From: Elusimicrobiota bacterium
GTDB lineage: Bacteria; Elusimicrobiota; Endomicrobiia; CG1-02-37-114; XYA2-FULL-39-19
Assembly (NCBI GenBank): GCA_018816525.1
Contig: JAHIVV010000021.1
Span: 1-35,845, forward strand
Reading direction: 5' to 3'
Length of the DNA: 35,845 nucleotides
A program made the position numbers and the translations under genes. The notes under the pieces were generated by a model, which worked only from the letters and a program-made list of their open reading frames with translations, was not told the origin of the DNA and made no database searches. Positions within the stretch are counted from its first letter, which is position 1, and the number at the start of each line of letters is the position of its first letter. Below are positions 1 to 35,845 of the stretch, piece by piece.

Positions 1-8
1 GGCTGGCT

Positions 9-941
9 TTACTTTTTCCCTCGGGGAAATTCTAACTTCTGTGATTTCCATAACGCACCTCCATTAAGGGTATGAATTAACCACGCGTTAAAACCATTTT
101 TTTTGAATTCTACGAAAGATTTTTGAGCTATAAGCCCGTTTTCAAAAACCCCAAATATTGTCGTTCCGCTGCCGGACATCAGGCTTGCGCAAGCGCCCAT
201 ATTTATAAAATTGCATTTTAGAGCTTTAAGCTCAGGATATTTTTCGAAAACTACCTCTTCAAGGCTGTTTACCAGTTTCAGGCTGTTTAAATCAACCAGC
301 TTTTCTCTCTTGATTTTAGGAATATTATTAAACTTTGTCAACCTTTTTACTGCCCTTTCATCATATCTTTTATAAACATCTCCAGTTGATTTCGAAAAAC
401 CCGGTTTTACCAGGACTATATTCAAGGGTTCCTTCTCCCAGGAAGTGCGCAAAGGAGTCAGTTTTTCCCCTACCCCCTGAGCAAAACAACAGCCTCCATA
501 AAGGAAAAAAGGCACGTCCGCGCCCAATTTCAAAGCAATTTCATTCAAGTTTTTCTTATCAATCTTTCTGTTCCAGAATTTTAAAAGTCCGATTAAAACA
601 GCTGCAGCATCCGAAGAACCTCCGCCAAGCCCTGCGCCTGCCGGTATTTTTTTGACAAGTTTTATTCTTGCACCTTTTTTCTCCTCCAGATATTCCATTA
701 AAGCAGATGCGGCGCGGAAACAAAGATTATCCTCAACCGGAGATGATTCAGCGATTCCTATTTTCGTCCAGTCGCATGTAAAATCTATTCTGTGAGATTT
801 CCCCGGAGAAATGACGATTTCATCACAAAGATTTACTGTTTGAAATATTGTGTTTAGCGTATGATACGTGCCTTGCCCGGTTTTTTTCTTTCCGGTTATT
901 TCAAGGAATAAATTAATTTTGGCGGGAGCTAATATCTTCAT
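9..941 (-). CDS. ispE: 4-diphosphocytidyl-2-C-methyl-D-erythritol kinase (IspE)
   Basis: IspE is a cytosolic GHMP-family kinase that phosphorylates CDP-methylerythritol with ATP in the MEP pathway of isoprenoid synthesis. The 310-residue protein is full length. It opens with the substrate-binding PAKINLFLEI segment (Lys8), carries the glycine-rich ATP loop PAGAGLGGGSSDAA at residues 100-113, the catalytic Asp142 in ADVPFF, and the C-terminal SGSGTTIFG motif. The start ATG overlaps the stop of the upstream TPR gene (ATGA), so it is probably translationally coupled and is the last gene visible in the operon before the window edge. Family assignment is secure; no competing GHMP kinase fits the motif set as well. 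Confidence 0.97.
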   Translation of the reverse strand: MKILAPAKINLFLEITGKKKTGQGTYHTLNTIFQTVNLCDEIVISPGKSHRIDFTCDWTKIGIAESSPVEDNLCFRAASALMEYLEEKKGARIKLVKKIPAGAGLGGGSSDAAAVLIGLLKFWNRKIDKKNLNEIALKLGADVPFFLYGGCCFAQGVGEKLTPLRTSWEKEPLNIVLVKPGFSKSTGDVYKRYDERAVKRLTKFNNIPKIKREKLVDLNSLKLVNSLEEVVFEKYPELKALKCNFINMGACASLMSGSGTTIFGVFENGLIAQKSFVEFKKNGFNAWLIHTLNGGALWKSQKLEFPRGKK

Positions 942-2491
942 ATTTTCAACTCTTTTATCTTTTTCTTTATATTTTTGTTTTTTGGTTCCAAAAAGAGCGC
1001 TTTTTTATAAAAACTCTCAGCATTCTTCTTATTTCCCAACGCTTTTTCTATGTCACCCAGATGCTCAAAAACAACAGGGTCTTTAAGGTTCTTTGAGGCC
1101 TGTTCTATTTCCATTTTTGCTTCCTGGTATTTTCCTCTTTTAAAATAAACCCACCCAAGAGAATCCCTGTATGCGCTGTTTTCAGGGTCAATTTCAAGCG
1201 CAGCTCTTATCAAAGTTTCTGCTTCATCCATGCTGACATCCCTGTCTGCCAGGCAATACCCAAGATAATTCATCGCAACTGCGTTTTTTGGAGTAAGCTC
1301 AACAACCTTGCGCAAGTTGGGCAGCGCTTTGTCAAATTTTCCGGATTGCTCATAAATCGTTCCAAGGTAAAAATACGCATCGGAAAGATTGGGATCTAAA
1401 TCAACTGTCCTTAGGAAATATTTTTCAGCTTTACCGTTTTTTTTCAAATCCATATAACCAAGCCCGAGAAAAAAATTCACTTCAGCGCTTTTTGGATTAA
1501 GTTTCAGCGCCTGTTCCAATGTTTTGAGGGCCTTATTCACGTCGTTCAGCTGAGTGTAATAGTAACTCAATTTTTCATAACCCGCTATGTCAGATTTCCC
1601 GGTCAAAGATTTTTCTACATATTCGCTTGCTGTTTTCCAGTCCATCCTGTTTTCATACAGTAGTCCAAGCCAAAAATAAACTACCGGATCATTTTTTGAA
1701 ACAGGGAGAGCTTCCTTAAAAACCCTCTCCGCTTTTTCATAATCTTTAGCCCTCATGTACATTTCACCGGCGCGTATATAATAACCGTAAGTATTTTTAT
1801 CAAGGCCGGCGCAATAATATAATTCATCCCCGGCAAGGATGTAATCCTGCTCGCTTTCATAAATTTCCGCCAGGGTCACACGGGTTAAAAGGTCGTCCGG
1901 CTGAAGCCCGATAGCTTTTTGGAGCAGTTTTTTTGCCCCTTCGGTTTTGTTAAGTTTTTTTAAAACAACCGCTTTCCTGTAGTACGCATCTCCCGAGTCC
2001 GGTTTAAGGGCAATGTATCTATCCCAATAGCCTAGAGATTTTTCAGGATTTATCTCGGAATAAATCCCCGCAAGAATTATTATTGCTTCAGCGTTTTCAG
2101 GATCTTTTTTTATAACTTCCTGATACTGGTTTATGGCGCTTGTTGTGTCGCCGGCATAAACGTAATAAGTGCCTAAAAATAGTTTTGTGTCAATATTATC
2201 GGAAAGATTTTTAAGCGTTTTGACAAGCATCCGGGCTTTTTCATAATTCCCTGACTGAAGGTAAAGAAAAACTAATTCCTTATAGGCAGGAACAGCGTTT
2301 CTATCAAGTTCAATTGTTTTTTCAAGTTTATATTGCGCCGCATCCGGATCATTTTGTCTTAATAAAATCTCGCCCTGCAGAAAATATAGGTAAGAATTAT
2401 ACTTTCTATCGCCGGTTTCCAGTGCAACGGCCTGTGTAACAGCCATAGATAACAAAATCAGACTAAATATGGTTTTTCCTGCTGTGTTCAT
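938..2491 (-). CDS. Exported tetratricopeptide-repeat protein
   Basis: This 517-residue protein starts with a basic stretch and a hydrophobic core ending near VTQAVA, which looks like a Sec signal peptide (residues 1-24). The rest is a nearly continuous series of about 13 TPR units, recognisable by repeated patterns such as A-x-x-x-Y-x-x-A and PxNAxAxxxLG, including LNPKSAEVNFFLGLGYMDL and LDPNLSDAYFYLGTIYEQSG. TPR solenoids mediate protein-protein contacts; I infer a periplasmic or outer-membrane-associated scaffold. No enzymatic domain is visible. It overlaps rimI upstream and ispE downstream by 4 bases each. The partner and precise role cannot be deduced; neighbouring folding factors suggest envelope work, but that is inference. 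Confidence 0.85.
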   Translation of the reverse strand: MNTAGKTIFSLILLSMAVTQAVALETGDRKYNSYLYFLQGEILLRQNDPDAAQYKLEKTIELDRNAVPAYKELVFLYLQSGNYEKARMLVKTLKNLSDNIDTKLFLGTYYVYAGDTTSAINQYQEVIKKDPENAEAIIILAGIYSEINPEKSLGYWDRYIALKPDSGDAYYRKAVVLKKLNKTEGAKKLLQKAIGLQPDDLLTRVTLAEIYESEQDYILAGDELYYCAGLDKNTYGYYIRAGEMYMRAKDYEKAERVFKEALPVSKNDPVVYFWLGLLYENRMDWKTASEYVEKSLTGKSDIAGYEKLSYYYTQLNDVNKALKTLEQALKLNPKSAEVNFFLGLGYMDLKKNGKAEKYFLRTVDLDPNLSDAYFYLGTIYEQSGKFDKALPNLRKVVELTPKNAVAMNYLGYCLADRDVSMDEAETLIRAALEIDPENSAYRDSLGWVYFKRGKYQEAKMEIEQASKNLKDPVVFEHLGDIEKALGNKKNAESFYKKALFLEPKNKNIKKKIKELKI

Positions 2492-2928
2492 TTTATCCTT
2501 TTATGCATCACTAGCGCATCATCATCGCCGTAGTAAGCGGTTCTTTTATATACGGCCTCAAACCCAAACTTCGTGTAAAGATTTTGTGCCGGTAAATTTT
2601 TTAACCTTACTTCCAAATAAAGATCCAAAATACCTTTCTGGTGCGCAAAATTCATTACATGACCAAGCAATTGGCTTGCTATTCCTTCTTTCCGCCGGTT
2701 TTTTTTAACAGCCAGGCTGACTATATTGCCTTCATCAGCTATATGCCACAAGCCGATATAACCGGTTATTTCTTCGCCTATTTTTGCGGTAAAAAAATAA
2801 GAAAATTTTAAAACCAGTTCCTGGCGGAATTTTTCTTTTGACCAGGGGTCCGGGAAGGATTCATTTTCAATTTCAACAATTTGGCTGATATCAGCTTCTG
2901 TAAGAGGCTCAATTACTGCCTGACGCAA
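2488..2928 (-). CDS. rimI: Ribosomal-protein-S18-alanine N-acetyltransferase-like GNAT protein
   Basis: A 146-residue single-domain GNAT acetyltransferase. The N-terminal IVEIENESFPDPWSKEKF segment is characteristic of RimI, and the acetyl-CoA-binding stretch follows (SLAVKKNRRKEGIASQLL, with the R/Q-x-x-G-x-A pattern near residue 80). A further RimI-like block is LEVRLKNLPAQNLYTKFGF, with the conserved N-x-x-A-x-x-x-Y. RimI acetylates the N-terminal alanine of ribosomal protein S18, and relatives acetylate other N termini. Its usual companions tsaB and tsaD are not here, so the substrate rests on sequence similarity only. It overlaps pdxA by 20 bases upstream and the TPR gene by 4 bases downstream. 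Confidence 0.85.
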   Translation of the reverse strand: MRQAVIEPLTEADISQIVEIENESFPDPWSKEKFRQELVLKFSYFFTAKIGEEITGYIGLWHIADEGNIVSLAVKKNRRKEGIASQLLGHVMNFAHQKGILDLYLEVRLKNLPAQNLYTKFGFEAVYKRTAYYGDDDALVMHKRIK

Positions 2929-3904
2929 ACTTAATAGCCTCCATCATGCTTGAAGGGTCCGCGCAATTTTTTCCCGCGATGTCAAATGCCGTGCCGTGCG
3001 CCGGTGAAACGCGCAAAAAAGGCAGCCCGCAAGTTATATTTACAAACTTCATGCCGCATAAAAGCCTTAAGGGCGCCATTGCCTGGTCGTGATATTGACA
3101 TACAATAAGATCGTTTTTTATCGAAATTGAAAATGCGTATTCAGCGGCAATGGGCCCGGAAATATTTAAATTCCGTTTTTTTAATTCTAAAATTGCCGGT
3201 ATTATTATTTTTTCCTCTTCTTTACCTATATGTCCGGATTCGCCGCAGTGAGGGTTTAAGGCGCACATTATGATTTCTGAAGGCCTGATATTTAAATAAT
3301 CCCTCATGGTTTTGATTACAGTCAAGACCTGCTGGGTCAATAGTTTTTTAGAAATAGAACCCGGAACTTTTTTTAGCGCTATATGCCTTGTTGCCAGTAA
3401 AACTTTATATTTTTCAGATGCCATGAGCATAGCAAATTGTTTAGAACAGGTTTTTTCTGCCAGATATTCCGTATGGCCGCTAAACCCCTGAATCCCTGAT
3501 TTTATTACAGATTCCTTTGATATGGGCCCGGTCACCAAAGAAAAAGCGTTCGGTTTTTTTATAATATGAGTGGTCAGCAAATTAACGGCAAAATTAAGGT
3601 AATCAATCGAAGCAGCGCCGGAAGTTCCTGAAACCACGCCCATTGCAGTTTTGTTTTTCAAAACCGCTAAATCAACAATATTGAGCGTATTTTTAGATAT
3701 TTTTTCAGGAATAAATTTTGAGTTAACGGTATACTTAACGCGAGATTTGTTAAGGAATTGTTTTAAAACGGAATAATCGCCTACGATAAGCGGTATGCAC
3801 TTCTTAAAAAGCTCCGGGGCTTCAATAAAAGATTTTACTGTGATTTCCGGGCCAATGCCCGAAGGGTCCCCTGTCGTGATGATTACAAGAGGAAATTCAT
3901 TCAT
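2909..3904 (-). CDS. pdxA: 4-hydroxythreonine-4-phosphate dehydrogenase (PdxA)
   Basis: PdxA oxidises 4-phosphohydroxy-L-threonine with NAD in the DXP-dependent pyridoxal phosphate pathway. The 331-residue protein has the family signature TTGDPSGIGPEI at residues 10-21, the substrate-binding GHTEYLA (His143-Thr144), and three predicted metal-binding histidines: His174 (ATRHIAL), His219 (NPHCGE) and His272 (QYHDQAMAP). It ends with GLPFLRVSPAHGTAFDIAG. The related PdxA2/DUF1537-linked catabolic enzymes share these motifs, but no such partner is nearby, so the biosynthetic role is preferred. The start overlaps the stop of the upstream SurA-like gene by 4 bases and the 3' end overlaps rimI by 20 bases, which suggests coupling through the envelope operon. 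Confidence 0.95.
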   Translation of the reverse strand: MNEFPLVIITTGDPSGIGPEITVKSFIEAPELFKKCIPLIVGDYSVLKQFLNKSRVKYTVNSKFIPEKISKNTLNIVDLAVLKNKTAMGVVSGTSGAASIDYLNFAVNLLTTHIIKKPNAFSLVTGPISKESVIKSGIQGFSGHTEYLAEKTCSKQFAMLMASEKYKVLLATRHIALKKVPGSISKKLLTQQVLTVIKTMRDYLNIRPSEIIMCALNPHCGESGHIGKEEEKIIIPAILELKKRNLNISGPIAAEYAFSISIKNDLIVCQYHDQAMAPLRLLCGMKFVNITCGLPFLRVSPAHGTAFDIAGKNCADPSSMMEAIKFASGSN

Positions 3905-4956
3905 TCAGCCGGGGTTGAAATTGTTACGGAAGCCTTTTTCCGAAGGTCTTTTATCCAGTCGGCGTATTTTTTTTCAGCTTCCTTCTGGCGGAGATAATCA
4001 GTAAGGTCATTCTTTAAATCGTCAAAAGCTACTTTTCTTGCTGCTTTCTTTTCTTCAGACTGTATAATGTGGTAACCGAATTCAGTTTTTACTATTGAGG
4101 ATGTTTCCCCAACCGGAAGGGCAAAGGCAGCATCTTCAAACTCTTTTACCATGTCGCCCCTGCCGAAATAACCCAGGTCACCGCCGTTTTCCGCGCTGCC
4201 GGTATCTTCCGAATATTTTTTTGCAAGCTCCGAAAAATCGTCTCCGGCTTTTAATTTTGCCTGCACTTCTTCAATTTTTTTCTTTGCCGCAGCCTGTTTG
4301 ACCATTGAATCCTCTTTTGAGGACCTAATTAAAATATGTTTTGCGCGTACCAATTCGCTGTATTTCCTCTTAATCAGTTTTGCAAGCGTTTCGATATCTT
4401 TTTTATCTTCATCAGATTTGCCTTTAAGCTCTTCTTTTCCGTCCATAGCTGTTTTTACGTCATTAAAAAGGCTTTTGACGCTTTCCTGGCTGGGAACGGC
4501 GAGTTTTGATTTTATCTGCGAATCGATTAATTTTATCTGCTTTAACTGTTCTTCAATACGTTTGGAAAATTTTTCTTCGCTTAGGCCTTCTTTTTTGAGT
4601 TCATTCTTATATTCGTCCTCGTCTTTAAACCGCGTTTTAACCTGCTTAATGCCTTCTTCAACTTCCCTTTTAGAAACTATTATTTTCAGCTTTTTTGCTT
4701 CCTGAAGCAGGAGCCGGTCATCAATCATCTGATCCAGGACTTTTGACTTGAGTTCCTTCAATTTGTCATCAGTCTGGTCAGCTTTAGGGGTGACCAGCTT
4801 ATACTGTTCAATTATGGGGTTGAGAATTTTTTGGTATTCGGAAAGAAGAACATGTTCCCCGTTAATTAAAGCAACGGTTTTATCAATAACTTCCGCTGAA
4901 ATTACAGGCCCGCTCAAAGCAAACAACGCCGTCATGCAAATGACGTACTTTTTCAT
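3901..4956 (-). CDS. Periplasmic SurA-like peptidyl-prolyl isomerase/chaperone
   Basis: The protein has a signal peptide (MKKYVICMTALFALSGPVISA), a SurA-type N-terminal helical chaperone region with the VALINGEHVLLSEYQ motif, a long charged linker, and one parvulin PPIC domain at about residues 205-302 (RAKHILIRSS through GGDLGYFGRGDMV to TEFGYHIIQSE). It should help fold outer-membrane and periplasmic proteins. The start is set at 4956 because AGGAG lies 7 bases before that ATG; an in-frame ATG at 4974 would add six residues (MFRRKT) and swallow the ribosome-binding site. It has one PPIC domain where E. coli SurA has two. It follows the lipoprotein PPIase gene by 26 bases, giving a tandem pair of folding factors. 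Confidence 0.9.
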   Translation of the reverse strand: MKKYVICMTALFALSGPVISAEVIDKTVALINGEHVLLSEYQKILNPIIEQYKLVTPKADQTDDKLKELKSKVLDQMIDDRLLLQEAKKLKIIVSKREVEEGIKQVKTRFKDEDEYKNELKKEGLSEEKFSKRIEEQLKQIKLIDSQIKSKLAVPSQESVKSLFNDVKTAMDGKEELKGKSDEDKKDIETLAKLIKRKYSELVRAKHILIRSSKEDSMVKQAAAKKKIEEVQAKLKAGDDFSELAKKYSEDTGSAENGGDLGYFGRGDMVKEFEDAAFALPVGETSSIVKTEFGYHIIQSEEKKAARKVAFDDLKNDLTDYLRQKEAEKKYADWIKDLRKKASVTISTPAE

Positions 4957-4982
4957 AGTCTTTCTCCTAAACACTCAATTTT

Positions 4983-5867
4983 TTATTTTGTTTTTGAAAG
5001 CGCTTTTAGAACAGTATAATCAACCTTAACATTCAGGTCCTTTTTCTGTTCCTCAATCCACCTGTCAAATTTATCCTTAATTAAGATCTTCTTGATTTCA
5101 TCCTTGGCTTTATCCGCTGAAACTCCCGGAAGTATCTTTTGGCTTGTCTTTTTCAGGACATGGAAGCCGTAGGAAGTCGCAACGGGTTTGTCAGTAACTG
5201 CCCCCACTTGAAGATTTTTTGCAACTTCGGCGAATTCCGGAAGCATTTCTGCGGGTTTAAAGGCGCCAAGATCGCCACCCCGGTTGCTTGTTACTGGATC
5301 TAATGAAACCTGTTTAGCCATTTCTTCAAAATCTGCGCCGTTCTTTATCTTTTGAATAACTTGCTCGGCGTCAGCCTGGGAGGAAAGCAGTATGTGGCTG
5401 AGCTTTATTTCTACCGGCTGTATAAAATCTTTTTTATGGTCATTGTAGTACTTGTTTACTTCGTCGTCCGTCACCCTTAATGTAGTTTCAATTTCTTTTA
5501 GATAGGTTTCAACAATCATGTCCTCTTCATACTGTTTGACTTTGTTGGCGTATTCCTGCTTGAAATCTTTAATTGCCTGGGCAAGGTCTTTTCTTTTGTC
5601 GATTTTGTTTTTCTTTGCCAGAGTTAAGATGATTTTTTGGCGGACCATGATATCGATAAACTGTTTCTGCCCGGGTTCCGTGGCTAAATACTCCTGATAA
5701 CCAAAGGGAACGCTCTTTATTCTCAGTGCTATATCCTTAACAGTGACTTTTTCGCCGCCCACTTTCGCAACTATTGCGTTTTGGCCCTTGCTGCACGCTG
5801 CTAAAGCCATCGCCATTCCGAATAAAACCCAAAGAATCTGATGAATTTTTTTTCTCTTATTAGACAT
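4983..5867 (-). CDS. PpiC/PrsA-type parvulin peptidyl-prolyl isomerase lipoprotein
   Basis: A 294-residue exported lipoprotein. After a basic N terminus and hydrophobic segment comes the lipobox LAAC (Cys25), so the mature protein should be lipid-anchored to the cell envelope. Helical SurA-N-like sequence follows (VAKVGGEKVTVKDIALRI), then a parvulin domain from about residue 154 to 245 (IKLSHILLSS, GGDLGAFKPAEMLPEF, TSYGFHVLKKT). These proteins isomerise prolyl bonds and assist folding of secreted proteins. AGGAGAG sits 8 bases before the ATG. A well-formed promoter and a small hairpin lie just upstream, so this is the first gene of the operon running to ispE. PrsA-like and PpiD-like labels are both possible; only the fold and location are secure. 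Confidence 0.9.
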   Translation of the reverse strand: MSNKRKKIHQILWVLFGMAMALAACSKGQNAIVAKVGGEKVTVKDIALRIKSVPFGYQEYLATEPGQKQFIDIMVRQKIILTLAKKNKIDKRKDLAQAIKDFKQEYANKVKQYEEDMIVETYLKEIETTLRVTDDEVNKYYNDHKKDFIQPVEIKLSHILLSSQADAEQVIQKIKNGADFEEMAKQVSLDPVTSNRGGDLGAFKPAEMLPEFAEVAKNLQVGAVTDKPVATSYGFHVLKKTSQKILPGVSADKAKDEIKKILIKDKFDRWIEEQKKDLNVKVDYTVLKALSKTK

Positions 5868-5880
5868 TTCTCTCTCCTAT

Positions 5881-5905
5881 TTTTAAAACTAGCGCCTCTC
5901 GCTAG
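5881..5905 (-). terminator. Short hairpin with U-rich tail in the ppiC leader
   Basis: On the minus strand CTAGCG pairs with CGCTAG around a 5-base loop and is followed by TTTTAAAAAT. It could be a weak terminator for the upstream ABC exporter operon. Because it lies after the predicted promoter at 5922-5950, it could instead act as a leader attenuator or mRNA-stabilising hairpin. The stem is only 6 bp, so strength is doubtful. Confidence 0.4.
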
Positions 5906-5921
5906 CCTTTGTTGAGGATTT

Positions 5922-5950
5922 ATTATATAATATATTACATCATTTTGCAA
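5922..5950 (-). promoter_or_regulatory. Sigma70-type promoter for the ppiC-ispE operon
   Basis: The minus strand shows TTGCAA (5950-5945), a 17-base spacer and a perfect TATAAT (5927-5922). The -35 box starts directly after the stop codon of the ABC permease, and transcription would begin about 45-50 bases upstream of the ppiC start. The spacing and perfect -10 make this convincing by inspection. Confidence 0.7.
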
Positions 5951-7633
5951 TTAGTAGCTCCATTCACGGAGTTCGTAGTTTTTTAGGGACTTGATGCCCC
6001 GCCAAATAGGTATTCCTATTACTATGGCATTAAGTATGAGTAAATCCACTCCGTGCCAGATGAGATCGCCCCAATAAAGTTGCGAACCAAGCTGATGCTT
6101 TATGAATAACTGCATTGGTATGGCTTCTATTCCAAGGGTCAGCCCTATATAAACAAGCGAACAAACCATATAAAAAATCCCGCCGTAAGACGCTTCTATT
6201 TCAACAATATTATCAGAATCAAATTTTGGGTAACCCGCTCCAAGCCCCAGTGACATGCAGAGCAAGCCGATAGAAAGCAATATTATAGTCCCGCTTGAAA
6301 ACCAAAAAACTATCGGGGAAGACACTTTCAGCAATAAATTTGAAAATATACCCATTATCAACCCTAAAAACAGCATAGGTACTGCGGAGATAATAAGCTT
6401 TTTAACAAAAAATTTTTCAATTGTCATAGGCATGCTAAAAATGAACCATAATGTCCCCTTTTCCAAGCTTATCTGAGGAAAAACAAAACGTAAAGCCAAA
6501 GCGGATAATATGAAACCGGCTGCGCCAATATTGAAAAAAGCAAGAAAATTTGAAACATAAACAACAGGATAATTTTGACCGGTAAAACTTTTCGGTAACT
6601 TTTGAATACTGAATAAATAAACCAGCACCAGGGCAATAACAAGCAGAACCTGAGACCATTGTTTAGTATCGCGGAAAAAAACTCTTATGTCTTTAATAAA
6701 AAAACTAAATTTAGAAATTTTCAAACTGTTTGCAATTGCCGCTTTGGCTGACCCCTGTTTTCTTTTTTCGGTACCCAGATGAATATTCGTGATTACCGGA
6801 TAGTAATACTTTTCGGCGAGAACCAATAGAATTAACAAAAATATGAATGCGGTTCCGACGATCAATAAAGAATCATTCAACAAAAGCCGGCTGTTGTTTA
6901 TTGTTATTGCATTCAAGGATTCCGTAAACCACCAGGAAGGAAATATTTTTGCTACAGGAGCATTCAAATACGCTAAATATTGGACTGCGTCATAAAAAGC
7001 ATCAGGGTTGGCAAGCCTTTCCGGTTCGATGAACCGAAAAAGCACGTAACAGAGCGAACCAAAAAAAATTGCGACAAATAAAATGATATCACGGGATTTT
7101 GACGAAGGGAACATAAACATTATCCCCAGGCTTATCAAAATACCTATAGCTACGCTTGTGAAAAAAAACGGGACAGATAACACGCCAAAAACCAAAAAGA
7201 AACCCAATCCCACATTTTTTACAGCGGCATATGCGGCCAGAAAAGGAATAAGCGTTACCAGCATCATCCAGGAGGCCTGAAAAGACGTTTCAAAAGTTTT
7301 TATTAAGAAAACTTTCCAGGGTTTTACCGGCATGGTCATGAGCAGGTTTAAATCGCTTGAAAAGTATATGGTAGAAAATGAAGATATTACCGAGGAAAGA
7401 ATCACCATCAAAAATGAAGTAAAAAATGCTATTCCCAAAAACTTCAATAAGAGCAGTGATCCGATTATCTGAATTTTTTGCACATACACAAACAGGCGGT
7501 AGAAACCGATATAAAGCAAATATAGAAAGGAAATACCAAGAGCAACCCCGATTGATATTTTTATCCAATCAGTTAATGTCCGCTTTCTTATAGAATTGAC
7601 AAAGGATTTAAATTTGACACGAAGAAAAAACAT
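5951..7633 (-). CDS. ABC-2-type exporter membrane subunit
   Basis: A 560-residue integral membrane protein with about 12 or more hydrophobic spans in two halves separated by a basic cytoplasmic stretch (roughly residues 280-320, with LGTEKRKQGSAKA). Long spans such as SFLYLLYIGFYRLFVYV and ILLSIGLLCMSLGLGAGYP are typical of large ABC-2 permeases. It begins 3 bases after the ATPase gene, so the two certainly form one transporter. The substrate is not evident. Linkage to a CTP-dependent lipid-kinase-like protein and a membrane metalloprotease-like protein suggests a lipid-linked or envelope substrate, which is inference. No periplasmic binding protein is nearby, consistent with export. Confidence 0.8.
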   Translation of the reverse strand: MFFLRVKFKSFVNSIRKRTLTDWIKISIGVALGISFLYLLYIGFYRLFVYVQKIQIIGSLLLLKFLGIAFFTSFLMVILSSVISSFSTIYFSSDLNLLMTMPVKPWKVFLIKTFETSFQASWMMLVTLIPFLAAYAAVKNVGLGFFLVFGVLSVPFFFTSVAIGILISLGIMFMFPSSKSRDIILFVAIFFGSLCYVLFRFIEPERLANPDAFYDAVQYLAYLNAPVAKIFPSWWFTESLNAITINNSRLLLNDSLLIVGTAFIFLLILLVLAEKYYYPVITNIHLGTEKRKQGSAKAAIANSLKISKFSFFIKDIRVFFRDTKQWSQVLLVIALVLVYLFSIQKLPKSFTGQNYPVVYVSNFLAFFNIGAAGFILSALALRFVFPQISLEKGTLWFIFSMPMTIEKFFVKKLIISAVPMLFLGLIMGIFSNLLLKVSSPIVFWFSSGTIILLSIGLLCMSLGLGAGYPKFDSDNIVEIEASYGGIFYMVCSLVYIGLTLGIEAIPMQLFIKHQLGSQLYWGDLIWHGVDLLILNAIVIGIPIWRGIKSLKNYELREWSY

Positions 7634-7636
7634 AGA

Positions 7637-8404
7637 TTATAAGAATTTTAAAATTTCGGAGTATTCAAAACCGCCGGTAAGTTCGAGATAAATATCTTCA
7701 AGCGTGCCGGTATTTGTAGTTTTTGCGCGGATTTCTTCCTTGGTGCCTAAAGCAATAAGCTCACCTTTGTGGATTATCCCGATTTTTGTTGCGAGTTTTT
7801 CCGCTATTTCCAGGATATGTGTGCACATAAAAACTGTTGTACCCCGCCGGGCAAGCCCGTGGAAAATATCCTTAACAAGCCTCGCGCTTTTCGGGTCCAG
7901 CCCTACCAGCGGTTCATCAAGGATAAGGATCCGGGGTTTATGCAGTAAAACACTGCATATAACCAGTTTTTGCCTCATTCCGAGCGAATAAGTTTCTATC
8001 AGATCTAAAGACGCTTCTTCCAGAGCGAAGGTTTTAAAAAGTTCGGGTATTCTTTCTTTCTGTTCATCGGCACTGACATTATAAACATCGCCGATAAGCT
8101 GGAGAAATTCCACGCCTTTAAGTTTGGGGTAGATAAATGGATGATCCGGTACCAGTCCGATAATTTTTTTTATTTCCAAGCTGTTTTTCGATGCCTTTTT
8201 CCCGCAGATGTAAATTTCACCTGAGGTAGGCCGCAGAAGGCCGCAAAGCAGTTTTACTGTAGTAGTTTTGCCCGCGCCGTTGGGGCCCAGGAAAGCAAAA
8301 ATTTCACCTGCGTTGATTTCAAGATTTATGTTTTTTACGGCTGTAAGATTATTGAAGGTTTTGTTAAGGTTGACAGTTTTAATGCTTAAATTATTTTCTG
8401 TCAT
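7637..8404 (-). CDS. ABC transporter ATP-binding protein (ABC-2 exporter type)
   Basis: A 255-residue nucleotide-binding subunit with Walker A GPNGAGKTT (40-48), a signature motif in the variant form YSLGMRQK (139-146), Walker B LILDEP (160-165) followed by LVGLD, and the switch histidine in FMCTHILE. The YS-GMRQ signature is typical of CcmA/NatA/DrrA-like exporter ATPases rather than importers. It powers the permease encoded immediately downstream. It follows the lipid-kinase-like gene by 6 bases. No strong Shine-Dalgarno precedes its ATG, so translation may depend on coupling to the upstream gene. Confidence 0.93.
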   Translation of the reverse strand: MTENNLSIKTVNLNKTFNNLTAVKNINLEINAGEIFAFLGPNGAGKTTTVKLLCGLLRPTSGEIYICGKKASKNSLEIKKIIGLVPDHPFIYPKLKGVEFLQLIGDVYNVSADEQKERIPELFKTFALEEASLDLIETYSLGMRQKLVICSVLLHKPRILILDEPLVGLDPKSARLVKDIFHGLARRGTTVFMCTHILEIAEKLATKIGIIHKGELIALGTKEEIRAKTTNTGTLEDIYLELTGGFEYSEILKFL

Positions 8405-8410
8405 AAGGTT

Positions 8411-9007
8411 TTAGAACAATCTCGAAAGCAAGGTAAGAAAAAGCCCCGATGAAACGGGCACCCAGAAATTGTCATTTAACGGCAAAGGAAGAAGTTCCAT
8501 TATGGTCGCTACAAACGCGCCCAAAATTGCCAAAGGCCAGGGCAGGAAAAATATTCCGCAGACAAAACAGACAACAAAACAAGCGAAACTGCCTTCAAGC
8601 GTCTTGCAATCCATTATTTTTGTTTTGCCGAATCTGACGCCAAAAAGGCAGGCCAGGCTGTCGCCAAAAACCATATAAAGCAAAGATGCCGTAACAATAT
8701 TTTTGTTACTGAAAAGAAACATGGTTAGAAAAGCCCCGGAAAACGTCCAGATTAAAGTGCTGATATTTTTAGATTCTGCTTCGCGGTAATAGCCATGAAA
8801 TACTTTCAGCGTAAATGCATTAAAGGAAGGGTATACAAACCTGAAGGATTCAACAATTATATCCGCTACTACCAGGCCGCCTGCAAAGCTAAGCACAATT
8901 TTAAGAGGCAGGGTATTGTAAATCACCGGGTAAATCAATATGAGAAAGTGCATCAACTTTCTTTTTATCTCTGAATAGCCGTAATGACAAATTACAGTTT
9001 CGTCCAT
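8411..9007 (-). CDS. CTP-dependent dolichol/diacylglycerol/phytol-kinase-like membrane protein
   Basis: A 198-residue protein with about six membrane spans of the cytidylyltransferase-like family that includes Sec59 dolichol kinase, Dgk1 and VTE5/VTE6. Visible signatures are an N-terminal IKRKLMHFLI (the R-K-x-x-H pattern), ESKNISTLIWTFSGA at residues 77-91, the nucleotide-site motif GDSLACLFGVRFGK at 115-128, and a following KTLEGSFACF. Such enzymes use CTP to phosphorylate a lipid alcohol or make a CDP-lipid. The lipid substrate cannot be told from sequence. It overlaps the upstream HExxH membrane protein gene by 16 bases and precedes the ABC exporter ATPase by 6 bases, so all four genes form one unit. 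Confidence 0.75.
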   Translation of the reverse strand: MDETVICHYGYSEIKRKLMHFLILIYPVIYNTLPLKIVLSFAGGLVVADIIVESFRFVYPSFNAFTLKVFHGYYREAESKNISTLIWTFSGAFLTMFLFSNKNIVTASLLYMVFGDSLACLFGVRFGKTKIMDCKTLEGSFACFVVCFVCGIFFLPWPLAILGAFVATIMELLPLPLNDNFWVPVSSGLFLTLLSRLF

Positions 9008-9690
9008 ATATTCTCTTTAGCCCTGATTAGCAGGTGGCAGGCCCATAAATATGCGTACCAGGAATCTTTTACGGAATCTTTTAGGAATTCTAAAAATGAT
9101 ACCTGGAAAAAAACCGAAAACATTGCTGCTAAAATCAAACAATTGGAAACAAAAATCAATAATAACGAATAAATAACCCCATACTTTTCCAGGTCGCTCT
9201 GGCCCTGATTTATTGCAAAAACTGTAAGTGCAACATGAAAAGATATAGTGATTCCAAGTAAAAATTGGAAGTAGTGGTTTACATTATACACATTTTTGGT
9301 GCAAATGTTAAATAACGCGTAAAACAATATAAGCACTATTGAATATATCGGGATAAAATACGGAGCAAGCGCAATAAAAATGTTTATTTTTGTAAGCGAA
9401 ACACTTCCGGAGGATTTTTTTATTTTGAAAGTTTTTACCCTGGCACCGGTCAGCCATCCGGCGATTGCATGGGCAAATTCATGGCCAAAAACATAAATTC
9501 TAAGAGGCCTGAAAAAAATCAACTGCAAAAAAATGTAACTTATTGCGCCGCAGATAAAATACGTCCACGGCGACTCAATCCCTGAAAAGCTGTTAACCTT
9601 CAGGATCAGCCGGAAAAAATTATTGCCGATGCCATAACATACCGGTAAAAGCAGCAAGCTTAAAATAAACGTGAAAATATTGCCAAACAT
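8992..9690 (-). CDS. M50-like membrane metalloprotease-like protein (HExxH)
   Basis: A 232-residue, mostly hydrophobic protein with five or six predicted spans. Residues 70-74 are HEFAH inside a hydrophobic segment, preceded by a Gly and followed by AIAGWLTGARVKTFKI, the arrangement seen in intramembrane M50 zinc proteases and M50-like proteins. The third zinc ligand of true site-2 proteases (an LDG/NxxPxxxxDG motif) is not obvious, so catalytic activity is uncertain. The start is at 9690, with only a weak ribosome-binding sequence (GGAATAAA). A short open frame ends 7 bases upstream. The gene leads the cluster with the lipid-kinase-like protein and ABC exporter. Confidence 0.65.
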   Translation of the reverse strand: MFGNIFTFILSLLLLPVCYGIGNNFFRLILKVNSFSGIESPWTYFICGAISYIFLQLIFFRPLRIYVFGHEFAHAIAGWLTGARVKTFKIKKSSGSVSLTKINIFIALAPYFIPIYSIVLILFYALFNICTKNVYNVNHYFQFLLGITISFHVALTVFAINQGQSDLEKYGVIYSLLLIFVSNCLILAAMFSVFFQVSFLEFLKDSVKDSWYAYLWACHLLIRAKENIWTKL

Positions 9691-9697
9691 GAAGCTT

Positions 9698-9850
9698 TTA
9701 TTCCAGCATGTAATCTTCGACTTTTGTGTCTTTGCTTTCCATTTCTTTTCGCCAAAGTTCTTTTGCGGTTGGTAATTTTTGGCGGGCCATCTTAACCCAT
9801 TTGGATTCAGGCGGGCTGAACAATTCTATTACTGCCTGATACCATAGGCA
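9698..9850 (-). CDS. Short hypothetical reading frame without a clear start
   Basis: An open frame of about 50 codons ends 7 bases before the M50-like gene and reads like protein, rich in Lys, Glu and Trp (for example ELFSPPESKWVKMARQK, then TAKELWRKEMESKD), ending VEDYMLE. I find no ATG early in the frame; a TTG at 9823 would give 41 residues and an internal ATG would give 29. It begins just downstream of tRNA-Asp. It may be a real small gene translated from TTG, or the C-terminal remnant of a larger gene cut off at the tRNA. I do not recognise the family. Confidence 0.35.
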   Translation of the reverse strand, partial: CLWYQAVIELFSPPESKWVKMARQKLPTAKELWRKEMESKDTKVEDYMLE

Positions 9851-9861
9851 TGGTTTTAAAG

Positions 9862-9934
9862 CGGGGTGTACGGGAGTCGCACCCGTGATCTCCTGCGTGA
9901 CAGGCAGGCGTGTTGACTACTACACTAACACCCC
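9862..9934 (-). tRNA. tRNA-Asp (GTC)
   Basis: The 73-base minus-strand sequence folds as a complete cloverleaf: acceptor GGGGTGT/ACACCCC, D stem GTGT/ACAC, anticodon stem CCTGC/GCAGG with loop CTGTCAC (anticodon GUC, aspartate), 5-base variable region AGATC, T stem ACGGG/CCCGT, and discriminator G. CCA is not encoded. Two features are odd: the D loop reads AGTAGTCA, so position 18 is A and not G, and the T loop is TGCGACT, so position 55 is G and not T. All stems are perfect, which argues against a decayed copy. It has its own good promoter. Confidence 0.93.
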
Positions 9935-9953
9935 AAGAAACATTCAGCTAATG

Positions 9954-9982
9954 TTTATAGCAATACTTAAGGGTAAAGTCAA
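9954..9982 (-). promoter_or_regulatory. Promoter of tRNA-Asp
   Basis: TTGACT (9982-9977), a 17-base spacer, and TATAAA (9959-9954) on the minus strand place the transcription start about 10-15 bases before the mature tRNA 5' end. It probably also reads into the downstream M50-like/ABC exporter genes, since I see no terminator after the tRNA. Confidence 0.7.
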
Positions 9983-10010
9983 ATAGAGTCTAAAAATATG
10001 CCTGTAACGA

Positions 10011-10181
10011 TTAAACCACTTCCGACAATGTGCAGTATGAAAAGCAAAAAATAAATCCAATTAAAAAACGCAGGTAAGCCAGGCTTTTAGGATCAGCACA
10101 GGGTCCCTGCTGGAGTAATTTTGTTATGGTGGGTACCAGTCCCCAAAAAACACAGGCTAGGGCAACATAAAATAAACTCAT
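10011..10181 (-). pseudogene. Truncated EamA/DMT-family transporter (N-terminal fragment)
   Basis: Starting at the ATG at 10181, the frame encodes 56 residues beginning MSLFYVALACVFWGLVPTI, matching the first transmembrane segment of EamA drug/metabolite transporters (FWG-x-x-x-x-x-K pattern), then a second hydrophobic segment (YLRFLIGFIFCFSY), and stops. Intact EamA proteins have about 280-300 residues and ten spans, so roughly four-fifths is missing. The ATG overlaps the stop of the thiE fragment by one base (TGATG), showing that the two were once neighbours in an operon. The true frame begins at this ATG; a longer in-frame extension to 10265 only runs over the thiE tail in another frame. 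Confidence 0.7.
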
Positions 10182-10333
10182 CAGCTTCCTCTTAAAAACA
10201 ATTTTTGAAACTCTCTTATTTTGCTTTGCACATCTTCTGAACATACTACTGCTGAAATCGCACATAATCCGTCCGCACCGGCTTTTATTACTTCAGGAGC
10301 ATTTAAAAGGTTTATTCCCCCTATCGCAATAAA
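10181..10333 (-). pseudogene. C-terminal remnant of thiamine-phosphate synthase (ThiE)
   Basis: Reading the minus strand in the frame that stops at 10183-10181 gives about 50 residues beginning FIAIGGINLLNAPEVIKAGA and continuing DGLCAISAVVCSED. This is the conserved C-terminal phosphate-binding end of ThiE (family pattern AIGGIN-x-x-N-x-x-x-V-x-x-AGADG-x-A-V-I-S-A). Upstream the frame meets a stop (TAG) and no N-terminal or catalytic part of ThiE is found between here and argC. The intact enzyme is about 200-215 residues. It is a dead fragment, unless the rest was moved elsewhere. Confidence 0.75.
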
Positions 10334-10443
10334 AAGTAATAACCGTAGAATTTCACTGAATCCCTACCTTCTGTAAAGCGTCTACCAAATTTTTTCCAAG
10401 GTGATACTTTCTCTTTCCTCCCTCCGTTGGCATTACCCAGAGT
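10334..10443 (-). other. Non-coding or degenerate stretch between argC and the thiE fragment
   Basis: A 26-codon frame (10433-10353, beginning MPTEGGKRKYHLGK) is open here, but I cannot connect it to a family. I see no terminator hairpin after argC. It is most simply part of the decay zone that includes the thiE and EamA remnants. Confidence 0.3.
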
Positions 10444-11496
10444 TTACTGGAGGCCGGTTTTTTCATCTAATCCATACAGGAGGTTCATATTCTGCACAGC
10501 CTGGCCTGAAGCGCCCTTGACTAAATTATCTAAGGCTGACATAACTATGAGGATATTTTTACTCTCATAGAGTGCAAAACCAATATCACAGAAATTTGTG
10601 TTAGTAACGTTTATAGTCTGAGGTTCTTTGCCTTCACCCAGCACCCGGACAAAAGGTTCGTCCTTATAAAATGTTTTATACAGGCTGGCAATTTCAGTCA
10701 AAGATATTTTTCTTAATATTTCGAAATATAAAACCGAATACATTCCCCGCTCCTGAGGCACGACATGAGGCGTAAAAATGATTTTACACTCCTCAGGTTT
10801 TTCTGTTAAGAGTGATAGTTCCTGTTCCATTTCAGGTATATGGCGGTGTTTCCCGCCGGTTTTATATGCGAATGTGTTTGGAAGCCCCGCAGCCAGGTAT
10901 TTTTTTACAAATTCTCTGCCTGCCCCGGAATACCCGCTTTTTGAATCAATAATTATTGACGTTTTCTTAACGAGTTTGTTTTTTAAAAGGGGCATGCTTC
11001 CCAAAATTACTGATGTCGGATAACATCCCGGATTAGCGATTAGTTTAGCTTTTGAAATTTGTGTTTTGTAGAGTTCAGGCAGGCCATAAACTGCTTCCTT
11101 GAGCAGCTCAGGGCATGGATGTTCCAGTTCATAATATTTTTTGTAAGTAGCAGGATTTTTTAAACGGAAATCCGCGCTTAAGTCGATTACTTTCTTGCCG
11201 GCCTTTAAAACTTTTTTGGCGATTTGTGCAGAAGTGCCGTGCGGTAAAGCAAGAAAAACCACGTCAGTATTTTTAAGCTCAGATTCCTTCAAGTTATTGT
11301 CAATATCCAGGCTGGTGCAATCAATATCTGGAATATTTTTTAAATTTGAATATATTTCCGAAAGTTTTTTCTTCGGCTTGTCAAAACGGCTGCTTAAAAA
11401 TTTTATTTCAATACCTGGGTGTTGAAATAAAATTTTTATTAATTCTTCTCCGGCGTAGCCGGTAATGCCGATAATACCAACTTTAATCGCGTTCAT
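10444..11496 (-). CDS. argC: N-acetyl-gamma-glutamyl-phosphate reductase (ArgC)
   Basis: ArgC reduces N-acetylglutamyl phosphate to the semialdehyde with NADPH, the third step of arginine synthesis. The 350-residue protein has the N-terminal Rossmann motif GITGYAGEEL (residues 10-19), ALPHGTSA, the catalytic cysteine Cys158 in ANPGCYPTS, and the active-site histidine region KHRHIPEMEQEL around residue 217-219. The length matches the type-1 ArgC family. Its start lies inside the 3' end of rsmI, a 14-base overlap, so the two are coupled. No other arg gene is adjacent; a degenerate stretch follows instead of argJ or argB. Confidence 0.96.
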   Translation of the reverse strand: MNAIKVGIIGITGYAGEELIKILFQHPGIEIKFLSSRFDKPKKKLSEIYSNLKNIPDIDCTSLDIDNNLKESELKNTDVVFLALPHGTSAQIAKKVLKAGKKVIDLSADFRLKNPATYKKYYELEHPCPELLKEAVYGLPELYKTQISKAKLIANPGCYPTSVILGSMPLLKNKLVKKTSIIIDSKSGYSGAGREFVKKYLAAGLPNTFAYKTGGKHRHIPEMEQELSLLTEKPEECKIIFTPHVVPQERGMYSVLYFEILRKISLTEIASLYKTFYKDEPFVRVLGEGKEPQTINVTNTNFCDIGFALYESKNILIVMSALDNLVKGASGQAVQNMNLLYGLDEKTGLQ

Positions 11497-12193
11497 TTTC
11501 TTTGCCTTTATTTTTGGGGTTTATTAAAGCCACTATTTCACCTTTAATTTCTTTTCTTTGCGAAATGTCATCGTAAACTTCGGATAAAGTTCCTCTTATT
11601 ATTTCCTCGAATTTCTTTGTCAGTTCTCTTGCAATAACGCACCGGGTATTTTCCGCTTCCGCGAAGATTTCTTTGCATAACCTGATAGTTTTTACAATTC
11701 TGAAGGGCGATTCATAAAATATTATGGTTTTTTCTAATTCTGCCGCTTTCTTGAGTGCTTTTTTTATCTTGCCGGGTTTCCTTTGCAAAAAGCCCAAGAA
11801 TATAAATCCATTTGCAGGCAAGCCGGAACAAACAAGAGCTGAAATTAATGCTGAGGGGCCAGGGATGCTTTCAACAGTTATGTTATTTTTCAGCGCTTCT
11901 CTTACAAGTTCTTCGCCCGGATCAGAAATCCCCGGAGTCCCGCCGTCAGTAACATAGGCAACATTTTTCCCGGAAAGCAAATTTTCAATTAAGAAATCAG
12001 TCTTGGAGTTTTGGCTGTATGAATGGTAACTGACAAGTTCTTTTGATATAGCATAATGGTTCAGTAAAATTTTTGTCCTTCGGGTATCTTCACAAGCTAT
12101 AAGGTCAACTTCTTTTAAGGTTCTAATGGCGCGTAAAGTGATGTCTTCAAGGTTTCCAATCGGTGTGGCAACCAGGTAAAGGACCGCGGTCAT
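11483..12193 (-). CDS. rsmI: 16S rRNA (cytidine(1402)-2'-O)-methyltransferase (RsmI)
   Basis: RsmI uses S-adenosylmethionine to 2'-O-methylate C1402 in the decoding centre of 16S rRNA. The 236-residue protein has the tetrapyrrole-methylase-fold signatures VATPIGNLEDIT near the N terminus, ACEDTRRTKILLNHY, and YVTDGGTPGISDPGEEL in the middle; these are diagnostic of RsmI. It is somewhat shorter than the about 280 residues of E. coli RsmI, lacking part of the C-terminal extension. Its start overlaps by ATGA the stop of a decayed HD-GYP fragment, and its 3' end overlaps argC by 14 bases. Confidence 0.96.
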   Translation of the reverse strand: MTAVLYLVATPIGNLEDITLRAIRTLKEVDLIACEDTRRTKILLNHYAISKELVSYHSYSQNSKTDFLIENLLSGKNVAYVTDGGTPGISDPGEELVREALKNNITVESIPGPSALISALVCSGLPANGFIFLGFLQRKPGKIKKALKKAAELEKTIIFYESPFRIVKTIRLCKEIFAEAENTRCVIARELTKKFEEIIRGTLSEVYDDISQRKEIKGEIVALINPKNKGKENERD

Positions 12194-12312
12194 TTGTTTT
12201 TGTTCTCTTCATGTGTCAACGTTTTTAAAAAGGCTTCAACCACTTTTGGGTCGAGCTAAGTTCCTTCACACCTTTCTTGCCAGGTAAGATTGAAGTTTTT
12301 GTTTTGTCCGGT
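12190..12312 (-). pseudogene. C-terminal remnant of an HD-GYP-type protein with an in-frame TAG
   Basis: The frame ending at 12190 reads LTWQERCEGT, then TAG (12258-12256), then LDPKVVEAFLKTLTHEE and a short tail. This matches the end of HD-GYP domains, where the pattern is GTQ(F/L)DP-x-VVEAFL. The glutamine position is occupied by TAG, one base from CAG. Upstream the frame closes at another TAG (12315-12313), and none of the HD or GYP catalytic residues are found nearby. HD-GYP proteins hydrolyse cyclic di-GMP, but this copy cannot. It still overlaps the rsmI start, showing it once preceded rsmI in an operon. Confidence 0.6.
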
Positions 12313-12336
12313 CTAATTCCACATTTACCCTCTTTC

Positions 12337-13047
12337 CTAATAAAGTATCAATCTGGACAATAAACCGATTAATATAGAAAGTGAAACACTTGAAATAATG
12401 TTTATTTTACTAAAATCGTGAGTTGGTTTATATAAAAATACGCGGGCTAATAAAACAACAATTACCATCATCCAAAAGCGTCCGGGCAGCAGAAAACACC
12501 CGAATATTGTTAGCCTTTCTAGCATAAGGTGATACTTGCCTTTTAGCCCTGTTGCAATATGTTCCGGTCCGTAAATGAGCTGTTCTATATAGTAAATGAA
12601 AATAGAACTAAAGTGGGTAACCAGAATAAGCAATATTGCGATTACAACCCAATGCTCAGAAATGGAAAATGATGTATCTATCGGAGAAAACAAAAATATC
12701 AGGATAATGTGAATGAACTGGTCCCAAATAAAAAATAGGAGGTTGTCAGAAGATCCCCCTTCTTTTATACTCCAAATACGGTAATAGTCTTCACCGAAAT
12801 GGATAATGAAAATAAGCATTACGCATAGCCATCCGGGCAGCTTCCACCAGACATCAAACAAGTAGTGCGTTGTAAGGCCTGAAAAGTTATCTGAGAATAC
12901 ACATAACACCATTGATAGAAGTAAAAATATACCTGAATGAGCTAGGGCCCCGAAAATGCTTTCTCTTTTCCATTTTGCAATGAAATTGGTCTGCAGAGTG
13001 AAATCAGTTAAAAAATGCGCCAATAAAAGACGCCAAAAAATTATCAT
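12337..13047 (-). CDS. DUF3307-family membrane protein
   Basis: A 236-residue protein with about seven hydrophobic segments. The N terminus carries the DUF3307 hallmark LLAHFLTDFTLQTNFIAKWK, followed by LAHSGIFLLLS, IHFGEDYYRI, and FFIWDQFIHIILIFL, where the family has a conserved D-Q-x-x-H. Conserved His, Asp and Gln residues within membrane segments suggest a functional site in the bilayer, but no biochemical role is established for the family. The ATG overlaps the stop of the CHASE2 adenylate cyclase by 4 bases (ATGA), so the two should be made together. I infer it may be a partner or target of cyclic-nucleotide signalling; this is not shown. Confidence 0.75.
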   Translation of the reverse strand: MIIFWRLLLAHFLTDFTLQTNFIAKWKRESIFGALAHSGIFLLLSMVLCVFSDNFSGLTTHYLFDVWWKLPGWLCVMLIFIIHFGEDYYRIWSIKEGGSSDNLLFFIWDQFIHIILIFLFSPIDTSFSISEHWVVIAILLILVTHFSSIFIYYIEQLIYGPEHIATGLKGKYHLMLERLTIFGCFLLPGRFWMMVIVVLLARVFLYKPTHDFSKINIISSVSLSILIGLLSRLILY

Positions 13048-14834
13048 GAGAGTTTCCTTTTCACATCGTAAATGTTGACTGGTTTTGTCTTGCCTTTAAC
13101 CTTGACTTCACCCAAATGGGTTGCATCGATTTTGTCTTTGACTATTTCATAAGTGAATTCGGAAATTATCATTTTAGTATTATACTGCCTGGTTAATGAT
13201 TCAATCCTGGCGCCCAGGTTTACATTATCACCGATTACCGTATAATCCATCCTTTGAAAGGACCCCATGTTTCCTACGATCATTTCTCCGGAATTTATGC
13301 CTATGCCTATGTCAATAATGGGTTTGCCTTCCTGTTTCCATTTTTCCTGCAACTGGTTAAGTTTGTCAAGCATGTCAAAGGAACAGTTAATGGCCATCAT
13401 TGCATGGTCTTCCTGCTGCAACGGCGAATTCCAGAATGCCATTATTTCATCCCCTACAAATTTATCCAGGGTTCCTTCATATTTAAAAACTATTTCTGTC
13501 ATGGCGCTTAGATATTCATTTAAAATACTTACTACTTCTTCAGGAGGGTATTTCTCGGAAATAGTTGTGAACCCTCTTATGTCGGAGAAAAATACGGTCA
13601 TAAATTTTTTTTCACCGCCAAGTTTTAATTTATCGGGGTTTTCAGCGAGTTCTTTTATTACCTGAGGGCTCATATAAGACGAAAAGGTTTTTTTAATCCA
13701 GCGTTTCTCCTTTTCTTCGGTTCTGAAGCGGTAGCCCATAATGCCTATATATGATGCAGTCATGCCTAATGCAGGTTTTAAAAAATCCAGGTGCAGGTTG
13801 AATTTTGAGAATAGAAGATAGGTGAAAATGAAGTATGCAATAAGGCTGAAAATATACAAAAACACACCGGTGACTGCTTTAATACGTATCACCAATTGGC
13901 TTATGAAAACGGTTAATAAAAGCGTGACAGCTATTACTATAAAAGCATGCACTTCACGGATGTAGTTATTGTTAATTACGTTGTCGATTACATTGGCGTG
14001 AAATTCTACGCCCGGGAAAATAGCTTCAAATGGGGTAGTGAAATGGTCAAAAGCTCCGGTTGAAAGAGAACCTATAAGCACAATTTTGTTTTTGATCCAT
14101 TCTTTTGGGAATTTGTTGTCATATATCAGGGAAAATGAATAGCGGGTATAGGTGTTTGCAGGGCCGTGATAATTCACTAGAAAAGCTTCGGGTATTTTGA
14201 GTTCTTCCGGTGTTTTACCCAAATATTTTGCACCCAGGTGCATGTCAAAAGAATAATAGGTATGATCTTCGAAGTTTCTTTTGAGGGCCGCCAGCCTTAA
14301 TACACCGTCCGAGAGGTTAGGGTAAGCATTAGTAAAACCTGTTGCGATAAAAGATTTTCTAAACGTTTTATTCGGCAGGGTCAATACTTCTTTAGTCGTT
14401 TCCCTGTAAACTATTTTACCGTCGATTGTTTCTACGATGTTCTCCGGTATTTGATCAAAAACAGTTGCGCCTACAACGCATTTGGAATAGGCCAGGGCTT
14501 GATTAAGGGCGGTGTCCTGGCTCTTATCCTGGCTTGATTCGATAAAAAGGATATCAGCCCCTATAACTTTGGCTCCTGCACTTTTTAAATACTTAACGCC
14601 TTGCGAGATAATACTTCTTGGCCAGGGCCACCTGCCGAACATCGCAGATGAATCGTCATCAATCCCTATAATAACAATATTTTTTGAAACATCGTTTGCT
14701 CCTCTGACTTTAAACTTGTAGTCAAAAAATTTGTTTTCCCAAACGTCGGATGTTCCGGTCCACCATAAAAGAAATACGATTAAAATAGCAACTAAACTTA
14801 CTATCAATCCCAGTATGGTGTGGTTTTTTTTCAT
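13044..14834 (-). CDS. CHASE2-domain class III adenylate cyclase
   Basis: A 596-residue membrane-bound cyclase. A first transmembrane segment (about 9-26) is followed by an extracytoplasmic CHASE2 sensor domain (about 30-290, with the family motifs VIIGIDDDSSAMFGRWPWPRS and VLIGSLSTGAFDHFTTPF), then three membrane spans (about 293-365) and a catalytic domain (about 405-596). Metal ligands Asp418 (FFSDIRGFT) and Asp462 (FVGDEIMAFW) are present. Lys458 and Thr532 (DYTVIGD) occupy the adenine-selecting positions, and Asn539 and Arg543 (NVNLGARIES) the transition-state positions, so it should make cAMP from ATP. It is coupled to the DUF3307 gene by a 4-base overlap. A promoter at 15019-15047 gives it a leader of about 175 bases. 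Confidence 0.93.
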   Translation of the reverse strand: MKKNHTILGLIVSLVAILIVFLLWWTGTSDVWENKFFDYKFKVRGANDVSKNIVIIGIDDDSSAMFGRWPWPRSIISQGVKYLKSAGAKVIGADILFIESSQDKSQDTALNQALAYSKCVVGATVFDQIPENIVETIDGKIVYRETTKEVLTLPNKTFRKSFIATGFTNAYPNLSDGVLRLAALKRNFEDHTYYSFDMHLGAKYLGKTPEELKIPEAFLVNYHGPANTYTRYSFSLIYDNKFPKEWIKNKIVLIGSLSTGAFDHFTTPFEAIFPGVEFHANVIDNVINNNYIREVHAFIVIAVTLLLTVFISQLVIRIKAVTGVFLYIFSLIAYFIFTYLLFSKFNLHLDFLKPALGMTASYIGIMGYRFRTEEKEKRWIKKTFSSYMSPQVIKELAENPDKLKLGGEKKFMTVFFSDIRGFTTISEKYPPEEVVSILNEYLSAMTEIVFKYEGTLDKFVGDEIMAFWNSPLQQEDHAMMAINCSFDMLDKLNQLQEKWKQEGKPIIDIGIGINSGEMIVGNMGSFQRMDYTVIGDNVNLGARIESLTRQYNTKMIISEFTYEIVKDKIDATHLGEVKVKGKTKPVNIYDVKRKLS

Positions 14835-15018
14835 TTCCTTTTCCTTCTCCTATTTTCCTACGAATTTTGTTTTTCTGTTCAGGTTTATTGAATAACTCCG
14901 AATTCCATTTTGGTTATTTCCTGATATTAACGACATTGCATAGTTTGTTGAATAGTTTTTTGTGAGGTCGTTTAATAGTAAATACAAAAATAGTAACAAG
15001 TATAGTACGAAGCATTTA

Positions 15019-15047
15019 ATTATATTAAATCGGTTTTCCCTGGTCAA
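15019..15047 (-). promoter_or_regulatory. Promoter for the adenylate cyclase-DUF3307 pair
   Basis: TTGACC (15047-15042), a 17-base spacer and a perfect TATAAT (15024-15019) lie at the very end of hisS on the minus strand. The transcript would start near 15011, leaving a leader of about 175 bases before the cyclase start. The 190 bases between hisS and the cyclase otherwise hold no gene or clear hairpin that I can see. Confidence 0.65.
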
Positions 15048-16311
15048 TGTGACTTTTGTCACAGATGTTTACTAATTTTTGAATAACCTCTTTTTGTTTC
15101 AATGTTTCCTGTGTTTTTGCGGCCATATCTTTTATGGTCGCAGAACCGGTTTGTGTTTCAGTTTCTCCTAAAATAAGAACATACCTTGAGCCTGATGAAT
15201 CAGCCAGGCGCATCTGCGCCTTAAAGCTTTTGCCGGGGTAGGGCCCTACAGCCGGGATTTTTTGTGTATTTAACTGCTGAAGCAGCGCGAAGGAATTCTT
15301 TATTACACTTTCATTTTGTTGGGTTACTAAAAATACAGGACATATTTTTGGGGTTGAAATGTTAATTGTTTTAAGCAGGTCAACGGTTCTGTCTACCCCT
15401 ATGGCAAAACCTATGGCAGGCGTTTCTTCTCCCCCGATGAGTTTTATCAGGCGGTCATACCTGCCGCCTGCGCAAATTGCGTCAGTTCCTTCAACTTTCA
15501 CTTCAAAAACTGTCCTTGTGTAGTAATCAAGGCCGCGGACAATATAAGGGTTAATGGAGAATTTTACGCTTGCTTCATTGAGTAAATCCTGTAGAAGCCC
15601 GAAATGAGAGGCGCAATCGGTACAAAGAGCTTTATTGATAGTAGGAACCTTGCCTTCAATAAAAAGGTTCTTATCTATTTTACAGTCAAGTGTTCTTAAA
15701 GGGTTTTTTTCCAGGCGGACCTTGCAGTCTTCACAGAGTTTTTCTTTGTTTTTATTCAGGAAGTCTATGAGATTATCGCGGTATTTTGGCCGGCATTCTT
15801 CGCAGCCGATAGAGTTTATTTCTATAAGCAGGTTGTTTATGCCAAGCGAAAAATAAATGTCTCTTGTAAGCAATATCAGCTCTGCATCGGCTGTTGGATG
15901 GGCATTACCGAAATATTCACAGCCGAACTGAAAAAATTCCCTGCGCCTGCCGCCTTGCGGCCTTTCATACCTGAACATCGGCCCCGTGTAGTAAAACTTA
16001 CTTACGGGAAAAGCGGAATTAAGGTCATTTTCAAGGAAAGCCCTGACTACTCCAGGGGTGCCTTCCGGGCGCAATGCAAGAATACGTTCCTTTTTATCTT
16101 TAAAAGTGTACATTTCTTTTTCAACTATATCGGTTGTTTCCCCGGTTGTATGAATAAACAGGCCTGCTTCTTCAAAAGTAGGAATCCTGATTTCATTGAA
16201 GCCTCTTTCATTCATTATACCTCTGGCAGTATTTTCAACCTTTTGGTATAAGGCCAGGTTGTCTGGCAAGATGTCGTAGGTTCCGCGCACTCTATGGTAT
16301 TTCGATTTCAT
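15025..16311 (-). CDS. hisS: Histidyl-tRNA synthetase (HisS)
   Basis: HisS charges tRNA-His with histidine. The 428-residue class II synthetase begins with RGTYDILPDN, and shows TFEEAGLFIHTTGE, LRPEGTPGVVRA, the motif 2 block RYERPQGGRRREFFQFGCE, the histidine-binding motifs LVRGLDYYTRTVFE and AICAGGRYDRLI, and motif 3 GFAIGVDRTVDLL, followed by an anticodon-binding domain. It is a full-length synthetase rather than a HisZ paralogue, because the histidine-specific motifs and the C-terminal domain are both intact. It follows the histidine kinase gene by 11 bases, and its 3' end carries the promoter for the cyclase. Confidence 0.97.
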   Translation of the reverse strand: MKSKYHRVRGTYDILPDNLALYQKVENTARGIMNERGFNEIRIPTFEEAGLFIHTTGETTDIVEKEMYTFKDKKERILALRPEGTPGVVRAFLENDLNSAFPVSKFYYTGPMFRYERPQGGRRREFFQFGCEYFGNAHPTADAELILLTRDIYFSLGINNLLIEINSIGCEECRPKYRDNLIDFLNKNKEKLCEDCKVRLEKNPLRTLDCKIDKNLFIEGKVPTINKALCTDCASHFGLLQDLLNEASVKFSINPYIVRGLDYYTRTVFEVKVEGTDAICAGGRYDRLIKLIGGEETPAIGFAIGVDRTVDLLKTINISTPKICPVFLVTQQNESVIKNSFALLQQLNTQKIPAVGPYPGKSFKAQMRLADSSGSRYVLILGETETQTGSATIKDMAAKTQETLKQKEVIQKLVNICDKSHIDQGKPI

Positions 16312-16322
16312 ATTTTTCCTTG

Positions 16323-17873
16323 CTATTGTTTTGGTATATTTTTGTCAAGCAAAAAGAAAAATTTGCTGCCATTCTTTGAATTGTTATCTATGCCTATTTT
16401 CCCCTTGTGGGCTTCTATAATCAATTTACAGGTAGCCAGGCCTAACCCCATTCCTTTAACCTGTCCTGTAAAAGATTCTTCAATTTGAAAGAATTCCTGA
16501 AAAAGTTTTGGTTTCTGTTCAGGAGGTATTCCGGGGCCATTATCCTGGACTGAAATTCCGGCCATATTTCCGGTTTCATATCTCTCCAGCGTTACACTTT
16601 TCTGGCAATTTGGATTAAATTTTATTGCATTTTCGATCAAATTTTTTAGTACGATTATTATCATGGATTCATCAGCAATCACTAGGGATACTTCATTTAG
16701 CGACGGATGTATTGTAACGTCTGCTTTGTTAAGGTAAACGAAGTCCTGCATTTTCATCATAACTTTTTGTACAATTTCATTAAGTTTAACAGGCTTGCGC
16801 TCTATTTTATGCTGTTCGGATTCAATTATGGTAAAGTCCAGAAGTTTATTTACCAGGTCATCCAGGTGTTGTCCCTGTTGATTAATAATATCAAGAAAAT
16901 GTTTTTCCTCACTGGCAGTGTCGAATTTTTGGGAAACGATGTCGCTGTAACCTATAATAGAGACAAGAGGTGTTTTCAGCTTGTGTGAAATCAGTGAAAG
17001 GAAATTTTTCTTCAGGATCTGTTCTCTTCTTTCTTCAGTGACATCGTGAAAAAGAAGCATATAACCTATGGGTTTTTTTATTTCATTTAATATTCTGTTA
17101 AGTTTTCCTGAAAAATATAGCTGCCTCTCTTTATGAGAAAAATTAATCGTAGTAGTATCATTTGAATCATTAAATGCAGTTTTGAAATCAGGGGTAATCG
17201 TAAAAGATTTAAATGTTGAAAAAATATCGTTTTTCATCAATCCGACGAGGGATGAACAGGCATTGTTACAAAAAATGATATCTCCGGTAGTATCAAAGAA
17301 TAAGGCTGCATCTGTCATTTGTGAGAATATAAGTTCAAATTTTTCTTTTTCAGTGTTCAATCTGGAAAAAAGCGTCGAGGTTTCAATTGAAATTGCTGCC
17401 TGGGCGCTGAAAGCCTCCAGAAGTTCAAGGTCTTTGCCTGTAAAATCCGTTCCGTCTTTATGATTAATGGTTTCAATCACGCCAAGAAGTTTGTCCTTGT
17501 AGAGTAAGGGTACGGCAATTAGTGAATTGGTTTTGAATTCAGAAAGCCGGTCAACATGTTTCGCCCATCTTTTATCACTAGAAACGTTATTCACTACCAG
17601 GGATTTTTTTTCTTTCGCTACCCAGCCGGCGATGCCTTCTCCGATTTTTAATTTTAGCTGTTTAATTTTCTGTTCTTTTTCCCCGCCGATAACCACATCG
17701 AAAGTAAGTTCGTTTGTTTTTTCTTCATACAGCAGCAGCGAAGCGCTTTCAGCAGATACAATTTGCGTGGCCAGTTCCATGATTTTTAACAGGACTTCAT
17801 CGGTGTTAAGCGTTGAAGAAAGAATACGGTTGGCTTCCAAAAGTAAGTTAAGGTTTTGTTCAGTCAGATTCAT
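16323..17873 (-). CDS. Orphan GAF-PAS sensor histidine kinase
   Basis: A 516-residue protein without membrane spans. Residues about 10-165 form a GAF domain (GEGIAGWVAKEKKSLVVNNV, NSLIAVPLLYKDKLLGVIE), about 175-285 a PAS domain, then a HisKA dimerisation domain with the phosphoacceptor His297 (SLISHKLKTPL) and an HATPase domain with N box NLIENAIKF, G1 box DNGPGIP, and GMGLGLA. The H box has Lys-Leu-Lys where Glu-Leu-Arg is common. The GAF domain probably senses a small cytoplasmic ligand. No response regulator is encoded in the window, so its partner is elsewhere. It overlaps mltG by 4 bases and precedes hisS by 11. Confidence 0.93.
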   Translation of the reverse strand: MNLTEQNLNLLLEANRILSSTLNTDEVLLKIMELATQIVSAESASLLLYEEKTNELTFDVVIGGEKEQKIKQLKLKIGEGIAGWVAKEKKSLVVNNVSSDKRWAKHVDRLSEFKTNSLIAVPLLYKDKLLGVIETINHKDGTDFTGKDLELLEAFSAQAAISIETSTLFSRLNTEKEKFELIFSQMTDAALFFDTTGDIIFCNNACSSLVGLMKNDIFSTFKSFTITPDFKTAFNDSNDTTTINFSHKERQLYFSGKLNRILNEIKKPIGYMLLFHDVTEERREQILKKNFLSLISHKLKTPLVSIIGYSDIVSQKFDTASEEKHFLDIINQQGQHLDDLVNKLLDFTIIESEQHKIERKPVKLNEIVQKVMMKMQDFVYLNKADVTIHPSLNEVSLVIADESMIIIVLKNLIENAIKFNPNCQKSVTLERYETGNMAGISVQDNGPGIPPEQKPKLFQEFFQIEESFTGQVKGMGLGLATCKLIIEAHKGKIGIDNNSKNGSKFFFLLDKNIPKQ

Positions 17874-18805
17874 AGGTGTTTTTTTTGTTTTTCCAGGTGT
17901 TGTTTATAATATTTTGAAAATTCATGAGTTCCTTTCCCATTAGAAAAGAAAAACATAAGGTCTGTATTCGCCGGATTTAGAGCTGCTTGTATTGAAGGCA
18001 TCCCGGGATTACAAATAGGACCAGGTGGCAATCCATGATGTTCATAGGTATTATAGGGAGAATTAATTCTCAGGTCTTTGTAAGTAATCTTGTCAGTATA
18101 TTTATTTAAAGCATATCTGATCGTTGCACAGGATTCGAGCATCCATCCTTTCTTAAGCCTGTTGTAGAATATTCCTGAAATCAGGGCTCTTTCTTCCGAT
18201 GAAACAGCTTCCCGTTCGATGATAGAAGCAAGCGTTATAACAGCCTGTGTTGACATTTTTAGCTTTTTTGCTTGTTCTGCAAGTTGAGGTGTATAATTTT
18301 TTTTAAACTCGTTAACCATAAAAGCTGCTATTTCTTTTTCGGCGGAACCGTATGGGATAAAATAGGTCTCTGGATAAAGGTATCCCTCAAGTTTTTCTTT
18401 TTCGGCTATTTTTAGAAATTCTTTTTTATTCCCCAGATTTTTTTGTTCAAGTAATTCTGCAATCTGAACACTTGTGTACCCTTCAGGTACTGTAAATTTT
18501 ATCGAGTAAACTTTCCCTTTTTTTAATATATCCATTATTTTGAACATATCCATTTTCTGGTTTAACTTATAAGTACCGCTTTGAAATTTCTTCGTTGAAC
18601 GTGTAAAGCCAGAAAAAAGTATGAATATTTTTTTGTTTGAAATGAGCCTGTTTTCATATAAAAGTTCTGTAATTGTTTTTCCGTTACTGCCGTGTGGTAT
18701 AGTAAGGATAACTTCTCTATTAGGTATAGAAAAGTTATAAAATAGGGTTACTATCAGGCTTAAGGATAGCACGATGAATGTAGTTCTAAGAATTATTGAT
18801 TTCAT
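17870..18805 (-). CDS. mltG: Endolytic murein transglycosylase (MltG/YceG-like)
   Basis: MltG is an inner-membrane lytic transglycosylase that cuts nascent peptidoglycan and helps set glycan chain length. The 311-residue protein has one N-terminal membrane anchor (about 7-24), a LysM-like segment (ILTIPHGSNGKTITELLYENRLI and a second, FTVPEGYTSVQIAELL), and the YceG catalytic domain with LEGYLYPETYF, the catalytic Glu197 in LASIIEREA, LESCATIRYAL, and NTYEHHGLPPGPICNPG. It lies 19 bases downstream of ruvX, a common neighbour arrangement in bacteria, and overlaps the histidine kinase gene by 4 bases. Confidence 0.95.
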   Translation of the reverse strand: MKSIILRTTFIVLSLSLIVTLFYNFSIPNREVILTIPHGSNGKTITELLYENRLISNKKIFILFSGFTRSTKKFQSGTYKLNQKMDMFKIMDILKKGKVYSIKFTVPEGYTSVQIAELLEQKNLGNKKEFLKIAEKEKLEGYLYPETYFIPYGSAEKEIAAFMVNEFKKNYTPQLAEQAKKLKMSTQAVITLASIIEREAVSSEERALISGIFYNRLKKGWMLESCATIRYALNKYTDKITYKDLRINSPYNTYEHHGLPPGPICNPGMPSIQAALNPANTDLMFFFSNGKGTHEFSKYYKQHLEKQKKHL

Positions 18806-18824
18806 TGAATCCTACCGGTTTTAA

Positions 18825-19238
18825 CTAAAAAACTGCCGGATTTCTATTTAAATATGTTTCTAAAATCAGTGTGGCGGCAAGTTTGTCAACGTTCTGCCTG
18901 CGTTTTTCCCTTGACATATCGAACTCAATAAGCCTGTCTGTTACCTCTTTTGTGGACAATCTCTCGTCAACAAGTTCAATATCCAACGTAATTATGGTTT
19001 TTAAATATTCTACAAAAGCTTCAACTCGCGCGGCAGATTCGCCTTTAGTGCCGTTCATGTTTATCGGCAATCCTATAATTATTTTTGTAACTTCTTTATC
19101 CTTGATTATTTCGAGTATTCTTTTAGCTTCTGTACCGTCTTTTTGAAGGGTTGCATAAGGCTGGGCCGTTATGCCCAGTGGATCGCTTACCGCCAGCCCT
19201 ATTCTTTTTTCCCCATAATCTATTGCGAGTATTCTCAT
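18825..19238 (-). CDS. ruvX: RuvX/YqgF-family RNase H-fold nuclease (16S pre-rRNA processing)
   Basis: A 137-residue protein of the YqgF family, a putative Holliday-junction resolvase fold that in E. coli takes part in 16S rRNA 5'-end maturation. It shows the N-terminal RILAIDYGEKRIGLAVSD (catalytic Asp7), IIIGLPINMNGTKGESAARV, the ELVDERLSTKEV block with its acidic residues, and the C-terminal DKLAATLILETYL. AAAGGAAAG lies 9 bases before the ATG. It heads the ruvX-mltG-kinase-hisS group. A perfect TATAAT occurs in the upstream gap at 19383-19378, but its -35 partner is poor. Confidence 0.94.
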   Translation of the reverse strand: MRILAIDYGEKRIGLAVSDPLGITAQPYATLQKDGTEAKRILEIIKDKEVTKIIIGLPINMNGTKGESAARVEAFVEYLKTIITLDIELVDERLSTKEVTDRLIEFDMSREKRRQNVDKLAATLILETYLNRNPAVF

Positions 19239-19253
19239 AAGTTTAGCTTTCCT

Positions 19254-19415
19254 TTAAGCGCAGGGAACAGATAATTTTAGGCAGCGCTTCCAGAGTCCTT
19301 TCTTTTCCCCTGTTGTTTTTTCAATGATATCCCTTGTAGAATTAAGTTCCGTTAAAAGCCCGGAGTTTGATAAGTGTATTATATTAAATATTTCAGTGAT
19401 TTGAAAGGCTGCGTA
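19254..19415 (-). other. Unrecognised open segment upstream of ruvX
   Basis: A 53-codon frame without a start codon reads protein-like sequence (for example FQITEIFNIIHLSNSGLL and ELNSTRDIIEKTTGEKKG) and ends 15 bases before ruvX. A possible -10 box (TATAAT, 19383-19378) falls within it. I cannot assign a family. It may be the worn-down end of a lost gene or chance. Confidence 0.25.
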
Positions 19416-19554
19416 TTAAGTCATCTATAATGTAACCAGGTGGTCCAACGTTAATAGGCGAAAAATCCTGAACAAAGGGATAGCGGGATATTTGGAAAAG
19501 AAACTGCGGGAAGCGAGGAAATGCGTTCTCCGGGTCTGTCTCGGGAGTATTTAT
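19393..19554 (-). other. Unrecognised open segment between hisF and ruvX
   Basis: Immediately after the hisF stop, in a different frame, about 53 codons stay open, reading for example FPRFPQFLFQISRYPF and PINVGPPGYIIDDLIRSL before a stop at 19393. There is no ATG. The opposite strand is also open over part of this stretch, so coding is unproven. With the neighbouring segment it fills the 312-base gap between hisF and ruvX; no other feature is apparent. Confidence 0.25.
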
Positions 19555-20309
19555 ATTCTTATTGGTATCTTTTTTGATTTGAGATAGGATTTCACCTTGT
19601 AAATCGGGTATTCGTCGTAGTGGAATATGCTGGCTGCAAGAGCCGCATCAGCCTTGCCTTTGGTTAACACCTCAAACAGGTGCTTAGGTTCCCCTGCGCC
19701 TCCGGAAGCAATAACAGGAATATTTACATTTTCACTGATAGTCTTTGTCAATTCAATATCATAGCCGTTTTTAGTACCGTCTGCATCAATACTGGTAAGT
19801 AGAATCTCTCCTGCGCCCAGTTTTTGCACCTTCTTTGCCCATTGGACGGCATCAATACCCGTAGGGGTAGAACCGGCGTTAATAAACACTTCCCACTTCT
19901 TATTTGTCACTCTTTTGGCGTCTATGGCAACAACAATACACTGTGAACCGAATTTATCTGAAGATTCCTTTATAAGTTTAGGGGTTTTAACGGCCGCTGT
20001 GTTGATAGAAATTTTGTCTGCGCCTGCATTTAAGAGATTGCTTATGTCCGCTAAAACCTTTATCCCGCCGCCTACCGTCAACGGAATAAAAACATTTTCT
20101 GCTGTTTTTCTAACTACCTCAAATGTGGTTTTTCTTTCTTCAATGGTGGCAGTGATGTCAAGAAATACGAGTTCATCCGCGCCGTTTTTGCTGTATTGTT
20201 TGGCGGTTTCAACGGGGTCGCCGGCATCGCGCAGGTTCTGGAAGTGGATACCTTTTACTACGCGGCCGTTTTTAACATCAAGACAAGGAATAATTCGTTT
20301 GGTTAACAT
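19551..20309 (-). CDS. hisF: Imidazole glycerol phosphate synthase cyclase subunit (HisF)
   Basis: HisF is the TIM-barrel cyclase half of IGP synthase; it uses ammonia from HisH to convert PRFAR to IGP and AICAR in histidine synthesis. The 252-residue protein has the catalytic Asp11 ([16 protein letters not shown]), Asp130 (IVVAIDAKR), LTVGGGIK, and the C-terminal phosphate-binding [10 protein letters not shown]. The length matches the family. It lies downstream of hisH, separated by a 53-base gap nearly filled by an inverted repeat. A weak AGG-type ribosome-binding site precedes the ATG. No other his biosynthetic gene besides hisH is nearby. Confidence 0.96.
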
Positions 20310-20321
20310 GTTTACCTAATT

Positions 20322-20362
20322 GCAAGTTCGGCACATTTTCTCCAGGAACGTTCCAAACTTGC
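20322..20362. repeat. Inverted repeat between hisH and hisF
   Basis: GCAAGTTCGG (20322-20331) and CCAAACTTGC (20353-20362) form a 10-base-pair stem with one G-U pair when read on the minus strand; the loop of 21 bases itself contains the palindrome GGAACGTTCC near its edge. It begins directly after the hisH stop codon. It has no U tract, so it is unlikely to terminate; a dispersed palindromic repeat or an RNA-processing hairpin fits better. Confidence 0.55.
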
Positions 20363-20983
20363 CTATGTAGATTTTGTTATTTCAACAAAGTTTTTTAATA
20401 ATTGTAAGCCCTGTTCGGAGCTTTTTTCAGGGTGAAACTGCGTGCCAAAAATATTTCCATTTTGAATTATCGAAGGAAAAACCTGCGCATAATCAGTAGT
20501 CGCAATGATTGTTTTTTTGTCTATCGGATTACAATAATATGAATGCACAAAATAAAAATAAGATTTATTTTTTACGTCCCTGAAAATTTGAGATTTGAGA
20601 TTCGAAATTTGAAATGACACATTATTCCAGCCCATCTGGGGCAGTTTTTCTGTGTTGGGCAGTTTTTCAACCGTTCCCTTTATAAGATTCATCCCCTTTG
20701 TATTTCCACCTTCTGTACTTTTAGAAAAAAACAATTGCATACCCAGGCATATTCCCAAAATAGGTTTGTCTTTAGCAACAAAGTTCTTTATCACTTTAAA
20801 GAGCCCGCTGTCTTTAAGCATCTTAATGGCAGGTTTAAATGCACCTACACCCGGCAAAATTATGCCATCGGCCTCTGCAACAACCCTTTTATCGGTTGTA
20901 ATTACAGGATTCCCGCCAAGAATCTCAACAGATTTTGTTATGCTTCGCAGGTTACCTACGCCATAATCTATTATCGCGATCAC
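20363..20983 (-). CDS. hisH: Imidazole glycerol phosphate synthase glutaminase subunit (HisH)
   Basis: HisH hydrolyses glutamine and channels ammonia to HisF. The 206-residue class I amidotransferase has IIDYGVGNLRSI, LPGVGAF, the nucleophile Cys79 in GICLGMQLFF, SYFYFVHSYY, and the catalytic pair His184 and Glu186 in GTQFHPEKSS. Residues about 123-134 (SFQISNLKSQIF) are encoded by repeat-like DNA at 20583-20612 and replace a variable loop; the catalytic core is untouched. The gene starts 5 bases after mnmA. Paralogous HisH/HisF pairs for sugar amidation exist, but the neighbouring PP-loop enzymes here are MnmA and LarE types, so the histidine role is favoured. Confidence 0.95.
   Translation of the reverse strand: MIAIIDYGVGNLRSITKSVEILGGNPVITTDKRVVAEADGIILPGVGAFKPAIKMLKDSGLFKVIKNFVAKDKPILGICLGMQLFFSKSTEGGNTKGMNLIKGTVEKLPNTEKLPQMGWNNVSFQISNLKSQIFRDVKNKSYFYFVHSYYCNPIDKKTIIATTDYAQVFPSIIQNGNIFGTQFHPEKSSEQGLQLLKNFVEITKST
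20583..20612. repeat. Repeat-like segment inside hisH
   Basis: The A/T-rich stretch consists of near-repeats of TTTGAGAT and TCGAAATTTGAA, reading Gln-Ile-Ser-Asn-Leu-Lys-Ser-Gln-Ile in HisH. This motif is of the kind made by small dispersed repeats. It sits in frame in a surface loop ahead of the conserved SYFYFVHSYY block. Confidence 0.45.
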
Positions 20984-20988
20984 TATTA

Positions 20989-22077
20989 TTAACTCCCCTC
21001 AATCCCCTCTTTCAAAAAGAGGGGATGGGTTATCTCCCCGCCGCCTAAAACCTTATTCCCAGCGTAAAAAACTGCGCTTTGCCCGGGTGTCACAGCCCAC
21101 TGAGGCTGATCGAATACTATTTTATATAAAATTTTATCCGATTTGTATATGGCCGCATCAGCTTCTTTATGTTTATACCTGATTTTAACTTTTGTTTTTA
21201 AAGGAAACTTTTCAATATGCACAAACCAATTAACATTTTTTACAATCAATTCACTGCTGTAAACATCTTTTTCATCTCCGATTACAACCTTATTTTCTTC
21301 CGGGACAATTCTGCATACATAAACCCTCTTCCCTGCAGAAATACCCAATCCGGACCGCTGGCCTATTGTAAAATTTGATACGCCTTTATGGGCGCCCAAA
21401 ACTTTTCCGTTTTTGTCAACAATAGCGCCATGTTTTTCTTTGACACTATACTGTTTCATGAAATTCCTGTAATTGTTATCCTGGATGAAACAAATCTCCT
21501 GGCTTTTAGGTTTTCCAGCAACATTCAAGTGATATTTCCTTGCCAATTCCCTTACTTGTGTTTTTGTATAAATGCCTAAGGGCATAAGAATGTTTTTCAG
21601 GTTTTTTTCTTTAACGCCGTAAAGCCAGTAAGACTGGTCATTGTTGTCATCTTTCCCTTTAAGTAAAAAAGGCGGTTGAATTTTAGCATAATGCCCGGTT
21701 GCTAAAAAATTAAAACCAAGAGATTTAGCTTTTTCAAGCAGTAAATCAAACTTTATTTTTTGATTGCACAAAATGCAGGGGTTCGGGGTTATGCCCCTTC
21801 GGTAATTTTCACAAAAGGGTTCTATGACTTGTTTATTGAATTCTTTGCGGAAATCGACTGTATAATGCGGTACTGCTAAAAGGCAGCAGACTTTTTTTGC
21901 GTCTTCGGTGTCATTTAAGGAACAGCATAGTTTTTTATTGGCGGACGCGGCGGTTTTGCAGGCCCAAAGGCGCATGGTTAGGCCAACAACTTCATATCCC
22001 TTGTCTTTCAATAGCGCAGCAGCAACTGATGAATCAACACCGCCGGACATTGCTACAGCAACCTTAATTTTGCTCAT
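20989..22077 (-). CDS. mnmA: tRNA-specific 2-thiouridylase (MnmA)
   Basis: MnmA activates U34 of tRNA-Lys, -Glu and -Gln with ATP and inserts sulfur to make 2-thiouridine. The 362-residue protein has the PP-loop motif AMSGGVDSSVAA (9-20), the catalytic cysteine near residue 104 in NPCILCNQKIKF, the second one, Cys196, in SQEICFIQD, and GLGISAGKRVYVC. Extra cysteines at residues 40-65 (WAC, KLCCSL, KVCC) occur in part of the family. After the normal end (VLGGGEI) it carries about 12 more residues, THPLFLKEGIEGS, encoded by a palindromic repeat. The start overlaps the stop of the LarE gene by 4 bases. Confidence 0.95.
   Translation of the reverse strand: MSKIKVAVAMSGGVDSSVAAALLKDKGYEVVGLTMRLWACKTAASANKKLCCSLNDTEDAKKVCCLLAVPHYTVDFRKEFNKQVIEPFCENYRRGITPNPCILCNQKIKFDLLLEKAKSLGFNFLATGHYAKIQPPFLLKGKDDNNDQSYWLYGVKEKNLKNILMPLGIYTKTQVRELARKYHLNVAGKPKSQEICFIQDNNYRNFMKQYSVKEKHGAIVDKNGKVLGAHKGVSNFTIGQRSGLGISAGKRVYVCRIVPEENKVVIGDEKDVYSSELIVKNVNWFVHIEKFPLKTKVKIRYKHKEADAAIYKSDKILYKIVFDQPQWAVTPGQSAVFYAGNKVLGGGEITHPLFLKEGIEGS
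21003..21025. repeat. Palindromic repeat at the 3' end of mnmA
   Basis: TCCCCTCTTT and AAAGAGGGGA form a perfect 10-base-pair stem with a 3-base loop. Flanking CCCCTCAATCC resembles dispersed palindromes seen in many bacterial genomes. Read on the minus strand it encodes the extra tail of MnmA. It lies 20 bases before the hisH start, where it may affect mRNA stability. Confidence 0.65.
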
Positions 22078-22877
22078 AAATTCATACTGCCTGTTCTAAA
22101 ACCCTCAAGGTCAACCGTGATAAATTTGTAGCCAAGTTTTTTAAAGGCAGATACTATTTTCTTTCTTGCATTTTTATTTAGTAGAAGATTAATTTGTTCA
22201 GGTGAGACTTCAATACGGGCAATATCGTTGTAATGCCTTACCCTGATGTTGTAAAACCCGAATTTTTTTCTTAAGAAATTTTCAGCCGAATCAATTTTAC
22301 TCAAGGTTTCTTTTGTAATCATAGTACCATAAGGTATTCTTGATGCGAGGCAAGCCATTTGGGGTTTGTTCCAGGTCGGCAGCCCGAGCGATTTTGAAAT
22401 TTTCCTAACGTCCGTTTTTGTTATTTTGTTTTCTAAAAGCGGGCTAATTACCTTGAACTTTGTTAGAGCTGCTCTTCCCGGCCGGAAATCAGAGAGGTCG
22501 TCATAGTTTGAACCGTCAAGAATAGTTTTGATATTATGAGCTGTTGCTATTTGTTTGATTTTTGAAAACAGTTCTGATTTGCAATAATAGCATCTTAGTT
22601 TGGGGTTCTTTTTAAATTTAGGATTGTTTAATTCAGTAGTTCTGATTGTGATGGATTTGACTCCAATCTTTTTTATAATTTGTTGAGCAAATGATTTGTC
22701 TGATTCAGGGTAGGTCTCGGAGAAGGCAACAACAGCGATAACATTTTCTTTGCCGAGCGTGTCCGACGCAACCTTAAGCACCAGGCTGCTGTCTACTCCT
22801 CCGGAGTATGCAACAACAACACTTTTAAAACCGGAAACATAATCCCTTAAACTCTTGAGTTTATTAGTAGTGGGCAT
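22074..22877 (-). CDS. larE: LarE-family ATP-dependent sulfur transferase
   Basis: LarE supplies sulfur for the nickel-pincer cofactor of lactate racemase; relatives serve unknown targets. The 267-residue protein has the PP-loop VVAYSGGVDSSLVLKV (21-36), the LarE-specific RCYYCKSELF (Cys96, Cys99), LDGSNYDDLSDFRPGRAA, and Cys176 in MACLASRIPYG, which lines up with the sacrificial sulfur-donor cysteine of the Lactobacillus enzyme. No larA, larB or larC is in the window. It overlaps mnmA, another sulfur-inserting PP-loop enzyme, by 4 bases and follows the DksA-type gene by 25. The exact product is uncertain; the family is secure. Confidence 0.85.
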   Translation of the reverse strand: MPTTNKLKSLRDYVSGFKSVVVAYSGGVDSSLVLKVASDTLGKENVIAVVAFSETYPESDKSFAQQIIKKIGVKSITIRTTELNNPKFKKNPKLRCYYCKSELFSKIKQIATAHNIKTILDGSNYDDLSDFRPGRAALTKFKVISPLLENKITKTDVRKISKSLGLPTWNKPQMACLASRIPYGTMITKETLSKIDSAENFLRKKFGFYNIRVRHYNDIARIEVSPEQINLLLNKNARKKIVSAFKKLGYKFITVDLEGFRTGSMNL

Positions 22878-22902
22878 TTTTCAGGCAAGCAGCTAAAATA
22901 AA

Positions 22903-23340
22903 TTATTCAGCTGGTGTTTCGTATGCTTTTTGGCAAGTGATGCAGTATCTTACCCAGGGCATTGCTTTAAGACGGTTGAATGTTATGGGCTTGCTGCATG
23001 ATTCGCAGGCGCCAAAATTGTTTTGTTCAATCTTACGGAGAGCTGATTCTATTGTATCGAGCATAGCTTTTTCATTATTGGTAAGCTCAAATAATATTTC
23101 TTTTTCCACAGACATAGTAGCGCTGTCAACTTCGTCGCCGATCTCGTTATCAGGCATATCAAAATGTTTCTTCTTCACCAGGCTAAGAAGGTCATCCCTC
23201 TTTGCTACAAGAAGTTTCCTTAATGCTTCCAATTTCCCCTTTTTCATACATTTGAAAACGAGTTTTTTTTCAGCTTTCTTTCTTGCTTTTTTAATAACTT
23301 TCTTGCTCACTTTTTTGATTTTCGCGGTTTTTTTTGCCAT
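22903..23340 (-). CDS. DksA/TraR-type C4 zinc-finger regulator with lysine-rich N terminus
   Basis: About 145 residues. The first 40 are very rich in lysine and alanine (MAKKTAKIKKVSKKVIKKAR), then comes a coiled-coil region (residues about 40-100) and a zinc finger with CESC and CITC pairs separated by ITFNRLKAMPWVRY. This is the architecture of DksA/TraR proteins, which bind in the RNA polymerase secondary channel. A basic N-terminal tail could add nucleic-acid binding. The ATG at 23340 is preferred because AAGGTG lies 8 bases upstream; a GTG at 23352 in the same frame is part of that site. The coiled-coil tip contains DMPDNEIGDEVD in place of the DxxDxA tip motif of E. coli DksA. Confidence 0.85.
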   Translation of the reverse strand: MAKKTAKIKKVSKKVIKKARKKAEKKLVFKCMKKGKLEALRKLLVAKRDDLLSLVKKKHFDMPDNEIGDEVDSATMSVEKEILFELTNNEKAMLDTIESALRKIEQNNFGACESCSKPITFNRLKAMPWVRYCITCQKAYETPAE

Positions 23341-23360
23341 TTTTTTTATCACCTTTTTAA

Positions 23361-23395
23361 TACCCCGTGTTACTCGTTTGGAAGAGTATGGGGTA
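23361..23395 (-). promoter_or_regulatory. Stem-loop between the decarboxylase and DksA-type genes
   Basis: On the minus strand TACCCC and TACTC pair with GAGTA and GGGGTA, giving an 11-base-pair interrupted stem with an 8-base loop, ending 20 bases before the DksA-type start. The tail is TTAAAAAGG, too short for a strong terminator. It may modulate expression between the two genes or protect the mRNA. Confidence 0.4.
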
Positions 23396-23411
23396 CTCCC
23401 CTTTTATAAGA

Positions 23412-24866
23412 TTATAAAGTAACAACCTTTATGGTTTTTAGAGAATCCGTCTCCTGTCCGCTTATTCTGACATTTTTTTCAGAAAGGTCGACAAGGTATT
23501 CGCAGATTTCATTTGTAATTCGTTCACCGGGGATCAATACAGGTATGCCCGGCGGGTAAGGAGTCAGGGTTTGAGCTGAAATCTGGCCTGCTGCTTTTTT
23601 CAAAGGAACGCGTTTAGTGCCGTAGCTGAAGAAAATATCACGCGGCATCATTACCATTTCGGTGGAAAGAGACGGGATATCCAGCACCCAGTTCTTTTCC
23701 TGGCCGTGGTATTTTTTATCGATCTCAGTTAAAGCGGCAACCAGCTGAGTTATATCGCTTTTTTCAGTACCGGCGCCTGTTATCGCAATTAAATTAAAAA
23801 TATCTGCGCAATCAATCTGAATATTGTATTCTTTTGCAAGAACATCTTCTATCTGATAGCCCGTCAGGCCTGTCTGTGTTACATTCACGGTAATCTTGGT
23901 TAAATCAAGGTCGTAGCCCAAGGATTTGATGTCCTTCCTGGAAAAACATGAAAAATTATTTAACTGATTTATTTTGTCCCTTCCCTGGTTGGTCCAATGT
24001 ATTATTTTATCAAACATTTTTTCACCGGACTCTATCATTTGTTTTCTGGCCAGGTCCAGGCTCGCAAGTATCAGGTAATTCGGGCTTGTGGTCTGCAGCA
24101 TTGAAACTATTTTTTTTGTGCGGTTAAGGTCTATTAGATCGGAATTAAAATGAAGAACCGAGCCCTGTGAGAGCGCAGAAAGTATTTTATGGGTTGATTG
24201 CACGCAAAGATCTGCGCCTGCTTCCACTGCAGATATAGGCAGGTCCTGGTGAAATTTTAAATGGGCGCCATGAGCTTCGTCAACCAGCAGGATTTTCCCC
24301 TGTCTGTGGCAGATTTCGGCAATTTTTACAAGATCGGTAGTAACGCCGTTATATGTAGGGCTGGTAACAAAAACACCCTTCGCTTCAGGGAATTGCTTCA
24401 GCGCATCTTCTATTTGTTCGGGCGAAGAATCAAGAATTATATCATAATTTTGGTCAATTTTAGGCTGGAGCCATATGGGCCAGATACCGGATAATATTAT
24501 GCCCGATAGCGCGGATTTGTGGCAGTTTCTCGAGAGAATTATTGAATCGCAGGAATTACAGGCTGAAAGAAACATCGCCAGGTTCCCGGACGAAGAACCG
24601 TTTACAAGAAAGAATGAGTGTTCTACTCCGTAAGCCTGGGCCATCAACTCCTGTGCTTTTTTTATGGGGCCCGTAGGATCGTGTAAAGAATCGACTTCAG
24701 GAAATACTGTAACATCAAAATAATAAGCATTTCTGCCGGTGAAGGACTTCAGTCTTTTATCTATACTTTGCCCGTTTTTGTGCCCCGGGGTATGAAATGA
24801 AGTTACTTTGCGCTTGGCGTGTTCCAAGAGTATATCGAATAATGGTGTTTTTAATTGAGGTTTCAT
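23412..24866 (-). CDS. PLP-dependent Orn/Lys/Arg decarboxylase family protein
   Basis: A 484-residue fold-type I PLP enzyme of the short, Bacillus SpeA/YaaO-like branch. It has TSFHTPGHKNG near the N terminus, LVNGSSSGNLAM for phosphate binding, LLVDEAHGAH with Asp196 contacting the cofactor nitrogen, and STHK with the PLP-binding Lys227. The C-terminal domain has the conserved PYPPGIPVLIPGE. Such enzymes decarboxylate arginine, lysine or ornithine to make polyamines; I cannot tell which substrate from sequence. A close promoter (24881-24909) leaves almost no leader, and there is no Shine-Dalgarno before the ATG. It heads the group that continues to the DksA-type gene, larE, mnmA, hisH and hisF. 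Confidence 0.92.
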   Translation of the reverse strand: MKPQLKTPLFDILLEHAKRKVTSFHTPGHKNGQSIDKRLKSFTGRNAYYFDVTVFPEVDSLHDPTGPIKKAQELMAQAYGVEHSFFLVNGSSSGNLAMFLSACNSCDSIILSRNCHKSALSGIILSGIWPIWLQPKIDQNYDIILDSSPEQIEDALKQFPEAKGVFVTSPTYNGVTTDLVKIAEICHRQGKILLVDEAHGAHLKFHQDLPISAVEAGADLCVQSTHKILSALSQGSVLHFNSDLIDLNRTKKIVSMLQTTSPNYLILASLDLARKQMIESGEKMFDKIIHWTNQGRDKINQLNNFSCFSRKDIKSLGYDLDLTKITVNVTQTGLTGYQIEDVLAKEYNIQIDCADIFNLIAITGAGTEKSDITQLVAALTEIDKKYHGQEKNWVLDIPSLSTEMVMMPRDIFFSYGTKRVPLKKAAGQISAQTLTPYPPGIPVLIPGERITNEICEYLVDLSEKNVRISGQETDSLKTIKVVTL

Positions 24867-24880
24867 TTTAATAGTGTAAT

Positions 24881-24909
24881 ATGATATTCATTTTTGGTAT
24901 TATTGTCAA
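24881..24909 (-). promoter_or_regulatory. Strong sigma70-type promoter of the decarboxylase operon
   Basis: A perfect TTGACA (24909-24904), a 17-base spacer and TATCAT (24886-24881, five of six matches) on the minus strand. The -35 box overlaps the end of the upstream membrane-protein gene. Transcription should start near 24874, about 8 bases before the ATG. Confidence 0.75.
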
Positions 24910-26912
24910 TAGCAAACCTTATAAACCTCCAAATAATTATCAGCATAAACTTTTTTTGTATATTTATCGAGAAAGATGTTCGCTGACTTGAAGTATCTCT
25001 CCTGCCGGTATTTTTCCGGAAGCAATCTTTTAACTTCTATCCAATTAAATATCAAAAATTTTATTTTATTTAGAGAGGCCCATTCTCTTAAAGCGGCCGG
25101 GCCCGCAGACCCGGCAATTGCATCAAAAAAAACAGGCGAATCATGCTGTGAATTGCTTATCGCGGGATTTTTACAATAAAATCCTCTTGCCTCGCCTGCT
25201 ATCAAAACACGGTCCTGTTGTGTGCTTGAATTTTCTTCCAGGTATTTATATGCTGGGTAAGAGGGACAATGGTAAATGTTTTGGTGCTGGATTGAAAGGT
25301 ACGCGTTTGCATTGCATTGACCTGTGATTATTTTCAGTCCGTCATATTTTGTCTGAAATATTAGAGCAATCCAGTAAATATTTGTAAATAACAAAAGAGC
25401 AAGCGCTATCTTTAATTTTTTATTGTTTTCCAGCATAAATGAAATTGCAATAAACAGAATTATTAAATGCGGAAATAAATGGCGCACCATATGTGTTGAA
25501 AACAGCCAGACAAGAATACATGAAGCGCAATAATAAATAGCAAACTTTACTTTTTTGTCTTTGAAGTATATAAGCATTAATGGAATAAGCAATAGAAATA
25601 CAGGGCCCATAAACCCCGCCCTGCCCGACTCCGCTCCCGTAATACCTGATGTAAATATTTTTTTTAATCCAGAGAAAGCTGAGTTAAAACCGTCATACCC
25701 GCTTTTTGTATCCAGAAAAAAACTGTTCAAAGTGCCTGGCCCCCAGGGCCCGGAACCAAATATTTTCGTGAAAAAAGGCAAGAAGGGGTTGCCGGAAAAA
25801 ATACAGTTTTTGCAAAACCAGGGAATTAAGGGCAAAGAAACGCAGAGCAAAAACAAAAACATTGTTTTGTAAGAGTTTTTAAAGGAATTTTTATAGTTGT
25901 AAATAATTATTACTATCAAGAAAGGTAAGCCGAGCATTGCTGTTAGTTTACAAGCGCTTGCAAAACCGAAAAGTAATCCAGAAAGGTAAAGCAATTTTTT
26001 GTTCTCTTTTTGTTCGAATAACCAGTCTTTAAATAGAATTAATCCCAACAAAAGAAAGAATGCCATTCCAATATCAGAGCCAGCGCACCAGAGATTCAGC
26101 GCAACCAAGGGAATACTTAGAAATATCAGCACTGACAACTCTTTGCCAGCAATATAGATTGTATAAATCAAAAGCAACCCTATGAAAAAACTTATAACTT
26201 TAACTAGCAGAGCATCATTAAATATTAACCCGTAAGTGTAAATTAAACTCATTAAATGAGGCAGGGAAGAATAGATATTGGTTGGTATATTAACAAGCCT
26301 GCCCGCTTTTAGATAAATATCAGGGATAGCAAGATGGTAGACTAAAGAATCGTAAAATATTTCAGGTAAGGTAGTAGCGAAAAAAAATAGAATTAAGAAT
26401 GGTATTATCAAAATAAAATAGATGTTAAACTTTGGTTTAACTATTTTAAATCTGAAAGTATTGCTCCCGTTTCTTAATGATTTTAAAGTATGTATTAATG
26501 AAATGAAGGAAGTAATTACTAAAAGCAAAACTAAGGCTGTTTTAGTTAAAAAGCCCAGGATGCCTAGAAGAAAAACTAAATATCCGGATATACCCAAGCC
26601 CAGGCCCATAGATAGTATCGTATGTTTTTCTTCAGGGTAAGAATCAAATTTCAGAAGACTTAACAGCCTGTTTCCTATCCACCAGATATTGAAGAATAGC
26701 AACGAAACAAATACGAATCTAATTACATGTAAAGACAAGAAAATTATTACCTTGGGATTAAAAAGAGAAATGTCTTTGATTACTGAAGAAAATAGATTCA
26801 AAGGTGAGATTGAGAAAAATCTGTAAGTATATATTGCGTAAAAAATAGAGATCATAGCTATAAACAAACCAGAGATAGCCATAATTAATGATCGAAATTC
26901 ATTTTTGCCCAT
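24906..26912 (-). CDS. Polytopic membrane protein, possible GT-C-fold glycosyltransferase
   Basis: A 668-residue protein with about 12-14 hydrophobic spans in its first 530 residues and a soluble C-terminal part. After a long hydrophobic stretch it has TTLPEIFYDSLVYHLAIP with an acidic residue in the first large external loop, and GRLVNIPTNIYSSLPHLMS, resembling the Asp-containing loop of GT39/ArnT/PMT-like GT-C enzymes that move sugars from lipid carriers. The C-terminal region (YPAYKYLEENSSTQQDRVLI) is also seen in such proteins. Assignment to that fold is inference; substrate unknown. It stands alone between the btuB terminator and the decarboxylase promoter. A GAGGGG lies 11 bases upstream of the ATG. 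Confidence 0.6.
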   Translation of the reverse strand: MGKNEFRSLIMAISGLFIAMISIFYAIYTYRFFSISPLNLFSSVIKDISLFNPKVIIFLSLHVIRFVFVSLLFFNIWWIGNRLLSLLKFDSYPEEKHTILSMGLGLGISGYLVFLLGILGFLTKTALVLLLVITSFISLIHTLKSLRNGSNTFRFKIVKPKFNIYFILIIPFLILFFFATTLPEIFYDSLVYHLAIPDIYLKAGRLVNIPTNIYSSLPHLMSLIYTYGLIFNDALLVKVISFFIGLLLIYTIYIAGKELSVLIFLSIPLVALNLWCAGSDIGMAFFLLLGLILFKDWLFEQKENKKLLYLSGLLFGFASACKLTAMLGLPFLIVIIIYNYKNSFKNSYKTMFLFLLCVSLPLIPWFCKNCIFSGNPFLPFFTKIFGSGPWGPGTLNSFFLDTKSGYDGFNSAFSGLKKIFTSGITGAESGRAGFMGPVFLLLIPLMLIYFKDKKVKFAIYYCASCILVWLFSTHMVRHLFPHLIILFIAISFMLENNKKLKIALALLLFTNIYWIALIFQTKYDGLKIITGQCNANAYLSIQHQNIYHCPSYPAYKYLEENSSTQQDRVLIAGEARGFYCKNPAISNSQHDSPVFFDAIAGSAGPAALREWASLNKIKFLIFNWIEVKRLLPEKYRQERYFKSANIFLDKYTKKVYADNYLEVYKVCY

Positions 26913-26988
26913 GATTAATGTTTCCCCTCAACAAAACAATATACATAATTTTTTACCCTTTATAAAGAAAAATAAAAGGCATAAAGAT

Positions 26989-27018
26989 AAAAGCCCCGGT
27001 AAAGGACCGGGGCTTTTT
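26989..27018 (-). terminator. Strong intrinsic terminator after btuB
   Basis: AAAAGCCCCGGT pairs perfectly with ACCGGGGCTTTT (12 base pairs, 5-base loop), with T-rich tails on both sides, so it can act in either direction. It lies 55 bases after the btuB stop and separates the cobalamin locus from the membrane-protein gene. Confidence 0.9.
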
Positions 27019-27072
27019 CAGGGCACAAACAGGTTGATGCTATTCTTTTATTGCCGGAGTAAATTCAAATTA

Positions 27073-29040
27073 TTAATATCTGAAGGTTATACCAGCTTTA
27101 AAAACTATACCCGGAAGAGGGTAATTTTCCCTGCTTTGATATTTAACGTCTGACAGGTTGTTTATCGCAGCGAATAATTCTGTGTAATCGAAATTATATG
27201 TGATTTTGTAATTAAAAAGTAAACGGGCGCTCAATTTATGCTCGGCCGCATCATCGTCTATCCATTTTTGCTCCGATGTGTATTCGATAGAGATTGTTTG
27301 TTTTAAACTAAAGGAATTTTCATAGGTTAAAGAATAGTTTGTGCGGTATTGGGGCGTATATTGAAGTGTTTTGAATTGTTCGCTGCTGTTGTTTCTGCCT
27401 TTTGAATCAACATAGGTAAAATTTAACTGGTTTGAAAAGTCCTTTGGTACAGAAAAATAATCGATTACTGGAAGGATGCTTGAATTAGAATCGATTTCGT
27501 ATTCTACCCCCTGATTGTAAGCTTCTCCGATGTTTTCTGGTTTCCATAAATCGTATTTGACATAACCCGCAGTCGGCACGTTGTTGTCAACCCATTCTAT
27601 CTTGTCCTGGATGTCGCTGCGGAATAGCGTAATTCTTGATGTGGTATTTTCATTCAGGATGTTTTCCATCCCTACGTCATAACCACATGATATTTCCGGA
27701 ACCAGGGTTGGATTCCCTTTGGTTTCCCCGCCATAACCAAAATAATCCCATGTTCTTTTTGGAGAGTAAAGGTCTTCAAAGGTCGGCCCGACGAAGGCTC
27801 TTCCAATGTTAAGTGAGAACTTTGTATAAGGATCAAGAACATATATCGAATTTAAGCGAGGGTTTATTTGGTCGCCGTAAACTGAATGGCCGTCATATCT
27901 CAGGCCGATTGTTGTACGCAGGGGGAAGAATGCAAAATCCTTTTGTATAAAAAATGAGTTGATCGTAAAAGTTTTGGCTATATCCTCCTGTTCGGTAAGT
28001 TGATTGAATTTTTTATAAGTCTGGTTTTGAACATCAGCCCCGATGACAATTTCTTTAGGTGCGTTAAGCTGTAACGTTACGCCTGCATTATCCGTCGTAT
28101 TATTATCAAAAGTAAAATTATCGGTATCCTTGTACTCCATGTTTGTTTTCCTGTAAAATATTTTTGAATTAAGGTTGAAATTTTCAGTTATAGGTATTTC
28201 ATGCCCTATCTGCAAATAGTTGTTATTATCATTTTCTCTGGCGTTAGGGGTGGTCGCTGTTCTTTCTTTCATATTGTCGTAAACGGAAAGTTTTGTATAG
28301 TTTGAACCTGGAATTCCAGATTCTTCTGAAAAATAGTCAAGGTTTATTTTTATTTTCCCGGAGGTTTTTAGATCTATCCCGATATTAGTGTTTAAATGGC
28401 TACTATTTGCATCGCTATTCTCGCGCCAGCCGTCGCTTCGGTTAATACTGCCAGAAAGAAGCCAGCTGAAAATATCATTTTTATCACCATAAGTCGCTTT
28501 AAGAACATTAGTATTATAGCTTTCTGATTGCAGCGTTAACCCCAATTCTTTCCCTTTCGGTTTTTTGTTAATGATATTTACAACACCATTCAAAGCGCTC
28601 GAGCCATAAAGTGATGACGAAGGCCCGCGGACAATTTCTATTCTTTCAATATTATCGGCAGGCAGGAGGCTAAGATTTGCAGCTCCTGTAGCTAAATTGT
28701 TCATTCTAAGGCCGTCGATCATAACCAGGACTTGTTTACTCGTATCTCCTCCCGATCTGATACGAATATTGCTTGTTGATCCGAGAGTTCCTGTTTTGCT
28801 TACTTCCGTTATGCCGACAGAGTCCTTAAGCAGATCGCCTATAGTTATCGCATTTGTTTCCCTTATTTTGTTTTGACTGACAAGACTGACATTTGTCGAT
28901 AAGTTTTTTTGCAACTCGGGTTTGCGGGTGAGGGTGATAAAAGCGGTGCCCGAATCGAACTTTACTTCTTCAAAACCAAAAACAGCTGACATACACGAAC
29001 TAACTAACAAAACACAACTCACAGCAAATACTTTTCTCAT
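27073..29040 (-). CDS. btuB: TonB-dependent outer-membrane receptor, probably for cobalamin (BtuB-like)
   Basis: A 655-residue outer-membrane receptor with a signal peptide (about 1-22), a plug domain at roughly 45-165 (KIRETNAITIGDLLKDSVGI, VLVMIDGLRMNN, IERIEIVRGPSSSLYGSSAL, GVVNIINKKP), and a C-terminal 22-strand barrel ending in the typical aromatic residue (AGITFRY). TonB energises such receptors to take up corrinoids or metal chelates. The substrate is inferred from the cobalamin riboswitch 59 bases upstream and from the cob/btu genes beyond it. AGGAGGG lies 8 bases before the ATG and can be hidden in a hairpin. The tonB, exbB and exbD genes are not in the window. The strong terminator follows. 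Confidence 0.93.
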   Translation of the reverse strand: MRKVFAVSCVLLVSSCMSAVFGFEEVKFDSGTAFITLTRKPELQKNLSTNVSLVSQNKIRETNAITIGDLLKDSVGITEVSKTGTLGSTSNIRIRSGGDTSKQVLVMIDGLRMNNLATGAANLSLLPADNIERIEIVRGPSSSLYGSSALNGVVNIINKKPKGKELGLTLQSESYNTNVLKATYGDKNDIFSWLLSGSINRSDGWRENSDANSSHLNTNIGIDLKTSGKIKINLDYFSEESGIPGSNYTKLSVYDNMKERTATTPNARENDNNNYLQIGHEIPITENFNLNSKIFYRKTNMEYKDTDNFTFDNNTTDNAGVTLQLNAPKEIVIGADVQNQTYKKFNQLTEQEDIAKTFTINSFFIQKDFAFFPLRTTIGLRYDGHSVYGDQINPRLNSIYVLDPYTKFSLNIGRAFVGPTFEDLYSPKRTWDYFGYGGETKGNPTLVPEISCGYDVGMENILNENTTSRITLFRSDIQDKIEWVDNNVPTAGYVKYDLWKPENIGEAYNQGVEYEIDSNSSILPVIDYFSVPKDFSNQLNFTYVDSKGRNNSSEQFKTLQYTPQYRTNYSLTYENSFSLKQTISIEYTSEQKWIDDDAAEHKLSARLLFNYKITYNFDYTELFAAINNLSDVKYQSRENYPLPGIVFKAGITFRY

Positions 29041-29052
29041 GATTTTATCCCT

Positions 29053-29076
29053 CCTGTAGGATAATTTCCTTGCAGG
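29053..29076 (-). promoter_or_regulatory. Hairpin that may hide the btuB ribosome-binding site
   Basis: In the btuB leader, CCTG-CA-AGGA can pair with TCCT-A-CAGG across a 5-base loop; the CAGG arm overlaps the AGGAGGG Shine-Dalgarno of btuB. There is no U tract, so this looks like a translational output for the riboswitch just upstream. Prediction by eye only. Confidence 0.45.
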
Positions 29077-29098
29077 TGGTGTTTAAAACTTACTGCTT

Positions 29099-29230
29099 TC
29101 CCTTCCCTGCGAAGGTACTTTCCAAGTTTAAGTGATGGACCAGACTCCTTAACAGACAGCGCTATCTGTAAGATTACTGTTGCGTGGCAGTATCCCGGAT
29201 TTAACGGGAATTTCCTTCACTTAACTGGTT
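29099..29230 (-). promoter_or_regulatory. Cobalamin riboswitch upstream of btuB
   Basis: The minus strand shows the ordered conserved blocks of the cobalamin family: AGGAAATTCCCGTTAAATCC, then CTGCCACGCAACAGTAA, then the B12-box region AGTCTGGTCCATCAC, closed by TTAAGTG/CACTTAA pairing, followed by the hairpin CCTTCGCAGGGAAGG. The B12 box is a shortened variant of the usual AGYCMGGAGACC. The element lies between the Dph6-like gene and btuB. It should repress btuB when adenosylcobalamin or another cobalamin is plentiful. Confidence 0.92.
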
Positions 29231-29262
29231 AAAATTACAACAAAAAGAATAAACATAAATTT

Positions 29263-29952
29263 TTAGTTTGGTTTTTTGATTAAACTGTATTTCTGAATAT
29301 CCAAAAAGTAAGCTTTCCAAAAGGTGTCTTTATAAACTGTCTCTGTTTTTGTTATTTCAATTTTTTTATTGAAAATAGGACCGTCATAAACAAACGAATG
29401 AAATTCGCCGTTTTCTCCGCAGGAACATATTTTGCGGTTTATCAGATTACTTACAAGTTCAGTATTGAAGTCCTTCCCCACAAAATTCTTATCGAAAAGC
29501 TCGGCTTTTGCGCTGGTTATTATCGATTTAAATCCTAGATTGATGAATTCAGATGCAACGATATTCGGGTCCTGCTTCCAAAGCGGCTCTATTGCTGTTA
29601 TGCCGATTTCTTTGCAGACGCGTTCAACCCATTCGCGGTGCTCATCAAGATAAATATCTCCGAAGACCATACCTTCAACAGCATGCTTTTCTTTTAGTTC
29701 TTTTACAGTTTTTTTAAAAATATTTTCGTATTCTTTCATGTCAGCAGGCACGCTCTGCTGGATAATCGGTATTCCTATCGCTTCGCTCTGGGTTTTCATC
29801 AGCATGCAATCTATTCCGTGAAAACACCCTCTTTTTGTTTCTTCGGAAATGAAATTAACAAGGAACTTTATTTCATGCCCTTCTTTCATTGCTTTGTATG
29901 TAGCTAAACAGCTATCTTTGCCGCCGCTCCAGGAGGAGATAATATTCGTCAG
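29263..29952 (-). CDS. Dph6-like ATP-pyrophosphatase (adenine nucleotide alpha-hydrolase family)
   Basis: About 229 residues of the diphthine-ammonia-ligase-like PP-loop family. The first ATG in frame (29889) would lose the essential ATP motif; upstream the frame reads SSWSGGKDSCLATYKAMKEG with the PP-loop SGGKDS. The likely start is CTG at 29952, overlapping the cobO stop as CTGA with AAGGA 8 bases before it; ATT at 29955 is an alternative. Later motifs are GMVFGDIYLDEHREW and GENGEFHSFVYDGP, conserved in Dph6. These enzymes adenylate a substrate and amidate it. Bacteria do not make diphthamide, so the target here is unknown; the operon suggests something in corrinoid metabolism. Confidence 0.8.
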   Translation of the reverse strand: MTNIISSWSGGKDSCLATYKAMKEGHEIKFLVNFISEETKRGCFHGIDCMLMKTQSEAIGIPIIQQSVPADMKEYENIFKKTVKELKEKHAVEGMVFGDIYLDEHREWVERVCKEIGITAIEPLWKQDPNIVASEFINLGFKSIITSAKAELFDKNFVGKDFNTELVSNLINRKICSCGENGEFHSFVYDGPIFNKKIEITKTETVYKDTFWKAYFLDIQKYSLIKKPN

Positions 29953-30476
29953 AATTCTATTCCTTTTCTTGCGATGATCCCTTTATCATAAGGGTGCTTG
30001 ATTTTTTTTATTTCGCTTACCAGGTCTGCTTTTTCGATTATTTTTTTGGTTGCCCCGCGGCCTGTCAAAATGATTTCTAAATTTTCCGGTTTTGTTTTTA
30101 GAAATGAAAGAATCTCTTCTTCTTTGAGATATCCGCAGTTTAAAGCGACATTAATTTCATCTAAAATGAGTAGGTCATATTTTTTCTTTTTTATGGTTTT
30201 ATTAAGGCATTCCAAAGCAGCTCGGCATTCAATTTTCAAGGTTTTTAATGATGTGTTTTTGTAAAAACGAGGGTGTTTCTGAGCGAAGCAGAGAGTATCA
30301 ATGCCAATTTTTTTGAATATTTTATATTCCCCGCAGCCCCATTTTTTCGGTTCTTTATTAAAAGAAACAAACAACACTTTCAAACCATGGCTTTTTGCGC
30401 GTACAGCCAGCCCAACGCTTGCCGTGGTCTTGCCTTTTCCTTCGCCTGTATAAACATGAATTAAGCCTTTTTTCAT
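29949..30476 (-). CDS. cobO: Corrinoid adenosyltransferase (CobA/CobO/BtuR family)
   Basis: CobO transfers the adenosyl group of ATP to cob(I)alamin or cob(I)inamide, giving the coenzyme form. The 175-residue protein has the P-loop GEGKGKTTASVGLAVRA (residues 12-28), LFVSFNKEP, and LLILDEINVALNCGYL, all hallmarks of the CobA/BtuR family as opposed to PduO or EutT. It lies between the importer ATPase gene, which it overlaps by 4 bases, and the Dph6-like gene, whose start overlaps its stop. In this operon it acts on corrinoids entering through BtuFCD. Confidence 0.96.
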   Translation of the reverse strand: MKKGLIHVYTGEGKGKTTASVGLAVRAKSHGLKVLFVSFNKEPKKWGCGEYKIFKKIGIDTLCFAQKHPRFYKNTSLKTLKIECRAALECLNKTIKKKKYDLLILDEINVALNCGYLKEEEILSFLKTKPENLEIILTGRGATKKIIEKADLVSEIKKIKHPYDKGIIARKGIEF

Positions 30477-31285
30477 AAACTCTCTTTATGAATACCCTTC
30501 GCCCGAGTGTCTTTAGAAATCAGCAAAATATAAGGTTTTCCTGATAATGGATTTTTTTCAACTAGGAGGACGGTTTTATAGACTTCTTCCAGAATTTCGT
30601 ATTTCAGCACATCCCGCGCTTTTCCATAGGTATGAATTTTACCCTCATTCAATAAAAGCAAATCATCGCAATACTCTGATGCCAGGTTAAGGTCGTGTAA
30701 AATAATTACTACGGTGAGGCCTGTTTTATTTAAATCTCTAAGTAAATCTAAAATTTCTATCTGATGTTTTATATCCAGATGATTTACAGGTTCATCAAGT
30801 AATAAAAGTTTTGGTTCCTGCGCCAGTGCTTGCGCTATAAGCACTCTTTGCCGTTCTCCTCCGGACAAGTCCCTTATCTTCCTGTGTTTTAAATCAGCAA
30901 TATTTAATTCCATCATCGCTTTTTGGGCAATATCAAAGTCTTTCTTTCCCGGGGCTTCTAATCGTTTTAGATGAGGGTGCCTGCCCAATAAAACAAATTC
31001 TTCGATAGAAAAAGAAAAAGGGACATCAAGGATTTGCGGCAGCACGGCAATTTCCTTAGCGAGGTCTTTTGCCGATAAATCAGAGAGGGCCTTGCCCTGG
31101 AAAAATATTTTACCTTCTATAGGCTTAATGATTTTTGTTAAAGACCTGAAAAGAGTAGTTTTTCCTGCGCCGTTTGGTCCGAGTATCCCTAAAAAGCTGC
31201 CTTCATTTACAGAAAAAGAAATGTTTTTTATAATTTCTTTGCCCGCGTAGCCGCATGAAAGGTTATAGATTTCTAATAGGTTCAA
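30473..31285 (-). CDS. btuD: Cobalamin ABC importer ATP-binding protein (BtuD)
   Basis: A 270-residue type II importer ATPase with Walker A GPNGAGKTT (36-44), Q loop VLPQ, signature LSGGERQR (140-147), Walker B LLLLDEP (160-166) followed by VNHLD, and the switch His in ILHDLN. It is of the FecE/BtuD type, which also includes siderophore and heme importers; the cobalamin assignment rests on the riboswitch-led operon. It lies 2 bases after btuC and overlaps cobO by 4. It energises passage of corrinoids through BtuC. Confidence 0.93.
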   Translation of the reverse strand: MNLLEIYNLSCGYAGKEIIKNISFSVNEGSFLGILGPNGAGKTTLFRSLTKIIKPIEGKIFFQGKALSDLSAKDLAKEIAVLPQILDVPFSFSIEEFVLLGRHPHLKRLEAPGKKDFDIAQKAMMELNIADLKHRKIRDLSGGERQRVLIAQALAQEPKLLLLDEPVNHLDIKHQIEILDLLRDLNKTGLTVVIILHDLNLASEYCDDLLLLNEGKIHTYGKARDVLKYEILEEVYKTVLLVEKNPLSGKPYILLISKDTRAKGIHKESL

Positions 31286-31287
31286 TT

Positions 31288-32271
31288 TTAGAATACTTCC
31301 CAGTTTTTAGATCTTAACAAGAAAATAATAAAGAACACTCCGCCGAAAATTCCGGTAATCACTCCTACGGGCAATTCTACCGGATAAATAATACTTCTGG
31401 CGAAAGTATCAGCGATACAAAGGAAAATAGCGCCGGCAAGGCTTGAAAAAATAATAAGCGTAAAATGTTTTGGCCCGCTCCATTTGCGTATAAAATGCGG
31501 GATGATAAGGCCTACAAACCCGATTATGCCGGAAGCTGATACACATGCGCCGGTAATAAACGAAGCAATGATGAAAATGGTTCTTATTGTGTTGGCTGAA
31601 TCGACCCCAAGATAGGATGCTTTTTCTTCACCTAATGTAAGAATATCTATTTCCCGGCTGAAAAGTAAAAGAATCGCTATACCTGCAACCGTAAATCCGG
31701 CTACAATTGTTGTTAAACCTGTTTCAGCATTTGACAGGTCGCCCATAAGCCAAAGAAGCGTTGATTGGATTTTCTCTGTTTTAGAAACTGCAAATATCAA
31801 TAGGATTATTGCAGAAAAAAGAAAACTTAAAATAACTCCGCCTAAAATCAAAGTTGAAACTGAAAAGTTCTTTTTTGATGCAATTAAGTAAACAAATAAT
31901 AATGATAATAAAGCTCCCAAAAAGGCACAAACCGGCAAACTTAACGAACTTATTCCCAAAACAACCGCAATGGTTGCACCAAAGGCGGCGCCGCCTGATA
32001 TTCCAAGCGTGTACGGCTCAGCTAAAGGATTTCGCAGTATCCCCTGTAAAACACTGCCGCTGGCAGCCAACCCGGCTCCTACCAACATACTTAATAGGAT
32101 TCTCGGTATTCTTATTTTCCAAATGATTGTGTGGTTAATTCCGGGAACTGAACTTAAACCGGATAATAGTTCGGTAAACGAAATTTTTGTACCCCCAAAG
32201 ATAAGAGAAACAATAAAAGTTAAAATTAAAGTAAATATAAGCAAAAAAAGAATAAAATAGTTTTTTTTCAT
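31288..32271 (-). CDS. btuC: Cobalamin ABC importer permease (BtuC)
   Basis: A 327-residue FecCD/BtuC-family permease with about ten membrane spans. Typical segments are IWKIRIPRILLSMLVGAGLA, GSVLQGILRNPLAEPYTLGI, GASGIIGFVGLIIPHFIRKW-like CVSASGIIGFVGLIIPHFIR, and ELPVGVITGIFGGVFFIIFL; the GxVxQxxxxNPLAxPxxLG motif forms the coupling region. It overlaps btuF by 4 bases upstream. Family and importer role are secure; the corrinoid substrate is inferred from the operon. Confidence 0.94.
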   Translation of the reverse strand: MKKNYFILFLLIFTLILTFIVSLIFGGTKISFTELLSGLSSVPGINHTIIWKIRIPRILLSMLVGAGLAASGSVLQGILRNPLAEPYTLGISGGAAFGATIAVVLGISSLSLPVCAFLGALLSLLFVYLIASKKNFSVSTLILGGVILSFLFSAIILLIFAVSKTEKIQSTLLWLMGDLSNAETGLTTIVAGFTVAGIAILLLFSREIDILTLGEEKASYLGVDSANTIRTIFIIASFITGACVSASGIIGFVGLIIPHFIRKWSGPKHFTLIIFSSLAGAIFLCIADTFARSIIYPVELPVGVITGIFGGVFFIIFLLRSKNWEVF

Positions 32272-33104
32272 TTGAATAATTCAGGGTGCAATAATTTACT
32301 CACAATTTCAATAGCTTCCACAAAATTGACAGGTGTAGGATTACAGGTTATTCTTGTATCTATAACGAATATCCTGCTGTTTTTAACGGCTTTCAAGTCG
32401 GAATATTTCTGCCATTGTTTTTTTTCGGTTTCTGTTACGGCGCCCATGGCGACAAGTATAATTACATCGGGGTTCTGTCTTAGTACTTCTTCCTTATTAA
32501 AGCGCGGATAACGTAAAGGCCCTTCATGTGCAATATTTTGGCCGCCTGCAAGGGTTATCATTTCATCAATGAAAGTATTCTTGCTTATTGTCATCAGAGG
32601 TTCAGCGCCTAGCTGCCAAAATACTTTTACTTTAGCTGTTTTTTTTGTTTTGTTCGTTAACCTGGTTGTCTTTTCATTCAAAGCTGAGAGTATATCAATC
32701 GCCTTTTTTTCTTTTCCTAAAAGCTTGCCAAGCAGAAGAAATTGTTCCGATATTTCTTTGAAATTATTACAGGGTTCAAGAGCATAAACTTTTAGTCCGT
32801 AACTTTTCATTCTTAAGACAATTTCTTTTTTTTGGCCCTCTTTGGAGGCCAGGATGATATCCGGCTTAAGCCTGACAATTTTTTCAATATTAGGTTCCAG
32901 GTAGGTTCCTATTTTTTCTTTTTTCTTTGCCTCTTCCGGGTAATCACAATACGTAGTCACTCCTAGAAGATTGTCCTGAACACCCAGTAAATAGAGCTCT
33001 TCGGTTATAGCGGGCGCAAGAGAAATTATCCTCCCCGGGGTATTACCGGCAAATATTTTGGTGTTAAAGTGCAAAATTAATAGAAAAAATAATATTTTTT
33101 TCAT
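32268..33104 (-). CDS. btuF: Periplasmic cobalamin-binding protein (BtuF)
   Basis: A 278-residue exported binding protein with a signal peptide (MKKILFFLLILHFNTKIFAG). It has the BtuF/FecB-type two-lobed fold: the N lobe begins RIISLAPAITEELYLLGVQD and includes TTYCDYPEEAKKKEKIGTYL, the C lobe includes FIDEMITLAGGQNIAHEG and NPDVIILVAMG. These are hallmarks of vitamin B12-binding relatives. It delivers corrinoid to BtuC. There is no lipobox cysteine, so it should be soluble. The gene overlaps cobS by 4 bases and btuC by 4. Confidence 0.92.
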   Translation of the reverse strand: MKKILFFLLILHFNTKIFAGNTPGRIISLAPAITEELYLLGVQDNLLGVTTYCDYPEEAKKKEKIGTYLEPNIEKIVRLKPDIILASKEGQKKEIVLRMKSYGLKVYALEPCNNFKEISEQFLLLGKLLGKEKKAIDILSALNEKTTRLTNKTKKTAKVKVFWQLGAEPLMTISKNTFIDEMITLAGGQNIAHEGPLRYPRFNKEEVLRQNPDVIILVAMGAVTETEKKQWQKYSDLKAVKNSRIFVIDTRITCNPTPVNFVEAIEIVSKLLHPELFK

Positions 33105-33826
33105 TTTCTCAGCAAGAAAATAGCCATCAATACGGCGAGTTCTACAGTTTCGTGAATTGCTCCTATTGTATCGCCTGTCAACCCGTCAATTTTACTTGTG
33201 AAGTATTCTTTTAAGATTAAAGTAAAGATTGAAATACCGGCAAATAGAAATAGCCCTTTAAGGGAAAAGAAGAAAATACAGCATAAAAGTGTCACAAGAC
33301 CGGAAATAAGCAACGTAATCGTACCGCTGTTTCCTATAAAGAGTGAACCAAGTCCGTTGGTTTTTGCCGGCCTGCCTTTTACAAGAGACAAAACCATAGA
33401 AAATTTTCCAAGAATCGGCATTAATACCAAAGAAGGGTATAAAATATTTTCGGGCATTTGAAAGATGAAAATGAATTTCAGTAAGAGTAAGCAAAAAATG
33501 CCTACTACGGCAAAAGTGCCTATGTGCTCGTCTGACATGATTTTGAGCATCTCGTCCTTGTCCCTGCCGCCCAAAATACCATCAATTGTATCCGCAAAAC
33601 CATCCAGGTGAAGCGCGCCGGTTGATAAAATTAGAATTATCAAAGTAATTGCATCGCATATCATTCTAGGGAAAATTGTTTTTAATATGATATGCGCACC
33701 TACAAGTATTGAACCAATAATCATTCCTACAAAAGGAAAGTAAACTATAGACTTTTGCAGGGAAAAGTTTTTAGATTTTATTGGTATTATGGTTAAAAAT
33801 TCAATTGCAGAAATAAATCCAGTCAT
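33101..33826 (-). CDS. cobS: Adenosylcobinamide-GDP ribazoletransferase (CobS)
   Basis: CobS is the membrane enzyme that joins adenosylcobinamide-GDP with alpha-ribazole (or its phosphate), completing the coenzyme. The 241-residue protein has about six hydrophobic spans, the opening FISAIEFLTIIPI, and the catalytic motif HLDGFADTIDG (73-83) followed by DEHIGTFAVVG. Its ATG overlaps the cobT stop by one base (TAATG). Together with CobU and CobT it forms the complete nucleotide-loop assembly set. Confidence 0.96.
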   Translation of the reverse strand: MTGFISAIEFLTIIPIKSKNFSLQKSIVYFPFVGMIIGSILVGAHIILKTIFPRMICDAITLIILILSTGALHLDGFADTIDGILGGRDKDEMLKIMSDEHIGTFAVVGIFCLLLLKFIFIFQMPENILYPSLVLMPILGKFSMVLSLVKGRPAKTNGLGSLFIGNSGTITLLISGLVTLLCCIFFFSLKGLFLFAGISIFTLILKEYFTSKIDGLTGDTIGAIHETVELAVLMAIFLLRK

Positions 33827-34890
33827 TATTGCTCCGTTTTTGTAGAGACACCCGCAGATTCAAAGGTTGCCATTTCGTTCAATATTTTACAGGATGCATC
33901 AACGATATTCATTGCCAAGACTGCACCTGTTCCTTCGCCAAGGCGTAAATCAAGGTCCAGGGTGGGCCTAAGCCCAAGCCATTGCAGTTGAACTTTGTGG
34001 CCCGGTTCCCGGGAACAGTGGCCTGCAATAATGTAATCCTTTACATTGGGTGCGAGAGTAACAGCAATAAGCGCCGCTGCTGTGGATATAAACCCATCAA
34101 TGACTATAGGAATGCGGTTTGCAGCTCCGGCTAGAATTACCCCGGCTAACCCGCCGATTTCAAAGCCCCCGATTTTTGCCAGAACATCCAGGCCATCCTT
34201 TGGATTTGGATTATTTTTTCTAATACCTTTTTTTATTGCATTTATTTTATTTTCAAGAGTTTTGTTATCTATACCGGTACCTTTGCCGGTTACTTTTTCA
34301 ACCTCAAGGTTACAAATCACAGAAGTTATAGCTGACGAGGGCGTAGTATTACCTATCCCCATCTCGCCAGTTCCTATAATATCCAGGCCGTTTTTAAGCT
34401 CTTCTTCAACAAGCTCAATGCCTGCTTCTATGGATTTAACAGCGTCTTCACTGCTCATTGCAGGGCCTTTTATAAAGTTCTTTGTCCCTAACCCGATTTT
34501 TTTGATTTTCAATTTTTCATTTTTAATTTTCAATTCTTCTGCTACGCCCAGGTCTGCCACAACAACTCTTGCGCCTGCGTGTTTTGCCAGGACATTTATT
34601 CCTGCCCCGTTATTTAGGAAATTATAAACCATCTGCGGTGTAACTTCTTTTGGGTATGCGCTTACTCCTTTTTCTACGATGCCATGGTCTCCGGCAAGGG
34701 TAAATATTACTTTGTTTTTCAAAACGGGATTTTTTTTGCCGCTTATAGCAACAATTTGTTTTGCGATCTCTTCCATTCTTCCCAAAGAGCCTAAAGGTTT
34801 GGTCAGGTTATCCAGGCGTTTTTGAGTTGCTTCTAATACCGATTTATCAATCGGCTTGATTCTGTTGATCATTTGTTCAATCTTTTGCAA
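33826..34890 (-). CDS. cobT: Nicotinate-nucleotide-dimethylbenzimidazole phosphoribosyltransferase (CobT)
   Basis: CobT activates the lower-ligand base by moving phosphoribose from nicotinate mononucleotide onto it. The 354-residue protein has LDNLTKPLGSLGRMEEIA, FTLAGDHGIVEKGVSAYP, GTGEMGIGNTTPSSAI, VIDGFISTAAALIA, AGHCSREPGH, and the catalytic Glu319 in LRLGEGTGA. Residues about 118-131 (EELKIKNEKLKIKK) come from repeat-like A/T-rich DNA and occupy a variable linker before the conserved GTKNF. It starts 12 bases after cobU. The preferred base cannot be read from sequence. Confidence 0.96.
   Translation of the reverse strand: MQKIEQMINRIKPIDKSVLEATQKRLDNLTKPLGSLGRMEEIAKQIVAISGKKNPVLKNKVIFTLAGDHGIVEKGVSAYPKEVTPQMVYNFLNNGAGINVLAKHAGARVVVADLGVAEELKIKNEKLKIKKIGLGTKNFIKGPAMSSEDAVKSIEAGIELVEEELKNGLDIIGTGEMGIGNTTPSSAITSVICNLEVEKVTGKGTGIDNKTLENKINAIKKGIRKNNPNPKDGLDVLAKIGGFEIGGLAGVILAGAANRIPIVIDGFISTAAALIAVTLAPNVKDYIIAGHCSREPGHKVQLQWLGLRPTLDLDLRLGEGTGAVLAMNIVDASCKILNEMATFESAGVSTKTEQ
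34501..34537. repeat. A/T-rich repeat-like segment inside cobT
   Basis: The stretch is two near copies of AATTTTCAATTTTTCATTTTT-like units (minus strand ATTGAAAATTAAAAATGAAA), reading Leu-Lys-Ile-Lys-Asn-Glu-Lys-Leu-Lys-Ile-Lys. It is compositionally unlike the rest of cobT and fits a small repeat captured in frame. Confidence 0.45.
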
Positions 34891-34902
34891 GTTGCACCTC
34901 CA

Positions 34903-35418
34903 TCATTTTATGTTTAATGGTATTCCAGCTACCATAAATTTAACTTCATCCGCATTTTGGGCTATAATCTGGTTAACCTTTCCTAAAACAGACTGAAAAT
35001 TCCTTCCCATCTTGTATTGAGATATAAGACTGAGTCCGACTTCATTTGAAATTATATAGCAATTCAGCCTCCTTTCCTTTAATATAGCGCAAAACTGTTC
35101 AGTTTGCGCCAGAATATCATTTTCGTGCTTTTTTTCAAATAGGTTGTTCGATACCCAAAAATTAATACAATCAACTATTACTGTTTTAGTTCCTATTTTA
35201 TTAGTTGTTTTAATTAAGTTTGTTTCTTCTTCGATTGTTTTCCATCTTGCCGGCCGTGTTTTGATATGGTCCCGGACTCTTTTTTCAATTTCTTTGTCCG
35301 TGATTACTGCTGTAGCGATATAAGTTACAGGGCAATTCAACTTTTTTGCCTCATTTAGAGCATAAGTTGTTTTCCCGCTTTTTACGCCGCCAAGAATAAA
35401 AGTAATTTTATTTCCCAT
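34903..35418 (-). CDS. cobU: Adenosylcobinamide kinase/guanylyltransferase (CobU)
   Basis: CobU phosphorylates adenosylcobinamide and then attaches GMP. The 171-residue bifunctional enzyme has the P-loop ILGGVKSGKTT (8-18), the guanylyl-accepting histidine region with His51 in DHIKTRPARW, VDCINFWVSN, and the C-terminal block NEVGLSLI followed by RNFQSVLGKVNQ, all conserved in CobU/CobP. AAGGA lies 6 bases before the ATG. As first gene after the riboswitch-controlled terminator it should be off when cobalamin is abundant. No cbiB or cbiP is present, so cobinamide must come from outside or from genes elsewhere. Confidence 0.95.
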   Translation of the reverse strand: MGNKITFILGGVKSGKTTYALNEAKKLNCPVTYIATAVITDKEIEKRVRDHIKTRPARWKTIEEETNLIKTTNKIGTKTVIVDCINFWVSNNLFEKKHENDILAQTEQFCAILKERRLNCYIISNEVGLSLISQYKMGRNFQSVLGKVNQIIAQNADEVKFMVAGIPLNIK

Positions 35419-35430
35419 AGGTTCCTTATA

Positions 35431-35459
35431 AAAACAAAAACCAACCTTGCGGGTTGGTT
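35431..35459 (-). terminator. Riboswitch-controlled terminator before cobU
   Basis: The minus strand has AACCAACC, loop CGCAA, GGTTGGTT and then TTTGTTTTT: an 8-base-pair stem with a U tract between the riboswitch and the cobU start. Its position just before the ribosome-binding site marks it as the transcription-control output of the riboswitch. Confidence 0.85.
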
Positions 35460-35490
35460 AAAATTAATTCATAATCGTTACTCTAATAAT

Positions 35491-35622
35491 TCCCTTCCCT
35501 GCGAAGGTACTAACCGATTCAGATGCTGGACCAGACTTGCCTGTCTTCGTCTACAGAAGACAGTATTACTGTTGCGCGGCAGTATCCAGAATCTCACTGG
35601 AATTTCCTGCACTTGAATGGTT
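35491..35622 (-). promoter_or_regulatory. Cobalamin riboswitch upstream of cobU
   Basis: Minus-strand conserved blocks in order: AGGAAATTCCAGTGAGATTC, CTGCCGCGCAACAGTAA, B12-box region AGTCTGGTCCAGCATC, with ATTCA/TGAAT closing pairing, then the hairpin CCTTCGCAGGGAAGG, identical to that of the btuB riboswitch. It should turn off the cobU-btuFCD-cobO operon by favouring the terminator at 35431-35459 when cobalamin is bound. Confidence 0.93.
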
Positions 35623-35662
35623 TAAAACAATTTCTTTAAAGAACAATTTTAATTTACACTTA

Positions 35663-35691
35663 AGTTTATACGTTTAAAAACCAAATGTCAA
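35663..35691 (-). promoter_or_regulatory. Promoter of the cobalamin operon
   Basis: A perfect TTGACA (35691-35686), 17-base spacer, and TAAACT (35668-35663, four of six matches) on the minus strand, starting transcription about 35 bases before the riboswitch. A TATAAA two bases upstream would give a 15-base spacer as an alternative -10. Confidence 0.6.
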
Positions 35692-35845
35692 TAGGTTGCG
35701 GTAACCCAAGAACCGATATTGATTTTGGATCTTCTCCAAATCAGCAATTTCTTCTGAAAAAAAATGTTAAAATACCATTACATAGTTCAAACCTGGGAGG
35801 AATTTTGTCTTACTTCACCAAATTTCCGGGTAGTTAACCGCAAAA
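35692..35845. other. Right-edge stretch with no recognisable gene
   Basis: The last 154 bases contain no supported gene on either strand. The minus strand has a short open frame ending in ITATTY-like sequence that I cannot assign; the plus strand has GGGAGGAA followed by TTG opening only 10 codons. It is probably the intergenic region upstream of the cobalamin operon. Confidence 0.3.

Follow-up and report, generated by a model that had tools for sequence, protein, structure and literature searches.

A putative A18·G55 elbow pair in what is probably the only aspartate tRNA of an Elusimicrobiota bacterium

In the tRNA elbow, pseudouridine 55 opens the U-turn of the T loop, and G18, which intercalates between T-loop bases, contacts it. 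Both G18 and U55 (or pseudouridine 55) are described as universally conserved in reviews of the elbow and the T loop (PMC4810234, PMC7912444), the second of which cites the work of Zagryadskaya and Steinberg on the tRNA L-shape and the 54–58 pair. The window, by which we mean the whole 35,845-nt stretch of Elusimicrobiota DNA analysed here (contig JAHIVV010000021.1), carries a tRNA-Asp gene in which the canonical G18 and U55 are replaced by A18 and G55, with G19 and C56 retained (Table 1). Is this a gene in decay, or does it encode a working tRNA whose elbow is built differently? The base changes themselves, G18 to A and T55 to G with G19 and C56 intact, had been proposed by a first-pass annotation and are confirmed by the sequence and by its Rfam alignment. 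We favour, with a probability of about 0.8, the reading that the gene specifies a working, and probably the only, elongator tRNA-Asp, in which an A18·G55 contact replaces that between G18 and pseudouridine 55.

Table 1. Coordinates of the tRNA-Asp gene, its elbow bases and its neighbouring features in the window
Feature	Position	Strand	Remarks and basis
M50B-peptidase-like membrane protein	8992..9690	-	next gene; orthologue follows the ordinary tRNA-Asp in G002
tRNA-Asp(GUC) gene	9862..9934	-	73 nt; discriminator G73; CCA not encoded
A18	9918	-	normally G18; sequence and structure alignment
G19	9917	-	retained, pairs with C56; sequence, Rfam
U54	9881	-	sequence
G55	9880	-	normally U55, the TruB target; sequence, Rfam, tRNA typing
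C56	9879	-	retained, pairs with G19; sequence, Rfam
Sigma-70-like promoter, TTGACT-17-TATAAA	9954..9982	-	read from sequence; ends 19 nt before the tRNA

ARAGORN predicts a tRNA-Asp(gtc) at 9861–9934 of the minus strand, and the RNA read from 9862–9934 divides into GGGGUGU UA GUGU AGUAGUCA ACAC G CCUGC CUGUCAC GCAGG AGAUC ACGGG UGCGACU CCCGU ACACCCC G. The same interval matches Rfam RF00005 over its full length with 67.7 bits (cut-off 29), all stems being paired with zero broken pairs, and the predicted fold is an exact cloverleaf (−29.7 kcal/mol); the stems are as perfect as the first-pass annotation had stated. The D loop, AGTAGTCA, comprises A14, G15, U16, A18, G19, U20, C20a and A21, and the T loop, UGCGACU, comprises U54, G55, C56, G57, A58, C59 and U60. 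In Escherichia coli, the identity bases for AspRS are G73, G34 U35 C36, C38, G10 and G2–C71: all of these can be read from the sequence of the window tRNA. Upstream, TTGACT (9982–9977) and TATAAA (9959–9954) are separated by a 17-nt spacer and match 10 of the 12 consensus bases, which makes the earlier description of a good promoter a fair one; the promoter scanner missed this pair because its rule demands that the −10 box end in T. The gene encodes no CCA, a feature it shares with the majority of tRNA genes in the genome.

The genome to which the window belongs (G000) is a draft of 1.6 Mb in 93 contigs, 98.55% complete. A covariance search located 40 tRNAs in it, all of which were retrieved and typed, and just one is a tRNA-Asp. 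A second, standard tRNA-Asp, named by the first-pass annotation as part of what would overturn its reading, is not among these 40, and pattern searches of the genome for T55 tRNA-Asp of the CTGTCAA or CTGTCAC type found none. The assembly likewise contains no tRNA for Asn, Tyr, Thr(GGT) or Gly(UCC); a few tRNA genes are evidently unassembled, and a second tRNA-Asp may be one of them. A single tRNA-Asp is usual in the relatives, and the window gene probably supplies the bacterium's only aspartate tRNA. Together, its apparent sole-copy status and intact identity bases point to a role in translation.

The gene occupies the ancestral tRNA-Asp locus. In G002, a member of a related genus of the same family, seven genes downstream of an ordinary G18/T55 tRNA-Asp are orthologous to, and collinear with, window genes from 8992–9690 down to 2909–3904; the window tRNA stands at the same locus and is, therefore, not a spare copy. 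The tRNA and the next gene are separated by ∼1 kb in G002 and by 171 bases in the window; of the window genes upstream, those tested have no match at the G002 tRNA-Asp locus. The body of the tRNA differs from that of the relatives, which have AGCCUGGUUUA as D loop and CUGUCAA as anticodon loop, and lies nearer to a GUGU...AACAC / CUGUCAC type found elsewhere, so that an in-place replacement from outside is possible. Under such an account, a tRNA body from a phage, a mobile array or another bacterium replaced the resident gene, and A18 and G55 were inherited from the donor. We regard this as a possible origin, albeit not the expected one: the similarity to outside tRNA-Asp (e.g. L180, with a score of 44.5, compared with ∼28–32 for the relatives' CTGTCAA type) and the frequency of A18/G55 in mobile arrays speak for it, whereas the gene sits at the ancestral locus, the nearest sequences found are G18/T55, and no close A18/G55 tRNA-Asp was found. 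In any case, it concerns where the gene came from and is compatible with a working A18·G55 tRNA.

Were the window gene an isolated oddity, the joint change of both contact partners, to which the first-pass annotation drew attention, might be fortuitous; it is borne out by a second tRNA of the same genome. The tRNA-Ile(GAU) of the rRNA operon (L006; G000:C61:16106-16180, minus strand), the sole tRNA of its kind found there, also carries A18 and G55, with the D loop AGUUAGUUUA and the T loop UGCAAUU. A18 occurs in 2 of the 40 tRNAs, and the same two, Asp and Ile, carry G55 (the other 38 are without A18); the probability that two A18 and two G55 would coincide at random among 40 tRNAs is 1/780. 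A separate variant is seen in tRNA-Thr(UGU) (L005; G000:C3:37550-37622, plus strand), which has C55 and retains G18.

The isoleucine variant extends well beyond this genome. When 96 genomes of the class were searched, G55 tRNA-Ile(GAU) turned up beside tRNA-Ala(UGC) in f1, the window's own family, in two further families of the order (f2 and f3) and in many genomes of f4, and all of those that were typed have A18; a match in f10, where the T arm alone was read, has the same G55 arm, GGTGCAAGT. Families f5 and f6 have a standard T55 tRNA-Ile. Judged by these sequences, several families of the class have conserved the A18/G55 tRNA-Ile. It shares A18, G55 and the retained G19 and C56 with the window tRNA-Asp; the difference is one of distribution, as the isoleucine variant is kept in many genera, whereas the aspartate variant occurs in one of the 341 phylum genomes searched. 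The comparison with relatives that the first-pass annotation had suggested returned standard tRNA-Asp in those typed. Four other matches in the phylum to the G55 tRNA-Asp arm were rejected, as ARAGORN predicts no tRNA at these sites, and the aspartate variant is therefore confined to G000 within this set. A DNA similarity search of 60 relatives with the window tRNA-Asp yielded matches to tRNA-Glu arms only, and these were also discarded.

Further afield, ∼85,000 named genomes were scanned for the G55 tRNA-Asp arm with position 18 left unconstrained, and 25 loci were returned. True A18/G55 tRNA-Asp were present in three Omnitrophota (L134, L138 and L149), a Planctomycetales bin (L139) and a Kaiserbacterium (L136). 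Four loci have G18/G55 instead (L145, L147, L150 and L151, from Clostridia MAGs and, as one of four copies, Massilia), and A18 is therefore not strictly required. On some genome contigs, the variant dominates dense tRNA arrays: A18/G55 accounts for 14/14 tRNAs in L143, 34/38 in L153, 10/11 in L154 and 14 to 17/18 in L135, and the same scan of IMG/VR viral contigs found mixed or nearly pure A18/G55 arrays (L173 and L178). The neighbours of the L154 array, namely, a TrbI conjugation protein, an IS110 transposase and a toxin–antitoxin-like M78/DUF4411 pair, point to a conjugative element. By contrast, no A18/G55 tRNAs were found in T4, Caulobacter phage RB23, Pseudomonas phage SPA01, Phage Phass-1 or Lactococcus phage LW81, so this is not a general trait of phages with tRNA clusters. 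In the gut Phage Phass-1 (L214 and L226), the tRNA-Asp has the D loop AGAAGAGCA and a standard T55, an A18-like base with T55 that is a rare exception to the pairing. Several array tRNAs (Ile in L135, Gln and Asn in L154, Glu in L172 and Ala in L173) have the T loops AGCGTTA, AGCGTCA or AGCGTAA, which place A54 opposite T58 rather than the usual T54–A58. Across all sequences typed, 126 distinct tRNAs combine A18/G55 with G19 and C56.

The array tRNAs also allow the two positions to be compared statistically. We used 272 distinct tRNAs from loci picked only for a G55 tRNA-Asp, leaving out the tRNA-Asp that served as bait; a tRNA was scored as G18 if its D loop contains GG and, failing that, as A18 if it contains AG, so that position 55 plays no part in the assignment. 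The sample contains 101 A18/G55 and 132 G18/T55 tRNAs against 2 A18/T55 and no G18/G55 (the remainder are ambiguous, have C55 or are without a clear GG or AG), and positions 18 and 55 therefore covary (Fisher p ∼2e-65, ignoring shared ancestry and array membership). Moreover, A18/G55 and G18/T55 tRNAs lie side by side in 30 loci, so the choice is not only a whole-genome property. A57 is present in 53/101 A18/G55 tRNAs versus 17/132 G18/T55 tRNAs. On this pattern, A18·G55 is best described as an alternative elbow pair, and the covariation supports a direct A18–G55 interaction in such tRNAs. Because the swap recurs in tRNAs of bacteria, phages and mobile clusters, the A18/G55 elbow looks like a natural second way of building a tRNA elbow, not like damage.

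These observations bear on the reading that the gene is decaying or spare, with a normal copy in an unassembled part of the genome, which we consider improbable. The missing tRNAs for Asn, Tyr, Thr(GGT) and Gly(UCC) would be consistent with it, as would Massilia L150, where a G55 tRNA-Asp that retains G18 lies beside three normal copies, so that single G55 changes do arise in spares; here, however, the change is double and fits a widespread covariation, the stems are perfect and the Rfam score high, the gene is at the resident locus, and relatives usually have a single tRNA-Asp. Neither broken stems nor redundancy with a standard copy, the marks of a pseudogene, were found, and with its stems, identity bases and locus intact the gene is, as first supposed, not obviously dead. 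It is more improbable still that the tRNA is specialized for a task outside translation. The elbow changes known from staphylococcal non-proteogenic tRNA-Gly, which serve the cell wall and whose use by the ribosome is thereby reduced, provide a precedent; those tRNAs, however, are extra isoacceptors beside a normal one, whereas the window tRNA is the only aspartate isoacceptor found in its genome and hence must read GAC and GAU. Additionally, G19 and C56 are retained, and A18/G55 is shared with tRNA-Ile(GAU), which is likewise the sole one of its kind found. As for an assembly or sequencing error, the window is one of the 93 contigs of a draft, but two separate bases would have had to change to exactly the combination seen in >100 other tRNAs with the stems left intact, and we scarcely credit it.

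A further question is whether the loss of a modification enzyme accounts for the change. The TruB pseudouridine site is indeed gone, as the first-pass annotation had anticipated, and its sequence deprives the tRNA of the targets of both TruB and TrmH. TruB_N (PF01509) has no match in G000, G001 or G002, which are all three genomes of the window's family; as it is found in two other genomes of the order (G003 and G004), in 80/96 genomes of the class and in 14/14 control genomes, TruB seems to have been lost in the family. TruB loss alone was nevertheless rejected as the cause of G55: TruB-bearing G003 and G004 have the A18/G55 tRNA-Ile, a variant that is therefore older than the loss, and TruB-less G002 retains T55 in tRNA-Asp, so that the loss is neither necessary nor sufficient. 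It may permit the change at 18 and 55 without dictating it. In four genomes of another genus, g5 (G028, G059, G054 and G309), stop codons interrupt the TruB matches, as if TruB were decaying there.

How might such an elbow be held together? GNRA loops make the same turn as the T loop, with G replacing U. In the window tRNA, positions 55–58 are G-C-G-A, and we suggest that G55 would stabilize the abrupt bend of this loop in the same way that the opening G of a GNRA tetraloop stands in for the U of a U-turn. A18 would then replace G18 to fit the larger base at 55, which would need a partner able to donate an amino group to the carbonyl of G55 (the hydrogen-bond geometry proposed here is a model), and G19–C56 and U54–A58 would hold the rest of the elbow. 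A tRNA-Asp of this kind would manage without pseudouridine 55 from TruB or Gm18 from TrmH, and the apparent loss of TruB from the family may have relaxed the pressure for U55.

Set against the canonical bacterial tRNA-Asp(GUC), the window tRNA shares the cloverleaf, the GUC anticodon, G73, G10, C38, G19–C56, U54–A58 and the locus, and is set apart by A18, G55, the missing TruB target and the lack of a G18 for TrmH. With the mobile and phage tRNA arrays it has in common the A18/G55 pair of many of their members, although array tRNAs are accessory, whereas this is a lone chromosomal gene. Universal elbow bases have also been abandoned in tRNA-Pyl and other tRNAs without the G18 G19 motif (PMC7609411); those lose G18, G19 and U54-U55-C56, whereas the window tRNA exchanges the 18–55 pair only. 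The same review of non-canonical tRNAs mentions neither A18 nor G55 (PMC7609411). No description of A18/G55 was found in the literature searched, and with the reserve that specialized papers may mention it, the swap is apparently undescribed within that literature.

Tentatively, the findings can be extended to a broader proposal, although we doubt that it will hold as a whole: A18·G55 would be a second, self-sufficient elbow design, with a GNRA-like turn and an A–G interloop contact and without pseudouridine 55 or Gm18, that arose many times, was favoured where TruB is missing and became the rule in some mobile arrays, maybe concealing their tRNAs from enzymes of the host that recognize the standard elbow. 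The finding draws attention to tRNA arrays consisting almost entirely of A18/G55 members, and it means that pipelines for tRNA annotation and modification mapping cannot assume U55. That both partners are cleanly swapped in tRNAs found as single copies, and repeatedly so in different lineages, suggests that it is the contact that counts, more than the identity of the bases making it, and A18/G55 tRNAs offer a direct route to asking what pseudouridine 55 is for.
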